This document shows, piece after piece, positions 1 to 64,000 of a DNA stretch of 64,000 nucleotides. The DNA comes from Pacificoceanicola onchidii (GTDB lineage: Bacteria; Pseudomonadota; Alphaproteobacteria; Rhodobacterales; Rhodobacteraceae), in assembly GCF_004804335.1 (NCBI RefSeq), contig NZ_SRXY01000003.1, positions 558,001 through 622,000 on the forward strand, read 5' to 3'. A model generated the notes under the pieces. The model did no database searches. It saw only the letters and a list, made by a program, of their open reading frames with translations, and had not been told where the DNA came from. Position 1 is the first letter of the stretch. Each line of letters starts with the position of its first letter. The position numbers and the translations under genes were made by a program.

Positions 1-791
1 TTGTTCGGGGCGGTGACAAACGGCAGGCCGGTGATTTCGGCCATGTTGGCCGCAACGGTCTCGCCCCAGCCTTTCTTGGTGTTCAGGCCGGTGCCCACGG
101 CGGTGCCGCCCTGTGCAAGCTCATAAATGCCCGGCAGGGCCATTTCGACGCGCTTGATGCCATTGCGGATCTGCATGGCGTAGCCAGAGAACTCCTGGCC
201 AAGCGTCAGCGGCGTCGCGTCCTGCGTGTGGGTGCGGCCGATCTTGATGATGTCCTTGAACTCTTCGGACTTGGCTTCCAGCCCTTCGGCCAGCTTGGTC
301 AGACCCGGCATCAGGACATCACGCACCATCATCGCGGTGGCGATGTGCATGGCGGTGGGGAAGGTGTCGTTGGAGGACTGGCCCATGTTGCAGTGGTCAT
401 TGGGGTGGACCGGGTCCTTGGAGCCAATCACGCCGCCCAGGATTTCGATCGCGCGGTTGGCGATGACCTCGTTGGAGTTCATGTTGGACTGGGTGCCGGA
501 GCCGGTCTGCCAGACCACCAGCGGGAAGTTGTCGTCAAACTTGCCTTCGAACACTTCGCCTGCGGCCTGTACGATAGCATCACCCAGCTTCGCATCCAGA
601 GCGCCGGATGCCATGTTGGCCTGCGCGCAGGCTTTCTTGATCACGCCCAGCGCGCGCACGATGGCGACCGGCTGCTTTTCCCAGCCGATGGGGAAGTTCA
701 TGATCGAGCGCTGCGTCTGCGCGCCCCAGTATTTCTCGGTGGGCACCTCAAGCGGGCCAAAGCTGTCGGTCTCGGTACGGGTTGCACACAT
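1..791 (-). CDS. fumC: Fumarate hydratase class II, C-terminus cut by window edge
   Basis: Class II fumarase interconverts fumarate and L-malate in the TCA cycle as a cytosolic tetramer. The frame opens at ATG 791, with GGAGG 8 nt upstream, and runs off the left edge, so about 263 of the usual roughly 460 residues are present. Visible family segments are [11 protein letters not shown] near the N-terminus, [35 protein letters not shown] (substrate-binding region) and [16 protein letters not shown] with the conserved histidine. The C-terminal GSS signature lies outside the window. It is monocistronic as far as can be seen; sspB lies 142 nt upstream on the same strand. Identification is secure. 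Confidence 0.96.
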
Positions 792-933
792 GGGGGTATC
801 CTCCTCGCCAGAGCTGCAAAATCAAAGCTGCACTTCTCTTAACGCACGGAAAGAGAAAGACAAGGCGGTATACCGTTGGATACCGTTAACATTGGAGCAA
901 AGGTCCCGCGCGAATGGACGCAGGCGGGCGGGT

Positions 934-1401
934 TTACTTGCGGAACCGGTCGAGGCTGACCACTTCGGCGTCCTGATGCACCGGTTCAGGCGCGTCATCG
1001 CCGCCGCCGGGGCCGTCATCAGGCGGCGTGTCGTCGTCTTCCTCGTCGTCCTGGCTTTCGAAGCGCAGACCAAATTCGACAGACGGATCGACGAAGGTTT
1101 TGATCGCGTCATAGGGGATATACAGCCGCTCCGGCGCATCGCCAAAGTTGAGCGATACCGCGAAACCTTCGTCCGAGACATCAAGATCGTCGAACCAATG
1201 CTGCATGACCACCGTCATTTCGCCGGGATAGCGATCCGAGAGCCAATCGGCCAGTTCGGCGTCCGGATGACCGGTGTCAAAGGTGATGAAAAAATGATGC
1301 TCGCCCGGCAGGCCATTGTCCCGCACGTCCTCCAGCACCTCCTGAATCAGACCACGCATGGCGCGGTGCATCAGTCGTCCATAGTCGATCCCGTCAGACA
1401 T
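934..1401 (-). CDS. sspB: SspB-family ClpXP adaptor (alphaproteobacterial type)
   Basis: A 155-residue protein of the SspB family, which tethers ssrA-tagged and other substrates to ClpXP. The core (about residues 1-110, with HHFFITFDT and MTVVMQHWFDDL) is the compact beta-rich SspB fold. It is followed by a very acidic D/E/P/G linker and a short basic tail, VVSLDRFRK, which in this family docks on ClpX. I chose the ATG at 1401 rather than one 33 nt upstream because GAAGG lies about 9 nt before it and family members begin close to this point. It fits functionally with the tmRNA gene about 3.4 kb away, whose tag this adaptor would recognise (inference). Confidence 0.88.
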   Translation of the reverse strand: MSDGIDYGRLMHRAMRGLIQEVLEDVRDNGLPGEHHFFITFDTGHPDAELADWLSDRYPGEMTVVMQHWFDDLDVSDEGFAVSLNFGDAPERLYIPYDAIKTFVDPSVEFGLRFESQDDEEDDDTPPDDGPGGGDDAPEPVHQDAEVVSLDRFRK

Positions 1402-1467
1402 CCCCGGAGCCTTCTTTTGTTTTGTCCTCAGCATATTGAAACTGACGCTGAGGAAAAGGGCTGTTTT

Positions 1468-2712
1468 CTACAGCAGCGCCCCCAATCCGGCCAATCCGGC
1501 ACAGACCGCCACCGCAAGCGGCACCGCGCCCGGCCTTATCCACAGGATGCCTGCCGCTAGGGCGATAAACAGCAGAGGCGCGGCTTGTAAAGATGTGAAA
1601 TCGGGCAGGCGTCCCAGCGCCGTGTCCTGCTGGCGCGAAAAGAGCACGCCCAGGGCAAACCACAGCGAAAGATTGGCAATGACGCCCACAACCGACGCGG
1701 TCACGGCCTGCAAAGCGCCGCGCAATCTGGGCCGGGCCAGCAAGGATTCGAGATGCGGCGCACCGGCGAAGATCCACAAGAAGCAAGGCAAGAAGGTCAT
1801 CCAGAGCGTCAGCGCTCCGGCGGTCAGGGCAAGGCCCGTGCCGCCCTGCGCCGCCCCGCTCAACATGCCGACAAATTGCGTCACGAGGATCAGCGGACCG
1901 GGCGTTGTCTCGGCAAGGCCCAGCGCGTCGATCATCTGCGGGGCGGTGAGCCAGTTGCGCGCCTCGACCACCTCCTGCGCCATATAGGCCAGCACCGCGT
2001 AGGCGCCGCCAAAAGTGACCACCGCCAGCTTGCCAAAGAACAGTGCCAGATCGAGCAGGAAAGTCTGGCCCAGCGCATAGAGGACGGGCAGGGGCGCGAG
2101 CCAGAGGATGGCAAAGACAACAAGCGTCTGCCACGGCGTTGTGCCTGCTGTGGGCGTTGTCTCGTCATTATGGTTGGACGCAGCAAAAGCGCCCCAGACC
2201 GCCGCCACCGCTATCACCAGAGGAAATGGCAAGGACAGGCTGTAGAGCGCAATAAAAGCGCCAAGCGCCAGCAGGCGGTCTGCGTTGGTTTTCAGCGCCT
2301 TGCGTGACAGCCGCCAAAGCGCTTGGGCGACGATGACAAGCACGCAGGCCTTGATGCCAAGCAAGGGCGCCTGCGCCGCCGGAGTTGCGCCGTAATGCGT
2401 ATACAGCAAGGCCAGAAGAGCAATCACCAATGCGCCGGGCAAGACAAAGAGCAGCCCAGCGATCAACCCGCCCGGCACACCGCGCAAGCGCCAGCCTGCA
2501 TAGGTGGCCAGCTGCATGGCTTCCGGGCCGGGCAGCAACATGCAAAACGACAGCGAGCGCAGGAACTGCTCTTCGCTCAGCCAGCGGCGCTCTTCGACCA
2601 ACTCGCGGTGCATGACAGCGATCTGCGCGGCGGGGCCGCCAAAGGACAGCAGCCCGACCTTCAGGAAGGCCCCGAACAGAGTGCTGAGCGGAATCGGGGT
2701 CAGGTCAGGCAC
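1468..2712 (-). CDS. chrA: Chromate transporter ChrA family
   Basis: A predicted inner-membrane transporter of the CHR superfamily, which exports chromate by proton coupling in characterised members. The 414-residue protein is a two-domain duplication: FLKVGLLSFGGPAAQIAVMH in the first half and FFGKLAVVTFGGAYAVLAYM in the second, each followed by a PGP-containing stretch (LLPGPEA, TTPGPL). About ten hydrophobic segments can be picked out. Start is taken as GTG 2712, which has GGAGG 8 nt upstream and overlaps the stop of the preceding rhodanese-ChrB gene; an in-frame ATG at 2748 is possible but lacks this spacing. The two genes form a translationally coupled chromate-resistance pair. Confidence 0.9.
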   Translation of the reverse strand: MPDLTPIPLSTLFGAFLKVGLLSFGGPAAQIAVMHRELVEERRWLSEEQFLRSLSFCMLLPGPEAMQLATYAGWRLRGVPGGLIAGLLFVLPGALVIALLALLYTHYGATPAAQAPLLGIKACVLVIVAQALWRLSRKALKTNADRLLALGAFIALYSLSLPFPLVIAVAAVWGAFAASNHNDETTPTAGTTPWQTLVVFAILWLAPLPVLYALGQTFLLDLALFFGKLAVVTFGGAYAVLAYMAQEVVEARNWLTAPQMIDALGLAETTPGPLILVTQFVGMLSGAAQGGTGLALTAGALTLWMTFLPCFLWIFAGAPHLESLLARPRLRGALQAVTASVVGVIANLSLWFALGVLFSRQQDTALGRLPDFTSLQAAPLLFIALAAGILWIRPGAVPLAVAVCAGLAGLGALL

Positions 2713-3520
2713 GGGCGAATCCTCCGGCCCGCTGCGCGCAGGCGTCATGGGTTTCCGTATAGCCGTCGCGCGCCCAGCGAAAGAGCGCATCATAAAGCGG
2801 CAGACCCGCCTCACAGAGTGCGTTGTCATCCGCATATTGCCTCGAAAGGCCGATGGAAACGGCCAGCAATCCCACTGCAACCGGATGGTCTTCGGGCCGT
2901 CCGGAATCGGCGGCGCGGATCACGTCGGCCATACGCGCCAGCGGTGTGTAACGCAGACCGAACCGGGCCAGCATCGCGTCAAAGCTGCAGTGATCGCCGG
3001 TATGGGTCAGCGCCACTTCGGGCACATCGAAAGGAATGGCGTTCAGGCGTCTGGCCGCTTCTGTCACCTCGGAGGGCGCAACATAGAGCACCTGTGCAGC
3101 GGGATCGACAAACCGCCGGATCAGCCAGGGGCAGGCGATGCGGTCGATCCGGGGGCGATGGCGGGTGATCCAAAGCGTGCTTTGGGGCAGGGCGCTCTCT
3201 GCGACAACCGGCCCGTCTTGCGCCTGCCATTCGGCCATTCCGCCGCCGAGGTATTCTGCCCTGTGCCCCTGCGCCCGGAGCCACGCGGCCACCCCCTGGC
3301 TGAGCTTGAGACCTTTTTGGCAGATCACAACGGCAGGCCGTCCGCCCAATCGCTCCGGCAAGGATTCAAGCGCCCCATGGGCATGGCGCAGGGCCGTGGG
3401 CAGGCGCACCGGGTTTTGGGCCACGTCTTCGGGAATGCCAACGTCGATCAGGACCGGACAGTCCGGCAGGCCGATCTTGCGCAGGAGTTGCGGGGCGGTG
3501 ATTTCATTGGGTGCAGGCAT
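2705..3520 (-). CDS. Rhodanese / ChrB C-terminal domain protein
   Basis: A 271-residue protein joining an N-terminal rhodanese-like domain (about residues 8-115, with PVLIDVGIPED and VVICQKGLKLSQGVAAWLRA) to a C-terminal ChrB domain (about residues 118-260, starting LWITRHRPRIDRIACPWLI). ChrB proteins act as chromate-responsive regulators or accessory factors beside chrA. The rhodanese loop reads CQKGLKLS, so the candidate catalytic Cys is present. Start at 3520 has GGAAGG 8 nt upstream; the ATG 57 nt earlier has no such signal. It overlaps the GTG of chrA by 8 nt. Whether it senses chromate or works in sulfur transfer cannot be told from sequence. Confidence 0.85.
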   Translation of the reverse strand: MPAPNEITAPQLLRKIGLPDCPVLIDVGIPEDVAQNPVRLPTALRHAHGALESLPERLGGRPAVVICQKGLKLSQGVAAWLRAQGHRAEYLGGGMAEWQAQDGPVVAESALPQSTLWITRHRPRIDRIACPWLIRRFVDPAAQVLYVAPSEVTEAARRLNAIPFDVPEVALTHTGDHCSFDAMLARFGLRYTPLARMADVIRAADSGRPEDHPVAVGLLAVSIGLSRQYADDNALCEAGLPLYDALFRWARDGYTETHDACAQRAGGFARA

Positions 3521-3643
3521 AAGGCATCCTTCCATGAATGGAGTAACAAGGATGCGACGCTTGGGCCTGAGCCTCATGGGGCGCGGTCGCCTGCCCCATG
3601 GGTATATGGTGATCTGCTTAGGGCGCTGATGTCAATGGCGCGC

Positions 3644-4288
3644 TCAGAACAGCACCCTGCTGATTTCCCGCAGGATCTTTTCGCGGATCGCGCGGGCGTA
3701 ATCGCGGTAGCCCCGTGCGGTTTCGACAAAGCCGTCGCGCGTGATCAGATGGCGTCTATAGAAGTTGGTTACCGCCACGCCCATGCCCTCGATGGCCAGT
3801 CCGTTAATGGTGATCCGAACCCGCTGCGCCTGCGCGCGCATCTGGCGCACGTCCGCCCCGGCATTGGGAGTGCCATCACCGGAGACGTCAATCACCCGCC
3901 TGTGGCAATCGGGCACCTGCTCAAACCGGCGCATGGCAAAGCGGATAGCCTCGGCGGGGGCGGTGTCGGACAGGGTAAAGGCGCGCTCCAGCGTCTCGAC
4001 CCGCGCCGCGAAATTCGCCACATGCAGAGCGCTGCGCATGCGGGCCCAGTCGATGCTGACCTCCTGCTTGTCAGCGCCGGACCATTGGATGACGCTGAGC
4101 GCAATTTCGTCGCGCACCAGCGTCTCCACAATCTCCGGATCACGCAGCGCGAGGGCAAGGCCATCCTTCTGAATGCGAAACTCGCCCACGTCTACGGATT
4201 GCGAGACATCCATGGCCAGGATCAACGCGGTCTGGCAGGCCTGCGCTTTGGTGGCAAAGAGAAGACTGGCGAGGAAAATGCGGAGCAT
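3644..4288 (-). CDS. DUF1194 family secreted VWA-like protein
   Basis: A 214-residue protein with an N-terminal signal peptide (MLRIFLASLLFATKAQA, cleavage probably after AQA). It continues into a von Willebrand A-like fold: ALILAMDVSQSVD carries the DxSxS metal-site motif, and RRVIDVSGDGTPN looks like the second metal-site loop. The family is DUF1194, common in Alphaproteobacteria and usually periplasmic; no reaction is known. It sits alone between the chromate pair and a small membrane protein, with short gaps on both sides. Function beyond metal-dependent protein binding would be a guess. Confidence 0.8.
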   Translation of the reverse strand: MLRIFLASLLFATKAQACQTALILAMDVSQSVDVGEFRIQKDGLALALRDPEIVETLVRDEIALSVIQWSGADKQEVSIDWARMRSALHVANFAARVETLERAFTLSDTAPAEAIRFAMRRFEQVPDCHRRVIDVSGDGTPNAGADVRQMRAQAQRVRITINGLAIEGMGVAVTNFYRRHLITRDGFVETARGYRDYARAIREKILREISRVLF

Positions 4289-4319
4289 TTCGCCAACCTG
4301 CTGTGATGCGGAGGGGCGG

Positions 4320-4694
4320 TCAAGTCACGACCGCGTTCCACGGGCCCGGATTGGCGGCAAGCAGCCAACAGGCGGGCAGGGCTTCGAAGGCAAACCAGAG
4401 CGTGGCTTTGCGCAGCGGCGGCTTGTCGAGCACGATGGAGAGCAACCGGCCAAGCGCAGCGCCCGCATAGGCGACACCGAGCATGGCATAGGCCCCGGAC
4501 GCGCCGGTGATCAGGCAGGCCAGCCCCATAATGACAAAAAGCCCGCCCGCAGAGGCGCGCAGTTCGCTCAGGCCCATGGTCGTATCCGCCAGCTTGAAGT
4601 CCAGCGCCTCGGCGGTATAGCGCGGCGCAAGGAAGCCGAACAGACCCAGCGCGATGGTCAGCAGGGCGATGGCGCTGTTGATGAGGTCGATCAT
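4320..4694 (-). CDS. Small four-helix membrane protein (DUF4345-like)
   Basis: A 124-residue hydrophobic protein with four evident membrane segments: about residues 5-22, 46-66, 68-88 and 98-116. The first half (ALGLFGFLAPRYTAEALDF, then GLSELRASAGGLFVIMGL) matches the pattern of DUF4345-type small membrane proteins, with a conserved E-R pair before the second helix. It lies 31 nt upstream of the DUF1194 gene on the same strand, so the two may be co-transcribed. The function is unknown. Confidence 0.7.
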   Translation of the reverse strand: MIDLINSAIALLTIALGLFGFLAPRYTAEALDFKLADTTMGLSELRASAGGLFVIMGLACLITGASGAYAMLGVAYAGAALGRLLSIVLDKPPLRKATLWFAFEALPACWLLAANPGPWNAVVT

Positions 4695-4794
4695 GGGGCG
4701 TCTCTCCTTTGCCGAAGCAAGCTGGCGCAGGTTCGGGGGAAGTCCAGCGTTTTTGGCGCTGTCTCCATGCGCATCATGTTTCGGCAGGGGGAGT

Positions 4795-5104
4795 AAGTGC
4801 AGGTTTCTGTTGCCAGGTACCTGCGAACCCCGCCTTACGCGGCTAGGCGCAAGGACTTAGATTTCGATCTTGTTACTGCTTACGCAGCAACTGCGACCGG
4901 AGCACGATTGTCGTTTGCAATTGTACTTTGTGAACCGATAACGGTGGTATCTCACCGGGACAAAGCTACATCTTTACGCGTTCGTCGATCCTATTTCGGC
5001 CCCATGATCCTCAAACGAAGGATGTTGGTGGAGCCGCCGGGTACCGCCCCCGGGTCCGATCCGTTTATTACATGCGCGTTTATGCCCATAGTCCCCGAGG
5101 GAAC
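4795..5104 (-). ncRNA. ssrA: tmRNA, circularly permuted two-piece alphaproteobacterial type
   Basis: tmRNA rescues stalled ribosomes and tags the nascent peptide. On the minus strand the tag frame at 4918-4880 reads ANDNRAPVAVAA followed by TAA. The coding piece begins at 5003 with GGGGCCG; the acceptor piece ends at 5026 with CGGCTCC-ACCA. These two form a 7-bp acceptor stem with one G-U pair, which shows that the gene is permuted: acceptor piece first, then a 22-nt intervening hairpin (5004-5025), then the coding piece. The 5' end near 5104 is set by the promoter, and the 3' end near 4795 by the last hairpin (GCAGGT/ACCTGC); both are approximate. A 104-aa open frame on the opposite strand is spurious. 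Confidence 0.95.
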
Positions 5105-5110
5105 GACTTG

Positions 5111-5139
5111 AATATAGGGACGTTGGGATGGGGGTTCAA
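5111..5139 (-). promoter_or_regulatory. Sigma-70 type promoter of ssrA
   Basis: On the minus strand TTGAAC (5139-5134), a 17-nt spacer and TATATT (5116-5111) form a near-consensus promoter. Transcription would start near 5104, just upstream of the tmRNA acceptor piece. The strength of the match suits a highly expressed stable RNA. Confidence 0.8.
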
Positions 5140-5229
5140 GCGATTACAGGGGCCGGACGGGAATAACAGGCCGCGTCCTGGACCCGATCCGGGACGGGGT
5201 GGTTCCATGCCGACTGCAGGCCAAAGGCG

Positions 5230-6039
5230 CTACAGCGCCAAGTCCAGCATCACCGGCACATGATCCGACGGCTTCTCGCGCCCGCGCACGTCTGATTGGA
5301 TCTCGCAGGACACCATCAGATCGGCCGCCTGCGGCGTCAGCAGGAAGTGGTCGATCCGAATGCCGTTGTTCCGCTGCCACGCCCCGGCCTGGTAATCCCA
5401 GAAACTGTAATGCCCCGGCCCCTGCGTCCGGGCGCGGAAGGCTTCGGTGAAGCCGAGATTGACGATCCGGCGAAAGGCCTCGCGGCTCTGGGGCCGGAAC
5501 AGGGCATCTTCGGTCCATTGCTCCGGTTTGGCGGCGTCTTCGGCCTGCGGGATGATGTTGTAGTCCCCGCCCATCAGGGCCGGCATCTCATCGGCCATCA
5601 ACGCGCGCGCCCGCGCCTCCAGCCGCTTCATCCAATCCAGCTTGTAGGCGTATTTGCCCCCTTCCACCGGGCTGCCGTCCGGGTTCAGCTCCACCGGATT
5701 ACCGTTCGGCAGGTACAGCCCGCAGATCCGGCAGGCGTGGGTCTCGCCCATGACAGTGGCCTCGATCCAGCGCGCCTGTTCGTCGCTGTCGTCACCGGGC
5801 AGGCCCCGGGTGACGTCTTCCAGTGGCAGTTTGGACAGAATAGCGACACCGTTGAAGCTCTTCTGACCATGGGTTTCCACATTATAGCCGCGCTCTTCGA
5901 AGACTTCGCCCGGAAAGGCCTCATCGACCGACTTGATCTCCTGGCATAGGATGACGTCGGGGTGCGCTTCATCGATCCAGTCGGTGAGAGCGTTCAGGCG
6001 GGCCTTGATTCCGTTGATATTGAAAGTGGCGATTTTCAC
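5230..6039 (-). CDS. xthA: Exodeoxyribonuclease III
   Basis: A 269-residue AP endonuclease / 3'-5' exonuclease of the ExoIII (EEP) family, acting in base-excision repair. Motifs appear in the expected order: MKIATFNINGIKAR with the metal-binding Asn, VILCQEIKS with catalytic Glu, FNGVAILSK, GLYLPNG, PALMGGDYNIIPQAED with the Asp-Asn pair, GIRIDHFLLT, and the terminal PSDHVPVMLDL with the catalytic His. Length and motif spacing are normal. It is transcribed away from the repeat-peptide cassette, and the 376-nt gap upstream contains its promoter region. Confidence 0.96.
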   Translation of the reverse strand: MKIATFNINGIKARLNALTDWIDEAHPDVILCQEIKSVDEAFPGEVFEERGYNVETHGQKSFNGVAILSKLPLEDVTRGLPGDDSDEQARWIEATVMGETHACRICGLYLPNGNPVELNPDGSPVEGGKYAYKLDWMKRLEARARALMADEMPALMGGDYNIIPQAEDAAKPEQWTEDALFRPQSREAFRRIVNLGFTEAFRARTQGPGHYSFWDYQAGAWQRNNGIRIDHFLLTPQAADLMVSCEIQSDVRGREKPSDHVPVMLDLAL

Positions 6040-6415
6040 GGGCGCAGTCTCCTGATGTCAGGGGCTCAAACTCCCGAACTTCTGCCCTCGGCACAAGTCC
6101 GAAAAACGGCAAACACGCGCCGGGCGCCCGTGAATTTGCCGGGCCAGACCCCGCGCGAGTCGCGCTTTCAGCCATGCGATTCGCGACTTTGCAACTTTGC
6201 AAACCCCCGTTGCGTTGCAAATTTCGAAACTATCCACAGAAAAAAATTCTCTGGGGATAACTCAGATAGTGAAGCTAAGAGACGTCAGTGTGACGCGGAT
6301 TTGATGTGAATACTTTCGGTATTAATCAACTTTAACAAGAATTAACTTTTTTGCAAACGCGTTTTCCGGGCAACTCGAAAGGGCATACCACGCAACCCCT
6401 TCGAGGAACACGAAA
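6040..6415. other. 376-nt divergent intergenic region between xthA and the repeat-peptide gene
   Basis: No gene is visible here. The left part is GC-rich. From about 6180 the sequence turns AT-rich and holds a cluster of TTTGCAA-type repeats (annotated separately), then from 6296 an AT-rich stretch with several TTAA steps where the promoter for the repeat-peptide gene probably lies. I could not settle on a single well-spaced -35/-10 pair. A good ribosome-binding site, GAGGA, lies about 10 nt before ATG 6416. Confidence 0.7.
6188..6221. promoter_or_regulatory. Cluster of TTTGCAA / TTGCAAA half-sites, possible operator
   Basis: TTTGCAA (6188-6194), CTTTGCAAA (6195-6203) and TTGCAAA (6215-6221) lie within 34 bp. 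TTTGCAA-type repeats are the reported recognition element of ScfR/RamB-like short-chain acyl-CoA regulators in Rhodobacterales, but other factors bind similar sequences. The site lies about 195 nt before the repeat-peptide ATG and about 150 nt before xthA. The assignment is tentative. Confidence 0.35.
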
Positions 6416-7018
6416 ATGACCGCACAACGTAAGCACAGCACCCTTAAAGAAATCCTTTCCAACGACCGCACAAACAGCGCATTTGACGGCGACGCCGTCG
6501 AAAGCTGCATGTCCTGGTCCGGCCCTTCTGGGCACGACATGACCTCAGGTGACGCTGTTGAGAGTCTGATGTCCTGGTCCGGTCCCACCGATACTCGTGC
6601 AGAAAATGGCGACGCCGTCGAGAGCTTCATGAGCTGGTCCGGCCCGAAAGCCACTTCTGCCGAAAATGGCGACGCGGTTGAGGCCTTCATGAGCTGGTCT
6701 TCCCCCGAAGGCACCCGCGCCGAAAATGGCGACAACGTCGAAGCCTTCATGTCCTGGTCCGGCCCGAAAGCCACCGCTGCGGAAACCGGCGATGCGGTTG
6801 AGGCCTTCATGAGCTGGTCTTCCCCCGAAGGCACCCGCGCTGAAAATGGCGACAATGTCGAAGCCTTCATGAGCTGGTCCGGCCCGAAAGCCACCTCTGC
6901 CGAAAACGGCGACGCGGTTGAGGCGTTCATGAGCTGGTCCAAGCCCGAAGGTACGCGCGCCGAATCCGGTGACAACGTCGAAGCCTTCATGAGCTGGTCC
7001 AAGCCGACCCGCGCCTGA
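6416..7018 (+). CDS. Nine-repeat peptide, possible multi-core precursor (unknown function)
   Basis: A 200-residue protein with a 24-residue head (MTAQRKHSTLKEILSNDRTN and four more residues) followed by nine head-to-tail 20-residue units. The units start at residues 25, 45, 65, 85, 105, 125, 145, 165 and 185; the last is 16 residues. The consensus is GDxVEAFMSWSxPxxTxAEN. GD, VE, MSWS and the following Pro are invariant. There is no signal peptide or membrane segment, and the only Cys is in unit 1. ATG 6416 has GAGGA about 10 nt upstream. It is followed after 67 nt by a helical protein and then a DMT transporter in one operon. The head-plus-identical-units form resembles multi-core precursor peptides, but a structural repeat protein is equally possible. 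Confidence 0.8.
   Translation: MTAQRKHSTLKEILSNDRTNSAFDGDAVESCMSWSGPSGHDMTSGDAVESLMSWSGPTDTRAENGDAVESFMSWSGPKATSAENGDAVEAFMSWSSPEGTRAENGDNVEAFMSWSGPKATAAETGDAVEAFMSWSSPEGTRAENGDNVEAFMSWSGPKATSAENGDAVEAFMSWSKPEGTRAESGDNVEAFMSWSKPTRA
6488..7015 (+). repeat. Nine tandem 60-bp coding repeats
   Basis: Tandem 60-bp units encode the 20-residue repeats. Units 4-9 alternate in two versions: one carries GDAVEAF with SSPEG or SKPEG, the other GDNVEAF with SGPKAT or SKP. They therefore form a 120-bp higher-order repeat present three times (6668-7015). Units 1-3 are more diverged. This pattern suggests expansion by duplication of a two-unit block at the 3' side. Confidence 0.9.
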
Positions 7019-7085
7019 TCCATGCAGATACCCGGGCGGGGCGGGTTGCCGCCTTGCTGGTCCACCCAATGAGGAGAGCCAACCC

Positions 7086-8147
7086 ATGAGCAATGTTATC
7101 CAACTGGCCGTCCCGTCCCGGATCCTGCCCTTGGAAGCGCGGATCACCGCGCTTCTGGGTCTCTTTGCCGAACACCGCCGCACCGGCGATGACGTGTTCT
7201 GGCTCAAAGAGAACGGAGAGATGCTGAATATCCTGCAAAGCACGGGGCTTCCTGTGCCCGGCGAGGCGCTGGCCGTGCATGCAGGATTTTATGCAAATGC
7301 CGCCAAAAGGCTGCAATTCTTTCCACAGTATTATCGTTTCCTGCTTAGCCTTGCTCTGGATCTAGAGGATCTGGGCATGCCGGGGCAGGAGGCTGAAAAG
7401 ATGGTGCACTACGCGGCTCAGGAGGGGCTGGTCGATGCAGAGATGTCCGACCTGCAGCGCGCGGAAGCGCGTCGCCTGATGACGCGCCGTGGCGTCGACC
7501 CTGTTCGGGATACAAGGCTAGACGACCGCCTGCGCGCTTTCGTAAGCAGGACAAAGACCTTTGCCCTGCCCAACAAGAAAGCGGCTTATGAGCTGACCCA
7601 TATCGTGTTCTACCTTACCCAATATGGCCACCGCCAAGCGGACCTCGGCCCGGACGCCGTGACCAGCTTGCATTTTGCCGGCCTGACCGCTTTTCTTGAC
7701 CAGAACGCGGACCTATTGGCAGAGATCTGCATCGCGATGCGGTTTCTGGGGGAAGTTCCGCCGCCGGTCTGGACAGGGTGGCTGCGCCGCGAGACCGCGG
7801 CCTTTACCGTGGAGGAGGGCGAGACCGTGTCGATCAATGACAACTACCACGATTTCCTGATCTGCAACTGGCACGAAGCCACCTGCGGCGGCGAGGCATT
7901 CCGCAAGCCGCTCTCGGGTGGGCGCATGCGGTTTGAAAAACAGCCGCATCACGCCGCCGCGTTGCGCGAGATTAGCCAGGCCATGCTGGCGCTGGATGAT
8001 GCGCGGGTGGGGGACTGGTCCATCATGAAACGCCGCATGGCAGACACCGTATCCGAAGAAGCGCTTGGCATGTTGGAAGTCGCCGCCACCACGAGCGACC
8101 ATTTCGAAGCCTATTTTGAAGGGTTCGCCCGGGCAGGGACCCAATGA
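7086..8147 (+). CDS. Helical protein of unknown function (DUF6902-like) paired with the repeat peptide
   Basis: A 353-residue soluble protein with no signal peptide or membrane segment, predicted mostly alpha-helical. I do not recognise a catalytic family with certainty; it recalls DUF6902-type proteins of Rhodobacteraceae. A central segment, KKAAYELTHIVFYLTQYG (about residues 163-180), and a later NDNYHDFLICNWHEATCGG with clustered His, Cys and Asp are possible active-site regions. ATG 7086 has GAGGAGA about 9 nt upstream. The stop overlaps the start of the DMT transporter (ATGA), so the two are translationally coupled. It could modify, bind or process the upstream repeat peptide; this is inferred only from gene order. 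Confidence 0.7.
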   Translation: MSNVIQLAVPSRILPLEARITALLGLFAEHRRTGDDVFWLKENGEMLNILQSTGLPVPGEALAVHAGFYANAAKRLQFFPQYYRFLLSLALDLEDLGMPGQEAEKMVHYAAQEGLVDAEMSDLQRAEARRLMTRRGVDPVRDTRLDDRLRAFVSRTKTFALPNKKAAYELTHIVFYLTQYGHRQADLGPDAVTSLHFAGLTAFLDQNADLLAEICIAMRFLGEVPPPVWTGWLRRETAAFTVEEGETVSINDNYHDFLICNWHEATCGGEAFRKPLSGGRMRFEKQPHHAAALREISQAMLALDDARVGDWSIMKRRMADTVSEEALGMLEVAATTSDHFEAYFEGFARAGTQ

Positions 8148-9016
8148 ACCCCTCGGTCACAGGCGCCGTTCTGGCGATCCTCTTCACCGGGATGATCGCT
8201 GCCGCTGATGCCATCACCAAGCTGGTGGCCGGCAGCTATGAAGCGCCGCAGCTCTACGCCCTTGCCGCCGCCTTGGTGGCGCTCATGTCCTTTGGCGCAT
8301 CGAAAGCCAGCGCCGGTGAAAGCCTGCGGATAAAATCCGTCAAGCCCATGATCTTGCGCACGATTCTGACGATCATCGCGGCGCTCGCCTTCTTCCAGGC
8401 ATTCCGCCATCTGCCCTTTGCGGATGTGTTCCTGTTCATCGGGTTGATCCCGCTGATCGCAGCGGCCCTGTCCGGCCCGATCCTTGGCGAAGCGCCGCGC
8501 CCCGTGGCCTGGCTTGCGCTGACCATCGGTGCCTGCGGCGTTGTCTTCCTGATGCCCGGCGGTCTGACCGGCGCGCAGGCAGGGCACGTTTGGGCGCTTG
8601 TTGCGGCTTTCAGCGGCGCGGCCTCCATGTTGCTGGCACGGGTGATTGCCAAGGTCGAGCGTGTGCCGCTGGCGCAGGTCTTCTGGCCCAATCTCGGCCT
8701 TGCCGTTGTCATGGCGCTGGCACTGCCCTTTGTCTGGAAACCGATGGCTTTCATGGACATGATCTGGATAGTGGCCTACGCGGGATTCCTGTTTGGCGCG
8801 CGGTATGTCTCCGCCGAAGCCATGCGCTTCCTGCCAGCCTATGTGGCCATGCCGGTGATGAACGTACAGTTTGTCTGGATGGTGGCGATCGGCATCTACG
8901 CCTTTGGCGAAATCCCGAGCTTTGGCACGGTGATGGGCGTCATGCTGGTGATCGCCTCGGGCCTCTACCTCGTGGCCGAGGAGACGATTGCAAAGGCAGG
9001 CTCGCAAAACGCCTGA
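8144..9016 (+). CDS. EamA/DMT superfamily transporter
   Basis: A 290-residue inner-membrane protein with ten hydrophobic segments arranged as two EamA repeats, typical of drug/metabolite transporters. It begins AVLAILFTGMIAAADAITKL, and the second half holds VWALVAAFSGAASMLLARV. Substrates of DMT proteins cannot be read from sequence. Its 4-nt ATGA overlap with the upstream helical gene ties it to the repeat-peptide cassette, where it could export a product (inference). A hairpin terminator follows at 9037-9062, closing the operon. Confidence 0.85.
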   Translation: MNPSVTGAVLAILFTGMIAAADAITKLVAGSYEAPQLYALAAALVALMSFGASKASAGESLRIKSVKPMILRTILTIIAALAFFQAFRHLPFADVFLFIGLIPLIAAALSGPILGEAPRPVAWLALTIGACGVVFLMPGGLTGAQAGHVWALVAAFSGAASMLLARVIAKVERVPLAQVFWPNLGLAVVMALALPFVWKPMAFMDMIWIVAYAGFLFGARYVSAEAMRFLPAYVAMPVMNVQFVWMVAIGIYAFGEIPSFGTVMGVMLVIASGLYLVAEETIAKAGSQNA

Positions 9017-9036
9017 ACCCCTTCACGCACTACATG

Positions 9037-9062
9037 AGCCGCTCCTTGCAAGGGGCGGTTTT
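9037..9062 (+). terminator. Rho-independent terminator of the repeat-peptide operon
   Basis: CCGCTCC (9039-9045), a 6-nt loop and GGGGCGG (9052-9058) form a 7-bp stem with one G-T pair, followed directly by TTTT. It lies 22 nt after the transporter stop codon and just before the converging erpA gene. Confidence 0.7.
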
Positions 9063-9074
9063 CATGTGTGAAAA

Positions 9075-9398
9075 TCACATTGAGAAAGAGGTGCCGCAGC
9101 CGCAGGAACTGGTGGCGTTCGGGTTCTCGATGACAAAGCGCGCGCCGATCAGCTCTTCGCTGAAATCAATCACCGCGCCAGCGAGAAACGGCAGGGACAC
9201 CGGGTCCACGACAACGCGCTGACCATGGCCTTCGAGCACCATGTCCTCGCTTTCGGCATCATCGAGCCGGATGTCGTACTGAAACCCCGAGCAGCCGCCG
9301 CCTTCGACAGCCACGCGCAGCGCCTTGCCCTCGTCCCCGGCGCCGATCTCGGCAAGCCGTTCAAAGGCGCGGTCCGTTACTTTCGGAGGGAGCTGCAT
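9075..9398 (-). CDS. erpA: Iron-sulfur cluster insertion protein, HesB/IscA family
   Basis: A 107-residue A-type Fe-S carrier of the IscA/ErpA/SufA family, which delivers clusters to apo-enzymes. The three ligand cysteines are visible: GGCSGFQYD in the middle and the C-terminal SSCGCGTSF pair. I chose ATG 9398, with GAGG about 9 nt upstream and starting MQLPPKVTDRAFERL, rather than an upstream ATG that would add 36 atypical residues. It lies divergent to dgt, and their upstream regions overlap. Which A-type carrier subgroup it belongs to cannot be fixed by eye, so the symbol is the best guess. Confidence 0.88.
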   Translation of the reverse strand: MQLPPKVTDRAFERLAEIGAGDEGKALRVAVEGGGCSGFQYDIRLDDAESEDMVLEGHGQRVVVDPVSLPFLAGAVIDFSEELIGARFVIENPNATSSCGCGTSFSM

Positions 9399-9478
9399 CG
9401 CGGCGATCCTCTTGCTTTCAATCAAATCAGGCTTGGAATATATGGGCGCAAGGGACAGACGACAAGGATAAGGTTGAC

Positions 9479-10639
9479 ATGCGTGCAGAGTTTGCTTGCG
9501 AGCCATCAGGGGCGCGCGGTCGTCTGATCGTAGAAGAGGAAAGCGCCTTTCGCTCCTGTTTTCAACGGGATCGGGACCGGATCATCCACGCATCCAGCTT
9601 TCGGCGGCTCAAGCACAAGACGCAGGTGTTCGTCGAGCACGAGGGCGATTTCTACCGCACCCGCCTGACGCATAGCATCGAGGTGGCGCAGGTCGCGCGC
9701 ACCATCGCCAATGCACTGGGCCTGAACACCGATCTGACCGAAGCCGTGGCGCTGGCGCATGATTTGGGGCACACGCCGTTTGGCCACACCGGCGAAGACG
9801 CGCTGCACGCGCTCATGACGCCCTATGGCGGTTTTGACCACAACGCCCAGACGTTGAGGATCGTGACCAAGCTCGAGTGCCATTACACGGAGTTCGACGG
9901 GCTGAACCTGACCTGGGACACGCTGGAAGGCATTGCCAAGCATAATGGTCCGGTCGCAGATCCGATCCCCTATGCCTTGGCCGAATACAACGCCCGCCAC
10001 GATCTGGAACTGCACACCCACGCCAGCGCCGAAGCGCAGGTGGCGGCGCTGTCGGACGATGTGGCCTACAACAATCACGATCTGCAGGACGGTTTGCGGG
10101 CCGGGCTGTTTTCGGAGGCGGACATCTACGATCTGCCGATCATTGGTGCGGCCTATGACGAGGTCGATCGGCTCTATCCGGACACTGACGCTTACCGGCG
10201 GCGGCACGAGGCGCTGCGCCGGGTTTTTGGCGTGATGGTGGCGGATCTGATCGACACCTCGGCGGGCAAGCTGAAGGAAAGCGGCGCGCGTTCTGCGCGG
10301 GACGTTCGCGAGCTGGGGGGGCCGGTTATCGCGTTCTCCAAACCCATGTGGGCCGATCTGAAGCAGATCCGTGCTTTCCTATTCAAGAACATGTACCGCG
10401 CCCCCAGCGTGATGGAGCAGCGCGCCAAGGTCACGCAGGTCGTCGAGGCGCTTTTCCCGATCTACATGGCAGACCTCACGCTTCTGCCGCAACGCTGGCA
10501 CGGTGAGGCTGAGGCGGCGCAGGATGATACGGCGCGCGCGCGGCTTGTGGCGGATTACATCGCCGGGATGACGGACCGGTACGCCCTGCAACAGCACGCG
10601 CAATTCACCGGGACAGATATTCTGCACGACGGCATTTGA
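9479..10639 (+). CDS. dgt: Deoxyguanosinetriphosphate triphosphohydrolase-like protein
   Basis: A 386-residue HD-domain dNTPase that hydrolyses dNTPs to nucleoside and triphosphate. Visible parts are FRRLKHKTQVF near the N-terminus, RTRLTHSIEVAQVARTIA supplying the first metal His, and AHDLGHTPFGHTGE with the HD doublet. The C-terminal half is helical and ends in the usual HGLRPQ-less short form of alphaproteobacterial type 2 enzymes. It is divergent from erpA and followed after 122 nt by an SDR-like gene. Confidence 0.92.
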   Translation: MRAEFACEPSGARGRLIVEEESAFRSCFQRDRDRIIHASSFRRLKHKTQVFVEHEGDFYRTRLTHSIEVAQVARTIANALGLNTDLTEAVALAHDLGHTPFGHTGEDALHALMTPYGGFDHNAQTLRIVTKLECHYTEFDGLNLTWDTLEGIAKHNGPVADPIPYALAEYNARHDLELHTHASAEAQVAALSDDVAYNNHDLQDGLRAGLFSEADIYDLPIIGAAYDEVDRLYPDTDAYRRRHEALRRVFGVMVADLIDTSAGKLKESGARSARDVRELGGPVIAFSKPMWADLKQIRAFLFKNMYRAPSVMEQRAKVTQVVEALFPIYMADLTLLPQRWHGEAEAAQDDTARARLVADYIAGMTDRYALQQHAQFTGTDILHDGI

Positions 10640-10761
10640 TCGGCCTTGGTGCAAAACGCTCTTTATTCTTCCACGCTGCGCAACTTATAAGTGTCCAAAT
10701 CCGAAGGTGACCTGCGGTAAAGGGCAGTGCGCCAGAGGCGGGTGCGTGATGGTGGGGCGGC

Positions 10762-11385
10762 GTGTTCAGCGTGTCGAGATTCAAAGGCCAGACGGTGTTT
10801 GTTGCCGGGGTCGAGCATCCGCTCGGTGCCTCGCTGACGCGTCGGTTGGTGGGCTTCGGGGCCAATGTGGTGGCTCTGGGCGAAGAAGAAGAGGCGCTGT
10901 GGCGCTTGGCGCAGCGCTGTAATGGCTCAGTTGAAACGCTTGGGCTTGGGCGCGGCTGGCGCGATGTGCTGCGGATCTTGCAGGACTGCTGGGCCGATGA
11001 GCCGGTGCATCTTTTCGTTGATCTCTTCCCGATGGCCGAGGCAACCAGCATGGCCGAAACCCGCGATGTCTTCTCCCGCAGCGCCGCGCTGGCCGCCGCC
11101 CTCGTGCACGGTATGCGGGCAGGGGAGGCGCGCGCGGTGCTCTGCTTTCCGGCGGCCCAGGGCGGCACGCCCAACCGCGGCACCCGCGCGGCCAGCTATG
11201 CGGGCATGGTGGGTCATTTCGGCAAGGAATGCGCGCCGGGACGCTTCCATGGGTTGAAGATCGAAGACGCGGGCAACAACTGGTCCGACGCCGCGCTGGT
11301 TTCTGCCGGGGATGCGGTTTTGATGCTTTGCCATCCGATCTCGCGCGGGGTGAAATCCGGCACGGTGCTGAACTGGGCCCCTTGA
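10762..11385 (+). CDS. Degenerate short-chain dehydrogenase-like protein
   Basis: A 207-residue Rossmann-type protein. The N-terminal FKGQTVFVAGVEHPLGASLTR resembles the SDR nucleotide-binding loop, but Gly-x-x-x-Gly-x-Gly is replaced by AGVEHPLGAS. A YxxxK catalytic pair is not obvious: the expected region reads ASYAGMVGHFGKE, with Tyr and Lys too far apart. It is therefore probably an inactive or diverged SDR. The start is uncertain: the GTG at 10762 is used, but no strong ribosome-binding site separates it from nearby alternatives. It lies between dgt and the antiporter on the same strand. Confidence 0.55.
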   Translation: MFSVSRFKGQTVFVAGVEHPLGASLTRRLVGFGANVVALGEEEEALWRLAQRCNGSVETLGLGRGWRDVLRILQDCWADEPVHLFVDLFPMAEATSMAETRDVFSRSAALAAALVHGMRAGEARAVLCFPAAQGGTPNRGTRAASYAGMVGHFGKECAPGRFHGLKIEDAGNNWSDAALVSAGDAVLMLCHPISRGVKSGTVLNWAP

Positions 11386-11472
11386 CCCATCGTCAATAGA
11401 AAAGCGCTTTGCCTTCAAGCCACTTGCGGTATGGTCTGGCGAAACGTGCGCGGTCAGGACGGGGTTCGACGA

Positions 11473-13320
11473 ATGGCAATCAGCGAAGCAGCAACCGGGC
11501 TCGCCCCGGTTCTGGCGTTTTCCCTTGTGGGCGCGCTGGGGGTTGGCAGCCAGTGGCTGGCATGGCGTCTGCGCCTCCCGGCCATTGTCCTGATGCTCGC
11601 CGCCGGGCTGATCGTCGGGCCGGTCCTGGGCATCCTGAACCCGGCGGAACAGTTTGGCGACATGCTCTCACCCATGGTGGCCATCGCCGTGGCGATCATC
11701 CTGTTTGAAGGCGGTCTGACCCTCAATTTCCATTCCTTGCGCGATGCGGCCACTGGGGTGCGCCGCCTTGTGATTGTCGGCGCGCCGCTTGGCTGGCTCG
11801 CCTCGACGCTCACCTTGCATTACGTGGCGGGGTTGAGCTGGGCCAGCTCTGCGGTCTTTGGCGGCATCATGATTGTCACCGGCCCCACGGTGATCGCGCC
11901 GCTGCTCAGGCAGGCGAAACTGTCGAAACGCCCCGCCGCCCTGTTGCAATGGGAAGCCATTGTGAACGATCCGGTGGGCGCGCTGGCGGCTGTGCTCGCC
12001 TTCGAGGTGGTGATCGTCATGCAAACCGCCACGGGCGTCGGCCATGCGATCCAGCTTCTGGCCTTGGGCATCTTGATTGCCACGGTGCTTGGCGTGGCGG
12101 CGGGCTGGGGCATCGTTCGGGCCTTCCGCCTTGCCTATGTGCCTGAATACATGAAAGTTCCCGTGTTGTTTGTGGTGTTGATCGGGGTCTTTGCCCTGGC
12201 CGATTCCGTCCTGCACGAAAGCGGGCTTCTGACCGTGACCATCATGGGCCTCTGGATCGCCAACGCCGATCTGCCGAGCTACACCGAACTGCGCCGTTTC
12301 AAGGAACACGCCACGGTCCTGCTCGTCTCGGGCGTCTTTATCCTCTTGGCCGCAGGCATGAGTTTTGACGTACTGGCCACACTCGACTGGCGGGCAGGGG
12401 CCTTTGTTCTGGCGGTGATCCTGCTGGCCCGGCCTTTGCCGGTTCTTGCCTCGCTCGCCTTTACCGATGTGCCATGGAAAGAGCGGGCGCTGGTGGCCAT
12501 GACCGGCCCGCGCGGCGTGGTGCTTGTGGCAGTGGCCGGGCTTTTTGGCGAACGGTTGGCCACGCTTGGCGTGGAAGACGGCGCGCGCATCGCGCCGCTG
12601 GCCTTTGCGCTCGTCGCTGCCACCGTTGTCCTGCACGGTTTCACCCTGACGCCGCTCGCCCGCGCCCTTGGCCTGACCGCCAGCAGCGCTCCGGGCGTCA
12701 TGATCCTTGGTGGCTCACGCTGGTCCGTGGCCCTCGCCGGGGCGCTGAAGAAAATGGACCTGCCGGTGATCATCGCCGATCCCAATCACGGCCATCTGCG
12801 CGCCGCGCGGGAAGCGGGGATCGAGACATGGTTCGGTGACATTCTGTCGGAGGCGGCGGAGCACCGGCTGGAACTGGCGGCGTACGAAAAGCTGATCTGC
12901 GCCACGGACAATGACGCCTACAACACGCTTGTGGCGACGGACCTCGCGCCGGAGTTCGGGCGCGAAAACGTCTTCCAGCTCAAACGCGTCAAACAAACCA
13001 GCACGCGCCACGTCCTGCCAGCCACGCTTGGCGGGCGGACTATTGGCGCGGATGAGACCTATCTTGAGGCCAATGCGCGGCTGGCGGATGGCTGGGAGTT
13101 CCGGGTCACAAGCCTGAGCGATGAGTTTTCTTTGGAAGATTGGCGGGAAACCAATCCCGAAGCGATCCTCGTCGCGACCCTCGGCCCCAAAGGCACGCTG
13201 CGTTTCCTTACGACGAAAGACACACCAAAACCCAAGGATGTGGCGCGTTTGCTGGCTTACAGCCCCATGCGCGAAGAGCGGCGGGACGCGCAGGCCGGCA
13301 CAAGCGCGGGTCAGGCATAG
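11473..13320 (+). CDS. Cation:proton antiporter, CPA1 type with C-terminal TrkA-N-like domain
   Basis: A 615-residue inner-membrane antiporter. About 12 hydrophobic segments span residues 10-400 with the family motifs IILFEGGLTL, GGIMIVTGPTVIAPLLR and QWEAIVNDPVGALAAV, where the conserved ND pair and Asp support Na+(K+)/H+ exchange. A Rossmann-like TrkA-N segment follows (GVMILGGSRWSVALAGALKK, ending in a regulatory tail). ATG 11473 (MAISEAATGL) is preferred over an ATG 42 nt upstream because the extra residues are basic and atypical. Long CPA1 proteins with this tail are common in marine Alphaproteobacteria, where pH and salt homeostasis is the usual role. Confidence 0.88.
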   Translation: MAISEAATGLAPVLAFSLVGALGVGSQWLAWRLRLPAIVLMLAAGLIVGPVLGILNPAEQFGDMLSPMVAIAVAIILFEGGLTLNFHSLRDAATGVRRLVIVGAPLGWLASTLTLHYVAGLSWASSAVFGGIMIVTGPTVIAPLLRQAKLSKRPAALLQWEAIVNDPVGALAAVLAFEVVIVMQTATGVGHAIQLLALGILIATVLGVAAGWGIVRAFRLAYVPEYMKVPVLFVVLIGVFALADSVLHESGLLTVTIMGLWIANADLPSYTELRRFKEHATVLLVSGVFILLAAGMSFDVLATLDWRAGAFVLAVILLARPLPVLASLAFTDVPWKERALVAMTGPRGVVLVAVAGLFGERLATLGVEDGARIAPLAFALVAATVVLHGFTLTPLARALGLTASSAPGVMILGGSRWSVALAGALKKMDLPVIIADPNHGHLRAAREAGIETWFGDILSEAAEHRLELAAYEKLICATDNDAYNTLVATDLAPEFGRENVFQLKRVKQTSTRHVLPATLGGRTIGADETYLEANARLADGWEFRVTSLSDEFSLEDWRETNPEAILVATLGPKGTLRFLTTKDTPKPKDVARLLAYSPMREERRDAQAGTSAGQA

Positions 13321-13380
13321 AGGCCATTTGACCCCGCCCATCAAAATGATAGAGGAGGCCCCAAGAGTCTGGAGCCTGAC

Positions 13381-15123
13381 ATGAACCTCTTTACCGATAT
13401 CCGTACCCTTGTGATTGCTTCGATCGAGGCGATGCAGGCGGCGGGCGATCTGCCCGGCGATCTGAACCTCGGCCCCGTGACGGTCGAGCCGCCGCGCGAT
13501 CCGCTGCACGGCGATATGGCGACCAACGCCGCGATGGTGCTGGCCAAGCCCGCCAAACAAAAGCCGCGCGATATTGCCGAAGCTCTTGTGGCGCGTCTGG
13601 CCGCAGATGAGCGCGTGGCAAGCGCCGAAGTGGCAGGCCCCGGCTTCATCAACCTGCGGCTGGCGCATGGCGTCTGGCAGGCGCTGCCCGGTGCGATCCT
13701 CAAAATGGGCAATCAGTTTGGTCGCTCCGCCATGGGCGCGGGTAAAAAGGTCAACGTCGAATATGTCTCCGCCAACCCCACCGGGCCAATGCACGTCGGC
13801 CACGCGCGCGGCGCGGTGGTGGGGGATGCCATCGCCAGCCTGCTGGATTTCGCGGGCTGGGATGTCACGCGCGAGTATTACATCAACGATGGTGGCGGAC
13901 AGGTCGACGTGCTCGCCCGCTCTGTCTACCTGCGCTATCTCGAAGCCCATGGACAGGAAGTCGAGTTTGTCGATGGCACCTATCCGGGCGACTATCTCGT
14001 GGCCGTCGGGCAAGCGCTGAAAGAGAAAGTCGGCGACGACTATCTCGACAAAGGCGAGCAGTACTGGCTGCAGGATGTCCGCGAGTTTTCGACCGACGCG
14101 ATGATGGCGCTGATCCGCGCTGATCTCAAAGCGCTCGGCGTTGAGATGGATCACTTCTTCTCGGAGAAATCGCTCTACGGCACCGGCAAGATCGAAGCGG
14201 CGATTGACAGCTTACGGGACAAGGATCTGATCTATCGCGGCGTTCTGGAGCCGCCCAAAGGCAAAAAGCCCGAAGACTGGGAGCCGCGCGAGCAAACGCT
14301 GTTCAAATCCACCGCCCATGGCGACGATGTGGACCGGCCGATCATGAAATCGGATGGCGCGTGGACCTACTTCGCCCCGGACATCGCTTATCACTGGGAC
14401 AAGGTGCAGCGCGGCTATGATCTGTTGATCGACATTTTCGGCGCGGATCACGGCGGCTATGTCAAACGGATGAAAGCGGCGGTCTCGGCGCTCTCGGACG
14501 GGCAAACGCCGCTCGATATCAAGCTGATCCAGCTTGTGAAGCTCTACAAGAACGGCGAGCCGTTCAAAATGTCCAAGCGGGCAGGGACCTTTGTCACCCT
14601 GCGCGACGTGGTGGATATGGTTGGCCCCGATGTTGCGCGCTTCCACATGCTGACGCGCAAGAACGATGCGGCGCTGGACTTTGACTTCGACAAGGTGGTC
14701 GAGCAGTCCAAGGAAAACCCGGTGTTCTATGTGCAATACGCGCACGCGCGGATCTGCTCGGTGCTGCGAAAGGCGGCAGAGCAGGGGATCGACGTCTCTG
14801 ACGCGACCCTGGCCGATGTGGACCTTTCCGGCATGACCCATACGGCGGAACTGGCGCTGGCGGGCAAGCTGGCGGAATTCCCGCGTCTTATCGAGATTGC
14901 GGCCAAGGGCAACGAGCCGCACCGCGTCGCCACCTACCTGAGCGAGCTGGCTGCGGAACTGCACGGACTGTGGAACCGGGGCAACGATGAGCCGGCCTTG
15001 CGTTTCGTGCAGGACGATCCTGCAACATCGCAGGCGAAGATCGCGCTCGCACGCGCCACGGCGGTTGTTATTTCCTCCGCTTTGGGTATTTTGGGCGTGA
15101 CTCCGATGCAGGAAATGCGCTGA
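13381..15123 (+). CDS. argS: Arginyl-tRNA synthetase
   Basis: A 580-residue class I aminoacyl-tRNA synthetase that charges tRNA-Arg. The HIGH-type signature is present in ANPTGPMHVGHARGAVVGD, the KMSK-type signature in FKMSKRAGTF, and the C-terminal DALR anticodon-binding domain covers about residues 450-580, ending in VVISSALGILGV. An N-terminal Arg-S additional domain covers residues 1-85. Size and order are typical. The following gene is an SPOR protein after 78 nt. Confidence 0.97.
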   Translation: MNLFTDIRTLVIASIEAMQAAGDLPGDLNLGPVTVEPPRDPLHGDMATNAAMVLAKPAKQKPRDIAEALVARLAADERVASAEVAGPGFINLRLAHGVWQALPGAILKMGNQFGRSAMGAGKKVNVEYVSANPTGPMHVGHARGAVVGDAIASLLDFAGWDVTREYYINDGGGQVDVLARSVYLRYLEAHGQEVEFVDGTYPGDYLVAVGQALKEKVGDDYLDKGEQYWLQDVREFSTDAMMALIRADLKALGVEMDHFFSEKSLYGTGKIEAAIDSLRDKDLIYRGVLEPPKGKKPEDWEPREQTLFKSTAHGDDVDRPIMKSDGAWTYFAPDIAYHWDKVQRGYDLLIDIFGADHGGYVKRMKAAVSALSDGQTPLDIKLIQLVKLYKNGEPFKMSKRAGTFVTLRDVVDMVGPDVARFHMLTRKNDAALDFDFDKVVEQSKENPVFYVQYAHARICSVLRKAAEQGIDVSDATLADVDLSGMTHTAELALAGKLAEFPRLIEIAAKGNEPHRVATYLSELAAELHGLWNRGNDEPALRFVQDDPATSQAKIALARATAVVISSALGILGVTPMQEMR

Positions 15124-15201
15124 CCAACAAGCGCAGCTGATCGGGCAAAGGCAGAGCAGTGGATCCGGACGGCACGCACCGTTCGGACGAGACGAGGCGA
15201 A

Positions 15202-16194
15202 ATGACCGATCACAGCTATCACGGGGCCGCACCTGCGGCTCCTGTCGGAAGAAGTGCAGGCTCCATGGCCAATATCGCCGGGGCGGTGACCTCGCTGGCG
15301 CTTGTCGTTGGCGTGGGCGTGTGGGGCTATCAAACCTTGGCACGCGACGTCTCCGGCATTCCGGTGGTGCGCGCCACGGGCACACCGATGCGCATCGCGC
15401 CGGAAAACCCCGGCGGCACTCTGGCGGATCATCAGGGTCTTGCGGTGAACGGCGTGGCTGGCAGCGGGTTGGCTGCGGGTCCGGCGGATCGTCTGGTTCT
15501 TGCGCCGCGCCCGGCCGGGCTTTCCGAGGAAGACGTGGCGCAGGGCCTTCTGGCCAATATCGCCCCGAGGCAGGACGCGCCGCGTCCGGTCGCGGTGATG
15601 CCCGCACCTGAATTGCGCGCGCCGGAACCGGCGCAGCCGCTGGCCCAGCCCGGTGATCCTTTGCAGGCACTGGCCGAAGAACTGGCCGCAGGCGCCGCGC
15701 CGCTGAGTGATCTCGCCCCTGGCGAGGACAAGCCGGTGACCGCCGCCGTCACGCCAACTGCGCCCGTCGTCGAAGAGACCGGCTCCGCGCCGAAACCCGG
15801 CCCCGGCCTTGCGCGCTCGCTCCGGCCCAAACTGCGCCCGAGCACGATCAAGACCGCCTCTGTCGGCGCGGTTGCGCCAGAGGAAATCGCCGCCGCTGTG
15901 GCCGCCGCCGATGCCCCCGAAATCGAAGCCGCGAGCCTGCCTACCGGCACCCGCCTTGTGCAGATCGGTGCCTTTGACAGCCCCGAAAGCGCCCGCGCCG
16001 AATGGAAACGGTTGGAGGTGCGCTTTGGCGATTATCTCGACGGCAAGGATCGTGTGATCCAGAAAGCCAGCAGCGGCGGGCGGGTGTTCTACCGTCTGCG
16101 CGCCCATGGCTTTGCGGACCTCTCTGATGCCCGCCGCTTCTGTGCGGCCTTCGTGGCGCAAAACGTCGACTGCATCCCGGTGGTGACGCGGTGA
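15202..16194 (+). CDS. SPOR domain cell-division/envelope protein
   Basis: A 330-residue protein with a short cytoplasmic N-terminus, one membrane helix (about residues 23-45, ANIAGAVTSLALVVGVGVWG), a long Pro/Ala-rich periplasmic linker, and a C-terminal SPOR domain (about 255-328, GTRLVQIGAFDSPESARAEW). SPOR domains bind denuded glycan strands at division septa. Its stop overlaps the GTG start of nagZ by 4 nt, coupling peptidoglycan binding with the peptidoglycan-recycling gene. ATG 15202 follows GACGAGG. The linker length is variable in this family and its composition carries no clear motif. Confidence 0.88.
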   Translation: MTDHSYHGAAPAAPVGRSAGSMANIAGAVTSLALVVGVGVWGYQTLARDVSGIPVVRATGTPMRIAPENPGGTLADHQGLAVNGVAGSGLAAGPADRLVLAPRPAGLSEEDVAQGLLANIAPRQDAPRPVAVMPAPELRAPEPAQPLAQPGDPLQALAEELAAGAAPLSDLAPGEDKPVTAAVTPTAPVVEETGSAPKPGPGLARSLRPKLRPSTIKTASVGAVAPEEIAAAVAAADAPEIEAASLPTGTRLVQIGAFDSPESARAEWKRLEVRFGDYLDGKDRVIQKASSGGRVFYRLRAHGFADLSDARRFCAAFVAQNVDCIPVVTR

Positions 16195-17192
16195 GTTTTG
16201 GCGCGGCGATCCTCGGCTGTGCCGGGGAACGGCTGACGGCAGAGGAAAAGCGGCTCTATCGGGACACGAACCCGTTCGGCTTCATCCTCTTCACCCGCAA
16301 CCTGAGCGATGCTGATCAAATCCGTGCGCTGACCGCTGAGATGCGCGAGAGCGTCGGACGGAATGCCCCCGTGTTCATTGATCAGGAAGGCGGGCGCGTG
16401 CAGCGTATGCGCGCGCCGCTTGTGCGTGACTGGCTGCCGCCACTGGACGACGTGGCGCGGTTTGGCGCGGATGCCGAGACGGCCATGTACCTGCGCTACG
16501 CGATCATCAGCCGCGAATTGCTGGCGCTCGGGATTGACGGCAATTGCTCTCCCGCGCTCGATGTGGCCCGCCCCGACACGCATGCCGTCCTGCGCAATCG
16601 CCTTCTGGGCGACAATCCGCGCGATGTGGTGCGGCTCGGCAAAGCCGTGGCGCTGGCGCATATGGATCAGGGCGTATTGCCGGTGATCAAACATATGCCC
16701 GGCCATGGGCTGGGCACGCTCGACAGCCATCTTGAACTGCCGCGTGTTGCGGCGGGTCGCGACGTGCTCGACAAGATCGACTTCGAGGTCTTTGCGCAAT
16801 TCAACCAGTCGCCGCTTGGCATGACCTGTCATCTCGTGTTCGACGAGATCGACCCGCGTCCCGCCACCCTCTCTCCGGTCATGATTGACCTGATCCGCAG
16901 CCAGATCGGCTTCGAGGGGTTCCTGATGACCGACGACATTTCCATGGAAGCGCTTTCGGGCACGATCCCGGAACGCGGCTCGGCGGCGCTCGCGGCGGGC
17001 TGTGATGCGGTGCTGCACTGCAACGGCGATCTGGCGGAGATGCAGGCGCTCATGGCGCGGATCGGCCCCATGTCCGAAGCGGCGCAGACCCGCGCAGAGC
17101 AGGCGCTCAACCACCGCAAGGCACGCAATCCCGTTGACATCGAAACCCTGACGGCGGAGTTTGAGGCTTTGAGCCAACAGCACCCGCAATGA
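16191..17192 (+). CDS. nagZ: Beta-N-acetylhexosaminidase
   Basis: A 333-residue glycoside hydrolase family 3 enzyme that removes GlcNAc from anhydromuropeptides during cell-wall recycling in the cytoplasm. It shows FGFILFTRN, VFIDQEGGRVQRM, the KHMPGHGLGTLDSHLELP signature with the catalytic His and Asp loop, and GFLMTDDISMEAL with the nucleophile Asp. The start is GTG 16191, overlapping the SPOR gene stop (GTGA). Its own stop overlaps scpA's ATG (ATGA). The nagZ-scpA-scpB order is usual in Alphaproteobacteria. Confidence 0.95.
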   Translation: MSFGAAILGCAGERLTAEEKRLYRDTNPFGFILFTRNLSDADQIRALTAEMRESVGRNAPVFIDQEGGRVQRMRAPLVRDWLPPLDDVARFGADAETAMYLRYAIISRELLALGIDGNCSPALDVARPDTHAVLRNRLLGDNPRDVVRLGKAVALAHMDQGVLPVIKHMPGHGLGTLDSHLELPRVAAGRDVLDKIDFEVFAQFNQSPLGMTCHLVFDEIDPRPATLSPVMIDLIRSQIGFEGFLMTDDISMEALSGTIPERGSAALAAGCDAVLHCNGDLAEMQALMARIGPMSEAAQTRAEQALNHRKARNPVDIETLTAEFEALSQQHPQ

Positions 17193-17986
17193 ACGACGAT
17201 CCCAGTCTCTTTGATCAACCCCAAACCGTAGAAGACCGCCTCGCTGCGGAGGCTTTGGTTGTGGATGTGGACGGGTTCGAAGGGCCGCTGGATCTCTTGC
17301 TCAACATGGCGCGCACCCAGAAGGTGGACCTGCGCAAGATCAGCGTGCTGGAGCTGTCCAAACAGTACCTGGCCTTTGTGGAGAAGGCGAAGGAGCTCCG
17401 GATCGAACTGGCCGCCGATTACCTCGTGATGGCCGCCTGGCTCGCCTTCCTCAAGTCGCGCCTGCTGCTGCCGCCCGATCCCACCGAGGAAGGCCCCTCG
17501 GGCGAAGACCTCGCCGCGCATCTCGCGTTCCAGCTGGAACGCTTGCAGGCTATGCGGCAGGCGGCGGCGCAGCTCATGGCGCGCGATCAGCTGGGCAAGG
17601 ATTTCTTTGCCCGTGGCCTGCCCGAAGAGATGACCCGCGTGCGCAAGGTCACCTACACCGCCACGCTGATTGACCTGATGCAGGGCTATGCCCGCATTCG
17701 CACCCGTGACGAATTTCGCCCCTTCGTCATGGACCGAAACAATGTCTTTACCATGGAAGAGGCGCTCGACCGGCTGCGCGGCATGATCGGCTTTGCCGGG
17801 CAGTGGACCGATATCCAGAGCTATCTGCCCGAAGGCTGGGACGGCGATCCGGTGCGCTGGCGCTCGGCCACGGCGGCGACCTTTGCCGCCTCGCTGCAAT
17901 TGGTTAAGGAAGGACATGCGGAGATCAAACAGTCCGATCTCTTTGCACCGATCCAGATGCGCCGACGGGAGAGCCCGCGTGAGTGA
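17189..17986 (+). CDS. scpA: Segregation and condensation protein A
   Basis: A 265-residue kleisin subunit that bridges SMC heads and binds ScpB in chromosome condensation. The N-terminal signature FEGPLDLLLNMARTQKVDLR is clear, followed by ELAADYLVMAAWLAFLKSRL, which binds the SMC neck. The C-terminal winged helix (about 180-255) is weaker but present. The ATG overlaps nagZ by 4 nt and the stop overlaps the GTG start of scpB by 8 nt, so the three are tightly coupled. Confidence 0.94.
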   Translation: MNDDPSLFDQPQTVEDRLAAEALVVDVDGFEGPLDLLLNMARTQKVDLRKISVLELSKQYLAFVEKAKELRIELAADYLVMAAWLAFLKSRLLLPPDPTEEGPSGEDLAAHLAFQLERLQAMRQAAAQLMARDQLGKDFFARGLPEEMTRVRKVTYTATLIDLMQGYARIRTRDEFRPFVMDRNNVFTMEEALDRLRGMIGFAGQWTDIQSYLPEGWDGDPVRWRSATAATFAASLQLVKEGHAEIKQSDLFAPIQMRRRESPRE

Positions 17987-18656
17987 CGATTTGCAAGCCG
18001 ACGGGGACGAGACCCCGCGCGAAAGCCTTTTCGAAGCGCCGCCCATGGGCGAACAGGAGCGCATGGTCGAGGCGATCCTCTTTGCCAGCGCGGAGCCTGT
18101 CTCTGTGCGTGATCTCAACGATCGCATGCCGCACGGCTGTGACGCCGCCGAGGCGCTGGTGCACTTGCGCAAGCGCTATGAAGGGCGCGGTGTGCAGGTC
18201 ACGAAGGTCGGGGATGCCTGGGCGATCCGCACTGCGGGGGATCTGGGCTTCCTCATGCAGCGCGAAACCGTCGAGCAGCGCAAACTCAGCCGCGCCGCCA
18301 TCGAGACGCTTGCGATCATCGCCTATCACCAGCCCTGCACCCGCGCGGAAATCGAAGAAATCCGGGGGGTTGCGGTCTCCAGGGGGACCATTGATCAGCT
18401 CTTGGAGATGGAGTGGATCCGCTTTGGTCGCCGTCGCATGACGCCGGGCCGACCGGTGACCTTCGTGGTGACCCAAGGCTTCCTCGATCACTTCGGTCTT
18501 GAATCCGCGCGCGATCTGCCCGGTCTGGCCGAGCTGCGCGCCGCAGGCCTTCTGGAAAGCCGCGCCTTGCCCTCCGGCGCGCCGCAACTGGGCGAGGGCG
18601 ACGTCGATCTGGACGAAGAAACCGACGAAGGTCAGAGCGAGCTCTTCGAGGACTGA
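17979..18656 (+). CDS. scpB: Segregation and condensation protein B
   Basis: A 225-residue double winged-helix partner of ScpA in the SMC complex. Recognisable parts are MVEAILFASAEPVSVRDLND, LSRAAIETLAIIAYHQPCTR and EIEEIRGVAVSRGTIDQLLE, then the second wing ending GLESARDLPGLAEL. The start is GTG 17979, inside the end of scpA; upstream in-frame codons would lengthen the protein beyond family size. An acidic tail (DLDEETDEGQSELFED) is usual for this group. Confidence 0.94.
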   Translation: MSDDLQADGDETPRESLFEAPPMGEQERMVEAILFASAEPVSVRDLNDRMPHGCDAAEALVHLRKRYEGRGVQVTKVGDAWAIRTAGDLGFLMQRETVEQRKLSRAAIETLAIIAYHQPCTRAEIEEIRGVAVSRGTIDQLLEMEWIRFGRRRMTPGRPVTFVVTQGFLDHFGLESARDLPGLAELRAAGLLESRALPSGAPQLGEGDVDLDEETDEGQSELFED

Positions 18657-18742
18657 AGCCTCCGCGACAACGGGAACAGTGGATTTTTTGCACGCCTTAT
18701 GGTAGCATGAGGCATTCTCTCCATTTGTTTTCAAGAGGTTTC

Positions 18743-20041
18743 ATGACATCGCTCACAGAAGAAATCCGCCGTAGCACCGAGGCCCCGGGCCTGCGCCGCA
18801 GCATCTCTGTCGGGGGGCTTTTGATCACGCTTTACCTGTTTTTCATGTTTTTGGTTGTCATCAGCTTTTCCGCCTATGTCCTGCGTTCCGATTGGGACGC
18901 CACGCTGGCCGCCAACGGCGGCGAGCTTTCCGATCTCGACAGTCTTGGCTTTCTGATCAAACGCGAGGCCGAGCTGGAAGCGCGCATCGCCGAAGTGCAG
19001 ACGGACTTGCAAGCGGCTGAAAAGCAACGCTTTGAAATGGTCCTGGCCCAGAACGCGGCCGATGCGAAGTATTTTGAGGCGCGGCGTGGGCTCGATGAAA
19101 ACATGGCCGCGGCACAGGTGCATATCCGCCGTGCCGACAGTTTCCTCGATCAAGATGAACAGGCACGGCTTGCGCATTTCATGCCGGAGGACGGGGGCGC
19201 AGACAATGACCTGAACAAGGTCATGACGGCGCTTGTCTTTATCGAGAGCATCCATATCGAAGAGGAAGACGGCACGCCGGTCACGCTGGCCTCCGTACCG
19301 GATATGACCAAAAGTGACGTCCTGCTCGGGCCGCAAACCGAATGGATCGCGCGCCGCATCGCCGGGCGGGACCGGGCGCTTGCGCTCAAGACCGAGTTGA
19401 AGTCCAGCGACAGCGCGCTGCGCTTTGCCGGGCAGACGCAGCTTGCGGCGCAGGGCGATCTGAAATGGGTGGAGCAACGGCGTGACGCGCTGGCTGACGA
19501 CAACAAGGAACTGCAGGAGGCCCTGACCAAGCTGCGCACCGATCACCTGCCGATCATCTCGCCGCACCGCGCGCGCTACAGCGAGTTTTACGGCGATGAC
19601 ACCTGGGTGGTCATGCAAAAGCTGGTGCCCGCGCCGACGATCCTTTTGACCCTCATGGCCACCATCGCCGCCGGGGCGCTTGGCACGCTGGTGTCCTTTT
19701 CCCGCGCCTCGCCCGAGAGCAAGGTCGAGCCCACCGCCGGACGCCTGATGATCAACATTGCCGAAGGCATTGCCGCCGCGATTGCCGTGTTCCTCTTTGC
19801 CGGGGCCGGGATGCTGGTGCTGACGCAAGGCGGCGGGGTGGAGGACCGATTGGAACTCAGCTCGTTCACCGTCGCATTCCTCGCGTTCCTGTCCGGCTTC
19901 ATGTCCGAACAGGCCTTCAACAAGATCCGCGCGCAGGGCGGCGAGATTTTCGGCGACAAGAACGCTGAACAGAACGGAGACAAACAGGGAGACAAAGCAG
20001 GCAACACCGATGCGCCCGCACCGGAGCCAGCCGGAAGCTGA
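18743..20041 (+). CDS. Coiled-coil membrane protein of unknown function
   Basis: A 432-residue protein. One membrane helix near residues 20-45 is followed by a long charged helical domain (about 60-290, rich in E/K/R/A heptads, such as EAELEARIAEVQTDLQAAEK) and then three hydrophobic segments: 300-325, 345-370 and 380-400. The C-terminal tail is hydrophilic (EQNGDKQGDKAGNTDAP). I do not recognise a named family. The start at ATG 18743 has AAGAGG 5 nt upstream; an upstream ATG at 18707 lacks this. It lies between scpB and a diguanylate cyclase and shows no overlap with either. Confidence 0.75.
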   Translation: MTSLTEEIRRSTEAPGLRRSISVGGLLITLYLFFMFLVVISFSAYVLRSDWDATLAANGGELSDLDSLGFLIKREAELEARIAEVQTDLQAAEKQRFEMVLAQNAADAKYFEARRGLDENMAAAQVHIRRADSFLDQDEQARLAHFMPEDGGADNDLNKVMTALVFIESIHIEEEDGTPVTLASVPDMTKSDVLLGPQTEWIARRIAGRDRALALKTELKSSDSALRFAGQTQLAAQGDLKWVEQRRDALADDNKELQEALTKLRTDHLPIISPHRARYSEFYGDDTWVVMQKLVPAPTILLTLMATIAAGALGTLVSFSRASPESKVEPTAGRLMINIAEGIAAAIAVFLFAGAGMLVLTQGGGVEDRLELSSFTVAFLAFLSGFMSEQAFNKIRAQGGEIFGDKNAEQNGDKQGDKAGNTDAPAPEPAGS

Positions 20042-20171
20042 TCAGATCGTGACCGGCACGTTACCCGGTTTCTTGTCGCAAATCGCAATTCCGTAAAGAA
20101 ACTGTTAAGGAAATTTTGCCATCCCTCCACGCTATTGATCCATCCACGTATTGATAGAGCCGAGGGCGCAC

Positions 20172-21554
20172 ATGCAGACACATGGGGTTGAGCAGGGCAG
20201 GCAGAGAAAGCCTGTCAGCGTGTTGCGTTATGCCATACGTCTGCGCATTGCGGCTTATGCCATCTGCTTTCTCGGGCTGGCGGGACTCGTCCTGCAGTAC
20301 ATGACGGACTGGCAGCAAAACCTGTTTCCCGCCGTCGCTGCCATGACCAACCCATTGACCTTTCTGGCGCTCCTGAGCGGGGTTCTGGCCAGTCTCATGC
20401 AGCGGCCGGGACTGGCGGTGCCGGGGCCGTCGCGTCTGGGCTGGGCGTTTGCCATGTTCTTTGTCGCGCTTGCGCCTATTTCAGAAGATGTCGCGCGCGC
20501 GGTTCTGGGGCCGGGCGACTGGGGGCGCACGGGCATCAACACGGCGCTGGCCATCGGGCTGCTGGCGCTGTCCCAGATGATGCCCGCATCACAGCGGCGC
20601 GCCGCGCTTGTGTGTCTGGTGCTGGCGCTGGGAACGATGGGCCTCGCAATCAGCGGCTATTTGATGGGCGAGACCGGCTTTTACGGTGCACTTGCGCCCG
20701 GAACGCTGGCCGTTCTGCTGCCGCTTTCACTGGTGTCGCTGATGCGCTTTGCCCGAACCCAAGCGGTGATGGTGCTGCTGCGCGAAGATCCGTCCGGGCG
20801 GCTCTTGCGCCGTCATCTGTTGTTCTGCTGCGCTCTGTTCATCGGCGTGCCGCTGCTGCGCAGTGTTTCAGGGATGGGAGACAGCCTTAGTCTTTCTGTT
20901 CTGCACACTTTTGAACTGTTCCTCGTGATGGCCGCGCTGGTCTACTTCGGCACTCGCCAGATCCGGCTCATTGACAAGGCACGGCATACGGAAAACGCCC
21001 TGCTGTCAGACCTCGCCCGCGATCCTTTGACCGGCGTCGCATCTCGCAAGGCGGCGGTTGACCGCTTCCTGAGCCTGACCGGGCGGCAGCAGATCGGGCT
21101 GATCCTGCTCGACATCGACCACTTCAAAAGCGTCAATGATCGCTTTGGCCATATCGTGGGGGATCGCGTGCTGCAGGCGGTGGCCGCACAGTTGCAGACG
21201 CGGATGCAGGGCACCGACATGGTCGCGCGCTGGGGTGGGGAAGAGTTCCTGATCCTGTGCCGTTTGGACAGTCTGGCGGAGCTGCGCCAAATGGCGGAAG
21301 ATCTGCGCGAGGCGGTTTGCTTGGTCACTGTGCCCGGCTCTGGCGGCGAGCCTGTCACGGCCTCGCTCGGCGCGGTGTTGGTGGATCCCCGCGAGGAGCC
21401 GGAGCTCGGCGCGTTTGTCCACAAGGCCGATCAGGCGCTCTACCGCGCGAAAGACGCGGGCCGGGATCGTGTTGTGCTGGATGGCGATGCGCTCTGGCCC
21501 ATGGTCGAAGGGCCGGTGGCGGCATCGGACAATTGGCTGCGCGCCGCGTCCTGA
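20172..21554 (+). CDS. Membrane diguanylate cyclase (GGDEF domain)
   Basis: A 460-residue protein. About seven hydrophobic segments (residues 20-275) form an unrecognised membrane sensor, followed by a GGDEF domain (about 290-450) that would make cyclic di-GMP from two GTP. The active-site motif is RWGGEEFLIL, a permitted GGEEF variant, with LILLDIDHFKSVNDRFGH supplying the metal and base contacts. At the position of the inhibitory RxxD site the sequence is QGTD, so product inhibition by the classic I-site is unlikely. ATG 20172 has GAGG 7 nt upstream. Confidence 0.9.
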   Translation: MQTHGVEQGRQRKPVSVLRYAIRLRIAAYAICFLGLAGLVLQYMTDWQQNLFPAVAAMTNPLTFLALLSGVLASLMQRPGLAVPGPSRLGWAFAMFFVALAPISEDVARAVLGPGDWGRTGINTALAIGLLALSQMMPASQRRAALVCLVLALGTMGLAISGYLMGETGFYGALAPGTLAVLLPLSLVSLMRFARTQAVMVLLREDPSGRLLRRHLLFCCALFIGVPLLRSVSGMGDSLSLSVLHTFELFLVMAALVYFGTRQIRLIDKARHTENALLSDLARDPLTGVASRKAAVDRFLSLTGRQQIGLILLDIDHFKSVNDRFGHIVGDRVLQAVAAQLQTRMQGTDMVARWGGEEFLILCRLDSLAELRQMAEDLREAVCLVTVPGSGGEPVTASLGAVLVDPREEPELGAFVHKADQALYRAKDAGRDRVVLDGDALWPMVEGPVAASDNWLRAAS

Positions 21555-21556
21555 CC

Positions 21557-22636
21557 CTACGGCGCGGCGAAGTGTTTCGACAGCTTGAGCCCCTGGCCCT
21601 GGTAGTTTGACGCAATCCCCGCGCCATACAGCTGATCGGGCACCACGCTCATGCGCTCATACACCAGCCGCCCGACGATCTGCCCGTGTTCCAGCACAAA
21701 AGGCGCCTCGTGGCAGCGCACTTCCAGCACGCCGCGCGCGCCGGTGCCGCCCACCGCGTCATGGCCGAACCCGGGGTCGAAAAAGCCCGCGTAGTGCACG
21801 CGAAACTCGCCGACCATGGCAAGATAAGGCGCCATTTCAGCGGCATAGCCCGGCGGAATATGCACCGCCTCACGGCTGACGAGGATGTAGAATGCGCCGG
21901 GATCAAGCACCAGTTGCCCGTCCGTGGTGTGCAAAGGGTCCCAGAACTCCGCCGGATCATAATGGCCGATCCGGTCCAGATCGATCACACCCGTATGCGG
22001 TTTGGCGCGGTAGCCGACCAGCGTGCTGCCTTCGGGCCGCAGGTCCACGGAAAACCCCAGCCCCTCGCCAATCACCGCCGGGCCGCCGTTCACCAGCGTT
22101 TCAGCCTGATGCAGATCGTCCAACTCGCCATCGGTAAGCACCGCGCGCCCGTCGCGAAAGCGGATCTGGTTGAGCCGCATGCCGGGTCGCACCAGCACCG
22201 AAAAACTCCTCGGGCAGATCTCGGCATAAAGCGGCCCGGTATAGCCCGGTGCAATCCGGTCGAACTCCGTGCCGCCATCGGTGATGACGCGGGTCAGCAG
22301 ATCCAGCCGCCCGGTGGAGCTCTTGGCGTTGGCAATCGCCTGAATGCCATCCGGCAGGGCGAGCCGCTCCATCAGCGGCACCACGTAGACCGCGCCTTTT
22401 TCCAGCACCGCGCCGTCCGTCAGATCAATCCGGTGCATCTCGAAATCATCAACCCGGCTGGAGACCGTGCGCCCCTGACCGGCAAGGAAAGACGCCCGCA
22501 CGCGGTACGCCACCCGGCCCAGCCGCAGGTCAAGACTGGCAGGCTGAACCTGTCCTTCGACGAAGTCCTCTTCGGCACCAAGCGCCCCGTTGGTGATCAG
22601 CTGTTCGATCTGCTGGCTTGCCAAGACGCCTGTCAT
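21557..22636 (-). CDS. dcd: 2'-deoxycytidine 5'-triphosphate deaminase, long (duplicated) form
   Basis: A 359-residue dCTP deaminase-like protein of the alphaproteobacterial double-domain type. This form converts dCTP to dUTP in thymidylate supply; characterised enzymes are about half this length. The N-terminal half has FVEGQVQPASLDLRLG and ANAKSSTGRLDLLTRVITDGG; the second half has IDLDRIGHYDPAEFWDPL. The start codon is uncertain: ATG 22636 (MTGVLASQQIEQL) has GGGGG at good spacing, while ATGs at 22642 and 22657 would add 2-7 residues. It converges with the diguanylate cyclase with a 2-nt gap. Confidence 0.87.
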   Translation of the reverse strand: MTGVLASQQIEQLITNGALGAEEDFVEGQVQPASLDLRLGRVAYRVRASFLAGQGRTVSSRVDDFEMHRIDLTDGAVLEKGAVYVVPLMERLALPDGIQAIANAKSSTGRLDLLTRVITDGGTEFDRIAPGYTGPLYAEICPRSFSVLVRPGMRLNQIRFRDGRAVLTDGELDDLHQAETLVNGGPAVIGEGLGFSVDLRPEGSTLVGYRAKPHTGVIDLDRIGHYDPAEFWDPLHTTDGQLVLDPGAFYILVSREAVHIPPGYAAEMAPYLAMVGEFRVHYAGFFDPGFGHDAVGGTGARGVLEVRCHEAPFVLEHGQIVGRLVYERMSVVPDQLYGAGIASNYQGQGLKLSKHFAAP

Positions 22637-22983
22637 GCGCATTTGCCCCCAATTCATTCCGGCCCAAAGGCGCTCAAGGCACCACTTTTCCTGATCCTCA
22701 GCAATAGGCGCAGGCGCAGCAAAAGGAAAGCCCGCGCGCCGGGGGCGGGATTGCAGGGCCCCGAAAGAAGGCAAGGCCGCGGCGGCGTGCTTTACGAAAG
22801 GTCAAGGGGTGTGATGACGGTCACATCAAGCTCAAAACAGCGTAACTATCTCATAAGTCAACCCGATCCGGTGCCGGAGAAGTTAACAAATGGTTGCGAC
22901 AAACGAAGGTTTTTCTTATTCATACCCTTGGGTAAGTCTAAGCAGCGCGCATTAGGGTGCTGTGGGTTGCAGGGGGATTTCCT
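22637..22983. other. 347-nt divergent intergenic region between dcd and the VPLPA-CTERM gene
   Basis: No gene is supported here. The half next to dcd is GC-rich. From about 22810 the region holds a perfect TGTGA-N6-TCACA palindrome (annotated separately) and then an AT-rich stretch (about 22840-22940) containing TTGCGAC and TCTTATTC-type elements, where the promoter for the rightward surface-protein gene is expected. A GGGGGA ribosome-binding site lies just before TTG 22984. Confidence 0.65.
22810..22825. promoter_or_regulatory. CRP-type palindrome TGTGA-N6-TCACA
   Basis: TGTGATGACGGTCACA is an exact match to the symmetric CRP-family consensus. It lies 159 nt before the TTG start of the VPLPA-CTERM gene and 174 nt before dcd. 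Rhodobacteraceae carry several CRP/FNR-family regulators whose preferences differ in the outer bases, so the protein that binds here is not known. Confidence 0.45.
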
Positions 22984-23982
22984 TTGAGTGATACGAAAAC
23001 GACCCTCGCGGGGGCCGCACTTGCAGTTGCGAGTTTTTCTTATGGCGCACGGTCGTCTTATGCTGGCATAGCCGGTTGTCTGGGCCACCACTATTTCACA
23101 AATGCGGCGGGAAGCTGCACCACCTATCAGGCGGCGCGCTACACCATCACCCTCACCGGGGCGAGCGGCGGTTCTTCTCTTGAAGGACTTGGTGGCTCGG
23201 GTGGCATTGTAAAGGCCGATTTCTGGTTCGATGCCGGAACAACGCTGGATTTCCTTGCCGGTGGCATGGGCAGCTTCAACTATTACGCTTCGGGCGGCGG
23301 CGGCGGCTCCTTCCTGAGCTCGGCTGGCACGCTCCTTGCCGTGGCCGGTGGCGGCGGCGGTGGGTCTCTGACGTACAACGGCACTGCGGCTACGGCGGGC
23401 AATGTCGGCGGAGGCAGCGCGGGCAGCGGCCTCGGCGGTGCTGCACCGGGTGTTGACGTTGGCTCCGGAACCTATCTTGGCGGTGCCGGTGGCGGCGGCG
23501 CTTATGGCGCGGGCGAGGCCCCCAGTGGCGGCGGTGGCAACACCGGCGGCGCGTCCTTTGCCAGCGGAGGCGCGGGCGGAACCGGGTTTTCCAACTACTA
23601 CGGCTACGGCATTCCGAACGGCGGCCTTGGTGGCGGCGGCGGCGGATTCTACGGCAACGTGCCTCTACCCGGTTACATCTTGTCGGTGACAACTTACAGC
23701 AGCGGCGGCGGTGGCGGTTTCACCGGCGGCGCGGGCGGAACCAGCTCGGCGTCTGCGCAGGGCGGCTCTTCGTTCCTGGTAGACGGTGTGACGGGCAGCT
23801 TCAGCCTGGCAGAGGATCCCGGGCACGGTTCGCTGTACTTCGCATTGGCAGAGAACCAGACCCCGCCCGCAAGCGGCCCGTCTCCGGTGCCGCTGCCCGC
23901 AAGTGCTGCGATGCTGGGTCTTGGTGTGGCCGCGCTTGGCGGCGCTGGCCTGCGTCGGCGGAAAAAGGCAAAAGCCGCCTGA
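22984..23982 (+). CDS. Glycine-rich secreted protein with VPLPA-CTERM sorting signal
   Basis: A 332-residue exported protein. The N-terminus (SDTKTTLAGAALAVASFSYG) is a signal-like segment. The body is extremely rich in Gly, Ser and Ala (repeated GGGGG, GSAGSG, TGGAGG blocks), probably a loop-rich adhesive or matrix protein. The C-terminus VPLPASAAMLGLGVAALGGA then RRRKK is the VPLPA-CTERM tripartite signal: motif, membrane helix, basic tail. This signal is processed by an exosortase of the XrtD type in Rhodobacteraceae. I chose TTG 22984 because GGGGGA lies 7 nt upstream; a GTG at 22957 would add 9 residues. A strong terminator follows. Confidence 0.82.
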   Translation: MSDTKTTLAGAALAVASFSYGARSSYAGIAGCLGHHYFTNAAGSCTTYQAARYTITLTGASGGSSLEGLGGSGGIVKADFWFDAGTTLDFLAGGMGSFNYYASGGGGGSFLSSAGTLLAVAGGGGGGSLTYNGTAATAGNVGGGSAGSGLGGAAPGVDVGSGTYLGGAGGGGAYGAGEAPSGGGGNTGGASFASGGAGGTGFSNYYGYGIPNGGLGGGGGGFYGNVPLPGYILSVTTYSSGGGGGFTGGAGGTSSASAQGGSSFLVDGVTGSFSLAEDPGHGSLYFALAENQTPPASGPSPVPLPASAAMLGLGVAALGGAGLRRRKKAKAA

Positions 23983-24003
23983 GCCTTTTGCAGATATGAT
24001 TTC

Positions 24004-24035
24004 GGAGGCCGCCACTGCGCGGCCTCCATTTTTTT
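24004..24035 (+). terminator. Strong rho-independent terminator
   Basis: GGAGGCCGC (24004-24012) pairs perfectly with GCGGCCTCC (24019-24027) across a 6-nt loop, followed by A and seven T. It ends the VPLPA-CTERM transcript and lies 9 nt before the sulfotransferase ATG. Confidence 0.9.
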
Positions 24036-24044
24036 GAGGATCCC

Positions 24045-24875
24045 ATGGACAAGACCACCCATTTCATATCCGGCCTGCCGCGGTCGGGCTCCACGCTGCT
24101 CTCTGCCATCCTGCGGCAGAACCCGCGCTTTCACGCGGGCATGTCGAGCCCGGTCGCCTCGCTCTTCATGGCCATGCAGGGCGCAACCAGCCGCCGCAAC
24201 GAGACCGCTGTTTTCCTCAACGAAGAGCAGAAAATCGAGCTTCTGCGCGGTGTCTTCACCGGAGTCTATTCCGCCTATCCGGACAAGGACGTGGTATTTG
24301 ACACCAACCGCGCATGGAACTCCAAACTGCCCGCGCTTGCCCAGATGTTCCCGGAGGCCAAGGTGATTTGCTGCGTGCGCAACGTGGCCTGGATCATGGA
24401 TTCGATCGAACGGCTGATCCGCGCCAATCCTTTTGAACTCTCGGGTATTTTTGGCTACGAGCCGTCCAGCACTGTGTTCACCCGCGTCAGCCGTCTGGCT
24501 GGCAGTGACGGGCTTGTGGGCTATGCGCTCGATGCACTGCGCGAGGCCTATTTCGGCGGTCAGTCCGACCGGCTCTTCCTCGTCAGCTACGAGGCGCTGG
24601 TGCAGGATCCGGAACGCACGCTGCGCGCGCTGTATGACTTCATCGGCGAGCCGTGGTACCCGCACGATTTCAACAACGTCGATTATGACGCGCGCGATTT
24701 TGACATGGCGCTTGGCACGCCCGATCTGCACACGGTGCGGCGCAAGGTCGAATGGAAGCCGCGCAAGACCGTTCTGCCCCCGGACCTCTTTGAGCACTTC
24801 AACCACGATGCCTTCTGGGCCAGCCCGGAAATGCTGGCGCTTGGCATCCCGACAGTGCTGCCAGAGCCGGGCTGA
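24045..24875 (+). CDS. Sulfotransferase family protein
   Basis: A 276-residue PAPS-dependent sulfotransferase-type protein. The N-terminal FISGLPRSGSTLLSAILRQN is the 5'-phosphosulfate-binding P-loop-like motif, and VICCVRNVAWIMDSIERLI supplies the 3'-phosphate-binding Arg/Ser region. The length is normal. The acceptor is unknown; bacterial members modify glycans, lipids or small molecules. It directly follows the terminator of a secreted glycine-rich protein and precedes a convergent large secreted-type gene with a 2-nt gap. Separate transcription is likely, with the promoter upstream of or inside the preceding gene end. Confidence 0.85.
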   Translation: MDKTTHFISGLPRSGSTLLSAILRQNPRFHAGMSSPVASLFMAMQGATSRRNETAVFLNEEQKIELLRGVFTGVYSAYPDKDVVFDTNRAWNSKLPALAQMFPEAKVICCVRNVAWIMDSIERLIRANPFELSGIFGYEPSSTVFTRVSRLAGSDGLVGYALDALREAYFGGQSDRLFLVSYEALVQDPERTLRALYDFIGEPWYPHDFNNVDYDARDFDMALGTPDLHTVRRKVEWKPRKTVLPPDLFEHFNHDAFWASPEMLALGIPTVLPEPG

Positions 24876-24877
24876 GG

Positions 24878-26635
24878 TCAGATTAGCGGGTCGTTTTCTT
24901 CCGCTTCGGCTTCCAAGCGGCCGTTGTTTTCTGCTTCGGCCTCCATGGCGTTCCAATTGTTCGCCAGGGCCATGAAGATAGCGTTGATGTCGTCCAGATC
25001 GACAACCTGTTCCTGAATGGTCGGCGTATCGTCAACCTGCTCCTGAAAGGTCGGTGTTTCTTCGGCCTGTTCCTGACTGGTCGGCAGATCGCCAATGCGG
25101 TTGACGCTCATCTGCAGGCTGGCCTCGCCGGTGTGCTCCACGTAGAGCACCTCGATTTCGTGATCGCCGGGTTGCAGTTCCACGGTGATTTCCTGTGCGG
25201 TCTCGAACGGCACATCGCGGGTGTCGGCCACCAGCGTTCCGTCGACGAACAGCTGCGCCTGATCGTCCGCCAGCATGTTGAACAGATACACGCCGCCCTC
25301 GGGCGATTCGAGCGTCTGCAAGTACTGCGCGGCCACCTGATCGGACGGGCCACCGTCCCAGATGCCGCCCGCTTCACCCACGAAGTTGAGCGCATCTTCG
25401 GTGCCGGTGGCATCGGGCGTGGCGGCAAAGTCTATCTCTTCAAGCGCCATATCCGCATTGGCCAGCGTAAAGAAGTTCGCGGCAAAGACGCCAACGGGAG
25501 GGGCAGGCGGCGCGGCGGTGTCCGGCTCGTCCTGATCGGAGCCTTGCTCTTGCACGGGTTCGGGCGCGGGCGGTTCCGGGACCGGATCGGGGGGTTCGCG
25601 GTCTCCCGCGGGCAATTCGGGGGCAACCGGCTCCACCGGTGCATCCGGGGCAGGGGCTTCGGCATCGTCGCTGTCATCCACATCCGGCTCAGGTTCGGGC
25701 GCAGGCTCCGGCTCAGGTTCCGGCTCTGGCTGTGGCTCGGGTTCGGGTGCAGGCTCGGGTTCAGGATCAGGGATCGGATCCGGATCACCCGGCACTACAA
25801 CCTCGTCACCGGCCTGATCCACACCGGTCTCCGCCAGCCCGGCTTCGATCACGTCGTTAATCTCGTCGAAGTGCTCGAACACCGAAGGGTGTATCTCGTC
25901 CGGCAGGCTTGCGGGAAGCGGCGCGGGCTCACCATAGTTGGCCTGGTAGGTGATCATCGCGGACAGGAAATAAACCGTCTCCGTCCCATGCGGCGCGTCG
26001 TCGACGTAGAGCTCGTCCGCAGGAATATCCGACAGCGTCGTGGTCAGAAGATCCGACAGGATAGAGGCAATCGGCAAAAGCTGGACATCCGCTTCGGGCA
26101 GGGCGGCGTTCACCTGTTCAACCAGGGTCACGTACCAATCGTGATACGCCCCCATGTTGTAGTCATGATAGGCCGCCAGCGCCGCCGCATCCGGGCTGCC
26201 GCTGCTGTCAAACGGCGCCATATCGGCCCAGCCTTCGTAGATCAGGATCTGCGCACCGGGCTGGCTGGCCAGCGCCGTCTGCACCGTGTCGATCACTGCG
26301 TCGAGCGGGCTGCGCGTGTCAAAGGCGTAGTTCGTGTCCGGGCTGTTGTCCTGAATGAAATTGGCCGGGGTGATCAGCACGGAGTTCAACTCAACAGAGG
26401 AAAAGCTCTCCCCTTCCTCGATCGAGGCATCCACCCCGGCAAACCCCCAAAGCGAGGGCGGCTCCACCGCATCGGCAAATTCCCTGAGAAACCCATACCC
26501 CCCGGCCACTTCATAGGTGTGGCCGGCGGTATCGGCGAACAGGTCCATCCAATGCGGCACATTGGTCAAATCCCCGCCTTCGGCATAGTTCACAAGGGAA
26601 TTGCCAAAGAGATATTGTGAAACGCTGACAGGCAC
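24878..26635 (-). CDS. SGNH-like hydrolase joined by a Pro-Glu linker to a PA14-like domain
   Basis: A protein of about 585 residues. The N-terminal part has QYLFGNSLVNY, a GDSL-type block with Asn in place of Asp, and ends LPDEIHPSVFEHFDEI, where DxxH is the SGNH Asp-His pair. Residues about 290-370 are a run of [13 protein letters not shown] repeats. The following region (about 385-530, FAANFFTLANADMAL through QLFVDGTLVADT and EIEVLYVEHTG) resembles a PA14-like carbohydrate-binding fold. The tail has three diverged QEQ repeats (TFQEQVDDTP, TIQEQVVD). The start is uncertain: GTG 26635 has AGGGG 10 nt upstream, while ATGs at 26692 and 26743 lack this. No signal peptide is evident, so type I secretion is possible. 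Confidence 0.65.
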   Translation of the reverse strand: MPVSVSQYLFGNSLVNYAEGGDLTNVPHWMDLFADTAGHTYEVAGGYGFLREFADAVEPPSLWGFAGVDASIEEGESFSSVELNSVLITPANFIQDNSPDTNYAFDTRSPLDAVIDTVQTALASQPGAQILIYEGWADMAPFDSSGSPDAAALAAYHDYNMGAYHDWYVTLVEQVNAALPEADVQLLPIASILSDLLTTTLSDIPADELYVDDAPHGTETVYFLSAMITYQANYGEPAPLPASLPDEIHPSVFEHFDEINDVIEAGLAETGVDQAGDEVVVPGDPDPIPDPEPEPAPEPEPQPEPEPEPEPAPEPEPDVDDSDDAEAPAPDAPVEPVAPELPAGDREPPDPVPEPPAPEPVQEQGSDQDEPDTAAPPAPPVGVFAANFFTLANADMALEEIDFAATPDATGTEDALNFVGEAGGIWDGGPSDQVAAQYLQTLESPEGGVYLFNMLADDQAQLFVDGTLVADTRDVPFETAQEITVELQPGDHEIEVLYVEHTGEASLQMSVNRIGDLPTSQEQAEETPTFQEQVDDTPTIQEQVVDLDDINAIFMALANNWNAMEAEAENNGRLEAEAEENDPLI

Positions 26636-26866
26636 TGTGCTGTCACCCCTCTGATCTGACCGCCGAACGCGTGCGGAAACTGCCACGCTCATGGGTTGTG
26701 TTCGCGCTGCTCGTATCACCCAGGGCGATTCTAGCTTAACCAAGTCCTAAAAGGCGACAGCTGCGTTTGGGAGGGGGAAAAAAACGATGAGCGGATCGTC
26801 ACGCATCGCTGTTTCCATGGGCGAGACAATGCTTGCCGGTGGTTTGCATTGTTGATTGGTGTGAAT

Positions 26867-26943
26867 TGGTCGGGCTAGCAGGACTCGAACCTGCGACCTT
26901 CCGTCCCCCAGACGGACGCGCTACCAGGCTGCGCCATAGCCCG
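26867..26943 (-). tRNA. tRNA-Pro (anticodon GGG)
   Basis: A 77-nt cloverleaf on the minus strand. The acceptor stem is CGGGCTA/TAGCCCG, the D stem GCGC/GCGC, the anticodon stem TCCGT/ACGGA with loop CTGGGGG (anticodon GGG, reads CCC), and the T arm GCAGG TTCGAGT CCTGC. The ACCA end is encoded. It stands alone between the SGNH/PA14 gene and the MerR gene. Confidence 0.96.
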
Positions 26944-27124
26944 ACGCCAGTTGTGCCATGTCGCTGGTTGACCGGGTGGTCGTGGTCTCCCGAAGGGGTT
27001 CAGGGGGACACATCAGCGGCGTTTGGCAACGCCTGAATGAGGTGTGTCATACTGGAATTCCGCGCGGGAGCAACCCCCCAGCTGCAATTTTCTGCACCGC
27101 GTCCGGGGTTTGTCTGCGAACCGC

Positions 27125-28405
27125 TCAGGTGCGGTTTTCCACCAGCGCGCGCAGCGCGGCAAGCTGGCTTTGCAGCTGCTTGAGATCACCACCCGAAAGC
27201 CGATCCAAACCGGACAGATACGCCAACGGGCCGGGTGTGGCGGGCGCAGGCAACGTGTCCGCGACCTCCGGCAGAGGCGATGTTTCGAAGTCCGGCAAAT
27301 CGAGCGGACGCGCGCTGAGACCGGGCGCCACAGGGCGCTCCTCTGCCGGTTCCTCGGCAGCGGCTGGCTCAGGGGCAGGGGCCTCCGGTTCCGGGGCAGG
27401 GACCGGTTCGGGCTCCGCCGAAGGGCTTTCAACCGCCTCAGGAATGGGGTTTGCTGCGGCGATTTCCGGCTCGGGCGCTTGCTCGGGGTCTGCGGGAATG
27501 GCTTCGGCATCCACCGGACCGTCCTCCAAGTCCTGCGGCGTTTCGGGCGCGGCCTGATCTGCGGCCATCGGTAGAGGCTCTGGAACAGGCTCAAGGTCCG
27601 GCACGGGATCCGGCTCTGGCACAGGCTCGGCCTCTTGCAGCGATTCTTCGGGCGCGGCGGCAGGCTCAGGTTCCGGCGCGGCCTCCGCTTCGGAAATCAC
27701 CGGCGCATCCTCATCCAAAGGTTGCGCGTCTTCGGGTGCTGCGGCTGGGACCGGCTCCGAGTCTGCGATCTCGGGTGCCGCGGGCTCCGGTTCCGGGGCT
27801 GCATCCATCGGTTCAGAGGCAAAAGGAACCGGATCCGGCTCCGGCGACTCTTCCACGACCGCTTCGGGTTCGGCGGCTACGTCAACGTGCTCAGGCTCCG
27901 GGGGCGCGGGTTCCGGCTCCGGCTCTGGGTCCGGCGCAACCTCGGTTGCTACGGGCTCTGCAGGGGGCGTTTCCTGCTCTGGCTCGGCACCATCCGCTTC
28001 GGGCTCGGCCTCGAACAAATCTGTTGTTTTCTCGCGGTTGAAGGCCACCACCGTGTCTTCCGGCGGGTCCATCTCAACTTCGACGTACGGCGCGTCCTCG
28101 ATCACCTCGCCGCCTGCGGCGTCATCGTCCGCGCGTTGGTCAGAGAGTGAAGAGACGTGTTTAACGCCTTGATCGCGAAGGATTTTCTGAACGCCTTTGA
28201 TGGTCATCCCATCGTCGTGCAACAGCTTCTTGATCCCGCCCAGCAGGTCCATGTCCGCAGGTCGGTAATAACGCCGTCCACCGGCGCGTTTTACCGGCTT
28301 CACCTGGGTGAACTTGCTTTCCCAGAACCGCAGAACGTGGGCCGGCGTGTCGAGCCACTCCGCCACCTCCGAGATGGTCCGGAAGGCGTCACGGGATTTC
28401 GCCAT
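27125..28405 (-). CDS. MerR-family regulator with long acidic Pro/Glu-rich tail
   Basis: A 426-residue protein. Residues 8-80 are a MerR-type winged helix ([39 protein letters not shown]). After it comes about 300 residues of low-complexity Pro/Glu/Ala sequence with no fold that I recognise. The C-terminal 50 residues ([20 protein letters not shown]) form a short helix. A MerR gene directly downstream of ihfA is conserved in Alphaproteobacteria, but its target is not known. It is the last gene of the rpmF-plsX-fabH-ihfA series and follows ihfA by 10 nt. Confidence 0.85.
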
Positions 28406-28415
28406 GGGGCAGTCC

Positions 28416-28718
28416 TCAGCGTTTGTTGCCGGCGGCGACCTGCTCTTTCATCAGATGCGAGGGGCGGAACGTCAACACGCGGCGCGGCTGGATCGGAACC
28501 TCTTCGCCGGTTTTCGGGTTGCGCCCGATGCGCGCTGCTTTTTCGCGGACAGAGAAGGTGCCGAAGGAAGAAATCTTCACCTGCTCCCCGGCGACAAGCG
28601 CGTCGGACATCATTTGCAGCACGGATTCGACGAGTTCTGAACTCTCGTTCCGCGAGAGTCCCACTTCCTGGAACACGGCTTCGCTCAGATCCATCCGGGT
28701 CAGCGTCTTGTCACTCAT
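28416..28718 (-). CDS. ihfA: Integration host factor subunit alpha
   Basis: A 100-residue DNA-bending protein of the HU/IHF family. It forms a heterodimer with IHF-beta and bends DNA for transcription, replication and phage integration. The core reads [20 protein letters not shown] with the beta-arm [18 protein letters not shown] start at ATG 28718 because GGAGGG abuts the ATG at 28724, leaving no spacing for it, while 28718 has a normal 6 nt. It could also serve the tyrosine integrase of the neighbouring prophage (inference). Confidence 0.94.
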
Positions 28719-28817
28719 CTTCATCCCTCCCGAGGTTTTCAGAAGGATAGGCGCATGGCAAAAGCCAAGTCAATATCAACGACTTGCATTAACGTTTTCA
28801 GGTGACGCGAAAGCCGC

Positions 28818-29789
28818 TTACCAGCGCAAAACCACGGCACCCCAGGCCAGGCCACCGCCAATTGCCTCGGTCACGAGCACATCCCCTTCGCGAATCTGCC
28901 CGCGCGCCTTGCCAACAGACAGGGCGAGGGGAATCGACGCGGCAGAGGTGTTGCCATGGTCCTGAACCGTCACCACGACGTTCTCCATCGGCAGGCCCAG
29001 CTTTTTCGCGGTGCCCTTGATGATGCGGATGTTGGCCTGATGCGGGACCACCCAATCGACGTCGCTGCTGGCCAACCCGGCCTTTTCCAGCGCGGTTGTG
29101 GCGGTCGAGGCGAGCTTTTCCACGGCATGGCGGAACACTTCCTTGCCTTCCATGCGCAGATAGCCGGTGCTCTGGGTCGACACGCCGCCATCGACGTACA
29201 GAATGTCCTTGAAGCGACCATCGCTGTTCAGGTCCGTCGACAGGATGCCGCGATCCGCGCTGCTGCCGTCGCCCTCCTGCGCCTCAAGGATGATTGCGCC
29301 CGCGCCATCGCCAAAGAGCACACAGGTGCCGCGGTCGGTCCAGTCCATGATCCGGCTGAAGGTCTCGGCGCCGATCACCAGCACGCGCTTGGCCTGGCCG
29401 GAGACAATCAGCGCATTGGCGTTGGTCAGGGCAAAGACGAACCCGGCGCAGACCGCCTGCACGTCAAAGGCAAAGCCCCGCGTCATGCCCAGTTCCGCCT
29501 GCACCATGGTGGCGGCGGAGGGGAAGGTCAGATCTGCGGTGGAAGTCGCCAGTACAATGGCGTCGATGTCATCGGGTTCAAGCCCCGCGTCTGCGATGGC
29601 GGCACGGGCCGCCCGGCAGGCGAGATCAGAGGTGGTCTGCCCCTCGGCGGCGAAATGGCGGCGCTCGATGCCCGAGCGCGCGCGGATCCATTCGTCTGAC
29701 GTATCGAGGGTCTTTTCAAATTCAGCGTTCTCAACGACGCGTTCGGGGAGATAATGGCCTGCGCCGATGACAACGGAACGGGTGGTCAT
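28818..29789 (-). CDS. fabH: Beta-ketoacyl-ACP synthase III
   Basis: A 323-residue condensing enzyme that starts fatty-acid synthesis from acyl-CoA and malonyl-ACP. Catalytic Cys is in [20 protein letters not shown], His in [12 protein letters not shown], and Asn in [15 protein letters not shown], giving the full Cys-His-Asn triad. Length and motif order are typical. The start overlaps the plsX stop by 4 nt (ATGA), so the two lipid genes are translationally coupled. Confidence 0.96.
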
Positions 29790-30898
29790 GAGGCTTTGCT
29801 GTCCTTTTGGTCGTCGTCTTTCTGAGGGGCATCCTGCGCCTGCTTGGCGGTAGACGCAACCCGAGCGGCGAGGCGATCGCCAAATCCGCTGTCCGCCAGT
29901 TCAAAGGCCAGCTTTACCGCCGCCGAAACCCCGGTGGCATCTGCCCCGCCATGGGACTTCACCACCGTGCCGTTGAGGCCAAGGAACACCCCGCCGTTCA
30001 CCCGGCGCGGGTCAATCCGCTTGCGCAGGCGGCGCAGGGAGGTCAGGGCGAGCAGGGAGGCAAGGCGCGACAGCGGCGAATAGGCAAAGGCCTCGCGCAG
30101 AAGCTCGCCAATCAGGCTGGCGGTGCCTTCACCGGTTTTCAGCGCGACGTTGCCGGTAAACCCGTCGGTCACGATCACGTCGCAGCGGTTTCCGGGAATA
30201 TCGCCGCCTTCGACAAAGCCGACAAACTCGAAGCGGCCGATTTCGGCGTGATCGCCGATCAGCTCATAGGCTTCCTTGAGTTCGGCGCGGCCCTTGTGCT
30301 CTTCGGTGCCGACATTCAGCAGCCCGATGCGCGGTTTTTGCAGGTCCAGCCCGTTGCGTGCGTAAGATGCGCCCATCAGGGCGTATTGCAGCAGATCGCG
30401 CGCGTCGGCCCGGATATCCGCGCCCACGTCCAGCATCACGTTGAAGCCCTGCGGGTTGCGCGAGGGCCAGAGAATCGCGATGGCGGGGCGGTCCACGCCG
30501 GGCAGCTTGCGCAGGCGGATCATCGACAGCGCCATCAGCGCGCCGGTGTTGCCGCAGGAGACGGCCACTTCCGCTTCCTTGTCCCGCACGGCCTCAAGGG
30601 TGGACCACATGGAGGTCCCCTTGCCGTTGCGCATCACCTGGCTCGGCTTGTCTTCCATCGAGACAACACCATCAGCCGCGCGAATCTCGCAGCGCCCATC
30701 AAGCACACGCCGCTTGGCGACAAGCGCTTCAAGCGTGTCCTTGGGGCCGTGCAGCAGGAAGTGCAGACGCGGATTCTTTTCCGCAGAATGCGAAATACCG
30801 GCAACCACGGTTGCCGGTCCGCTGTCTCCGCCCATGGCGTCGACGGAAATAACGACCTTGTCAGAACCCGTCCGTGTGTGATCCTTCAATGAGGTCAT
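29786..30898 (-). CDS. plsX: Phosphate acyltransferase PlsX
   Basis: A 370-residue enzyme converting acyl-ACP to acyl-phosphate for phospholipid synthesis. The N-terminal [14 protein letters not shown] signature, [32 protein letters not shown] and [15 protein letters not shown] are all in place. The C-terminal tail is basic-acidic low complexity (DDQKDSKAS). It lies 23 nt after rpmF, the usual alphaproteobacterial order. Confidence 0.95.
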
Positions 30899-30921
30899 GT
30901 CGGGCCCGAGATCGTTATGGA

Positions 30922-31128
30922 TTATGCTGCGTCTTCGTCCAGTTCGATTTCGTCGGCCATGGCGACGATTTCGCGATCACCGTAGTGGCCGCAGGACGGG
31001 CAGACGTGGTGCGGACGCTTGAGTTCACCGCAGTTCGGGCACTCGTTCGGGTTCGCTGCGGTCAGTGCATCATGTGCGCGGCGGTTGTTGCGGCGCGACT
31101 TGGACACTTTGTTCTGCTGGACAGCCAT
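30922..31128 (-). CDS. rpmF: Ribosomal protein bL32
   Basis: A 68-residue large-subunit ribosomal protein. It starts [20 protein letters not shown] and has a zinc-type Cys set in [21 protein letters not shown], so it is the C+ (zinc-binding) form. The acidic C-terminus EIELDEDAA is typical of the group. It heads the plsX-fabH-ihfA series; a yceD homolog lies 170 nt upstream on the same strand. Confidence 0.95.
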
Positions 31129-31298
31129 GTCTCAACCTCTATCTCAGTAATCCGGGCAGGGGCTCTGCCCGGTGATTTGCATTCGTGTCCGGCCTCTTAA
31201 TGCCAAGAAAGCATCGGACACAAGGATCATTTCTCGTGAAGGCGCGAAAATACGCACAAAGCGCGTTTTGGCAAGGTGATTCTTTCGCGCGCGCAGAA

Positions 31299-31865
31299 TT
31301 AATCGCCGCCGTTTTCCTGCAACTTGCTGCGCAGCGCGGCCAGCCCGGCAAATGGCTTCAAATCCGCGTCTTTCAAAGGCTCTGCGCCGTCCTCCGCATA
31401 GACCGCCTCACCCAGATCCGCGCCATCCTTGCGCGGGTAGGCGGGCAGGGCGAGCGAGAGCGCCTCGACCATCACCGCCTCAAGGTCAATCACCTCTCCG
31501 AGAGGTTCGAGACTGTCGTCCTCGGGCATTTCCGTCTCGCTGCCGGATTCGGGCGGGGCGTCCATCTGGTCTTCGGGCAGGAAGCGGCGCAGCACGTCCG
31601 TGTCCACCCGGGTCGTTACCGGCTCAAGCGTGACCACACAGGGCTGCACGGCGGTTGCGCCCAGCCGGGCCTTGAGTTCCCAGCCCGATTTGCCACGCGG
31701 CGCAAGGGCGCCTTCAAAGCGCAGCTTGCGCAAACTGTCCGCTCCGGCGGCTTCGGCCGCGGCCGCGCGTCCGGTGGCATCCGGCTCCAGCAGGAACGGC
31801 GTTTCGCGGCGCTGGCGCAGGTCTGAAACACGCAAACGGGCGTTGCTTTGGGTCATCTTGGGCAT
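31299..31865 (-). CDS. yceD: YceD/DUF177 family protein
   Basis: A 188-residue acidic protein of the DUF177 family (YceD), encoded beside rpmF in most bacteria and linked to 23S rRNA or ribosome assembly. Visible features are CVVTLEPVTTRVDTDVLRRF (conserved Cys-Val-x-x-L-x-P turn) and the acidic VIDLEAVMVEALSLALPAYP block. I take ATG 31865; the upstream extension to 32057 is basic and lies over the divergent bamE promoter. AAGGA lies at a longish 13 nt, so the start carries some doubt. Confidence 0.85.
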   Translation of the reverse strand: MPKMTQSNARLRVSDLRQRRETPFLLEPDATGRAAAAEAAGADSLRKLRFEGALAPRGKSGWELKARLGATAVQPCVVTLEPVTTRVDTDVLRRFLPEDQMDAPPESGSETEMPEDDSLEPLGEVIDLEAVMVEALSLALPAYPRKDGADLGEAVYAEDGAEPLKDADLKPFAGLAALRSKLQENGGD

Positions 31866-31953
31866 CAGGTCGGGATTTCCTTGGCTTGAATGCAGAGGCG
31901 TCCTTCTGTAATCGGAATTAAGAGGCCGGAACGGCTTAGGCAAGAGGTGTGGG

Positions 31954-32436
31954 ATGCGACGCAGGTTTCCGGGTGTAACAGGTGCCCAAACACGGACACG
32001 ATCGAAACTGGCTCTGGCGGTGGTCGCCGTGGCCGTTCTGAGCGCGTGTACGGCCAATTACCGCAACCATGGCTTTGTGCCGCCCGAAGACGAATTGCAG
32101 CAGATCATCCCCGGCGTGGACACCCGCGCCTCGGTCGAGGATCTGATCGGCGTGCCGACCACCTCCGGCGTTCGCCGCGACACGGGGTTCTATTACATCC
32201 AGAGCGAAGTGAAGCATTTTGCCTGGCGCAGGCCGGAAGTGGTGGACCGCACCATTCTTGAAATCGCTTTCGATGAGGCCGGCGTGGTGTCCAACATCAC
32301 AACCTACGGTCTGGAGGACGGGATCGTGGTGCCGCTGGAGCGCCGCATCACCCGCACCACCGATGGCGACATCAGCTTTGTGCGCAAACTCTTCGGCAAC
32401 CTCGGGGCGCTCAACCTCGGCGACATCGGCGGCTGA
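31954..32436 (+). CDS. bamE: Outer-membrane assembly lipoprotein BamE (SmpA/OmlA)
   Basis: A 160-residue lipoprotein subunit of the BAM outer-membrane protein insertion complex. The lipobox is LSAC within LALAVVAVAVLSACTAN (acylation at the Cys near residue 32). The mature part has IIPGVDTRASVEDLIGVPTT, the SmpA_OmlA fold pattern. The exact start is unsure because the 15 residues before the signal peptide are long and Arg-rich. It is divergent from yceD. Confidence 0.88.
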   Translation: MRRRFPGVTGAQTRTRSKLALAVVAVAVLSACTANYRNHGFVPPEDELQQIIPGVDTRASVEDLIGVPTTSGVRRDTGFYYIQSEVKHFAWRRPEVVDRTILEIAFDEAGVVSNITTYGLEDGIVVPLERRITRTTDGDISFVRKLFGNLGALNLGDIGG

Positions 32437-32480
32437 GGCCCGGCTCTGCACGTGATCTGCTGTTGCCACAGGAGCGTGGC

Positions 32481-33209
32481 ATGACAACCTTGAGCAAAGG
32501 TCGATACCGCGCATGGCTGGCGCATGAGGCGGCGGACATCCGCCGCGCGCAGGACCTGCGCGGACTGGCCTTTCGCAGCGATGGCGCGCGGGACGCGGAT
32601 GAATTTGACGCCTTCTGCTCTCATGTGCTGATCGAAGAGACCGGCGGCGATCTGGTCTGCTGCTTTCGCTTCCTGCCGCTGGCCAAGGGGCGGGATATCC
32701 ATCGCAGCTATGCGTCGCAGGTCTATGATCTGTCTAAACTCGAGGCGTTTGACGGGGCGATGATGGAGATCGGCCGCTTCTGCCTGCACCCGGACTGCAC
32801 CGACCCGGACATCCTGCGTCTTGCCTGGGGGATGATCGCGGCGCAGGTGGATGCGGGGGGCGTGAAGATGCTGTTCGGCTGCTCGTCGTTCCCCGGCACG
32901 GACCCGGCGCCCTATGCCGCCGCCTTTGCGCTTTTGCAGGCCCGCCACCTCGGCCCGGACCGCTGGCGACCGGGGATCGGAGCCTCGGACGTGGTGCGCT
33001 TTTCGGACCTGCCGGACCGGGCAGCGCCCGGGCGCGCGGCGCTCTCCGCCATCCCGCCGCTGCTCCGGACCTACCTGATGATGGGCGGCTGGGTGTCGGA
33101 TCACGCTGTGGTGGACACTGAGATGAACACGCTGCACGTCTTCACCGGCGTCGAAGTTGCGGCGATTCCCCCGGAGCGCAAACGGCTCTTGCGGGCGCTG
33201 GCCGGGTGA
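32481..33209 (+). CDS. olsB: Ornithine-acyl-ACP N-acyltransferase
   Basis: A 242-residue GNAT-fold acyltransferase that makes lyso-ornithine lipid from ornithine and 3-hydroxyacyl-ACP. Family blocks include MMEIGRFCLHPDCTDPDILR, MLFGCSSFPGTDPAPYAAAF and IPPLLRTYLMMGGWVSDHAV near the C-terminus. ATG 32481 has AGGAG 7 nt upstream; an upstream in-frame codon at 32463 adds 6 residues without a signal. No olsA gene is adjacent in this window. Ornithine lipids are phosphorus-free membrane lipids common in Rhodobacteraceae. Confidence 0.88.
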   Translation: MTTLSKGRYRAWLAHEAADIRRAQDLRGLAFRSDGARDADEFDAFCSHVLIEETGGDLVCCFRFLPLAKGRDIHRSYASQVYDLSKLEAFDGAMMEIGRFCLHPDCTDPDILRLAWGMIAAQVDAGGVKMLFGCSSFPGTDPAPYAAAFALLQARHLGPDRWRPGIGASDVVRFSDLPDRAAPGRAALSAIPPLLRTYLMMGGWVSDHAVVDTEMNTLHVFTGVEVAAIPPERKRLLRALAG

Positions 33210-33346
33210 CGGAGGGGTTTCGGCCAACTGGCGCTGGCCGACCGGCGCGCCCTGCGGGCGCGATTCTTTGGATATTTTTACAGAGAAGAAACAGGGGGCG
33301 GGTGCAGGGGATTGACCTCTGGCGCATGTCTGCCTAGCTGGCGCGC

Positions 33347-35155
33347 ATGGCTATGGCACCGCTTTTGCAACTCACCGATATCTCTCTGACCTTTGGGGGA
33401 GAGCCCGTTTTTCATGACCTGTCACTGACCGTGCAGCCCGGCGATCGGGTGGCGCTGGTGGGGCGCAACGGCTCCGGCAAGTCGACCTTGATGAAGGTCA
33501 TGGCGGCGCTGGTAGAAGCCGACCAAGGCGCGCGCGTGGTCCCGTCGGGTGTTTCCGTAGGCTACATGGAGCAGGAGCCCGATCTGTCCGGATTCGAGAC
33601 GCTGGGGGAGTTTGCCACCTCGGCACTGGAGGCGTCCGAAATGTACAGGGTGGAGCGGGCGAGCGAGGGGCTGAAATTCGATCCGGATCGTCCTGTGGCC
33701 ACGGCCTCGGGCGGGGAGCGGCGGCGCGCGGCGCTGGCCAAGCTGATGGCGGAAGAGCCGGAACTGATGCTTCTGGACGAGCCGACGAACCATCTCGACA
33801 TCGAGGCTATCCAGTGGCTCGAAGATGAGCTGAAGTCCACGCGCTCGGCCTTTGTCCTGATTTCGCACGACCGGCGGTTTCTGAGCGAGTTGACCCGCGC
33901 CACGCTTTGGATTGATCGCGGGGCGGTGCGGCGGCAGGAGAAGGGTTTTGCCGCCTTCGAGGCCTGGCGCGACAAGATCTGGGATGAGGAAGACGTTCAG
34001 CGTCACAAGCTGGATCGCAAGATCAAGTCCGAGGCCCGCTGGGCCGTGGAAGGCATCAGCGCCCGGCGCAAGCGCAACCAGGGCCGTGTGCGGCGGCTTC
34101 AGGACATGCGCAGCGAGCGGGCGGGCCAGATTCGGCGGCAGGGGCAGGCGGCGATGGACCTCGCCTCCGGGCCGAAGTCCGGCAAGAAGGTGGTGGACGC
34201 CAAGGGGATTGCGCATGCTTTTGGCGACAAGCCGATCATCCGCGGCCTCGATCTGACCATCCAGCGCGGTGACCGCGTGGCCTTTGTCGGGCCCAACGGC
34301 GTCGGCAAGACCACGCTTTTGAAGATCCTCATGGGGGAGATCGCGCCGGATTCCGGGCAGATCAAGCTGGGTACGAACCTCGTTCCGGCCATTTTCGACC
34401 AAAATCGTGCACGATTGGACCTTGAGGCCTCGCTTTGGGACAATATGACCACGGACCCGGACATGCGTGTTTCAGGCCAGTCCGATCAGGTCATGGTGCG
34501 CGGCGTGCCGAAACATGTGGTGGGCTATCTCAAGGAATTTCTGTTCGATGAACGGCAGGTCCGCGCGCCCGTACGCTCGCTGTCGGGCGGCGAAAAAGCG
34601 CGGCTTCTGCTGGCGAAAATCATGGCGCGCGAGTCGAATCTTCTGGTTCTGGACGAGCCGACAAACGATCTCGACGTGGAAACGCTCGATCTTTTGCAGG
34701 AGCTTCTGGACGACTACGACGGCACGGTGATGCTGGTCAGCCACGACCGCGATTTCCTCGACCGGGTGGCGACGCAAACCATCGCCATGGAAGGGCGCGG
34801 GCGGGCGACGGTCTATGCGGGCGGCTGGAGCGATTATCAGAGCCAGAGACGGGAAGCGGAAGCCCCACAGGAGAAGGTCAAAGCCAAACAGGCCGCAGAA
34901 AAGGCCAAACCCGCAGCAGAGCCGAAATCCGGCCTCAGCTATACGGAAAAACACCGGCTCGAAGCGCTTCCGGGGGTCATTGACCGGCTGACGGCGGAGA
35001 TTGCCAAGCTAGAGGACTTCATGGCGGATCCGGAGCTGTTTTCCAAAGAGCCGGTGAAGTTTCAAAAGGCGACAGAGGCTTTGGTCGAACGGCAGGAGGC
35101 GCTGGCCGCCGCCGAGGAAGAATGGCTGGAACTGGCGGAGAAGGCCGAGGCCTAA
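33347..35155 (+). CDS. ABC-F family ATPase (Uup-like)
   Basis: A 602-residue soluble protein with two ABC ATPase domains and no membrane segment. Walker A copies are VALVGRNGSGKSTLMKVMAA and VAFVGPNGVGKTTLLKILMG; the signatures are ASGGERRRAALAK and LSGGEKARLLLAK; the Walker B blocks are LMLLDEPTNHLDIEA and LLVLDEPTNDLDVET. The C-terminal about 80 residues are a Lys/Ala/Glu linker and coiled coil typical of the Uup subgroup. ABC-F proteins act on the ribosome or in DNA-related tasks, and the subgroup role is not settled. An ATG 6 nt further in is an alternative start. The 3' end overlaps the convergent AbrB gene. Confidence 0.9.
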   Translation: MAMAPLLQLTDISLTFGGEPVFHDLSLTVQPGDRVALVGRNGSGKSTLMKVMAALVEADQGARVVPSGVSVGYMEQEPDLSGFETLGEFATSALEASEMYRVERASEGLKFDPDRPVATASGGERRRAALAKLMAEEPELMLLDEPTNHLDIEAIQWLEDELKSTRSAFVLISHDRRFLSELTRATLWIDRGAVRRQEKGFAAFEAWRDKIWDEEDVQRHKLDRKIKSEARWAVEGISARRKRNQGRVRRLQDMRSERAGQIRRQGQAAMDLASGPKSGKKVVDAKGIAHAFGDKPIIRGLDLTIQRGDRVAFVGPNGVGKTTLLKILMGEIAPDSGQIKLGTNLVPAIFDQNRARLDLEASLWDNMTTDPDMRVSGQSDQVMVRGVPKHVVGYLKEFLFDERQVRAPVRSLSGGEKARLLLAKIMARESNLLVLDEPTNDLDVETLDLLQELLDDYDGTVMLVSHDRDFLDRVATQTIAMEGRGRATVYAGGWSDYQSQRREAEAPQEKVKAKQAAEKAKPAAEPKSGLSYTEKHRLEALPGVIDRLTAEIAKLEDFMADPELFSKEPVKFQKATEALVERQEALAAAEEEWLELAEKAEA

Positions 35156-36234
35156 CGCTTCAAGTCGACCAGTTTCGACAAGACCGTCAGTTCCAACACC
35201 GTCATCAGAATGCGCAGCACATGGTGCAGGCTGACAAAGGCCGGGTTGGCGGCGAGGCTCAGCGCGATCACCGACATTTCCGTCACGCCGCCCGGCGCGT
35301 AGCTGATGAAAAGATGCAGGAACGGCAGCTCTGTCATCACGTGCAGCACAGAGGCAAACCCCGCGCCCAATCCCAGCATGAAAACCACCGAGACAAAGGA
35401 CAACCCGGCGCAATTGCGCAAGAGCCGGGCGTTCATGCCGTTGAACCGCAGACCGAGGCTCACGCCGATCACCACCTGCGCGGTAGAGACCAGCCAGAAC
35501 GGCACATGCAGGTCCAGCACCCCTGCCACGGAAAACGCGGCGGCGAGCAGGAGCGGCCCGGTCAGATGCCCGGCGGGCAGGCGGATCAGCCGCGCGATGC
35601 CAAGGCCGGTCAGGCCGATGAGGCTGATCACGCCGAAATCCACGGCGGTCAGGGGCGCCTCGGGCGCGTCCCCAAGGTTCAGACCGGCCGCGCTGCCCAC
35701 AGGATGGCCGAGCCAGAGCGACAGGCCCGACGGCACCAGCGTGATGACAAAGATGATGCGCAGGAACTGCTGCGCGGTCAGGATCTTGAGGTCCGCACCG
35801 GCGGATTCGCCCAGAAGAATGCTCTCCATCAACCCGCCCGGTGTAGCCGCGTAGAAGGCCGTGGCCCGGTCATAGCCGCCAAGACGGCGGAAGATCAGCA
35901 TGTTGCCCGCATGGGTCAGGCCGACAAACAGCGCCAGCATGCTGACGCTCAGCGCCAGCTCTGCCATCATCGACAGGAACGAAGGTTCGAGCTGCGCGCC
36001 GATCATCACGCCGATCAGGGCGATGAAACCGGTGCGCAAGGGCAGGGGGAAGCTGTAGCCGGTCAGGCTGGTCGGCTTCACCCACAGCACAAGCAGCGCC
36101 GTCGCCAGCAGGCTGCCCAGCATCCACGGCATCGGCACGGCCAACAGCGCAGCACACCAGCCGCCCAATGCGCCGAAAACCAAAAGGACACAGGTGATAA
36201 GGCCGGTGCGCAGCGCACCTTTGGCGTGAAACAT
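35152..36234 (-). CDS. AbrB-family membrane protein (transporter-like)
   Basis: A 360-residue membrane protein of the AbrB/ammonia-monooxygenase duplication family, with about ten hydrophobic segments in two similar halves. It starts ALRTGLITCVLLVFGALGGW. Short motifs repeat at equivalent places: GYDRATAFYAATPGGLMESI in the first half and FLHLFISYAPGGVTEMSVIA in the second, each with the TPGG or APGG plus Glu motif. The substrate is unknown. The stop overlaps the stop of the ABC-F gene. Confidence 0.82.
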   Translation of the reverse strand: MFHAKGALRTGLITCVLLVFGALGGWCAALLAVPMPWMLGSLLATALLVLWVKPTSLTGYSFPLPLRTGFIALIGVMIGAQLEPSFLSMMAELALSVSMLALFVGLTHAGNMLIFRRLGGYDRATAFYAATPGGLMESILLGESAGADLKILTAQQFLRIIFVITLVPSGLSLWLGHPVGSAAGLNLGDAPEAPLTAVDFGVISLIGLTGLGIARLIRLPAGHLTGPLLLAAAFSVAGVLDLHVPFWLVSTAQVVIGVSLGLRFNGMNARLLRNCAGLSFVSVVFMLGLGAGFASVLHVMTELPFLHLFISYAPGGVTEMSVIALSLAANPAFVSLHHVLRILMTVLELTVLSKLVDLKR

Positions 36235-36291
36235 GTCGGTGTTTTACCGCCTGAGCGGGGCCGCGACAATGGCCCCAAACCCGGCGCGGGA

Positions 36292-36750
36292 TCAGCGCTG
36301 GCGCGTCGCCAGCACCCAGATCAGAGCCAGTCCCAGCGAGGCGATGGCGTTCCAGCCTGCCATGGAGATGCCGAACATCTCCCACGGGATTTCGTCGCAG
36401 CGCACGATCGGTGCGGCGGTGATCTGCGCCAGCAGTTCTTCCGGTGTCAGCCCTTCGATCGAGCCGGAGGTGCAGGTATTGGGGCCTTCCCACCACTTCA
36501 GCTCGACCCCGGCGTGATAGGCACCGATCACCGAACTGCTGAGCGCGCCCAAAGCACCGATCCACAGCACCGGGTTCACCGGGCGCATATAAGCCACCAG
36601 ACCGGCCAGAATGGCGATCACATGGCCGTAGCGCTGATAGATGCACAGCTTGCAGGGCGGCATCTCGCCCAGGAACTGGAAGCCAAAAGCCCCAAGCATC
36701 ATGGCGGCGGAGCCGCCCGCGGCAATTGCGATCAGAAGGGTGCGGTTCAT
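36292..36750 (-). CDS. dsbB: Disulfide bond formation protein DsbB family
   Basis: A 152-residue four-helix inner-membrane protein that re-oxidises DsbA using quinone. The first redox pair is CKLC, in MPPCKLCIYQRYGHVI, and the second periplasmic pair is the Cys in NTCTSG and in VRCDEI. Membrane segments lie at about residues 5-25, 42-58, 62-80 and 128-148. The length is slightly under E. coli DsbB but typical for Alphaproteobacteria. No dsbA gene is adjacent. Confidence 0.9.
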   Translation of the reverse strand: MNRTLLIAIAAGGSAAMMLGAFGFQFLGEMPPCKLCIYQRYGHVIAILAGLVAYMRPVNPVLWIGALGALSSSVIGAYHAGVELKWWEGPNTCTSGSIEGLTPEELLAQITAAPIVRCDEIPWEMFGISMAGWNAIASLGLALIWVLATRQR

Positions 36751-36818
36751 GGTGTCCTCTTAATGGGCCTGCCCGCACAACTGGTGCGCCATGGCGGGGC
36801 CGTTTGCAAGCGGTGTGG

Positions 36819-37433
36819 TCAAAGCCCGATCCAGGTCCTGATCACGTTGATGAGAGTGGCCCCGGCAAAGATCAGCGAGGCAATCCAGGCAGTCCCCAGA
36901 AGCGCGCCGAGCAGAACCAGAACGCCGTCGCGCTGCAACAGCCCCATGGCCACAACCACCACGGCAAAACCGGGCACGGTGTTGGTGCCGGGCAGCGGCA
37001 CGAGGATCGACGCGCCGAACAGCACCAGCGCCAGACCGATAACACGGTCCGCCGGGCGGCGCGTCAGCCCGGTCAGCCTCGGTCGGCTCACCGCTTCGAT
37101 CCGGCGCAGCCACGGCCCGGCGCGCTCCGCCAGCGACCGCAGCCCTTCGGCAGAAACGCTCCGCGCGCCCAGCTTTTTCGGCAGCCACGGCACATCGCGT
37201 CCAAACACGATCTGCGCCGAGACAAACATCAACGGCAGCGCCACCACCTGCGGGATGCCATAGAGAAAGGGAATGCAGCAGGGCAGGGCGAGGATCAGCA
37301 GGAACAGGCCAAAGGCGCGCTCGTGCAATTGCGCCAACACCCAGTCAAGCGTCACGGCCTCGCCCTCGGCCTCGTCCGCCAATCGGTCGAGCCGGTCCGA
37401 GATTGCCATGGTCTGCGAGGAATGACCTGTCAT
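36819..37433 (-). CDS. exoD: ExoD-family membrane protein
   Basis: A 204-residue protein of the ExoD family, named for exopolysaccharide synthesis in Sinorhizobium but of unknown biochemistry. Visible parts are LVALGLFLLILALPCCIPFL-like helix 1 (here FGLFLLILALPCCIPFLYGI), the GRDVPWLP block, and two hydrophobic helices near the C-terminus. It is the last host gene before the tRNA-Leu that carries the prophage. ATG 37433 is the first in frame; an ATG at residue 9 (MAISDRL) is an alternative start. Confidence 0.82.
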   Translation of the reverse strand: MTGHSSQTMAISDRLDRLADEAEGEAVTLDWVLAQLHERAFGLFLLILALPCCIPFLYGIPQVVALPLMFVSAQIVFGRDVPWLPKKLGARSVSAEGLRSLAERAGPWLRRIEAVSRPRLTGLTRRPADRVIGLALVLFGASILVPLPGTNTVPGFAVVVVAMGLLQRDGVLVLLGALLGTAWIASLIFAGATLINVIRTWIGL

Positions 37434-37580
37434 CTGCGCGGCTCCGAACTGGTATAGGCCGCGTCAGATCACGCACGCCGCCAGAGGTCAACCGCGATGG
37501 CCGGGCAATCCATCGGGACCGGCAAAGATCGGCAAGAAGTCCCTTGCAGGCGCTTTGGCAGGGCGATAAACCAGCCTCGT

Positions 37581-37664
37581 GCCCAAGTGGCGGAATGGTA
37601 GACGCAGGGGATTCAAAATCCCCCGCCTTCGGGCGTGCCGGTTCGAGTCCGGCCTTGGGTACCA
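37581..37664 (+). tRNA. tRNA-Leu (anticodon CAA), prophage integration target
   Basis: An 84-nt class II tRNA. The acceptor stem is GCCCAAG/CTTGGGT with a terminal G-U pair, and the anticodon arm GGGGA TTCAAAA TCCCC (anticodon CAA, reads UUG). The long variable arm is CGCCTTCGGGCG and the T arm GCCGG TTCGAGT CCGGC, followed by ACCA. The tyrosine integrase gene ends 80 nt downstream, so the 3' half of this gene is the likely bacterial attachment site. Confidence 0.96.
37625..37664 (+). other. Probable left attachment site (attL) in the 3' half of tRNA-Leu
   Basis: Tyrosine integrases of this class recombine in the anticodon or T-arm half of tRNA genes and restore it. The prophage int gene sits immediately to the right and faces the tRNA, the standard layout. 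The exact core cannot be fixed because the right copy (attR) lies beyond the window. Confidence 0.55.
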
Positions 37665-37743
37665 ATGACTTAGCCGATCTTTGGCGGTCATCTTCCGCAG
37701 CGACTCCCCGAAGCGACTCCCCCATTCCTGTTCTGTTCATGTT

Positions 37744-38787
37744 CTATTCCCGGCCTTTTTGCGCTGCTCGGCTCAATGCCTTGCGACTTGCCTTGGCCCT
37801 GTAGAAGGCGACCATTTCAGCGGACTGTCCGGTGACCGCCTGAATTTGCGCATCGGTTGCGCCTGATTCTGCCAGCTCGATGATTGCCAGCTTCCGCAGC
37901 CCATGGAGGACAAAGGGCTTGGCCTTGACCCCGAGGTCTTTACGCCACGCGCGGAACGCCTTCTCTACGGCGTCATAGCCAAGGGGCTGCTTGATGTTCC
38001 GGGCCAGCAGGTAATCGCCCCGGTGAGGCAGGGACGCCACGTAGGAGCGCAGGAAATCCGGAGCATAGACCTCGAATTTCTGGCCGCCCTTTTCGTCTGT
38101 CACCGTCATATACTCGCCCTCGAAGGCGTCGCGGCGCATTTGGATCGCGGCTCCTGGTCTCTGCCCGGTGCCAAGGATCAGCTTTGCAGCGGTTCTCACT
38201 GTCTCCGGCGCTTCGTCCAGTTTGCCAACCATCCATGCGGGCCAAGGCTCAAACTCGCGCTGCTTGCCAAAGTGTTCGATCCCGCTGGCCGGATTGTCGC
38301 CGATCGGCCAGAACAGTTTTGACTTGGCGTAGTTCCAGAGAAGAGACACGGTTTGCAGCATCCGGTCAGCCTCGCGCGGCGTGGCGCTCATGGCGAGATG
38401 CGCTTGGTACAGGTTTTTTGGCGTGGTCTGACCCATACTCTTGTCGCCGTTCTTCACATTGATCCGGTCCATTGCTCGGCGGTAACTGGCCCGGGTGCTG
38501 CGCGCCAACCTGCCTTGCCCTTTAGGATCTTTGCGCCACGCCTCGATGCATTCGCGCCAAGTGTGCTTGGGCTTTCTTTTCTGCCCTTCGTGTCTTCCGC
38601 TTTCGCAACTCCAATATAGTTCGTCGAGAAGGCGCGCATCGCCCTTCCAGTCGAGCATGATCGCCTTTTCCTTGCGCTTGCCGTTCACGGTCCAGCGCAC
38701 CCGGTGATATGGCACCCATGCAGTCTTCTGGCGGTTCAGCTTCCAGACAAGCTTTGGCTTCGTTATGCGCGGCTTTGGCGGTCTCAC
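37744..38787 (-). CDS. int: Phage tyrosine integrase
   Basis: A 347-residue site-specific recombinase that would join the phage into and out of tRNA-Leu. The C-terminal catalytic domain shows the first Arg in LILGTGQRPGAAIQMRRD, the HxLR block in VLHGLRKLAIIELAESGA, and the nucleophile Tyr in TGQSAEMVAFYRAKA. The N-terminal half is the SAM-like core-binding domain. The start is GTG 38787, overlapping the stop of the excisionase-like gene (GTGA), so the two are coupled. The gene reads toward the attachment site. Confidence 0.92.
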   Translation of the reverse strand: MRPPKPRITKPKLVWKLNRQKTAWVPYHRVRWTVNGKRKEKAIMLDWKGDARLLDELYWSCESGRHEGQKRKPKHTWRECIEAWRKDPKGQGRLARSTRASYRRAMDRINVKNGDKSMGQTTPKNLYQAHLAMSATPREADRMLQTVSLLWNYAKSKLFWPIGDNPASGIEHFGKQREFEPWPAWMVGKLDEAPETVRTAAKLILGTGQRPGAAIQMRRDAFEGEYMTVTDEKGGQKFEVYAPDFLRSYVASLPHRGDYLLARNIKQPLGYDAVEKAFRAWRKDLGVKAKPFVLHGLRKLAIIELAESGATDAQIQAVTGQSAEMVAFYRAKASRKALSRAAQKGRE

Positions 38788-38996
38788 ATCGTGAATCCTT
38801 CATCCTCTGGGATGGCTTTCTCCCCGGTACGAATTGCTTCCAGATCGGCAACCCACCACCTTTCCTCGTCGCCAACGCGGCGCGCCTGGGGCAAAGACCC
38901 AGCATTGACCAGGCGTCGAAACTTGGCAACGGACAAGGTCAGCGCGGCAGCGGCTCCTTTTTCGTCCAGTGCCAAGACGATTTTCGGGGCTCCCAT
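38784..38996 (-). CDS. Excisionase-like small DNA-binding protein
   Basis: A 70-residue protein with a MerR/AlpA-type helix-turn-helix: ALTLSVAKFRRLVNAGSLPQ followed by ARRVGDEERWWVADLEAI, a wing-like turn. Proteins of this size beside int act as recombination directionality factors. ATG 38996 has AGGAG 8 nt upstream; an upstream ATG would extend into the methyltransferase end. It overlaps int by 4 nt. Its excisionase role is inferred from position. Confidence 0.7.
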   Translation of the reverse strand: MGAPKIVLALDEKGAAAALTLSVAKFRRLVNAGSLPQARRVGDEERWWVADLEAIRTGEKAIPEDEGFTM

Positions 38997-38997
38997 G

Positions 38998-39678
38998 TCA
39001 TGCACTCCTGATTTCGGTTGTTGCAGCATCTGTCCACTGATGCGCGGCGGCTTGCATCATGCCGGGAAAACTCCGGCTGCGAAGGCGGGCGCGTTCCGGG
39101 CCGGGTGGCATGCGGTGCACCGCATTCCATGCTTTCCAGTCGGCGCTGCCGCGACGGGGCTCTTGTAGCTTGTTGGTTGCCTGCAGGGCGGGGAGGCCGC
39201 GTAGATACCACCCAGTCGCCTTGTATGCGGGTTCCCCGAACCAAAACGGTTGTACCAATGCGGGCGGCGGCAGATCGGCTGGCATGCGGTCTTTCGCCAG
39301 GTCGTTCATTTCAGGGTTCTCGATCGCGACACGTTCGATGGGAGCAGTCCAACACGTTGTGAAGATGTCGACGCCCTCTTCAAACTCCGCGCGCATGTCG
39401 GCCCATGTTCGCCCGTTCGGCAGGCGCTTGGGCTGGGTCCATTTGCCCGGGCCGGACATCCAGCGTCTGCCCGATCGACAAAGCCGGGTGCATGGCGGGT
39501 GCATAACTGCGAGCAGGTCCCAGCCTTCGGAAAGAATACCGTCGCGGATGTCGCAGCGGATGTGGCGGTTACTCCCGTCTTCGGCGGCCTCGATGTCGCA
39601 GGACCAAACGTCGTGCCCGAGAGCTGCGAAGGCTCGCCGCGCAATGCCGCTTGTTTCGCATCCGATCAGCACTTTCAT
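38998..39678 (-). CDS. Phage DNA cytosine methyltransferase-like protein
   Basis: A 226-residue SAM-dependent methyltransferase-type protein. The N-terminal MKVLIGCETSGIARRAFAAL gives the SAM-binding loop, DLLAVMHPPCTRLCRSG holds a Pro-Pro-Cys like motif IV of C5-cytosine enzymes, and IERVAIENPEMN resembles motif VI (ENP/ENV). It lacks a separate target-recognition domain, a compact form seen in temperate phages. ATG 39678 follows AAGGA by 8 nt. It may protect phage DNA from host restriction, but activity cannot be shown from sequence. Confidence 0.72.
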   Translation of the reverse strand: MKVLIGCETSGIARRAFAALGHDVWSCDIEAAEDGSNRHIRCDIRDGILSEGWDLLAVMHPPCTRLCRSGRRWMSGPGKWTQPKRLPNGRTWADMRAEFEEGVDIFTTCWTAPIERVAIENPEMNDLAKDRMPADLPPPALVQPFWFGEPAYKATGWYLRGLPALQATNKLQEPRRGSADWKAWNAVHRMPPGPERARLRSRSFPGMMQAAAHQWTDAATTEIRSA

Positions 39679-39774
39679 GGCTTCGATCCTTTCGGATTTC
39701 CAACCCCCGCCGCTTTCAAACACCGGCTTTGCATCTGTGCGGCGGGGGTATTCGACCGGCGGTCGAATGGGGGC

Positions 39775-40197
39775 TTAGGCGGCTTCGCCTTCGATCAGGA
39801 CCCGCAGGTCGCGGGCGCGTGCGGATTCGGTGGGGTCGTCGCTGCGCGCCTCGATGATGCGACAGGCCTCGGCGACGGTGACGTCGTCGTGTTGGGTGCA
39901 ATCGGCCTGAACCTGACGGGCGTACCAAAGGATGCAGACGCCATGTTCTAGAGTCCGCGCGGCGGCTGCCATCCAATCGGCCGTGGCTTGCTCTGCGGTC
40001 TCGCCGAGACCGACGACATTGCACAGCGAGATTTCGGCCATGCCCTCGGGCTGGTCCGGGCCGAACATCCAGATCCCGCCGCCTGCGATGATGATGTTGG
40101 CCATGACCTCGGTGCGGGCTTCCGCTGTCGGCGCTTCTTTGAGGGCCTGCAGGGCGCTGGCGAGGGGGAGGATTCTCAGAATTGGTTTTTGGAGCAT
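39775..40197 (-). CDS. Hypothetical phage early protein
   Basis: A 140-residue protein with no domain that I recognise. It begins MLQKPILRILPLASALQALK and is acidic toward the C-terminus (CRIIEARSDDPTESARARDL). ATG 40197 has GGGAG 8 nt upstream; the longer frame to 40386 reads through the next gene's end. It is part of the leftward early operon. Confidence 0.7.
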   Translation of the reverse strand: MLQKPILRILPLASALQALKEAPTAEARTEVMANIIIAGGGIWMFGPDQPEGMAEISLCNVVGLGETAEQATADWMAAAARTLEHGVCILWYARQVQADCTQHDDVTVAEACRIIEARSDDPTESARARDLRVLIEGEAA

Positions 40198-40264
40198 GGG
40201 GTGTCTCCCGGTTGGGGGCTGGTTTCCGTCGCTGGCCACCGTCGCCGATGGCCAGAAAGAGAAA

Positions 40265-41074
40265 TCAGGAGCGCCCAAAGAAGACCGGCAGGCCGGTTTC
40301 CTCGGCTGCGGCGGTTGCCAGTTCGGTGAACTTGGCCTGGCGCTGGTACTCGACCCGGTGCCACTGGAAGCCAAGCACCAGACCATCGGGCCGGGGCCGG
40401 AAGCGAAACTTTGCGGAGATCGTGGTGGGTTCTTCGCCCTGATAGAGCGGGATGGCGAGGGTGATTTCGGTCGGAACGACCATTTCGCCTTTCACGCGGG
40501 TTTCGGTCTCATAGGTGAAGGACCGGTCGCCATTGTCGAGGCGCACGCCGCTCTTGAACACCGTGCCAGAGGTCGTTTCGAGTTCCCGGCAGATTTCCAA
40601 AAGGGTGGAGGCGTCGGGGTACGTCACGTCGGCGACGTTTTCTTCAATGAAGAAGGCAAAGTCTTCCTGTGAATGCAGAGCACCCTCCATCTTGCTCCAG
40701 CGCTTGTATTCCTCGCTGTCGCGAAGGAGCAGCGTTGCACTGTGATCACGAGGTTGCGGCTGCAGTTTGTTCTGGTTGTCGCTGTCCCAGTCGAGGAACG
40801 CCGTGATCTTGCCGTTGTCATAGTCGGCCACGATCAGGCTGCGCTTGTCGCTGAACCGGTTGGCATAGGCAGAGAGCGAAGCGCGATCATCCACGATCAG
40901 ATGCCGCTTGATGTGAGGCGGCAAAAGGTACGGGTCGGACACGTCCTTCAGATCATAGCCCTCGGGGATGAAGGCGTGCTTGCGACCGTCGTCGTGCTGG
41001 ATCACAGGCTCGGCCAGGCGCGCCGCGTCGATGGTCGCGTCAAGAACGGCGCGAGGGTCTTGGGTTTGTTCCAT
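40265..41074 (-). CDS. DUF2303 family phage protein (YfdQ-like)
   Basis: A 269-residue protein recognisable as DUF2303, found in many temperate siphovirus early regions (E. coli YfdQ). The pattern LIVADYDNGKITAFLDWDSD, then YKRWSKMEGALHSQEDFAFF, and ISAKFRFRPRPDGLVLGFQW is characteristic. Its function is unknown, although it often lies next to recombination or single-strand-annealing genes. The upstream 107-residue gene probably shares its transcript. Confidence 0.82.
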   Translation of the reverse strand: MEQTQDPRAVLDATIDAARLAEPVIQHDDGRKHAFIPEGYDLKDVSDPYLLPPHIKRHLIVDDRASLSAYANRFSDKRSLIVADYDNGKITAFLDWDSDNQNKLQPQPRDHSATLLLRDSEEYKRWSKMEGALHSQEDFAFFIEENVADVTYPDASTLLEICRELETTSGTVFKSGVRLDNGDRSFTYETETRVKGEMVVPTEITLAIPLYQGEEPTTISAKFRFRPRPDGLVLGFQWHRVEYQRQAKFTELATAAAEETGLPVFFGRS

Positions 41075-41107
41075 TTCGTTTCTCCGTTTGGTCAGTTTTG
41101 GTAAGGA

Positions 41108-41431
41108 TCATTCCGCCGCGCGGCGGCGTTCGATTTCGTCTTCGATGTCCATCTGATTGGGGTCGCGGCGCGAAAGGCGACCTTCGTCCGTCAGAAAGTA
41201 AAGGCCGGTGCCCATGGGTTTTTTGGGCGGTTTCGCAGCGATGCTGGGCACGCATTCGATCTGCCCGGCCTTGTTGAACTTGAAGGGCAGCTTGATAGTC
41301 AGCTCACCGTCGCCGCCGGTCTCGTGCATGGCGTCCGTAACCTTTGCGAGCTGGTGATCGACTTCGCGCAGAAGCTCGCCGCGGCGGAAGGTCTGCAGGA
41401 ATTCGAGGAAGTTGATGGAATGGTCTTTCAT
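41108..41431 (-). CDS. Hypothetical phage protein
   Basis: A 107-residue, charged, soluble protein (begins MKDHSINFLEFLQTFRRGEL; ends DIEDEIERRRAAE). No domain is recognised. The coding region is compact, and it sits between a small gene and DUF2303 in the leftward operon, a frequent partner position of DUF2303 in phages. Confidence 0.7.
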   Translation of the reverse strand: MKDHSINFLEFLQTFRRGELLREVDHQLAKVTDAMHETGGDGELTIKLPFKFNKAGQIECVPSIAAKPPKKPMGTGLYFLTDEGRLSRRDPNQMDIEDEIERRRAAE

Positions 41432-41447
41432 CGGCTGGGGTCCTTTC

Positions 41448-41753
41448 TCAGAGAAGGCGACCGGTGAGGTCGTCGGTGGGGTTCACGACATCGACCACGC
41501 CCAGGACCACGAAAGGGGCGCCTGCGCTGCGGGCGAGGCGGCGGGCGTCGTCCCGGGCGGTGTTGAAGTGGGCAATGCGGGCCTTGGGTTCGGTCTTGCT
41601 GCCTTGGTGCGTGGGCTTGCGGCAGATCATGTAGAAGCCGCGCTGGTCGCTGCGTTTGGCGGCGAGATGGCGGATCATGTCTGCGGCGTGGCGCTGTGGC
41701 GGGTCGGTCAGGTCCAGCGCGGCGATCACGCTGTCCGGGGTGGCGCGGGTCAT
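41448..41753 (-). CDS. Hypothetical phage protein
   Basis: A 101-residue protein with no recognised domain: MTRATPDSVIAALDLTDPPQ, then a basic middle (AAKRSDQRGFYMICRKP), ending PTDDLTGRLL. ATG 41753 has GGGA about 10 nt upstream; the track of longer upstream residues is basic and unlikely. It is 16 nt before the 107-residue gene on the same strand. Confidence 0.6.
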   Translation of the reverse strand: MTRATPDSVIAALDLTDPPQRHAADMIRHLAAKRSDQRGFYMICRKPTHQGSKTEPKARIAHFNTARDDARRLARSAGAPFVVLGVVDVVNPTDDLTGRLL

Positions 41754-41864
41754 GTGTTGGTTCCCTTCGTGGTGGCTTGGAAGGCTTGCCGGAATATCTG
41801 CCAGGATGTGCCCGCCCCACACCGCGTGGGGCTGTCGGCCCGGCAAGCCATCAAAGCCCCCGGC

Positions 41865-42140
41865 TCAAGGCCGGGGAGTGTGCAGGGCTTCTTTGGCTTC
41901 GATTGTGTCCAGCGTCTGACGCGCTTCTTCCACGGTCATAGGTTCGATCCGAGACAGCACAGCGGCGGCTAGCGCCATCAGGCAAAGCGCGACGAAGCCG
42001 GACCACTGCATCGCAGCGCTGTCCGTGGCAATGCCAACGCCGATCAGAGTGAGTTGTAGGCCGGGAGCAATCAGCGCCCTTGGTAAGGTGGGTCTGCGAA
42101 GGATCATGATCCGGTTTATTTGGATGTTTTCGTCATTCAT
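41865..42140 (-). CDS. Small two-helix membrane protein of the early operon
   Basis: A 91-residue protein with two hydrophobic helices (about residues 25-42, PGLQLTLIGVGIATDSAAM, and 45-64, WSGFVALCLMALAAAVL) and a charged C-terminal tail. ATG 42140 shares its A with the stop of the upstream gene (TGATG), and AAAGGGAG lies upstream, which supports translation. Its function is unknown; small membrane proteins in this position can be superinfection-exclusion or host-takeover genes, but this is only a suggestion. Confidence 0.6.
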   Translation of the reverse strand: MNDENIQINRIMILRRPTLPRALIAPGLQLTLIGVGIATDSAAMQWSGFVALCLMALAAAVLSRIEPMTVEEARQTLDTIEAKEALHTPRP

Positions 42141-42448
42141 CAGCTTGGCTCCCTTTCCGGGCGGGGGATGGCGCCGCGCCAGGCGTCGTATTCGGTGCGG
42201 AGTTCGTCCCATAGCTCGGCGGCAGAGCGGCGGTTGTGGAAGGCGCGGGTGTCCGGGTTGTCCAGATCGCCGCGGGTGTGGACGCCGCATTGCCAGCGGA
42301 CGTGATCCGCCGCGATGCCGGGGGCGGCGGGTTCGCCGTCTGCCAGACCGATCCGCGCGCCGACGAATTTCTGAAAGGTTTCATCGTTGCAGAGGATCCC
42401 GGCCTGTTGGGATCGGGGCAGGGCGGACATGGGCTGGCGGGATTTCAT
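42140..42448 (-). CDS. Hypothetical phage protein
   Basis: A 102-residue protein with a His/Cys segment, VRWQCGVHTRGDLDNPDTRA, that recalls small phage proteins with a C-x-H turn, but too little to name a family. ATG 42448 overlaps the stop of the next gene upstream by 4 nt. No membrane segment or signal is visible. Confidence 0.6.
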   Translation of the reverse strand: MKSRQPMSALPRSQQAGILCNDETFQKFVGARIGLADGEPAAPGIAADHVRWQCGVHTRGDLDNPDTRAFHNRRSAAELWDELRTEYDAWRGAIPRPEREPS

Positions 42449-42636
42449 GCCAGCACCCACGCGGCGGTGCCTGAGCATCCGGAGACGGTGATCAGGCCGC
42501 CGATGATGGTGAAGCCGATCGTGCGTGATCCGGTTTCGAGCTCCGGCCAGCTCCGCGCCATGCTGATCATCGCGAGGGCGGAGAGGAAGAGGCCTGCGCC
42601 GCTGAAGGCGGTGAAGATTGAAAAGAGCAAGGTCAT
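42445..42636 (-). CDS. Very small membrane protein
   Basis: A 63-residue protein with two hydrophobic segments: MTLLFSIFTAFSGAGLFLSA and a second, IGFTIIGGLITVSGCSGT. It overlaps the gene upstream by 4 nt (ATGA) and the one downstream by 4 nt, so it is held in a translationally coupled chain. A longer upstream frame covering 42637-42852 is arginine-rich and unlikely. Confidence 0.55.
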   Translation of the reverse strand: MTLLFSIFTAFSGAGLFLSALAMISMARSWPELETGSRTIGFTIIGGLITVSGCSGTAAWVLA

Positions 42637-42905
42637 GCGCTGGCCCCCTGAAGCCGCAGGATCGCGGCGGTGATGCGGGGGCGGGCGGCGTCGAGGCTGG
42701 CCAGTACTTCGTTCTGCTGCTGCCGGACGGTGGGCCAGTGGGAGGGCATGGCTTCGAGCCGGGCCATACGTTCCGGGTTGATTGCGCCGCTGGTGCCGTC
42801 TTCGAGCCGTTGCGCTTCTTTCAAGGACAGCCATGCGTCCTGTGCGAGGCAAGGGATCGGGTTGTTGCAGGTCAGGCTATGGATCAAGTCGGGGGCATTC
42901 CGCAT
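42633..42905 (-). CDS. Hypothetical phage protein, first gene of the leftward operon
   Basis: A 90-residue soluble protein (MRNAPDLIHSLTCNNPIPCL, then QDAWLSLKEAQRLEDG). No domain is recognised. It is the first gene after the leftward promoter with its operators at 42994-43042, and the ATGA overlap at its end leads into the next gene. The transcript likely runs through int. Confidence 0.6.
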   Translation of the reverse strand: MRNAPDLIHSLTCNNPIPCLAQDAWLSLKEAQRLEDGTSGAINPERMARLEAMPSHWPTVRQQQNEVLASLDAARPRITAAILRLQGASA

Positions 42906-42993
42906 AAGGTCACTCCATCATGTGTCCACGATCAGCGCCCTGTTGGCTCGATGGCCGGATCGGGCATTTGCCTCTTCGGTGGTGTGGAGAAAC

Positions 42994-43042
42994 TGCACTC
43001 TATCGAGTGCATTGTCAAGAAAGATGCACTCTTTAAGGTGCG
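42994..43042 (-). promoter_or_regulatory. Leftward phage promoter with paired operators
   Basis: TTGACA on the minus strand (43018-43013) is a perfect -35. A perfect 18-bp palindrome, TGCACTC-TATC-GAGTGCA (42994-43011), follows after a 1-nt gap, and a second imperfect copy, TGCACTC-TTTA-AGGTGCG (43025-43042), precedes it. Repressor bound at the first palindrome would cover the -35/-10 spacer. The -10 itself is weak. The same palindrome recurs at 45039 and 44994, so one repressor probably controls both. Confidence 0.75.
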
Positions 43043-43139
43043 TCCAGTGCATGAGGGGTTCGCCGTTTTCGTTCCGCCATACTGGAATCATGGTAACGTC
43101 TGCGGCACACAAGCCTTGTGACAGGCCTGAGGGGGACGC

Positions 43140-43868
43140 ATGAACGAGATCGACTTAATACGTCTTGGAGGCCCCTTGATTAAGGCCCTGGAGGGTAAGG
43201 GGTATGTCGTCTCGATTGAGGATGATTACGAACGCGCTGTTTCAAAAGTTGGAGAGATCGGCAGGCTCGAGTTTATTCCAATGATGGATCCAAGCAGGCT
43301 CGACTTCGAGCAGGGCGAGGCATATTGGCTTTTCTTGGAACGTGATGGAGTTCCTGTAGCCAGTGTTTCAGCCCGAGTTATTGATCTTCGGAATGAAACA
43401 TTGGGTTCCTATACTCGACGTGTCTCTGTTGGTCAGTACGATCGGCGGTCTGACGCGATAGATTACTTGGATCAGATGTTTGATTTGATACGCGGTGTGG
43501 TTGTTTACACTGGCCAGGTGCAAACCGTCGAAAAAGTCCAAGGTCGCGACAACATCTCCATAACCGATCTCGCAAAATTTCTGAAAGTTATGAAGCTGAT
43601 CATAGTATCTCGCTGGAAATTCGATTGGATGTATGGGTTTGTTGATGAAACAGACATTCCGTTGAATCGGCTGTATGGCTTTTCCTGCGTCATTCGGCGA
43701 GCAATGATTTGGCGAAAGCCAGAACCGCACGGGCGCAAGGATTCACATGCGCTGCTAGCGTCAACACGAAGGCAGATTGAACTCCTTTTCGTTGGCGAAC
43801 ACGAACTGAGTAAAGATAAGGGTTCTGTCCCTCTTTCTGTTGTCGAGGACGCGCGCAGTAGCTCTTAG
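43140..43868 (+). CDS. Unknown prophage-carried protein (AT-richer, possible moron)
   Basis: A 242-residue soluble protein with no domain that I recognise. It is markedly more AT-rich than the surrounding phage genes (many A/T third positions), a sign of separate origin. It begins MNEIDLIRLGGPLIKALEGK. ATG 43140 has GAGGGGG 5 nt upstream. It lies just past the operator cluster and reads away from it, so it may be expressed during lysogeny. Its last 108 nt overlap the opposite-strand XRE gene. A defence or exclusion role is possible but unproven. Confidence 0.65.
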   Translation: MNEIDLIRLGGPLIKALEGKGYVVSIEDDYERAVSKVGEIGRLEFIPMMDPSRLDFEQGEAYWLFLERDGVPVASVSARVIDLRNETLGSYTRRVSVGQYDRRSDAIDYLDQMFDLIRGVVVYTGQVQTVEKVQGRDNISITDLAKFLKVMKLIIVSRWKFDWMYGFVDETDIPLNRLYGFSCVIRRAMIWRKPEPHGRKDSHALLASTRRQIELLFVGEHELSKDKGSVPLSVVEDARSSS

Positions 43869-44489
43869 ATAGCATCCGCTAACCTTTTGACCCTCAATAA
43901 CCTCGTTTATGTTCTCAGAGCTTACATTGAACTGCTGTTCGGTGGCGTCTCTATGGGAGGTAAAGGATCTGCGTCTCAAGTCGGCGTCGAATTTTGCGAT
44001 ACGCTTGTAGTATTCCGTTGTGCTTGTCATTCCAAGGACATGCCTCGACAGGCTGCGCATCCCAAAGGAGACGGGGTGGGCGCAACGGTCTTCTGGCGCT
44101 AGCGGGTGGTAGAGATCACAACGATCCGCTAAGTCGCCAAGCCGATCAGTGCGAAAGTCAGCTTCATTGAGGCGCCTAAAGATGGTCTCAACGGTCGGGC
44201 GGGTATCGATTTCATGCGTCTGATTTGATTCCGCTCTCTGCAATAGCGAGACAATCTCTCCCGTGATTTCCTCCATTGTTCTTTTTCGTGATGGCATGGA
44301 GCTGAAGTGCTCAAGCGGCAACCCTAGTGCATCCGAAAGTCGATCAACCGTATCAAAGGGGATCCGGGAGCCGCGAGCTAGCTGTTGGTGGAGGGTTCCG
44401 TATGGAACGCCAGCATCATCGCAGAGGTGTTTGAGCTTCAAGCCGCGCTGACGGCAAATCTCTTCAATTCTTCGTCCAAGGTCAGTCAT
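43761..44489 (-). CDS. XRE-family transcriptional regulator
   Basis: A 242-residue protein with an N-terminal helix-turn-helix of Cro/CI type (about residues 4-60: GRRIEEICRQRGLKLKHLCD, GVPYGTLHQQLARGSRIPFD). Its C-terminal region (about 90-240) has no recognised fold and lacks the Ser-Lys pair of LexA-type self-cleaving repressors. It is divergent from a 54-residue gene whose promoter lies between them, with a CCTA-N4-TAGG palindrome in the promoter spacer as a candidate operator. Its 3' end overlaps the unknown rightward gene by 108 nt. Confidence 0.82.
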   Translation of the reverse strand: MTDLGRRIEEICRQRGLKLKHLCDDAGVPYGTLHQQLARGSRIPFDTVDRLSDALGLPLEHFSSMPSRKRTMEEITGEIVSLLQRAESNQTHEIDTRPTVETIFRRLNEADFRTDRLGDLADRCDLYHPLAPEDRCAHPVSFGMRSLSRHVLGMTSTTEYYKRIAKFDADLRRRSFTSHRDATEQQFNVSSENINEVIEGQKVSGCYLRATARVLDNRKRDRTLIFTQFVFANEKEFNLPSC

Positions 44490-44508
44490 GACAATCTACA
44501 CTTGTATA

Positions 44509-44536
44509 TTGAATAACCTACTATTAGGCATATGAT
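44509..44536 (+). promoter_or_regulatory. Rightward promoter with CCTA-N4-TAGG palindrome
   Basis: TTGAAT (44509-44514), a 16-nt spacer and TATGAT (44531-44536) make a good sigma-70 promoter. The spacer contains CCTA-CTAT-TAGG (44517-44528), a candidate operator for the adjacent XRE protein. The promoter points toward the 54-residue gene at 44585. Confidence 0.6.
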
Positions 44537-44584
44537 GATTTAGAATGCAACCCTCAGGTGTGCTTTGTTGTGGGGAATATTAAA

Positions 44585-44749
44585 ATGACCGATTCTGAGA
44601 GCGACTATCGCGTTCTAGTCGACCTTTGGGTGAAGCTTTCAGAGGAGGGGAAAAGCGAGGCGCTTAGCTATCTGCGGGCTCTGCGAGAGCGCGGAAAAAA
44701 TCTACAGCATGACGGCGAGCTTCAGGAGAAAGATCAGCCAGAATTCTGA
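44585..44749 (+). CDS. Small acidic protein of the immunity region
   Basis: A 54-residue charged protein (MTDSESDYRVLVDLWVKLSE onward). No domain is recognised. Support comes from GGGGA about 9 nt before ATG 44585 and the promoter at 44509-44536. Its 3' end overlaps the opposite-strand CI-like gene by 86 nt. It may be a small regulator or antirepressor, but nothing in the sequence shows which. Confidence 0.5.
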   Translation: MTDSESDYRVLVDLWVKLSEEGKSEALSYLRALRERGKNLQHDGELQEKDQPEF

Positions 44750-44981
44750 CGAATTCAAGATCCTGTTCCGTTAGGCGCTGACCGATTAAGACGTACATTT
44801 TATCTTGATAGCTCATAGTGTTAAGGAGTGCGTCGAAATGATCGAGTTTCGGCATTTTGCCGTCTTTGGTAATGGTGCGCACGTAATTCCTTCCGAGCCG
44901 CGCGTCTTCGCTAATGCGGTTCGGTGATCTAGGGTCGCGCTCCAAAACTTCGAGCAATCTTTTCAAGCGATTATCTTCCAT
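44664..44981 (-). CDS. CI-like repressor (HTH)
   Basis: A 105-residue protein with a lambda-repressor-type helix-turn-helix region (SPNRISEDARLGRNYVRTIT followed by KDGKMPKLDHFDAL). There is no C-terminal peptidase domain. I choose ATG 44981: there is no ribosome-binding site, but an AATAAT -10-like element ends a few nt upstream, so the message would be leaderless. Starts at 45017 or 45110 would lie over the operators. It is divergent from the Cro-like gene, with operators at 44994-45056 between them, the classic switch layout. Confidence 0.7.
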   Translation of the reverse strand: MEDNRLKRLLEVLERDPRSPNRISEDARLGRNYVRTITKDGKMPKLDHFDALLNTMSYQDKMYVLIGQRLTEQDLEFVRILADLSPEARRHAVDFFRALAEPADS

Positions 44982-44993
44982 GGCGTTAATTAT

Positions 44994-45056
44994 TGCACTC
45001 GCCTGAGTGCGATGCATCACAATTTTTGCACCTTGAACTGCACTCTTTAGAGTGCA
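44994..45056. promoter_or_regulatory. CI/Cro operator region
   Basis: Two copies of the phage palindrome: TGCACTC-GCCT-GAGTGCG (44994-45011) and a perfect TGCACTC-TTTA-GAGTGCA (45039-45056). The second fills the spacer of a rightward promoter, TTGAAC (45033-45038), 16 nt, CATAAT (45055-45060). The first lies just upstream of the CI-like gene. Binding at both would block both divergent promoters. Confidence 0.8.
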
Positions 45057-45066
45057 TAATGCCGCC

Positions 45067-45309
45067 ATGAGCAGCATCAAAGAAGACATCCTTAAGTTCC
45101 AAGATCTCACCGGTTTGAGCGACTACCGGGTCGGCTGGCTCTTGGCTAGCAATGGGATGCTGGTGAGCCGATTGAAGAACAACGGCAGGAACTTTCCCGA
45201 GACCTTAAGGCGAGCCGAGGAGAGACTCGGCGAGGAAGTCGACAAGCGCGGCCTCGACCGTTCCAAGTTTCACTGTCTGCGCCCCGACGACATCGAGGCC
45301 CCGCAATGA
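45067..45309 (+). CDS. Cro-like small DNA-binding protein
   Basis: An 80-residue protein with a helix-turn-helix-like middle (FQDLTGLSDYRVGWLLASNG, then MLVSRLKNNGRNFPETLRRA). The start is ATG 45067, which lies 6-7 nt after the -10 CATAAT, right at the expected transcription start. It has no ribosome-binding site and is likely leaderless, like lambda cI from PRM. It is divergent from the CI-like gene across the operators. Its Cro role is inferred from position and size. Confidence 0.65.
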   Translation: MSSIKEDILKFQDLTGLSDYRVGWLLASNGMLVSRLKNNGRNFPETLRRAEERLGEEVDKRGLDRSKFHCLRPDDIEAPQ

Positions 45310-45437
45310 CCCGTCCTGATGCCCCATTTCACGAAACACCGGTCGCCAACCTCCTCCCGGCGTCAGGTCAGCGCACCTCGGCTCTCGCCTCCTCCCTGAG
45401 CCGGGACGCAAAAGCTGTGAAAGGCGGTTTTTCTGCA

Positions 45438-46292
45438 TCAGGGAGTGACCGGTATCAGAGATCGGAAGTCGCTTTCGGAAAGAATTCGGATTGGGTGGCC
45501 ACCACTCGCAAGTTGCTCTGCCTTGATGTGTTTGCTGCTCTTTTCTTTGCCCGCGAGCCTGGAAACGTCTTGATCGCCAACAACGAGGAAGTCAGTTTTT
45601 TGGGTAACGCTTTTGCCCACGGAAAAGCCGACTGCCGCAGCGAGCATCGCCGCTTCTCTGCGCGGGAGGTCCAGGCTTCCTGTGAAAACAAGCGTCGCAC
45701 CAAAGAAAGGCCCATCCGGACTTGGCGTCCCAGTCTGTTCAGGCATCGACATAATCGGTTTCTTAATCCGGGATTGCCAATCTGCAAGCGTGAATCCCGT
45801 ATGTTCGGAGGCGAGCAGAACGACTTGGGCGCATGCTCTGGAGTCTTCGCCGGCGTCGTGATGCTCAAAAGAAATCCCGAGGACTTTGGCAACGTTTTTC
45901 AAGCCGTAACCAGAACTGCCAAAATCATCTGGCCATGCCCGCCGTGCAATTCTGGCGCTATCCATCCAAGTGGATTGCGGTGGGGCGATTCCAAGCTTTT
46001 TGCATGCTCGGAAGGTCGCGACGCGATCAAACGCGGTATGGCTGACAACCGTAGAACCTTCCAGCGATGCTATGAGGGTCGGCAGTCGGTTGCTGAGTTT
46101 CTCAGAACCGGAGACCGTAGAGGCACTAATGCCGTGAATGCTGCTGTTGATGGGGTCAAACTCGACTTCCGGGTTTACCAGCCATGTCTTCGTTCCGAGG
46201 ATCGCGCTGTCTCGGACTTCTGTCATGCCGATTTGGCAAATGCTCGATTGGTCTGCGTTCGCGGTTTCATAATCCAATGCAAAAAAGTTCAT
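45438..46292 (-). CDS. DEDDh 3'-5' exonuclease with C-terminal BRCT domain
   Basis: A 284-residue protein. Residues 1-165 are a DnaQ-type exonuclease: FFALDYETANADQSSICQIG (Exo I, D-x-E), VVSHTAFDRVATFRACKKLG (Exo II), and EHHDAGEDSRACAQVVLLAS (Exo III, H-x4-D). Residues 195-280 are BRCT-like (FGATLVFTGSLDLPRREAAM, LVVGDQDVSRLAGKEKSSKH). ATG 46292 has AAAGGA 6 nt upstream. This architecture is usual for bacterial repair-associated exonucleases, but here it is a lone minus-strand gene within a rightward phage block, suggesting cargo. Its third-position AT content is higher than in the neighbours. Confidence 0.8.
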   Translation of the reverse strand: MNFFALDYETANADQSSICQIGMTEVRDSAILGTKTWLVNPEVEFDPINSSIHGISASTVSGSEKLSNRLPTLIASLEGSTVVSHTAFDRVATFRACKKLGIAPPQSTWMDSARIARRAWPDDFGSSGYGLKNVAKVLGISFEHHDAGEDSRACAQVVLLASEHTGFTLADWQSRIKKPIMSMPEQTGTPSPDGPFFGATLVFTGSLDLPRREAAMLAAAVGFSVGKSVTQKTDFLVVGDQDVSRLAGKEKSSKHIKAEQLASGGHPIRILSESDFRSLIPVTP

Positions 46293-46390
46293 TTGAAATC
46301 CTTTGTTACTGATCAACGTCAGGTTGACGCTATCCTCAGCGAGCGGGGGAAGTCCAGTTCTGCCGCGCGCGCCTTCCTTTCATCTTTTCG

Positions 46391-46473
46391 AGCCGGACGC
46401 CCGGCCCATCCGGGCCTGTGTTCCTTTCCAACACTCGCGGGGCGTGTGGGGTGGATGGGCCGGGCGTTCGGCT
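46391..46473. repeat. 21-bp inverted repeat with 41-nt spacer
   Basis: The left arm 46391-46411 and right arm 46453-46473 match at 20 of 21 bp when inverted (core CGCCCGGCCCATCC / GGATGGGCCGGGCG). The 41-nt loop holds a further smaller fold (ACAC..GTGT). It lies just before the first gene of the rightward block, whose ribosome-binding site GGAGG is 2 nt past the right arm. It may be a terminator for the exonuclease side, an RNA structure, or a protein-binding site. Confidence 0.85.
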
Positions 46474-46486
46474 GTGGAGGTCTGAC

Positions 46487-46732
46487 ATGGGCCGTGTGAA
46501 TGGGTTGGTAGCCGAGCAAACGCGCAAGGACGATGAGTTCGATCTCGAAGTGATGGCGCGGCTTGATGTGGATCTGGCCAGTCCGGCGCAGGTTGGGCGC
46601 GGGATGGGTCTCACCAAAGGTCAGGTTTCCGGCATCAAGCACCGGATGATCGAAGCGTCGAAGGTTTGTCCTGATGCTGCGATCAAGCCGGAAAACCAGG
46701 ACGGCGGCATGCCCGCGCGCTGGTGGGCGTGA
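46487..46732 (+). CDS. Small HTH-like phage protein
   Basis: An 81-residue protein (MGRVNGLVAEQTRKDDEFDL, then VGRGMGLTKGQVSGIKHRMI), whose middle looks like a short helix-turn-helix of the GcrA or sigma-like class, but the match is weak. ATG 46487 has GGAGG 7 nt upstream, just past the inverted repeat. It heads a chain of overlapping genes running to 49484. Confidence 0.65.
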   Translation: MGRVNGLVAEQTRKDDEFDLEVMARLDVDLASPAQVGRGMGLTKGQVSGIKHRMIEASKVCPDAAIKPENQDGGMPARWWA

Positions 46733-46941
46733 TGGCGGGGCATGTGTTCGATGTCGATCATGTTGCGCTGCGCGTGACGCCTGCCGGTGGTGGGGACGTG
46801 TGCTGGCGGCTCGCGCCGTCGCCTGAGTTCGGCAAAGAGAAAGCCTTGGCGACGGGGGTTTGTGCGGCCTCTGATCTGGCCGCCGAGCTGCGGGCCGTTG
46901 CGGATCACCTCGATGGGGTTTCCCAGGCGGTGCCGTCATGA
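46732..46941 (+). CDS. Hypothetical phage protein
   Basis: A 69-residue soluble protein with no recognised domain (MAGHVFDVDHVALRVTPAGG, ending DHLDGVSQAVPS). ATG 46732 shares its A with the preceding TGA (TGATG); the stop overlaps the next ATG by 4 nt. It is credible mainly because of this coupling. A GTG at 46723 is an alternative start. Confidence 0.55.
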   Translation: MAGHVFDVDHVALRVTPAGGGDVCWRLAPSPEFGKEKALATGVCAASDLAAELRAVADHLDGVSQAVPS

Positions 46942-47141
46942 GTTCCGAATTTCAGTCGGGCGCCTGCCCGATACCTGCGCCGCGCCTGATGGTGCGCGGC
47001 CACCTGACCCGCGCGGGGGCGTTCCTCGCGCGGGCTTTTTCCGGGATGCCGGGCGTGGCGGCGGTTCCACGCGCCTCCCTGTTGGACTTCTCCGGGGCCA
47101 CTGTGCCCCGGGGCCTTTCCGAGGGAGATATTGGCCGGTGA
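46938..47141 (+). CDS. Hypothetical protein carrying internal hairpins
   Basis: A 67-residue reading frame (MSSEFQSGACPIPAPRLMVR onward). It is linked by ATGA at its start and GTGA at its end to its neighbours, which argues for translation. Against this, it contains two strong hairpins, one followed by a T-run (annotated separately), and its amino-acid make-up is Ala/Gly/Arg/Pro-rich as expected from GC-rich non-coding DNA. It may instead be a leader or structured RNA between two operons. Confidence 0.35.
   Translation: MSSEFQSGACPIPAPRLMVRGHLTRAGAFLARAFSGMPGVAAVPRASLLDFSGATVPRGLSEGDIGR
47008..47040 (+). terminator. Terminator-like hairpin inside a coupled gene chain
   Basis: CCCGCGCG (47008-47015) pairs perfectly with CGCGCGGG (47027-47034) over an 11-nt loop, followed by CTTTTT. 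A second perfect hairpin, CCGGGGC/GCCCCGG, follows about 50 nt later. By form the first is an intrinsic terminator, which would place a transcription end or attenuation point in the middle of the early rightward block. Confidence 0.55.
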
Positions 47142-47548
47142 ACCTTGCCAGATTTCCGATTGATGACAGTGCGCTGCGCGTGATTCCGGCTGATCTTGAA
47201 GGGCCGGTTGATGCGGTGCGGTGTCGTGATCTGTGGGCGTTTGTTCTGATGCAATCATGGCTCGACAGCTTCAATTCCGGGTCGTGGACCGCGTCGGAGC
47301 TTCGCAGAGATCCGGTCTGGGGGCGGGGCAAGCTGCTTTCCTCGGCTCGGGCGTGGTTCGGAACGGCTGACTTTGCGGATGTTGTCCATTTGGCGGGGCT
47401 TGACCCTGGGGCGGTGATGTCGCGTTGGCGTCTGTTCCAGGAGGATTTCATTGCGGCGGGTGAGCCGCTGCGCTGGTGGCAGACCGTTCATGGTGAGCGG
47501 AACCTGTACAATTCGGCGCAAACCCGTAAGGCGCGGAGGCGGGCATGA
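47138..47548 (+). CDS. Hypothetical phage protein
   Basis: A 136-residue protein starting at GTG 47138 (NLARFPIDDSALRVIPADLE), with GAGGGA upstream. It has no recognised domain. The composition is acidic at the N-terminus and Trp-rich in the middle (LWAFVLMQSWLDSFNSGSWT). The end overlaps the next ATG by 4 nt (ATGA). Confidence 0.65.
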   Translation: MNLARFPIDDSALRVIPADLEGPVDAVRCRDLWAFVLMQSWLDSFNSGSWTASELRRDPVWGRGKLLSSARAWFGTADFADVVHLAGLDPGAVMSRWRLFQEDFIAAGEPLRWWQTVHGERNLYNSAQTRKARRRA

Positions 47549-48030
47549 CGGGGTTCGTGACGTACGCCAAACAGTTGGAGCGAGAGCGCGACTTGCGGCG
47601 CGCGTGGCTCCAGTCCTTTGCGGATGCGGGGCTTTGTTGCACCGAGGCCGCCGCGGTGATCGGTTTGGACAAGCGGTCTGTCAATCGGATGGCGGGCTAT
47701 TTGGGGGTCACGTTTCCGGATGGTGTTTCGCCATCGGCGCGTGCCTTTCAAAGTGCGGCGGCGCTGGGGCATTCCGTGCAGTCGGCGGCGGTGTTTCTCA
47801 AAACGACAGAGGCGCGGGTGCGGCACGTCGCGCGGCGGGATCGGCTCGATATGGTTGATCACGGCGGTGATGTTGAGCCGGCGCCTGAATTGTCTGCGCC
47901 TGTTCTGGACGCGCCGCCGCCACCTGTGGAGCCAAAGAAAGCGCGTCCGCAGCTCGCCCCGGTGCTCGCGCGAATGCATGCGGATGCGCAAGCGATACGC
48001 GGGCGGTCACGTTTGGAGTGGGGGCGCTGA
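47545..48030 (+). CDS. HTH-containing phage protein
   Basis: A 161-residue protein. Residues 15-60 (RRAWLQSFADAGLCCTEAAA, VIGLDKRSVNRMAGYLGV) are a helix-turn-helix, and a second (AAVFLKTTEARVRHVARRDR) follows. The C-terminal part is Pro-rich. It is likely a DNA-binding regulator or replication accessory. It overlaps the preceding gene by 4 nt. Confidence 0.65.
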   Translation: MTGFVTYAKQLERERDLRRAWLQSFADAGLCCTEAAAVIGLDKRSVNRMAGYLGVTFPDGVSPSARAFQSAAALGHSVQSAAVFLKTTEARVRHVARRDRLDMVDHGGDVEPAPELSAPVLDAPPPPVEPKKARPQLAPVLARMHADAQAIRGRSRLEWGR

Positions 48031-48224
48031 TGGGCTGTGCGGTGTGCGCGTGGTGGGTTCCGTTCCTTGTGGCATCGTGCCGGACAGCGGATCGAGGGGC
48101 CTGCTTGTTCCCGAGCTATGCTTTGCCGGATGAGGCCGTGCCTGACATCTGCCTGACGGACACGCGCGGGTTTCAGTGTTGCGAAGCCTTTGGGACGCCT
48201 TTCGGGCGGGGAGGGCGGTCATGA
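48030..48224 (+). CDS. Small Cys-rich hypothetical protein
   Basis: A 64-residue frame (MGCAVCAWWVPFLVASCRTA onward) with seven Cys. The N-terminus is hydrophobic and could be a signal or lipobox-like (LVASC). It is joined to both neighbours by TGATG and ATGA overlaps. No domain is recognised; a membrane-anchored small lipoprotein is possible. Confidence 0.5.
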   Translation: MGCAVCAWWVPFLVASCRTADRGACLFPSYALPDEAVPDICLTDTRGFQCCEAFGTPFGRGGRS

Positions 48225-48505
48225 GCGGATTGCCTCCACGCGCGGCCTTCGTGGCGTCCTGCAGCGCTTTGGCGCTGTCCAGGGGCGGTCTCGTTGAAAG
48301 CGCGCCGCTTGTTTGCGCCGTTTCGGATGCGTTGAAGGTGCTGCCGCGCGGAGGTGGCCGTTTGGGCCCGCTCTTTGGCCCGGCCGGTGATGTGATCACC
48401 GCGCAGTTGCGCGCGGATGAGGAAGCGTTCGCGGCGGGGCGCTATGCGCTCTTCACGGCGGTGCATGGGTATTGGCGCGATATGGCGCTGGGAAAGGGGG
48501 CGTGA
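48221..48505 (+). CDS. Hypothetical phage protein
   Basis: A 94-residue soluble protein (MSGLPPRAAFVASCSALALS, ending ALFTAVHGYWRDMALGKGA). No domain is recognised. The start overlaps the previous stop (ATGA), and the stop shares an A with the next ATG (TGATG). Confidence 0.6.
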   Translation: MSGLPPRAAFVASCSALALSRGGLVESAPLVCAVSDALKVLPRGGGRLGPLFGPAGDVITAQLRADEEAFAAGRYALFTAVHGYWRDMALGKGA

Positions 48506-48807
48506 TGGCCGTTTATGTCGATGACATGCAGGCGCCTTTTGGCCGGATGAAAATGTGCCACATGATGGCGGATTCGACCGAAGAGCTGTTGGCGATGGCC
48601 GACCGGATCGGTGTGTCACGCAAATGGCTTCAGAAACCCGGTTCCCATAGGGAGCACTTTGACATTGCGCTGTCCAAGAGGCGGCTGGCCGTCGCTGGCG
48701 GTGCAGTCGAGGTCAAGCGCCGTGATTTGGGCATGCTGATGCGCAAGCGCAGTGGCAAATCGTTTGACCCGGACTGCGTGACGTGCGCGGAAGGTGGCCT
48801 GAGATGA
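48505..48807 (+). CDS. DUF4031 family protein
   Basis: A 100-residue protein of the DUF4031 family, a small domain found in phages and some bacteria. The signature is MAVYVDDMQAPFGRMKMCHM near the N-terminus and KWLQKPGSHREHFDIALSKR in the middle, the usual Y-x-D and K-W motif spacing. Its function is unknown. It is coupled to its neighbours by TGATG and ATGA. Confidence 0.8.
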   Translation: MAVYVDDMQAPFGRMKMCHMMADSTEELLAMADRIGVSRKWLQKPGSHREHFDIALSKRRLAVAGGAVEVKRRDLGMLMRKRSGKSFDPDCVTCAEGGLR

Positions 48808-49484
48808 GCCACAAGGCAACCAATTGGCTGAGTGATCTGGACCCCTCATTGCTCGGCGCCAGTGAGTTCCGGGTGCTGTTTCATCTGTGCGATTGTCACA
48901 ACGCAAGCGCCGGGTGCTTTCCGTCGCAGGCCTATCTGCGGGAGCGGGCCGGTGTGTCGAACGGGACCGTCAACAACGTTCTGAACAGCCTTGAGCGCAA
49001 GGGGCTGATCAAGCGGCACCAGACGCGCGATGGCCGGACGAAACGCCAGAACCCGACGCGCTACATCTTGGGCTTTGAAATTGACGGCCCACAAGACCCG
49101 ACTCCAGAATCTGGAGACGGAAATCCGCCAAAGTCGGGCGGTGGTGGGTCCAAAAAATCGACAAAGCCGTCTCCAAAATCTGGAGTCGGAGCCGTCTCCA
49201 ATCTGGAGGCAGACCCGACTCCAATTTCAGGGCCGACCCGTCTCCAGCCCACTGGAGAGGAACCTGTAAGTAACCAGGAAATAACCAAGGCGCGCGAGAA
49301 GCCAGCCGGGTTTTCGGACAATCCGATGACCGTTTCGCAGGCCGAGCGGGCGGTGCGGGATTTCCGGGAAGGGCGAGCGAATGCGATCCGCGAGTTGCAC
49401 GATCCTGCGGGGCTCGTGTCTCGGCATATCGTCGCTGCGGGAATGCTGACCGATGCCGAGTGTCGGCAAGCCGGGATTTGCTGA
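48804..49484 (+). CDS. Phage replication-initiator-like protein with winged helix
   Basis: A 226-residue protein. The N-terminal 90 residues form a winged helix (EFRVLFHLCDCHNASAGCFP, LRERAGVSNGTVNNVLNSLE, RKGLIKRHQTRDGRTKR) of the kind found in phage replication initiators. Residues about 95-160 are low-complexity (Pro, Ser, Gly) and are encoded by five iteron-like repeats (49099-49260). The C-terminus (MTVSQAERAVRDFREGRANA) may bind the helicase loader. An initiator whose gene contains its origin is the lambda O arrangement. ATG 48804 overlaps DUF4031 by 4 nt. Confidence 0.7.
   Translation: MSHKATNWLSDLDPSLLGASEFRVLFHLCDCHNASAGCFPSQAYLRERAGVSNGTVNNVLNSLERKGLIKRHQTRDGRTKRQNPTRYILGFEIDGPQDPTPESGDGNPPKSGGGGSKKSTKPSPKSGVGAVSNLEADPTPISGPTRLQPTGEEPVSNQEITKAREKPAGFSDNPMTVSQAERAVRDFREGRANAIRELHDPAGLVSRHIVAAGMLTDAECRQAGIC
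49099..49260. repeat. Five iteron-like palindromic repeats, candidate phage origin
   Basis: Copies lie at about 49099-49120, 49167-49189, 49192-49210, 49215-49231 and 49237-49260. Each is related to CCG(A/T)CTCCA-AAT-CTGGAG, an imperfect palindrome centred on TCCA..TGGA. Copies 1 and 2 are the most complete; copies 3-5 vary in the centre. Clustered inside the initiator-like gene, they match the layout of an origin with iterons. Confidence 0.65.
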
Positions 49485-49499
49485 GAAAGGGAAACGATC

Positions 49500-50099
49500 A
49501 TGACGGGCAGTGAGACAGGCGACTTTCAGAGCAAGCGGGACCGGGTGCGAGTGCTGTTGATCCAGCCTTTGGAGCGCAGGGGCTTTCGGTTTCGCAAAGG
49601 CGTGACGGCTGAGCAGGGCCGGGGCATGCTTGATCAGATCTGCGATGACCTGGCGTATTTGAGCGATGATGCGCTGCGGGCGCTTGTGGCGAGCATGGCC
49701 ACGAAGGGTGAGGGTGCGAGCAAGGACTTCTGGCCGAGCCGGGCTGCGTTCCTCGGGATTGCCGAGTCGTTTGAGCGTAGGCCTTTGGTCGAGCATCCGA
49801 ACCTGTTGCGGTGGTTTGCCTCGGCTGCGGGCAGGGCGGCATTGGAGGGGGATCGGCTTGTCGCGGAGTATCAGTTCTGGGAGGCGAAAAAGTTTCCGCC
49901 GGTCAAGCCAGAGCATCAGGCGGCGGTCCAGGCGAGGGCGGCAGAGCACCGGGACAAGCGGAAGAAGATCGAGGACCGGCAGGAGCGGGGGATGCCGCCG
50001 CGCTGGCCGGACGATCTGCAGTGGTTGGCGTGGTATCGGAGCCTTGAGGCTCGGGTGCGCGGCTATGTTGAGGCGGCTGAGCAAGGGGACGCAGCGTGA
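49500..50099 (+). CDS. Hypothetical phage protein
   Basis: A 199-residue protein, helical and charged. It begins MTGSETGDFQSKRDRVRVLL and has a long helix (AEHRDKRKKIEDRQERGMPP) near residue 150. It has no recognised domain, but follows the initiator-like gene by 15 nt, where a helicase loader could be expected. No Walker motifs are visible, so it is not an ATPase of the DnaC type. Confidence 0.65.
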   Translation: MTGSETGDFQSKRDRVRVLLIQPLERRGFRFRKGVTAEQGRGMLDQICDDLAYLSDDALRALVASMATKGEGASKDFWPSRAAFLGIAESFERRPLVEHPNLLRWFASAAGRAALEGDRLVAEYQFWEAKKFPPVKPEHQAAVQARAAEHRDKRKKIEDRQERGMPPRWPDDLQWLAWYRSLEARVRGYVEAAEQGDAA

Positions 50100-50800
50100 C
50101 GGTCATGAGCAGAGGCAAAGAGCACGCGGCGGAGTCAATGGTAGCGGCTGATGTCGGAGAGCGGAATGTTGATGAGCAGGGGCGTGAGATCATTTCGATC
50201 AAGCGGCTGCTGGAATGGGCGTTCGCGACGGAATGCGCCACTCTCGATTTCGATGAGGTTGGCGCCGCCCTTGGGATCGGCTTGCCGGGGGTCAGTGCAG
50301 AACATCGGGTTGGTGAGATGCTGGCCATGGGCTTCGAGCGGGGTGAGGGCGTTCGGCCTGATACGTCTTTCGGGCGCAGTCACCCGCATGATGACGCGGA
50401 GCTGGTCGCGACAGCGCTTCGCAATGCGGTGCCTTTTGACGTGGCCATTTGGGTGGCTGAACTGGCGCGCATGTGCCGCGTGCCGCGCTGGAATTTGGGG
50501 CAGCCCAAGTTGCAACCGCGTGCGTGGTCCAAGCGCAACCATTTGGGCCAGCTCGGCAAAACGGAAGTCTGCCGCGAGGTCGAGTACATGCAGGGCCGGA
50601 GGAAGCGGGTTCGTCAGGAGCTTTGGGTGCCCTGTGTCTGGGCGCCGTCCGTTGGCGAAGTCGCTGCTGCGCGCCGTGGTTATCTGCGGTGGTGGGGCGC
50701 TCTTCTGTCGGTGCGGTCTGACCTGCGGAGGATGGATTTGGCCCGCTATTCAGTGTCCGATCGCATGCCTCCGATGCAGCCTTGGCGAAATAGTTGTTGA
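50096..50800 (+). CDS. Hypothetical phage protein near packaging block
   Basis: A 234-residue protein, start GTG 50096 (overlap with previous stop). It has no recognised domain. It contains a Trp- and Arg-rich region (RVPRWNLGQPKLQPRAWSKR, then EVEYMQGRRKRVRQELWVPC) and could be nucleic-acid binding. Genes of this sort lie between replication and packaging blocks in related prophages, but I can name no homolog. It ends 108 nt before the next gene. Confidence 0.6.
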   Translation: MTVMSRGKEHAAESMVAADVGERNVDEQGREIISIKRLLEWAFATECATLDFDEVGAALGIGLPGVSAEHRVGEMLAMGFERGEGVRPDTSFGRSHPHDDAELVATALRNAVPFDVAIWVAELARMCRVPRWNLGQPKLQPRAWSKRNHLGQLGKTEVCREVEYMQGRRKRVRQELWVPCVWAPSVGEVAAARRGYLRWWGALLSVRSDLRRMDLARYSVSDRMPPMQPWRNSC

Positions 50801-50908
50801 CACAATCGAGCTTCTGTTGACATCTTGCCTCCGAACCGAATTGCGCCCGCAGGAAACTGCCGGGCGCTTTTTCGTTTGAACTTGTGGCCGTGGTTGAAGG
50901 GCGAAGAA

Positions 50909-51163
50909 ATGGACATTGGAACAATCGAAGGCGTGACCCGCATCTGCGGCAAGTCTCAAGGCTTCCTTGGGTTGCCATTGCGTGACGGGACGCGGCATTG
51001 CGACGTCGCGGGTGGCGAGGTTCCAACCATGACCAGCGCTTGGTTCCCGTCTCCGGAAGAGCTGAAGGCGCTGAATGCCGGTGCCGCGATCCACGTTCAC
51101 ATCGACGGCACGATGCCAGCACCGATGATGCTGAGTGTCGGCCCGGAGCCTGACCCGGTCTAA
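50909..51163 (+). CDS. Hypothetical phage protein
   Basis: An 84-residue protein (MDIGTIEGVTRICGKSQGFL, ending MMLSVGPEPDPV). No domain is recognised. ATG 50909 has GAAGGG about 8 nt upstream. It lies directly before the HNH endonuclease with a 2-nt gap, so the two are probably co-translated. Confidence 0.65.
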   Translation: MDIGTIEGVTRICGKSQGFLGLPLRDGTRHCDVAGGEVPTMTSAWFPSPEELKALNAGAAIHVHIDGTMPAPMMLSVGPEPDPV

Positions 51164-51165
51164 CG

Positions 51166-51606
51166 GTGGGTCGCTTATCTGCGGCAAAGCCGCGTCTTGG
51201 GTCCATGCCGTCGCGCTTGGGCGCCGCGACGGATGGCGCGCGAAAGGGAATTCGGCGTTCGGATGGTCCGGTTAACACTGCAAAGTGGCAAAGGTTGCGG
51301 ATCAAGATACTGTTTCGGGATGCACAGTGCTTCCGATCGCGCCCGCAACTGGTTCCCTTAAACGAGTGGCCGGATTTTAAGCGGACGCCACTCTTCCGGG
51401 ATCACCCATGGCTCTGGCCTGTATGCCAACAAACTGGTGTCCTGCTTGTCGGTGGCAAGCACGCGCGGAACAGTGCTGTGATCGATCATAAGATCCCTCA
51501 CCGTGGTGACCTTCACCTGTTCTGGGATGAAGACAACCTTCAGGCCGTGTCGAAGGAATACCACGACGGGGTCAAGCAAAGCATCGAGAAGCGCGGGCAA
51601 TACTGA
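51166..51606 (+). CDS. HNH endonuclease
   Basis: A 146-residue HNH nuclease. The domain reads VIDHKIPHRGDLHLFWDEDN with the DH and the later NLQAVSKEYHD. The conserved first zinc-type Cys pair is reduced to a single Cys (VCQQTG). HNH proteins next to terminase genes work with terminase at cos in HK97-type phages. It starts at GTG 51166, and the TerS gene follows with the GC-rich 51631-51702 region between. Confidence 0.82.
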   Translation: MGRLSAAKPRLGSMPSRLGAATDGARKGIRRSDGPVNTAKWQRLRIKILFRDAQCFRSRPQLVPLNEWPDFKRTPLFRDHPWLWPVCQQTGVLLVGGKHARNSAVIDHKIPHRGDLHLFWDEDNLQAVSKEYHDGVKQSIEKRGQY

Positions 51607-51630
51607 TGCCCGGCGCATCACCAACCATCA

Positions 51631-51702
51631 ATGAAAGGGGGGGGGCGGTCAAAAGTCTGAAAGGTGCCAGACCCTAGACCCGCGCCCCCCTCATTCGGAG
51701 AA
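51631..51702. other. GC-run inverted-repeat region, candidate cos
   Basis: A run of nine G (51637-51645) and a run of six C (51685-51690) lie in inverted orientation about 40 nt apart, so AGGGGGGGGGCGGTC could pair imperfectly with GACCCGCGCCCCCCT. It sits exactly between the HNH gene and TerS, where cos sites are found in HK97-like phages. The cohesive-end sequence itself cannot be read without the other end. Confidence 0.35.
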
Positions 51703-51711
51703 TTTTTTTCT

Positions 51712-52194
51712 GTGACTCAGAAATTTGACCTACTTGGTGACCCCATCCCGGACAATCACGGGAAACCCGGCGCCAACGGGCATATTGCGACTGCGGAAAA
51801 TGTTAGCAAAGTCAGAGGCTTGCTCGCGTCTGGCAAAGACAAGCGGGACATTGCCCTTGAGTTGGGGATCACTCTTCCGACGCTGACGAAGCATTATTTT
51901 CAATCTGGCAAGCTGAGCGTGAAGAATGCGCGGCGCAAAGCGCGCGCCGATCTGCGGGCAAAGCTGATGCTGAAGCTCGATGAGCAAGTCGGCAAAGGCA
52001 ACGTGTCCGCAATGCGCACCATGAAGCAAATCCTTGACGAAGAGGATGTTCGTGACGCAGCTCAAGAAGCTGCGACGGCACCCACGGCCACTAAGCCGGC
52101 CGCTTTGCCGAAGGGTAAGAAGGAAGCCCTGACGGCGGCGGCTGAACAAGCGATCGATGCTGACCCGCTGCTGAATCCGGAGCACTTGCACTGA
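51712..52194 (+). CDS. Terminase small subunit
   Basis: A 160-residue DNA-recognition subunit of the packaging motor. The N-terminal HTH is KVRGLLASGKDKRDIALELG with ITLPTLTKHYFQSGKL. The centre (LRAKLMLKLDEQVGKGNVSA) is the oligomerisation helix. The Ala/Lys-rich tail (ALPKGKKEALTAAAEQAID) probably contacts TerL. The start is taken as GTG 51712 with GGAGA upstream; the longer frame runs through the GC-run region. The stop shares its A with the TerL ATG (TGATG). Confidence 0.82.
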   Translation: MTQKFDLLGDPIPDNHGKPGANGHIATAENVSKVRGLLASGKDKRDIALELGITLPTLTKHYFQSGKLSVKNARRKARADLRAKLMLKLDEQVGKGNVSAMRTMKQILDEEDVRDAAQEAATAPTATKPAALPKGKKEALTAAAEQAIDADPLLNPEHLH

Positions 52195-53918
52195 TGTCGG
52201 CTCTGAACCACGCAGCGTTCAACGAGTGGTGCACCGCCGTTCCGGATTGGGCGGATCGTATCAAGTCCGGTCGCTCGCTGGTTCCGGAGTTGCCGCTGCA
52301 TGACGCCTACGCCGAGAAGGCGTTGGCAATCTTCAAGGAGCTGAGGAACCCAGACCTTGATGGGTTTCCGACCTTTGGCGAGACCTGTGACGTCTGGGTC
52401 TTTGACCTGGTTCGGGTGATCTTCGGAAGCTTCGATCCCGAGATCAAAAAACGGTATCTTCGCGAGTTCTTCGTGATGATCCCGAAGAAGAACGGCAAGA
52501 CAGCCATCGCAGCCGCTATCATTGTCACGGCCTGTGTTCTCAACATGAGCCCGGAAGCGCAGTTCATCCTGGTGGCTCCATCGATCGAACTGGCGCGCAA
52601 CGCCTTTGATTGCGCAGCCGGGATCATCAAACGCACAGCGCGCATTACCAAGGTCTTTTCGGAGCCTCGGGAAAGCACCCGGACCATTTTCAATCTGAAC
52701 AAGCGGATCCCGTCAAAAATCATGATCAAGGCCGCTGATGGTGACATCATCACGGGCCTGAAGAACGCAACAGTGTTGATCGACGAGACGCATGTGTTCG
52801 CCACCAAGCCCGCGGCCAAGGGTTTGTTCGTGGAAATCCGGGGTGCGCTTTCGCACCCATCGAACAAGCACTTCCTTCTGCAGATCACCACGCAGTCGAA
52901 GAAGCCGCCGGTGGGCGTGTTTCGCAGCGAGGTGACCACGGCCCGCCGTGTGCGTGACGGCAAGATCAAGAAGCCGATGCTGGCGCTGCTGTATGAGTTG
53001 CCGACCGAGCTGGTGAAAGACGGCGGCTGGAAGGACGAAGACACATGGGCGCTGGTCAATCCGCATCTGGGGCGCAGCGTTGATTGGGATTTTTTGCGCG
53101 ACGCGGTCCAAACGGCGGAGGACGAAGGCGCGGAATCTCTGGCTTTGGTTGCGAGCCAGCATTTCAACGTCGAGATCGGGACGGCGCAGGGCGACGATGG
53201 CTGGCGCGCACAGGCCTATTGGGATGGAGCGGGGGAGGAAACCCTGACTCTGGATGAGCTGATAGAACGATCCGAAGTCATCACTCTAGGCGTTGACGGG
53301 GGCGGTGACGATGACCTTTGCGGTGCGGTTGTTCTGGGCAAGGAAAAAGACACTGGCGTCTATCTCGCCTGGTGCCGGGCATGGTGTCAACCTGAGGTTC
53401 TGAAGCTTCGAAAGTCGATCGCGCCGTCACTTGAAACGTTCAAGAAGGACGGGGATCTGGTGATCTGTTCGCAGCCTTTCGAACACGTCGACCAGGTCGT
53501 GGAGCTGACGTGCAAACTGAAGGCGACGGGAAAGATGCCTGAAGAGTTTGCTGTTGGCCTCGACATCGCGGGTTTGCCTGAACTGCTGACAGCCTTGAAC
53601 CTGGAAGGTCTTGAAGAGCCGTTCATCACGTCTGTTCCTCAGGGGTGGCGGTTGCAGTCTGCGGTCAAATCTCTGCCGCTGCGGTTGAAAGCGCGCCTGA
53701 TGTTGCATGGTGCTCAACCGATTTTCGCATGGTCGATCGGCAATGCCCGCGTCGAGGTGCGCCGGTCTAACTCTTACATCGAAAAGGAACTGGCCGGTGC
53801 AGCCAAGATCGACGTTGTGATCGGCCTTTTGAACGCATCCGAGCTGATGTTTCGCAATCCGGTCCCGTCAGGGCGGGGCCTGGATGATTTTCTTGCAAAC
53901 CCGGTGAAGGTCATATGA
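52194..53918 (+). CDS. Terminase large subunit
   Basis: A 574-residue packaging ATPase/nuclease. The ATPase half has FVMIPKKNGKTAIAAAIIVT (Walker A-like with Lys) and ATVLIDETHVFATKPAAKGL (Walker B DE). The nuclease half has VITLGVDGGGDDDLCGAVVL with clustered Asp for metal, and further acidic motifs downstream (VGLDIAGL). The YmfN-type TerL of HK97-like phages is the closest family by pattern. It overlaps the portal gene by 4 nt. Confidence 0.93.
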   Translation: MSALNHAAFNEWCTAVPDWADRIKSGRSLVPELPLHDAYAEKALAIFKELRNPDLDGFPTFGETCDVWVFDLVRVIFGSFDPEIKKRYLREFFVMIPKKNGKTAIAAAIIVTACVLNMSPEAQFILVAPSIELARNAFDCAAGIIKRTARITKVFSEPRESTRTIFNLNKRIPSKIMIKAADGDIITGLKNATVLIDETHVFATKPAAKGLFVEIRGALSHPSNKHFLLQITTQSKKPPVGVFRSEVTTARRVRDGKIKKPMLALLYELPTELVKDGGWKDEDTWALVNPHLGRSVDWDFLRDAVQTAEDEGAESLALVASQHFNVEIGTAQGDDGWRAQAYWDGAGEETLTLDELIERSEVITLGVDGGGDDDLCGAVVLGKEKDTGVYLAWCRAWCQPEVLKLRKSIAPSLETFKKDGDLVICSQPFEHVDQVVELTCKLKATGKMPEEFAVGLDIAGLPELLTALNLEGLEEPFITSVPQGWRLQSAVKSLPLRLKARLMLHGAQPIFAWSIGNARVEVRRSNSYIEKELAGAAKIDVVIGLLNASELMFRNPVPSGRGLDDFLANPVKVI

Positions 53919-55138
53919 TCCGTTTCTTGAAAGCTGCCGTCCAGGGCGTTCGGGCCGAATACTCTGTGGGGGCCGGTTGGGTTCCTTACGCGGGAGGCTC
54001 GCCCTGGGTTTCGGGCGGCGTGACGTCCAAAGCCGGAACGATGGTGAGCGCCAAGTCATCAATGGAGCATTCCGCTGTTTGGGCTTGCGTGCGCAAGACC
54101 GCCGAAATGATTTCGGCTTTGCCGGTTGATCACTACCGCAAGACGTCCAGCGGGAGCCGAGAGCGTATGGACGATGATCTGGCGGAGATCATCAAGGACT
54201 CTCCCAATCGCGATCAGACCGCGACGGAATACTGGGAAGGGGTGGTTGCTCAGACTTTGTTGCAGGGCAACGCCTATTCGGAACGGCTTTTCATCGGCAA
54301 TCGCCTTGTCGGCCTTCGTCCCTTGCTCGGGTGCACGCCAGAGCGCGGCCGTGATGGGAGCTTTCGGTATGGCGTGATCGACCGCGGCAAGAAGGAAGTC
54401 CTGCCGGCTGACAAGGTTTTTCATCTGCGTGGCTTTGGCGCGGGCGATGGGCTCGGAATGTCCGTAGTCCGGTACGGCGCAAATTCGATCGGTGCAGCTC
54501 TGGCTGCGGACGAAACGGCCAGCTCCATTTTTTCGAATTCGGCGATGCCTGCAGGGGTCTTGTACTCAGATCAGACATTGAGTCCTAACCAGCGCGATCA
54601 GCTGCAAGCGATTATGGATGAGTACACGGGCTCCAAGAAGTCAGGGAAAACCATGGTGCTTGAGGCGGGCCTGAAATGGTTGCAGCTCCAAATGAATCCC
54701 GAGGATGCGCAGCTACTCGACACGCGCCGCTTCAGTATCGAAGACATCTGCCGCTGGTTCGGGGTGCCGCCCATTGTGATTGGGCATGCGTCGGAGGGGC
54801 AGACCATGTGGGGCAGCGGTGTCGAAGCAATTCTGCTTTCCTGGCTGACTCTGGGGATTAACCCGTTCCTCATTCGCTTGGAGAAGCGTTTGAAGAAGGA
54901 CCTGATCCCGGCAGCGAAACGCCGCAGCGAGTATTTTGAATACAACCGCGAGGCCATGATCCAGATGGACAGCAAGGCCAAGGGTGACCTGATGCTCAAG
55001 CTGGGCATGGGCGGGACCATGACGGCCAATGAGCGCCGGGCGCGTCTCAACCTGCCGCGCCATGAAGACGCCAACGCGGACAAACTTTTGGCGCAGGCGC
55101 AAATGACGCCGCTCGAAAATCTCGGAAAGGACAAGTGA
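53915..55138 (+). CDS. Portal protein, HK97 family
   Basis: A 407-residue portal subunit of the dodecameric channel. Family blocks are SSMEHSAVWACVRKTAEMIS near residues 48-70, WEGVVAQTLLQGNAYSERLF, DTRRFSIEDICRWFGVPPIV and the C-terminal wing GMGGTMTANERRARLNLPRH. Size and order are as in HK97. The ends are coupled: the ATG overlaps TerL, and the stop overlaps the protease start. Confidence 0.94.
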   Translation: MIRFLKAAVQGVRAEYSVGAGWVPYAGGSPWVSGGVTSKAGTMVSAKSSMEHSAVWACVRKTAEMISALPVDHYRKTSSGSRERMDDDLAEIIKDSPNRDQTATEYWEGVVAQTLLQGNAYSERLFIGNRLVGLRPLLGCTPERGRDGSFRYGVIDRGKKEVLPADKVFHLRGFGAGDGLGMSVVRYGANSIGAALAADETASSIFSNSAMPAGVLYSDQTLSPNQRDQLQAIMDEYTGSKKSGKTMVLEAGLKWLQLQMNPEDAQLLDTRRFSIEDICRWFGVPPIVIGHASEGQTMWGSGVEAILLSWLTLGINPFLIRLEKRLKKDLIPAAKRRSEYFEYNREAMIQMDSKAKGDLMLKLGMGGTMTANERRARLNLPRHEDANADKLLAQAQMTPLENLGKDK

Positions 55139-55986
55139 TGACTTCGAAAGTGATCAATCTCGGGGACGTCCGCGAGCGCGGGTTGCGGTCTGATTTCTCG
55201 CTGAAAGCTCTGAAGCAATGGAACCCGGATATTCGTGCATCATCGAGCGATGATGAAGCAACGATTTCGGTCTTGGACACGATCGGGAAGGACTGGTGGG
55301 GGGAAGGTGTAACCGCCAAGCGCATCGCTTCGGCGCTGCGAAACATCGGGGCGCGTGATGTGGTGGTCAACATCAACTCACCCGGTGGCGACTTCTTCGA
55401 AGGTCTGGCGATCTACAATCTGTTGGCCGAACACGCACGAGAGAAAGGCGCCGTTACGGTCAAAGTGCTTGGCCTTGCCGCATCGGCAGCGTCGGTCATA
55501 GCTATGGGGGGCAGCAATGTCCTGATCGCGAAGTCGGCATTCCTCATGATCCACAACACATGGGTGGTGGCCGCGGGAGACCGACACGCGTTTCGCGAAG
55601 TCGCGGATTGGCTTGAGCCCTTCGACTTCGCCGCGGCCGAGCTGTACCAGGACCGATCCGGAATGGATCTGAAGGACATCCAGAACATGCTGGACAAGGA
55701 AACCTGGCTCCCGGGTTCAAAGTCCGTCGAAAACGGGTTTGCGGACGGGCTTTTGGGCGCGGAAGAGGTGGGGTCTGGTGCGTCCAATTCTACCGCTCTG
55801 ACACCGCAGGCGGCCCAGAAGAAAATCGACATCGCGCTGGCACGCAGCGATTTCACGAAATCCCAGCGGCGTGAACTGTACGCCGCTGTGAAAGGGGGCA
55901 TGTCTGGCGCTGCCCCATCCGGCACGTCAAGCGCTGCCGTTACCGAAGTGGCGCAATCTGCGCTGGACAAACTCAACTCACTTTAA
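55138..55986 (+). CDS. Head maturation protease, ClpP-like (S14)
   Basis: A 282-residue prohead protease that trims the capsid protein. ClpP-like motifs are NINSPGGDFFEGLAIYNLLA, GLAASAASVIAMGGSNVLI with the catalytic Ser, and FLMIHNTWVVAAGDRHAFRE with the catalytic His. The C-terminal about 70 residues are unstructured and probably act as scaffold-like or self-cleaved tail. The start is ATG 55138 (TGATG with portal), GGAAAGGA upstream; a GTG one codon earlier is possible. Confidence 0.92.
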   Translation: MTSKVINLGDVRERGLRSDFSLKALKQWNPDIRASSSDDEATISVLDTIGKDWWGEGVTAKRIASALRNIGARDVVVNINSPGGDFFEGLAIYNLLAEHAREKGAVTVKVLGLAASAASVIAMGGSNVLIAKSAFLMIHNTWVVAAGDRHAFREVADWLEPFDFAAAELYQDRSGMDLKDIQNMLDKETWLPGSKSVENGFADGLLGAEEVGSGASNSTALTPQAAQKKIDIALARSDFTKSQRRELYAAVKGGMSGAAPSGTSSAAVTEVAQSALDKLNSL

Positions 55987-55998
55987 AGAGGTAAGCAG

Positions 55999-57303
55999 AT
56001 GAAAAAGCTTATGATGCCCGCCATTGCCATGGCGGCAATGGCAGACTCGCGCCCGAAAGCCATCATTGGCGGCGTTCGTGCAGACGGTGGCGAAGATCCG
56101 GAGGTCATGCTGAAGAAGGTCAGTCAGCAGCTCGACAAGCTGAACGGCGAGATCAAACAGACCGCAGAAGACGCCTTGAAACAGGCCAAAACGGCCGGCG
56201 ATGTTTCTGCCGAGACCAAGGCGACGGCTGACAAGCTTCTTGCAGCTCAGACCGAAACCAACAAGGTCGTTGAAGGGTTGAAGGCGCTCGTCGAGGGCGT
56301 TGATGGCAAGGTCCTGGAGATTTCCCAACAAGTCGCCGAAGGCGGCTCGGGTGGTAAATCCGCCGTGATGACCCTCGGTCAGGCCGTGGTCGCGGAACAT
56401 GAGAAGCTGAAGAACTACAAGGGCGGCACACTGTCCCTGACCATCTCCAACGCCGTCACCACTGGTACGGGTTCCGGTGGCGGCTTGATCTATCACGAAG
56501 AAGAACGTGAGCCGGTTCGTATGCCGCGCCGCCGCCTTCTTGTTCGCTCGATGTTGACCCAGGCCAAGACCGGATCGGATCAGGTTCACTACCGCAAACA
56601 GGTTCTGCGCACGAGCGGGGCAGGCATGGTGGCTGAGACCGCAGCCAGTGGCGCATCGGACTTCGGTTGGGACAAGGCCGTCGAACGCGTCAAGAAGATC
56701 GCGACGCACACCAACATCAGCGAAGAGGCTCTCCAGGACGCGGACCAGTTGCAGTCGGAGGTTGATGGCGAGCTGCGTTACCTGATCGACTTCGAGGAAG
56801 AAAGCCAGATTGTCGCCGGGGACGGGGTAGGTGAAAACCTGTCTGGCTTGCTGACTGAAGCGCCGGCATTTGTCGCGGCGGCTGGTCTGCCCAACGCCAA
56901 CCGCATTGATCGTTTGCGCCTGGCGCTTCTGCAGATCACGCTGGAAAACTACATGCCCGCTGAAATCCTGCTGAACCCAACCGACTGGGCCGCGATCGAG
57001 CTTCAGAAAGTTGGCGGCACCGATGAACGCTACATCTATGGCAACCCTGGCGCCCAGGCGACGCCGCGGCTCTGGGGCAAGGACGTTGCGGAAACCAATA
57101 CCATCTCGGCAGGGGAATGGCTGGCCGGTGATTTGGCCATGGCGGCAACCTACTATGACCGCGCTGAAACCGAGGTTACGCTTTCGACGGAGCATGATCA
57201 GAACTTCATCGAAGACATGGTGACGATGAAAGCCAAGAAGCGGGTTGTTCTTGCGATCAAACGCGCGCTGGCCATGTGCAAGGGCAACTTCACCTTCGCC
57301 TGA
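55999..57303 (+). CDS. Major capsid protein, HK97 family
   Basis: A 434-residue HK97-fold capsid subunit. Residues about 35-120 are the helical delta domain (EVMLKKVSQQLDKLNGEIKQ, DALKQAKTAGDVSAETKA), which the protease removes. The mature fold starts near residue 130 and shows IYHEEEREPVRMPRRRLLVR and the P-domain LTEAPAFVAAAGLPNANRID. The C-terminal ends in NLTFA-like short tail. ATG 55999 has AAAGAGG. A strong hairpin follows the gene. Confidence 0.93.
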   Translation: MKKLMMPAIAMAAMADSRPKAIIGGVRADGGEDPEVMLKKVSQQLDKLNGEIKQTAEDALKQAKTAGDVSAETKATADKLLAAQTETNKVVEGLKALVEGVDGKVLEISQQVAEGGSGGKSAVMTLGQAVVAEHEKLKNYKGGTLSLTISNAVTTGTGSGGGLIYHEEEREPVRMPRRRLLVRSMLTQAKTGSDQVHYRKQVLRTSGAGMVAETAASGASDFGWDKAVERVKKIATHTNISEEALQDADQLQSEVDGELRYLIDFEEESQIVAGDGVGENLSGLLTEAPAFVAAAGLPNANRIDRLRLALLQITLENYMPAEILLNPTDWAAIELQKVGGTDERYIYGNPGAQATPRLWGKDVAETNTISAGEWLAGDLAMAATYYDRAETEVTLSTEHDQNFIEDMVTMKAKKRVVLAIKRALAMCKGNFTFA

Positions 57304-57325
57304 TCGGCGTCTGCAATCCTCTATC

Positions 57326-57357
57326 AACGGCGCTCTCAGAGAGCGCCGTTAATCGTT
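57326..57357 (+). terminator. Perfect hairpin after the capsid gene
   Basis: AACGGCGCTCT (57326-57336) pairs perfectly with AGAGCGCCGTT (57340-57350) over a 3-nt loop, followed by AATCGTTT rather than a clean T-run. It may attenuate transcription or protect the abundant capsid message from 3' decay. Confidence 0.55.
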
Positions 57358-57373
57358 TCAGGAGACAAAAACT

Positions 57374-57988
57374 ATGTTCGTCAAAGGACTATCGACGCGG
57401 CACACCACCGTAGGGACTTTTCGCTATGGCGTTGTGTACGAAATCGACGAAAAGGACGGGGGCATCCGCAAGCATGTTCTGCCTCTGTTGGGGGGCGACA
57501 CGCCCGCGCTTGAGAAAATCTCGAAAGCGCAGGCGGAAAAGGAGCGGTCCGCGCCAATGCAGTTTACCCCGAAGGCGACGCCTGCGGATGTGGATGCGTC
57601 TGCCGCAGACCTGCGGGGTAAACTTGCGGCGGCCGAGAAGGCGAAGGCTGAGGCCGAGGCGGAGACGGAAGCCGCAGAACAACGCGCCATTGAAGCGGAG
57701 AAGGCGCTGCCCGAGTCGGAAGCAGAACTTGCCAAGGTTCAGGCCGAGCTGGGCGCATCGGCAGCCGACTTGGCCGAAACGGGAAAGCGGCTGGCGGCCG
57801 CAGAACAGCGCGCCGTCGAGGCGGAGAAGGCGCTGTCCGAGTCGGAAACGAAACTTGTCAAGGTTCAGGCCGAGCTGAGCGCATCGGCAGCCGACTTGGC
57901 CGAAACGGGGACCCAGCTCGAAGCCGCACAGTCGGAAAACGCTGATCTGAAGGCTAAATTGACCGCGCTTGAAGAGGCTAAGAAGTGA
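57374..57988 (+). CDS. Phage protein with coiled-coil tandem repeat, post-capsid position
   Basis: A 204-residue protein. Residues 1-60 form a small globular head (MFVKGLSTRHTTVGTFRYGV). From residue 75 on it is a heptad-rich coiled coil made of two near-identical 42-residue units (KVQAELxASAADLAETG) and a partial third. It follows the capsid gene in the position of decoration or connector-adjacent genes, but no family is recognised. The tandem duplication at DNA level is recent. The stop overlaps the next GTG by 4 nt. Confidence 0.75.
   Translation: MFVKGLSTRHTTVGTFRYGVVYEIDEKDGGIRKHVLPLLGGDTPALEKISKAQAEKERSAPMQFTPKATPADVDASAADLRGKLAAAEKAKAEAEAETEAAEQRAIEAEKALPESEAELAKVQAELGASAADLAETGKRLAAAEQRAVEAEKALSESETKLVKVQAELSASAADLAETGTQLEAAQSENADLKAKLTALEEAKK
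57671..57922 (+). repeat. 126-bp tandem duplication
   Basis: The segments 57671-57796 and 57797-57922 are highly similar 126-bp direct repeats that encode the 42-residue coiled-coil units. Differences are mostly single substitutions, for example ATTGAAGCG versus GTCGAGGCG. Such repeats can expand or contract by slippage. Confidence 0.9.
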
Positions 57989-58284
57989 GCCACATGACGC
58001 CGGCTGATCTTCGGCCCTTTCTGGGCATCCTCGATGAAGGCGACGCCGTCGAGGATGCCATGCTGCAGTCGTTCATCGACGCGGCCTGGAGTTATTGCTG
58101 CCGGTTCACGCGCCGCGACCTGACTGCGGACTTCTCAACGGGAATCCCTGCTGATCTGGAACAGGCGCATCGGATGATCGCGATCCACTTTTTCAGCCAT
58201 CGCGAGGCCACGGCGAGCGGAACTGTCAACGAGGTTCCGCTTGGCGCTCGGGACTTGCTTTCGGGGTTTCGGGATTTGTCATGA
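57985..58284 (+). CDS. Head-tail connector protein (gp6-like)
   Basis: A 99-residue adaptor of the gp6-like family that stacks under the portal. The pattern MTPADLRPFLGILDEGDAVE, LQSFIDAAWSYCCRFTRRDL and the C-terminal EVPLGARDLLSGFRDLS is typical. It starts at GTG 57985, overlapping the previous stop; an ATG at 57994 would remove 3 residues. Confidence 0.85.
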   Translation: MSHMTPADLRPFLGILDEGDAVEDAMLQSFIDAAWSYCCRFTRRDLTADFSTGIPADLEQAHRMIAIHFFSHREATASGTVNEVPLGARDLLSGFRDLS

Positions 58285-58628
58285 TCGGCCTCGGGGAGTT
58301 GGACAGGACGGTGGTCTTTCTGCAGGAGCGCGAAACTAGCCGGAACGCATTTAACGAGCCGGTCATGGGTGCGCCGACCAAGCTGCGGGCCAAGGTTCGG
58401 CGGAGGGATGTTTCCGATCAGGAGCGGGTGTCCGCTGGCAAAGAAGCCAGTGTCGTGATGGCGCGCTTTCTTCTGCTTTCCCGACCGGCGACACGGAAGA
58501 TCACAGCAGCTGATGTGTTTGACTGCGACGGCCGTCGCTGGTCGATCGAGGGCATCAAGCAGGTGTCGGAAGGCAGGAACCTGTTTCTGGAAATCTCGGC
58601 GGTGAGTACCGATGCGCACCAGCTTTAA
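58281..58628 (+). CDS. Head closure protein (SPP1 gp16-like)
   Basis: A 115-residue head-completion protein of the phage head-tail joining family. Beta-rich pattern: LDRTVVFLQERETSRNAFNE, KLRAKVRRRDVSDQERV and FDCDGRRWSIEGIKQVSEGR, where the D-G-x-x-W-x-I core is the family hallmark. It overlaps the connector stop by 4 nt and the gp10-like gene by 17 nt. Confidence 0.87.
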   Translation: MIGLGELDRTVVFLQERETSRNAFNEPVMGAPTKLRAKVRRRDVSDQERVSAGKEASVVMARFLLLSRPATRKITAADVFDCDGRRWSIEGIKQVSEGRNLFLEISAVSTDAHQL

Positions 58629-59052
58629 GGTCCAGGGTTTCCGGGATCTCGAAAACGCTTTGATGGACTTGCCGAAAGCTGCGGCGAAAGCCAGCGTGCG
58701 GCGGGTCCTGAAACGGGCGGCTCAGCCGATTGCGGACGCCGGGCGCGGCAATGCCCCGGAGCGCATGGGGGATCTGAAAGCCAGCTACGGTGTCGGCACG
58801 CGCCTGACCAAGCGCCAGCGCAAACTGTCGCGGAAGGAAAGCGAGGTCGAGGTTTACGCCGGGCCAAACGATCCGGGTGCGATCCAGACTGAATTTGGCA
58901 ATGAGCATCAGGAGGCGGAGCCGCATTTGCGCCCTGCGTGGGATGCGCACAAAGGCTCGCTGCTGGATGTGATCAAGGAATTCCTTTGGGCGGATGTGGT
59001 CAAAGCCATCGCCCGATACCAAAGACGCGCAGCGAAGAGGGCCAAGCGATGA
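58612..59052 (+). CDS. HK97 gp10-family tail component
   Basis: A 146-residue tail-completion protein of the HK97 gp10 family. It begins FKVQGFRDLENALMDLPKAA, a conserved block, and continues with RAAQPIADAGRGNAPERMGD and VYAGPNDPGAIQTEFGNEHQ, as in gp10 proteins. The C-terminal basic helix (RYQRRAAKRAKR) is usual. The ATG lies 17 nt inside the previous gene; the stop overlaps the next ATG by 4 nt. Confidence 0.87.
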   Translation: MRTSFKVQGFRDLENALMDLPKAAAKASVRRVLKRAAQPIADAGRGNAPERMGDLKASYGVGTRLTKRQRKLSRKESEVEVYAGPNDPGAIQTEFGNEHQEAEPHLRPAWDAHKGSLLDVIKEFLWADVVKAIARYQRRAAKRAKR

Positions 59053-59453
59053 ACGAAGCGTTGACAGCCCTCATGTTGGGGCATGCGCCCCTGGCCGCTC
59101 TGGTCGAAAACCGGGTTCATTGGCGCATGCAGCCCAGAAGCGTGTCCGGGTTTCCTTATGTGAACCTGGCGGTGATTTCCGACCCGCGCGCCTATCACAT
59201 GGCGGGCGCTTCGGCGCTGCGCTCAACACGGGTTCAGGTGGACGCCTGGGCCGAAACCTATGCCGCCGCGAAGGCTGTGTCGCGGACGGTGGACGACTTC
59301 CTGTCAGGCTATCGCGGCACATCCGGCGGCATCCATTTTCAGGGTGTTTTCGTGAGCGATGAGCGCGACCTGACGGACAAGACAACCGGTGAGGAACGCC
59401 AGCTGTTCCGCATCAGCGTTGATCTTCAAATCAGCTGGTACAAGGAGGCCTGA
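59049..59453 (+). CDS. DUF3168 tail completion protein
   Basis: A 134-residue protein of the DUF3168 family, tail-terminator-like (lambda gpU position). The pattern LMLGHAPLAALVENRVHWRM, SGFPYVNLAVISDPRAY and FRISVDLQISWYKEA at the end is characteristic. The ATG overlaps the gp10-like stop by 4 nt. Confidence 0.85.
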   Translation: MNEALTALMLGHAPLAALVENRVHWRMQPRSVSGFPYVNLAVISDPRAYHMAGASALRSTRVQVDAWAETYAAAKAVSRTVDDFLSGYRGTSGGIHFQGVFVSDERDLTDKTTGEERQLFRISVDLQISWYKEA

Positions 59454-59455
59454 AA

Positions 59456-59866
59456 ATGGCAGACGCACAGATCGGATTTGGGTCCGATTTCAAGCGCGGC
59501 ACAACCACGGTTGGAGAGGTGATCAGCATCACGCCGCCATCTATAAGCCGCGACGTGGTGGACGCCACGCATATGAGTTCGCCGGAAGGCTGGCGTGAGT
59601 TCATTGCCGGGCTGAAGGACGGCGGCGAGGTCAGCGTTCAAATCCAGTCGAAGCCGTCGACACCGGCTTATGCCGCGATGCTGGCGGACTTTGATTCCGA
59701 TGCTGCAGTGACTTATTCGATCGACTTTCCGGACGGATCGAGCTGGACGTTCACCGCCTTCATCACTGGTTTTGAGGGCGAAGACCCGCTCGAAGAGAGG
59801 ATCACTTCGACGGCGACCTTCAAGATCACCGGCAAGCCGACCTTTGCCACTGGTGGAGGTGCCTGA
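59456..59866 (+). CDS. Major tail tube protein
   Basis: A 136-residue tail tube subunit that polymerises around the tape measure. Blocks seen: FKRGTTTVGEVISITPPSIS, VDATHMSSPEGWREFIAGLK and STATFKITGKPTFATGG at the end. The length suits a short lambda gpV-type core without an Ig domain. It stops at 59866, sharing the A with the next ATG (TGATG). Confidence 0.88.
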   Translation: MADAQIGFGSDFKRGTTTVGEVISITPPSISRDVVDATHMSSPEGWREFIAGLKDGGEVSVQIQSKPSTPAYAAMLADFDSDAAVTYSIDFPDGSSWTFTAFITGFEGEDPLEERITSTATFKITGKPTFATGGGA

Positions 59867-60234
59867 TGAGCAATCCAATTCGGGGCAAAATCGACTTTGA
59901 CGTCGATGGTGAAACCTACTCGTTGCAATACACTGCAAACGGGATGTGCGAGCTCGAAGACGCTGTCGGCTGCACCGCCATGGCGTTCCTGAACAAGCTG
60001 GAAAGCGCAGGGGAGGCCAACCTTTCCTTCAAGGACATTCGGCTGTTGTTCTGGGCAGGCCTGCAGGAACATCACCCCAACATGTCGGTTCGAGAGGCCG
60101 GGGCGTTGATGACGAAGGCGGGCGGGATCGCGGCAGCGATGGAAATGACCGGCAAGGCCGTCGCTGACAGCATGCCGAAGCCGGATGCCAGTGCCGGAAA
60201 ACCCAAGGGAAAAAAGAAGAAGGGGACGTCCTAG
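59866..60234 (+). CDS. Tail assembly chaperone, short form (GTA gp10-like)
   Basis: A 122-residue tail assembly chaperone of the gene-transfer-agent gp10 / TAC_11 type. The core is KIDFDVDGETYSLQYTANGM and CELEDAVGCTAMAFLNKLES. Near the C-terminus a run of Lys codons overlies the slippery heptamer GGGAAAA at 60207, where a -1 shift lets ribosomes bypass the TAG at 60232 and continue to 60545. The two products would be the equivalents of lambda gpG and gpGT. Confidence 0.85.
   Translation: MSNPIRGKIDFDVDGETYSLQYTANGMCELEDAVGCTAMAFLNKLESAGEANLSFKDIRLLFWAGLQEHHPNMSVREAGALMTKAGGIAAAMEMTGKAVADSMPKPDASAGKPKGKKKKGTS
60207..60213 (+). promoter_or_regulatory. Programmed -1 frameshift site G-GGA-AAA
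   Basis: In the zero frame the codons are AAG GGA AAA AAG, so the heptamer GGGAAAA matches the X-XXY-YYZ rule. A further AAG run follows. The -1 frame is open for 338 nt beyond. This is the same kind of site as lambda G/GT (GGGAAAG). Confidence 0.85.
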
Positions 60235-60545
60235 ACTGGGCGTCCCTTCTCGAAGCATGGGTTGAGGCCGGGCAGGCCCCTGACCTGTTCTGGCATCTGA
60301 CCCTGCGGGAAATCGGGCTTGTGATGAGCGGGGCCGCCAAGCGGATCGAGCGGGAACGATTGTTCCTTGAGGTCAACGCCTGGCAGACCGCGCATCTCAC
60401 CATGATCGGCTATCACAAGCCGAAGAAGTTTCCCGAATTCAAGAAAATCAGCTCCACCAAAGTTCGGCCAAAACGGCAGTCCTGGGAGGAGCAGAAGGCC
60501 ATCGCGCAGGCCTTTAACGCAGCGTTTGGCGGAGAGGTAGAATAG
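60207..60545 (+). CDS. Frameshift extension of the tail assembly chaperone (T domain)
   Basis: This open -1 frame begins at the slippery site and has no own start. It reads on with DWASLLEAWVEAGQAPDLFW, then MSGAAKRIERERLFLEVNAW and ends QAFNAAFGGEVE, about 112 residues. It is the T extension of a gpGT-type fusion that bridges the tail tube protein and tape measure. An internal ATG at 60321 is an unlikely independent start. It ends 2 nt before the tape measure ATG. Confidence 0.8.
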   Translation, partial: GKKEEGDVLDWASLLEAWVEAGQAPDLFWHLTLREIGLVMSGAAKRIERERLFLEVNAWQTAHLTMIGYHKPKKFPEFKKISSTKVRPKRQSWEEQKAIAQAFNAAFGGEVE

Positions 60546-60547
60546 CA

Positions 60548-62608
60548 ATGGGTATGGGCAATGCCATCATCGGCGCGCTGCGCGTTGTTCTGGGCATGGA
60601 TAGCGCATCCTTCAACGATGGGGTTGGGGCTGCGCAAAAGCGGGTTGCCGCGTTCCGCAAGGACATGCAGCGCACGGGCCGGACACTGAGCCGGGCGGGT
60701 GCCCGCATGACTGCCGGTTTGACTGCGCCGCTTGTCGGTCTGGCCTACAAATCGGTGGCAGCTCAGAAAGAGCAGGAGAGGGCGATTGCCTCTGTCAGCG
60801 CTGCGCTGGAAAGCATGGGCGATGGCGCGGGTTACACGCTTTCGCAGCTCGAAGAGATGGCGTCGGCGTTGCAGGAGAAATCGCTCTACGGCGACGAGGC
60901 GATCCTGTCGAAGGTGACTGCAAACCTTCTGACCTTTGGCAATATCTCGGGCGACGTGTTTGCCCGCGCGCAGCAGGCGGCGGTCGATCTGTCCGCCCGG
61001 CTGGGGCAGGATCTGCAATCGTCCGCAATCATGCTCGGCAAAGCGCTGAATGACCCGGTGCAGGGTCTCTCAGCCTTGAGCCGGGTTGGCGTGTCGTTCA
61101 CCGAAGAGCAGAAGGCGCTGATCAAGGCCATGGCTGAGGCCGGTGACGTGGCAGGGGCGCAAGCGGTGATGCTGGCGGAGCTTGAGCGGCAGTACAAAGG
61201 GCAGGCCGAAGCTCTGGCGAACACGGACAGTGGCAAGATCACGCAAGCCATGAACGCGATAGGCGATGCCATGGAGAAGGTCGGCGCGATTATTCTGCCG
61301 ATCCTCGCCGACATCGCGGGCTATGTGAAAGGGCTGGCGGAGCGGTTTCAGGAATTGTCTCCGGAGACGCAGCGCTTTGTCGTGATCGTCGGCGGGCTTG
61401 CAGCCGCCATTGGCCCCGTGGTTGCCGGTCTCGGCTTGATGCTGACCGCCCTTGCGCCTCTGGCCGGGGTTGTATTGGCGCTGCTGTCACCGTTTGGACT
61501 TCTCGCAGCGGCCGTCACGGCAGTGGGCGTGGCAATCTATGCAAATTGGGAAGGTTTGAAAGAGGACTTCCCGGCGATCACCGGCGTGATCGAACAGGCC
61601 TTGTCGGTGCTGAAAGAGGCGTTTGCTGCTCTGTTTGAGGCTGGGCGCATTGCCTTTGACGGGATCAAGGCTGCGCTTCACGGGTTGGCTGTGGGCATCG
61701 AAGCCATGCTGAACGGCGAGTTCGGCGCGGTTTGGGAGGCCGGTGTTCAGGTCATCAAGGATTTCGGGGCGGATGTTCTGGACGCGCTGGCGCAATTGCT
61801 GGTGGATGTTGTCGAGGCGGCACTGAATATCGGCTACGAAATCGTTGCGGGCATCAAGCGCGGCCTGCAGGAAAAATGGGAAGATCTGAAGGCCTATGTC
61901 GGCGGGCTCGGCACTGGCATTGCTCAAGGCTTCAAGGATGTGCTTGGCATCCACTCTCCGTCCCGGGTCTTTAAGTCATTCGGTGGCTACATCATTGACG
62001 GTCTGGTCCAGGGGATTAAGGGCGGCTTGGGCCTTGTCAGTGGCGCGGTCGCGCAGATGTCCGACGCGCTCAACATGTCTGAAGTGAAGGGTGAAGCTGA
62101 GCAAACAGAGAATGCGTTCGCCGAAATTGGGAAGACTGCGAACAGCGTCTTCGGCGGGATCGGTAAGCTGATCGGCGAGGGCATTCGCGGTTTCAAGTCC
62201 TTCGAAGAGGTTCTGGCGGGTGTGGCAAAGTCGCTGGCCAAGTTCCTCGCCCAACAGGCCAAGGCGGCGCTGGTGTCCAAGGTTGGGGGATCCGGCAGCC
62301 TGGCCGGAACGCTGCTCGGCGGGCTGTTCAGCGGCCTGGTAGGCTTTGCCAATGGCGGTTCATTCGATGTCGGCGGGGCAGGAGGCATCGACAGCCAGGT
62401 GGTCGCGTTCCGCGCCAGTCCGAATGAAAGCGTGCATATCACGAAACCCGGTCAAACGCTTGGGGATGGTCCGCCGATGACGGCACATCTCGTTGTCGAA
62501 TCTTCAGAAGACTTGCGCGTGGTGGCTGCGGATGCAGGCCGGACGTCCTCCATGCAGGTTATCCAGGCGAGCAATCGGATGATCCAGCAGGATCAGAGGC
62601 GAGGTTAA
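60548..62608 (+). CDS. Tail tape measure protein
   Basis: A 686-residue protein that sets tail length. The N-terminal DGVGAAQKRVAAFRKDMQRT begins a coiled coil, followed by a TIGR01541-like block (LSARLGQDLQSSAIMLGKAL, VGVSFTEEQKALIKAMAEAG). About four hydrophobic segments (residues 275-330) suit membrane passage. The C-terminal region (KRGLQEKWEDLKAYVGGLGT) contains the HSPS motif, IHSPSRVFKSFGG. At about 690 residues it predicts a tail near 100 nm by the usual ratio (inference). Confidence 0.9.
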   Translation: MGMGNAIIGALRVVLGMDSASFNDGVGAAQKRVAAFRKDMQRTGRTLSRAGARMTAGLTAPLVGLAYKSVAAQKEQERAIASVSAALESMGDGAGYTLSQLEEMASALQEKSLYGDEAILSKVTANLLTFGNISGDVFARAQQAAVDLSARLGQDLQSSAIMLGKALNDPVQGLSALSRVGVSFTEEQKALIKAMAEAGDVAGAQAVMLAELERQYKGQAEALANTDSGKITQAMNAIGDAMEKVGAIILPILADIAGYVKGLAERFQELSPETQRFVVIVGGLAAAIGPVVAGLGLMLTALAPLAGVVLALLSPFGLLAAAVTAVGVAIYANWEGLKEDFPAITGVIEQALSVLKEAFAALFEAGRIAFDGIKAALHGLAVGIEAMLNGEFGAVWEAGVQVIKDFGADVLDALAQLLVDVVEAALNIGYEIVAGIKRGLQEKWEDLKAYVGGLGTGIAQGFKDVLGIHSPSRVFKSFGGYIIDGLVQGIKGGLGLVSGAVAQMSDALNMSEVKGEAEQTENAFAEIGKTANSVFGGIGKLIGEGIRGFKSFEEVLAGVAKSLAKFLAQQAKAALVSKVGGSGSLAGTLLGGLFSGLVGFANGGSFDVGGAGGIDSQVVAFRASPNESVHITKPGQTLGDGPPMTAHLVVESSEDLRVVAADAGRTSSMQVIQASNRMIQQDQRRG

Positions 62609-62611
62609 GAC

Positions 62612-63319
62612 ATGGTTCGGGTTATTGATCTGCCGCCGGTGGTCCCGGTGCGGCATGCGCCTTTTTGGTTGGAGACGGACACAACTTCTGCAGGCGCTGG
62701 CCTGGATGGCCGCGAACAGGTTGTCTTTACGGAAAACCGTCGGTGGGTGTCCGAGATTGAAATCCCGCCTTTGAGGGCGTCGGCAGCGCGTTTGGCCGCG
62801 GTTGTCGGTGATCAGCTGCGCGGGCGCGCCAATCTCCTGCGCATCACCTTTCCCAACTTCGGGACAGCCACTTTCGAGGGTGATGAGGATGCGTTTCTGC
62901 GCTCCATTGGCATCGCGCCGGAGGACATTGCGCGGGGCTTTGTTCTCTTCGGGGATGGCAGCAGCTTTGACGATGGTGCGGGTTTCGCGCTGCCGGATCA
63001 CGCCGAGCCGACCGTTGTCAGTGGCGCGGCGGCGGGGGCTTCGTCGCTTGAATTGGACGGGTTTCTGGGGCGGAGCCTTGCGGTTGGGTCGTTCTTTTCG
63101 ATCAATGATTTCCTCTACCGCGTCGAGCAAAATACCGACGGTACAGTGGTGTTCAATCCGCCATTGCGTGAGCCGGTGAGCGCGGGCGATGCCGTGGCGG
63201 TGACCATGCCTAGCGTCCTGGTCCGTCTGCGCAACGATGCCGGATGGCGCGTGTTCCAGCAGTTTGGGCGTCATTCAGAAAGAATGCGCTTGCGGGTGAC
63301 AGAGGCCTTCGACCGATGA
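62612..63319 (+). CDS. Minor tail protein (distal-tail-like)
   Basis: A 235-residue protein directly after the tape measure, where distal tail proteins are encoded. Beta-rich N-terminus (VRHAPFWLETDTTSAGAGLD), a middle with EDAFLRSIGIAPEDIARGFV, and a C-terminal Ig-like or galectin-like segment (GFLGRSLAVGSFFSINDF). No confident family name. The stop overlaps the next ATG by 4 nt. Confidence 0.72.
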   Translation: MVRVIDLPPVVPVRHAPFWLETDTTSAGAGLDGREQVVFTENRRWVSEIEIPPLRASAARLAAVVGDQLRGRANLLRITFPNFGTATFEGDEDAFLRSIGIAPEDIARGFVLFGDGSSFDDGAGFALPDHAEPTVVSGAAAGASSLELDGFLGRSLAVGSFFSINDFLYRVEQNTDGTVVFNPPLREPVSAGDAVAVTMPSVLVRLRNDAGWRVFQQFGRHSERMRLRVTEAFDR

Positions 63320-63945
63320 TGGAGTTTGTCGCGGCGCAGCCTGAAGAGTACCGCGCGCCGGTCATGGAGCTGATCTCGGGCGGGGCGGTGATGGTGGCGG
63401 TGATGCTGCATCTGGACTTTGCCGATGAGCCGATCCGTCTGAGCAATCGCAACGTGCCGTTCACGGATCTGAAGTGGGGCCATGAGTGGGGCGCGGGCGG
63501 TGGGCTTCTGGTGGGCTTGCCGGAAGTCACCGGCGGGGATGGCCAACTTGCGCCGTTCCGCGAGTACCAGCTCGGCATGCCTGATGAGATGATCGACAAC
63601 GATCAAAGCGAGACCTGGGCCGCCGGGGTTGTGGCCATGGTGGGTGATGTGTCGAACTATCGGGGGCGAGATGCGGGGCTCTTCTTGCAGCTCTTCGATC
63701 CCGAAACCGAAGCGCCGGAGGGTCATCCTTTCGCAGTCGACATAGGGTTCATGGACAGGATGACGGTTTCGGTTCTGCGTGGCGGGGCCATTGTGCGCTT
63801 GACCACAGAGAGCCTTTTGGCTCGCAAAGGCGTGCCGCCCTACGGGATGCTGACCTACTTCGACCAAAAGCGCCGGCACGCCACCGACGAAGGCCTGCAG
63901 TTCGTCACAGAGGCGGGCAAGCTGATCAAGTGGACTGACTGGTAA
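63316..63945 (+). CDS. Minor tail protein (DUF2163-like position)
   Basis: A 209-residue protein. It begins MMEFVAAQPEEYRAPVMELI and holds FTDLKWGHEWGAGGGLLVGL. By position (second gene after the tape measure, before a peptidase-like gene) it corresponds to gp12/gp13-type hub proteins of GTA-like tails, which often carry DUF2163. I cannot align it by eye, so the family remains open. Confidence 0.7.
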   Translation: MMEFVAAQPEEYRAPVMELISGGAVMVAVMLHLDFADEPIRLSNRNVPFTDLKWGHEWGAGGGLLVGLPEVTGGDGQLAPFREYQLGMPDEMIDNDQSETWAAGVVAMVGDVSNYRGRDAGLFLQLFDPETEAPEGHPFAVDIGFMDRMTVSVLRGGAIVRLTTESLLARKGVPPYGMLTYFDQKRRHATDEGLQFVTEAGKLIKWTDW

Positions 63946-63946
63946 G

Positions 63947-64000
63947 ATGCTGGCTGATTTCATTGCCTTGACCCGAGACGATCCATTCGTCTGGGGGCAA
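63947..64000 (+). CDS. Start of a DUF6950/NlpC-P60-like tail peptidase, cut by window edge
   Basis: Only 18 residues are present: MLADFIALTRDDPFVWGQ. The F-x-W-G-Q turn before the expected Cys-x-x-Cys of the catalytic site, and its position after the tail hub genes, suit a DUF6950 or NlpC/P60-like peptidase. ATG 63947 lies 1 nt after the preceding stop. Confidence 0.5.
   Translation, partial: MLADFIALTRDDPFVWGQ

Follow-up and report, generated by a model that had tools for sequence, protein, structure and literature searches.

A candidate multi-core RiPP-like operon pairing a repeat precursor with a DUF6902 protein in Rhodobacteraceae

In a 64,000-nucleotide stretch of Pacificoceanicola onchidii DNA (hereafter the window, meaning the whole stretch analysed), a gene encoding a protein of short repeats is followed by the genes for a helical protein and for a transporter. 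What does this operon make, and what does the helical protein do to the repeats? The original prediction likened the layout to that of multi-core modified-peptide systems and took the operon for a possible undescribed peptide or repeat-protein system, an interpretation that our analysis partly supports. The reading we lean towards is a multi-core RiPP-like operon in which the helical protein, DUF6902, modifies each core, probably by epimerisation.

Results

Architecture of the operon

The features of the locus are collected in Table 1. Translation and TRF confirmed the predicted head followed by nine repeat units, TRF calling arrays at 6551-6940 (period 60) and 6602-7000 (periods 60 and 120). 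Eight units have 20 residues and the ninth, which is the last, has 16; the description of them as near-identical 20-residue units holds best for units 3-9, since the Phe of the core is replaced by Cys in unit 1 and by Leu in unit 2. The ATGA overlap of the EamA gene onto the DUF6902 gene was also as predicted, while the proposed terminator can be recognised by eye as a hairpin with TTTT but was passed over by the consensus scan.

Table 1. Features of the repeat precursor locus, in window coordinates
Feature	Position	Strand	Basis or remark
Repeat precursor gene, 200 aa	6416..7018	+	ORF translation and TRF
Head, 24 residues (MTAQ...AFD), presumed leader	6416..6487	+	Translation
Nine units; core FMSWS (units 3-9), CMSWS (unit 1), LMSWS (unit 2)	6488..7015	+	
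DUF6902 protein, 353 aa, putative core-modifying enzyme	7086..8147	+	Pfam and alignments
EamA/DMT transporter, presumed exporter, optional	8144..9016	+	Pfam, E 2.6e-12
Promoter region, between divergent xth and precursor gene	6040..6415	+	
DnaA near-box, one mismatch	6230-6238	-	-186 from ATG
DnaA near-box, one mismatch	6252-6260	+	-164 from ATG
DnaA near-box, one mismatch	6305-6313	+	-111 from ATG
TTAA-N6-TTAA, two copies	from 6322 and 6332		
Terminator-like hairpin, 7 pairs and TTTT	9039..9062	+	By eye; unflagged by consensus scan

A Pfam scan of the six proteins encoded in 5230-10639 covered the repeat protein and those assigned to Exo_endo_phos, DUF6902, EamA, Fe-S_biosyn and HD. Above cut-off, the three proteins of the operon matched only DUF6902/DUF6895 and EamA, plus one repeat artefact, and no protease is encoded among them. 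UBA_HYPK, Herpes_UL35 and the other Pfam or NCBIfam matches to repeat proteins were rejected as repeat artefacts, because none of the matched stretches passes singly and because the matches vary by genome.

The precursor and DUF6902 occur together in relatives

From the window's family we sampled one genome per genus, 248 in all, and found DUF6902 in 69 of them, roughly one genus in four. The repeat-unit model matched 65 genomes, all of them among the 69 with DUF6902 and none among the 179 without it (Fisher p 1.7e-55, relatedness ignored). This recurrence of the same arrangement excludes a chance origin, and within the sampled genomes such a precursor, as recognised by its sequence, was found solely alongside DUF6902. 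The four DUF6902 genomes missed by the unit model comprise two with short divergent repeats, seen by eye, one contig-edge fragment and one copy without the putative active site. The sole full-length DUF6902 without a visible repeat ORF, at locus L098, has lost H172, D209, E213, Y254 and H255. Partner genes standing without the repeat gene, the finding that the original prediction had named as refuting it, did not occur for DUF6902. This co-occurrence, together with the core conservation described below, gives good support to a precursor of head plus identical cores that has an obligate partner.

The exporter fared differently as a part of the system: EamA is present at 52 of 68 loci but is not obligate, being unseen at the other 16, one of which is ended by a contig edge. 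Among 385 genomes sampled from the class, DUF6902 exceeded its cut-off solely in the window's family, and a tblastn search of plasmids with DUF6902 gave no match. By eye, the heads of relatives repeatedly start with M(T/S/N)A(L/Q)xK.

One near-invariant pentapeptide per organism

Because the regular expression of our initial search prescribed which residues could stand at core positions 1, 3 and 5, the frequencies that it gives there are not evidence. That search covered 148 loci, 146 of them with a candidate ORF and 121 of these distinct, and kept 109; the 12 that it dropped (L059, L066, L069, L085, L086, L092, L093, L097, L098, L122, L171 and L173) include contig-edge, N-masked, wrong-frame and divergent cases. 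Since this preselection hid exceptions, the final count was made on all 121 distinct ORFs with only the spacing from the upstream G and the F fixed as anchor, which gave 795 units in 109 ORFs with at least two F-anchored units and restored the 11 units of L069 that carry Asn. The loci came from two genome searches that partly share organisms and were collapsed only where the ORFs were identical.

Judged by these translations, the precursors consist of a head and as many as 20 repeats that carry one near-invariant pentapeptide per organism between variable spacers. The core of each unit is mostly F-x-(S/T/C)-x-(S/A/L/C/M). Within a genome, core positions 2-5 of the F-anchored units are 98.4-99.3% identical, as against 32-67% for spacer positions (in ORFs preselected by the regular expression), and only 13 of the 795 units deviate from their own genome's tetramer. 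A looser anchor, allowing F/Y/M/I/V/L/C at position 1, took in 885 units in 114 ORFs, and its within-genome identity of just 87-90% reflects visibly misplaced matches. Cores differ between genomes, with 31 modal forms across the 109 ORFs. Codons do not share this constancy: all codons were alike in 348 of 2876 pairs of identical pentamers, and 41% of codons differed within genomes, almost as many as the 48% between genomes (a sampled and differently weighted comparison), so the identity of the core is held at the amino-acid level.

Position 3 is Ser, Thr or Cys in 783 of the 795 units (S 721, T 42, C 20), the remainder being N (11) and G (1). The lone G is a misplaced anchor in L035, and the Asn occupies position 3 in every unit of L069. 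Outside the F-anchored set, both units of L097 read YIAGL, with Ala at this position.

These patterns bear on whether the repeat protein is cut up at all. It might instead stay whole, folded or serving as a scaffold (a beta-solenoid, say), and have DUF6902 as its dedicated chaperone or modifier; the many copies, mostly 20 or 21 residues apart, would suit such a protein, and the best single-sequence AlphaFold model shows regular strands (pLDDT 67.7). The other four models, however, reached pLDDT 34.7-53.4, the commonest 4-mer is present in 2 to 20 copies depending on the ORF, and odd spacings range from 9 to 30 residues. Moreover, the spacers drift while some five residues are held, 77 of the 109 ORFs stop exactly after the last residue of a core, and DUF6902 carries an enzyme-like set of invariant residues. 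We therefore regard an intact repeat protein as quite improbable, and continue with the cores as the units that are modified.

Cores switch as sets between close relatives

The loci L037 (seven units FTSGS) and L154 (six units FSSGS) have nearly identical DUF6902 proteins, and the varying codon is ACN in every L037 unit and TCN in every L154 unit. By this comparison of sequences, all units differ together between close relatives, and a switch of cores while the enzyme hardly changes speaks against the enzyme recognising the variable residues tightly. On a quick DUF6902 tree, with 44 of 106 inner branches open, the modal core changes 48 times, compared with 74-81 times in the ten shuffles shown of 50 run, which indicates that cores track the enzyme lineage but change fast. 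For covariation of the enzyme with Trp at core position 4, there were only 3-4 independent contrasts, too few to use.

DUF6902 belongs to a superfamily with a published epimerase

The 353-residue protein was originally assigned to no known family, but it is Pfam DUF6902 (PF21843; 523.7 bits against a cut-off of 27, E 2.5e-157, residues 1-350 of 353). It also matches DUF6895 (PF21836; 81.1 bits against a cut-off of 23.8, HMMER E 1.1e-22, residues 29-228), and hhalign aligned the two families with a probability of 96.4% (E 1.4e-9) over residues 64-235 only. As the DUF6902 model scores far higher, the protein is best placed, from these profiles, in the DUF6895 superfamily rather than in DUF6895 proper. 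Seven DUF6895 invariants are kept (Y168, H172, G181, D209, E213, Y254 and H255), in the pattern Y-x3-H...G, D-x3-E, Y-H, and each of these residues is found in 66-68 of 68 DUF6902 rows; Y254-H255 are matched by motif only, since they lie outside the hhalign range. Conservation alternates by helix (0.89, 0.90, 0.86, 0.94, 0.80 and 0.63 versus 0.49-0.66), and polar residues in the alternating helices account for many of the invariant positions.

DUF6895 includes, to go by a title, a lasso-peptide epimerase (Shi et al., ACS Catal 2026, doi 10.1021/acscatal.5c08590; cited in PMC13352647). The view that no known maturase is present was thus wrong in part, and the epimerase link is an analogy drawn from the title of that one DUF6895 publication. 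Elsewhere, several DUF6895 genes have as neighbours small ORFs whose leader is similar and whose cores are aromatic; these cores follow no Ser/Thr/Cys rule.

With the structural model of DUF6902 as query, the VIA fold search gave 5bp8 as its best hit (Z 12.3, rmsd 4.1 over 231 residues) and mostly alpha/alpha-toroid proteins in its top rows, at Z values that helical proteins can attain through a common arrangement. Foldseek with the same model returned nothing at E <= 0.001, and the best match in a PDB sequence search had an E of 0.71, which is not meaningful. From its structural model, DUF6902 is tentatively predicted to be an alpha/alpha-toroid protein.

The strong preference for Ser/Thr/Cys at position 3 is unneeded for epimerisation and could mean other chemistry. 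DUF6902 might catalyse, in the same multi-core system, ester or thioester formation, azoline formation, an N-to-O acyl shift or help in self-cleavage; these residues are the usual side-chain nucleophiles, and the predicted fold class spans chemistries as unlike as those of terpene cyclases and prenyltransferases. The Asn and Ala of L069 (11 of 11 units) and L097 (two of two) speak against such a reaction, as do the titled epimerase in the nearest family with a published activity and the operon's lack of any further Pfam domain, the one repeat artefact apart, and we consider it unlikely. Catalysis by DUF6902 is itself predicted, and each precursor has a single partner, as would fit a protein without catalytic function that binds a ribosomal peptide toxin or signal, or confers immunity to it, by sequestration. 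Against this stand the polar invariants in alternating helices, which are common to the family with the titled epimerase, and the core switch between L037 and L154 with little change in DUF6902, unlike what sequence-specific sequestration would entail; we hold sequestration to be very unlikely. Epimerisation of the cores remains our preferred reading.

Promoter boxes suggest a possible control by DnaA

The window's promoter region (6040-6415) holds three near-boxes and no perfect match to the DnaA-box consensus. Many relatives have perfect boxes upstream; none of 29 controls does. The 30 control genomes were hand-picked from lists: 24 without DUF6902 in the 248-genome family sample, one without it in the 385-genome class sample and five without a DUF6895 match; in all of them the sequence surrounding xth is free of DUF6902. 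Box positions scatter equally from xth (sd 43) and from the precursor (sd 44), so which gene the boxes serve is argued from two clusters and from the DUF6902-negative controls. Together, the promoter sequences of many relatives suggest a replication-linked control by DnaA. No sigma-70 promoter was found from 6040 to 9150. An attenuator hairpin considered between the precursor and DUF6902 genes was unsupported (folding z -0.59).

Literature searches, with subscription journals and preprints outside their coverage, gave no match for the core strings, for DUF6902 or for multicore RiPPs of Rhodobacter, and nothing relevant, by abstract, on DnaA boxes and Rhodobacteraceae peptides.

Discussion

We propose that, in each organism, the operon would follow a RiPP-like route to a single short peptide in many copies, core modification, trimming and function all being inferred. 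DUF6902, which carries the invariant His/Asp/Glu/Tyr set of the DUF6895 family in presumed inner helices, would bind and modify each core. The likeliest reaction is L-to-D epimerisation of one residue, for which H172 and H255 are the putative acid and base and E213/D209 would help. Release of the cores from the spacers would then fall to unlinked proteases, and export of the product to EamA or another transporter. Among the features expected of a RiPP, the architecture and a co-occurring candidate enzyme are present, and the role of the leader is putative. A more specific scenario, a new and widespread two-gene RiPP class of roseobacter-type bacteria whose lineage-specific modified pentapeptide, usually centred on Ser/Thr/Cys, is expressed under DnaA timing as a species-specific signal, is speculative and, in our estimate, has a small chance of being right; the joint switching of cores between sister species would then reflect a shifting signal dialect.

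If the proposal is true, 69 of 248 sampled genera of the family carry an undescribed peptide product, made by a single stand-alone enzyme. In actinobacteria, a bacillus and other proteobacteria, homologues of DUF6902 are found next to short precursors of other kinds, and the DUF6895/DUF6902 superfamily would be a general RiPP tailoring family. One pentapeptide per organism, kept in almost every copy and switching as a set between close species, makes an unusual natural record of peptide evolution, and specificity and function become directly testable in culturable marine strains.

Among known systems, the closest is the titled DUF6895 lasso-peptide epimerase, which is homologous to DUF6902 and shares its seven invariants by alignment and motif; several DUF6895 members, like DUF6902, adjoin small repeat- or core-bearing ORFs. 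In contrast to the lasso system, the precursor here is multi-core with five-residue cores, and neither of the lasso genes (an Asn-synthetase-like cyclase and a leader protease) is among the six proteins scanned. MslH, the D-Trp epimerase of the lasso peptide MS-271, is described as metal-dependent in a title (PMC10406935). It resembles the proposed role of DUF6902 in that epimerisation of a ribosomal peptide is carried out by a stand-alone enzyme. Its fold is presumably unrelated to that of DUF6902.

The predicted alpha/alpha-toroid would be shared with class II terpene cyclases, protein prenyltransferase beta subunits and complement TED, from which DUF6902 differs in giving no meaningful PDB sequence match; LanC is also an alpha/alpha-toroid enzyme. 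In precursor design the nearest parallels are cyanobactins, graspetides and yeast alpha-factor, whose precursors join a leader to many identical short cores with variable spacers. The operon differs from these in that none of their maturation enzymes is among the scanned neighbours, and in that its cores differ as a set between close relatives.

Organisation of the operon

In the window, the three genes sit between divergent xth and erpA/dgt, flanks whose names follow from family matches. The original prediction of a 24-residue head followed by nine 20-residue units stood for the head and the number of units, the last being shorter, and the ATGA junction with the EamA gene was present as described. 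The partner, previously assigned to no known family, proved to match Pfam DUF6902 (PF21843), with DUF6895 (PF21836) as second match (E 1.1e-22), and the proposed terminator was recovered by eye but not by the scan. Further tandem repeats occur at 57671-57909 (period 126, 91% match) and 24998-25085 (period 30).

Features of the operon and its flanks in the window
Feature	Position	Strand	Description	Basis
xth	5230-6039	-	divergent flank	name by family
repeat precursor gene	6416-7018	+	24-residue head, eight 20-residue units, 16-residue ninth unit	
DUF6902 gene	7086-8147	+	353 aa	Pfam match, E 2.5e-157
EamA-type transporter gene	8144-9016	+	ATGA overlap with DUF6902 gene	
hairpin and T4	9039-9062	+		by eye; not flagged by terminator scan
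erpA	9075-9506	-	flank	name by family
dgt	9479-10639	+	flank	name by family

Each organism repeats its own core pentapeptide

The anchor G-x2-(V/T/C/L/I/A)-x2-F, applied to 121 distinct candidate ORFs, yielded 795 units in 109 ORFs. Among units of one genome the four residues after F were 98.7, 99.3, 98.4 and 99.1% identical, and 782 of the 795 units matched their own genome's modal tetramer, whereas between genomes these positions agreed at 46, 82, 43 and 52% in a slightly smaller set (782 units, 107 ORFs) whose within-genome percentages were unchanged. In the same 107 ORFs, identity within a genome was 32-46% at the seven spacer positions ahead of G and 53-67% at the four tested positions between G and F. 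A second regex gave 31 modal core pentamers in 109 ORFs, including FSSGS (22), FTSGS (21) and FTSWS (16), with the window's FMSWS modal in one; the ORF stops exactly after the fifth core residue in 77 of 109.

Codon usage does not explain this homogeneity, since codons of identical pentamers differed nearly as often within genomes (41%; 2876 pairs) as between them (48%; sampled comparison), and just 348 of the 2876 within-genome pairs shared all codons. Two relatives with nearly the same DUF6902 carry FTSGS in 7/7 units (L037) and FSSGS in 6/6 (L154), with ACN versus TCN in every unit, and across 15 rows of the Marivita-type clade the modal core is FTSGS, FTSAS, FTSGL, FTCGL, FTTSC or IMSAS. 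The surprising part is that the pentapeptide is lineage-specific and switches jointly across units; the simplest reading of these sequences would be that selection keeps one identical peptide per organism.

The repeat accompanies DUF6902

Of 248 genomes sampled from the window's family, which is Rhodobacteraceae-type judging by named relatives, one per genus, 69 carry DUF6902; a class-wide sample of 385 had four over the cut-off, all from this family, and one further weak match below it. The repeat travels with its partner: a two-unit model searched in the same 248 genomes matched 65, all within the 69, while the 179 genomes lacking DUF6902 gave no match (Fisher p 1.7e-55, relatedness ignored). 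The four misses were G041 (locus L097) and G099 (L086), with short divergent repeats by eye (YIAGL x2 and MMCCS x2, respectively), G139, a fragment at a contig edge, and G039 (L098), where no repeat ORF of at least 50 aa was seen upstream of the DUF6902 copy.

The neighbourhoods of 67 of the 69 genomes plus the window's own (n=68, without the G139 fragment) had xth adjoining in 63, erpA in 58 and EamA in 52, part of the absences being contig ends. The position of the locus is mostly conserved and the exporter an optional component; of the precursor-partner-exporter order the first two members hold and the third does not always. The best 80 of 360 related stretches from a named search came from Marivita, Shimia, Salipiger, Pelagimonas, Puniceibacterium and similar. 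One contig labelled as the actinobacterium Enemella evansiae (L137) has a roseobacter-type locus with DUF6902 66% identical, and G002, the genome with an equally long contig (L065), is placed in the window's family; the assembly is probably mislabelled or contaminated.

A predicted toroid with conserved residues

An AlphaFold model built from 64 sequences (window and relatives) reached pLDDT 93.2 and pTM 0.91. Top-ranked VIA-align matches include class II terpene cyclases, prenyltransferase beta subunits and complement TED (5bp8: Z 12.3, rmsd 4.1, 231 residues, a Z that helical proteins can reach by common arrangement); Foldseek returned nothing at E ≤ 0.001. Helices 37-53, 80-95, 122-133, 164-177, 208-220 and 254-266 have mean conservation of 0.89, 0.90, 0.86, 0.94, 0.80 and 0.63, against 0.49-0.66 for those before or between them. 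This alternation lends a measure of independent support to a toroid whose cavity is lined, and from the helix order the conserved helices would point inwards.

The DUF6895 alignment (11 rows, ten non-Rhodobacteraceae-type by name or group, none from the window's family) has Y204, H208, G217, D250, E254, Y312 and H313 invariant. Their DUF6902 counterparts, Y168, H172, G181, D209, E213, Y254 and H255, are each present in 66-68 of 68 rows, with equal spacing inside each motif. Profile comparison aligned the families over residues 64-235 (96.4%, E 1.4e-9); Y254-H255 lies outside this range and was paired by motif. The L098 protein (4923-5999), in the same genomic place, has lost putative active-site residues through H172Q, D209L, E213R, Y254L and H255T, the sole such protein in 68, a single case whose alignment is less sure because of its 26% identity.

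Proposed core modification and its alternatives

Taken together, the sequences make it fairly probable that the operon is a RiPP-like module with a multi-core precursor, each core being modified by DUF6902, most likely through epimerisation. The putative enzyme would act on every core of the precursor, and trimming is assumed to fall to unlinked proteases, the operon having no protease gene.

The chief rival, which we regard as unlikely, keeps the module and has DUF6902 act otherwise on the side chain at core position 3. Its standing comes from the Ser/Thr/Cys preference that such chemistry would favour, seen in 783 of 795 units (S 721, T 42, C 20, N 11, G 1), and it is weakened by genomes with Asn (all 11 in FTNWC units of L069; L069/L129) or Ala (both YIAGL units of L097, outside the F-anchored set). 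The single Gly was rejected as a misplaced anchor. That the precursor is a folded repeat protein is less likely, since units vary in number and spacing, conservation covers only about five residues in each, and of five single-sequence models only one reached moderate confidence (pLDDT 67.7 versus 34.7-53.4).

Control region

Perfect copies of the DnaA box consensus, TGTGGATAA, lie on the precursor strand within 300 bases upstream of 68 of 107 ORFs (0.2 expected from mononucleotide shuffles), clustering at -200 to -150 in 41, at -120 to -100 in 52 and at both in 28. The 450 bases upstream of xth, both strands, contain a box in 36 of 63 DUF6902-positive genomes, relatives that are not independent; no box occurs in the 29 controls that lack DUF6902 there (a 30th, with no whole xth, was left out). 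The spread of the boxes was the same measured from xth or from the precursor. The window has one-mismatch boxes only, at -186, -164 and -111 (within 6230-6313). This clustering suggests that expression may be replication-linked. TTAA-N6-TTAA, present in 20 of 107 including the window (0.75 expected, same shuffling), is possibly a regulator site; three TTAA motifs at 10-base spacing (6322-6345) are partly common to near relatives.

Comparison with DUF6895 systems

DUF6895 was found in 13 of 398 genomes of a phylum sample: eight from the window's family, three good matches elsewhere and two weak ones, below cut-off and left out of the neighbourhood reading. The three loci L112-L114 have a small ORF immediately upstream with core-like segments (GSLVGPWFVL; ELAGPWYIY/ELVGPWFVL; DWTFVSPNYVY/DWTFISHNYVY). 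In the plasmid set (seven of the eight records matched by one DUF6895 query; Gemmatirosa, from a second, left out), plasmids of Kitasatospora, two Streptomyces and Pseudalkalibacillus have a small ORF immediately before the DUF6895 gene, its leader similar to L-x2-SGIIN-x3-TL-x-QL. The S. fungicidicus plasmid p1 has a short ORF lacking this leader one gene before two tandem DUF6895-like genes (by alignment; L202:6718-8603), themselves followed by a serine hydrolase gene. Cupriavidus offers at best a 136-residue frame, unconvincing and two ORFs away on the upstream side, and the S. meliloti plasmid stretch no clear small ORF upstream. Gene names in the annotated DUF6895 stretches (Cupriavidus has no annotation) include no lasso gene. 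The short ORFs beside the non-Rhodobacteraceae DUF6895 genes of L112, L113, L114, L199, L200, L201 and L203 have a similar leader, approximately SGIIN-x3-TL-x-QL, and their cores are aromatic, for example LVGPWFVL or GYVLAWDKYVLVV; they are likely an undescribed precursor family. In G242, which belongs to the window's family but lacks DUF6902, a DUF6895-like frame that looks truncated (L115:7112-7405 and following) is preceded by a 97-aa ORF with an aromatic stretch, ELGWWAVVSDHCVV.

The open-access literature (excluding subscription journals and preprints) yielded no paper on DUF6902, the core strings, or multicore RiPPs with Rhodobacter. A DUF6895 epimerase, acting on a lasso peptide, is already published, according to its title (Shi et al., cited in PMC13352647). 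A single toroid enzyme paired with a single short precursor is plausibly what DUF6895 and DUF6902 loci have in common.
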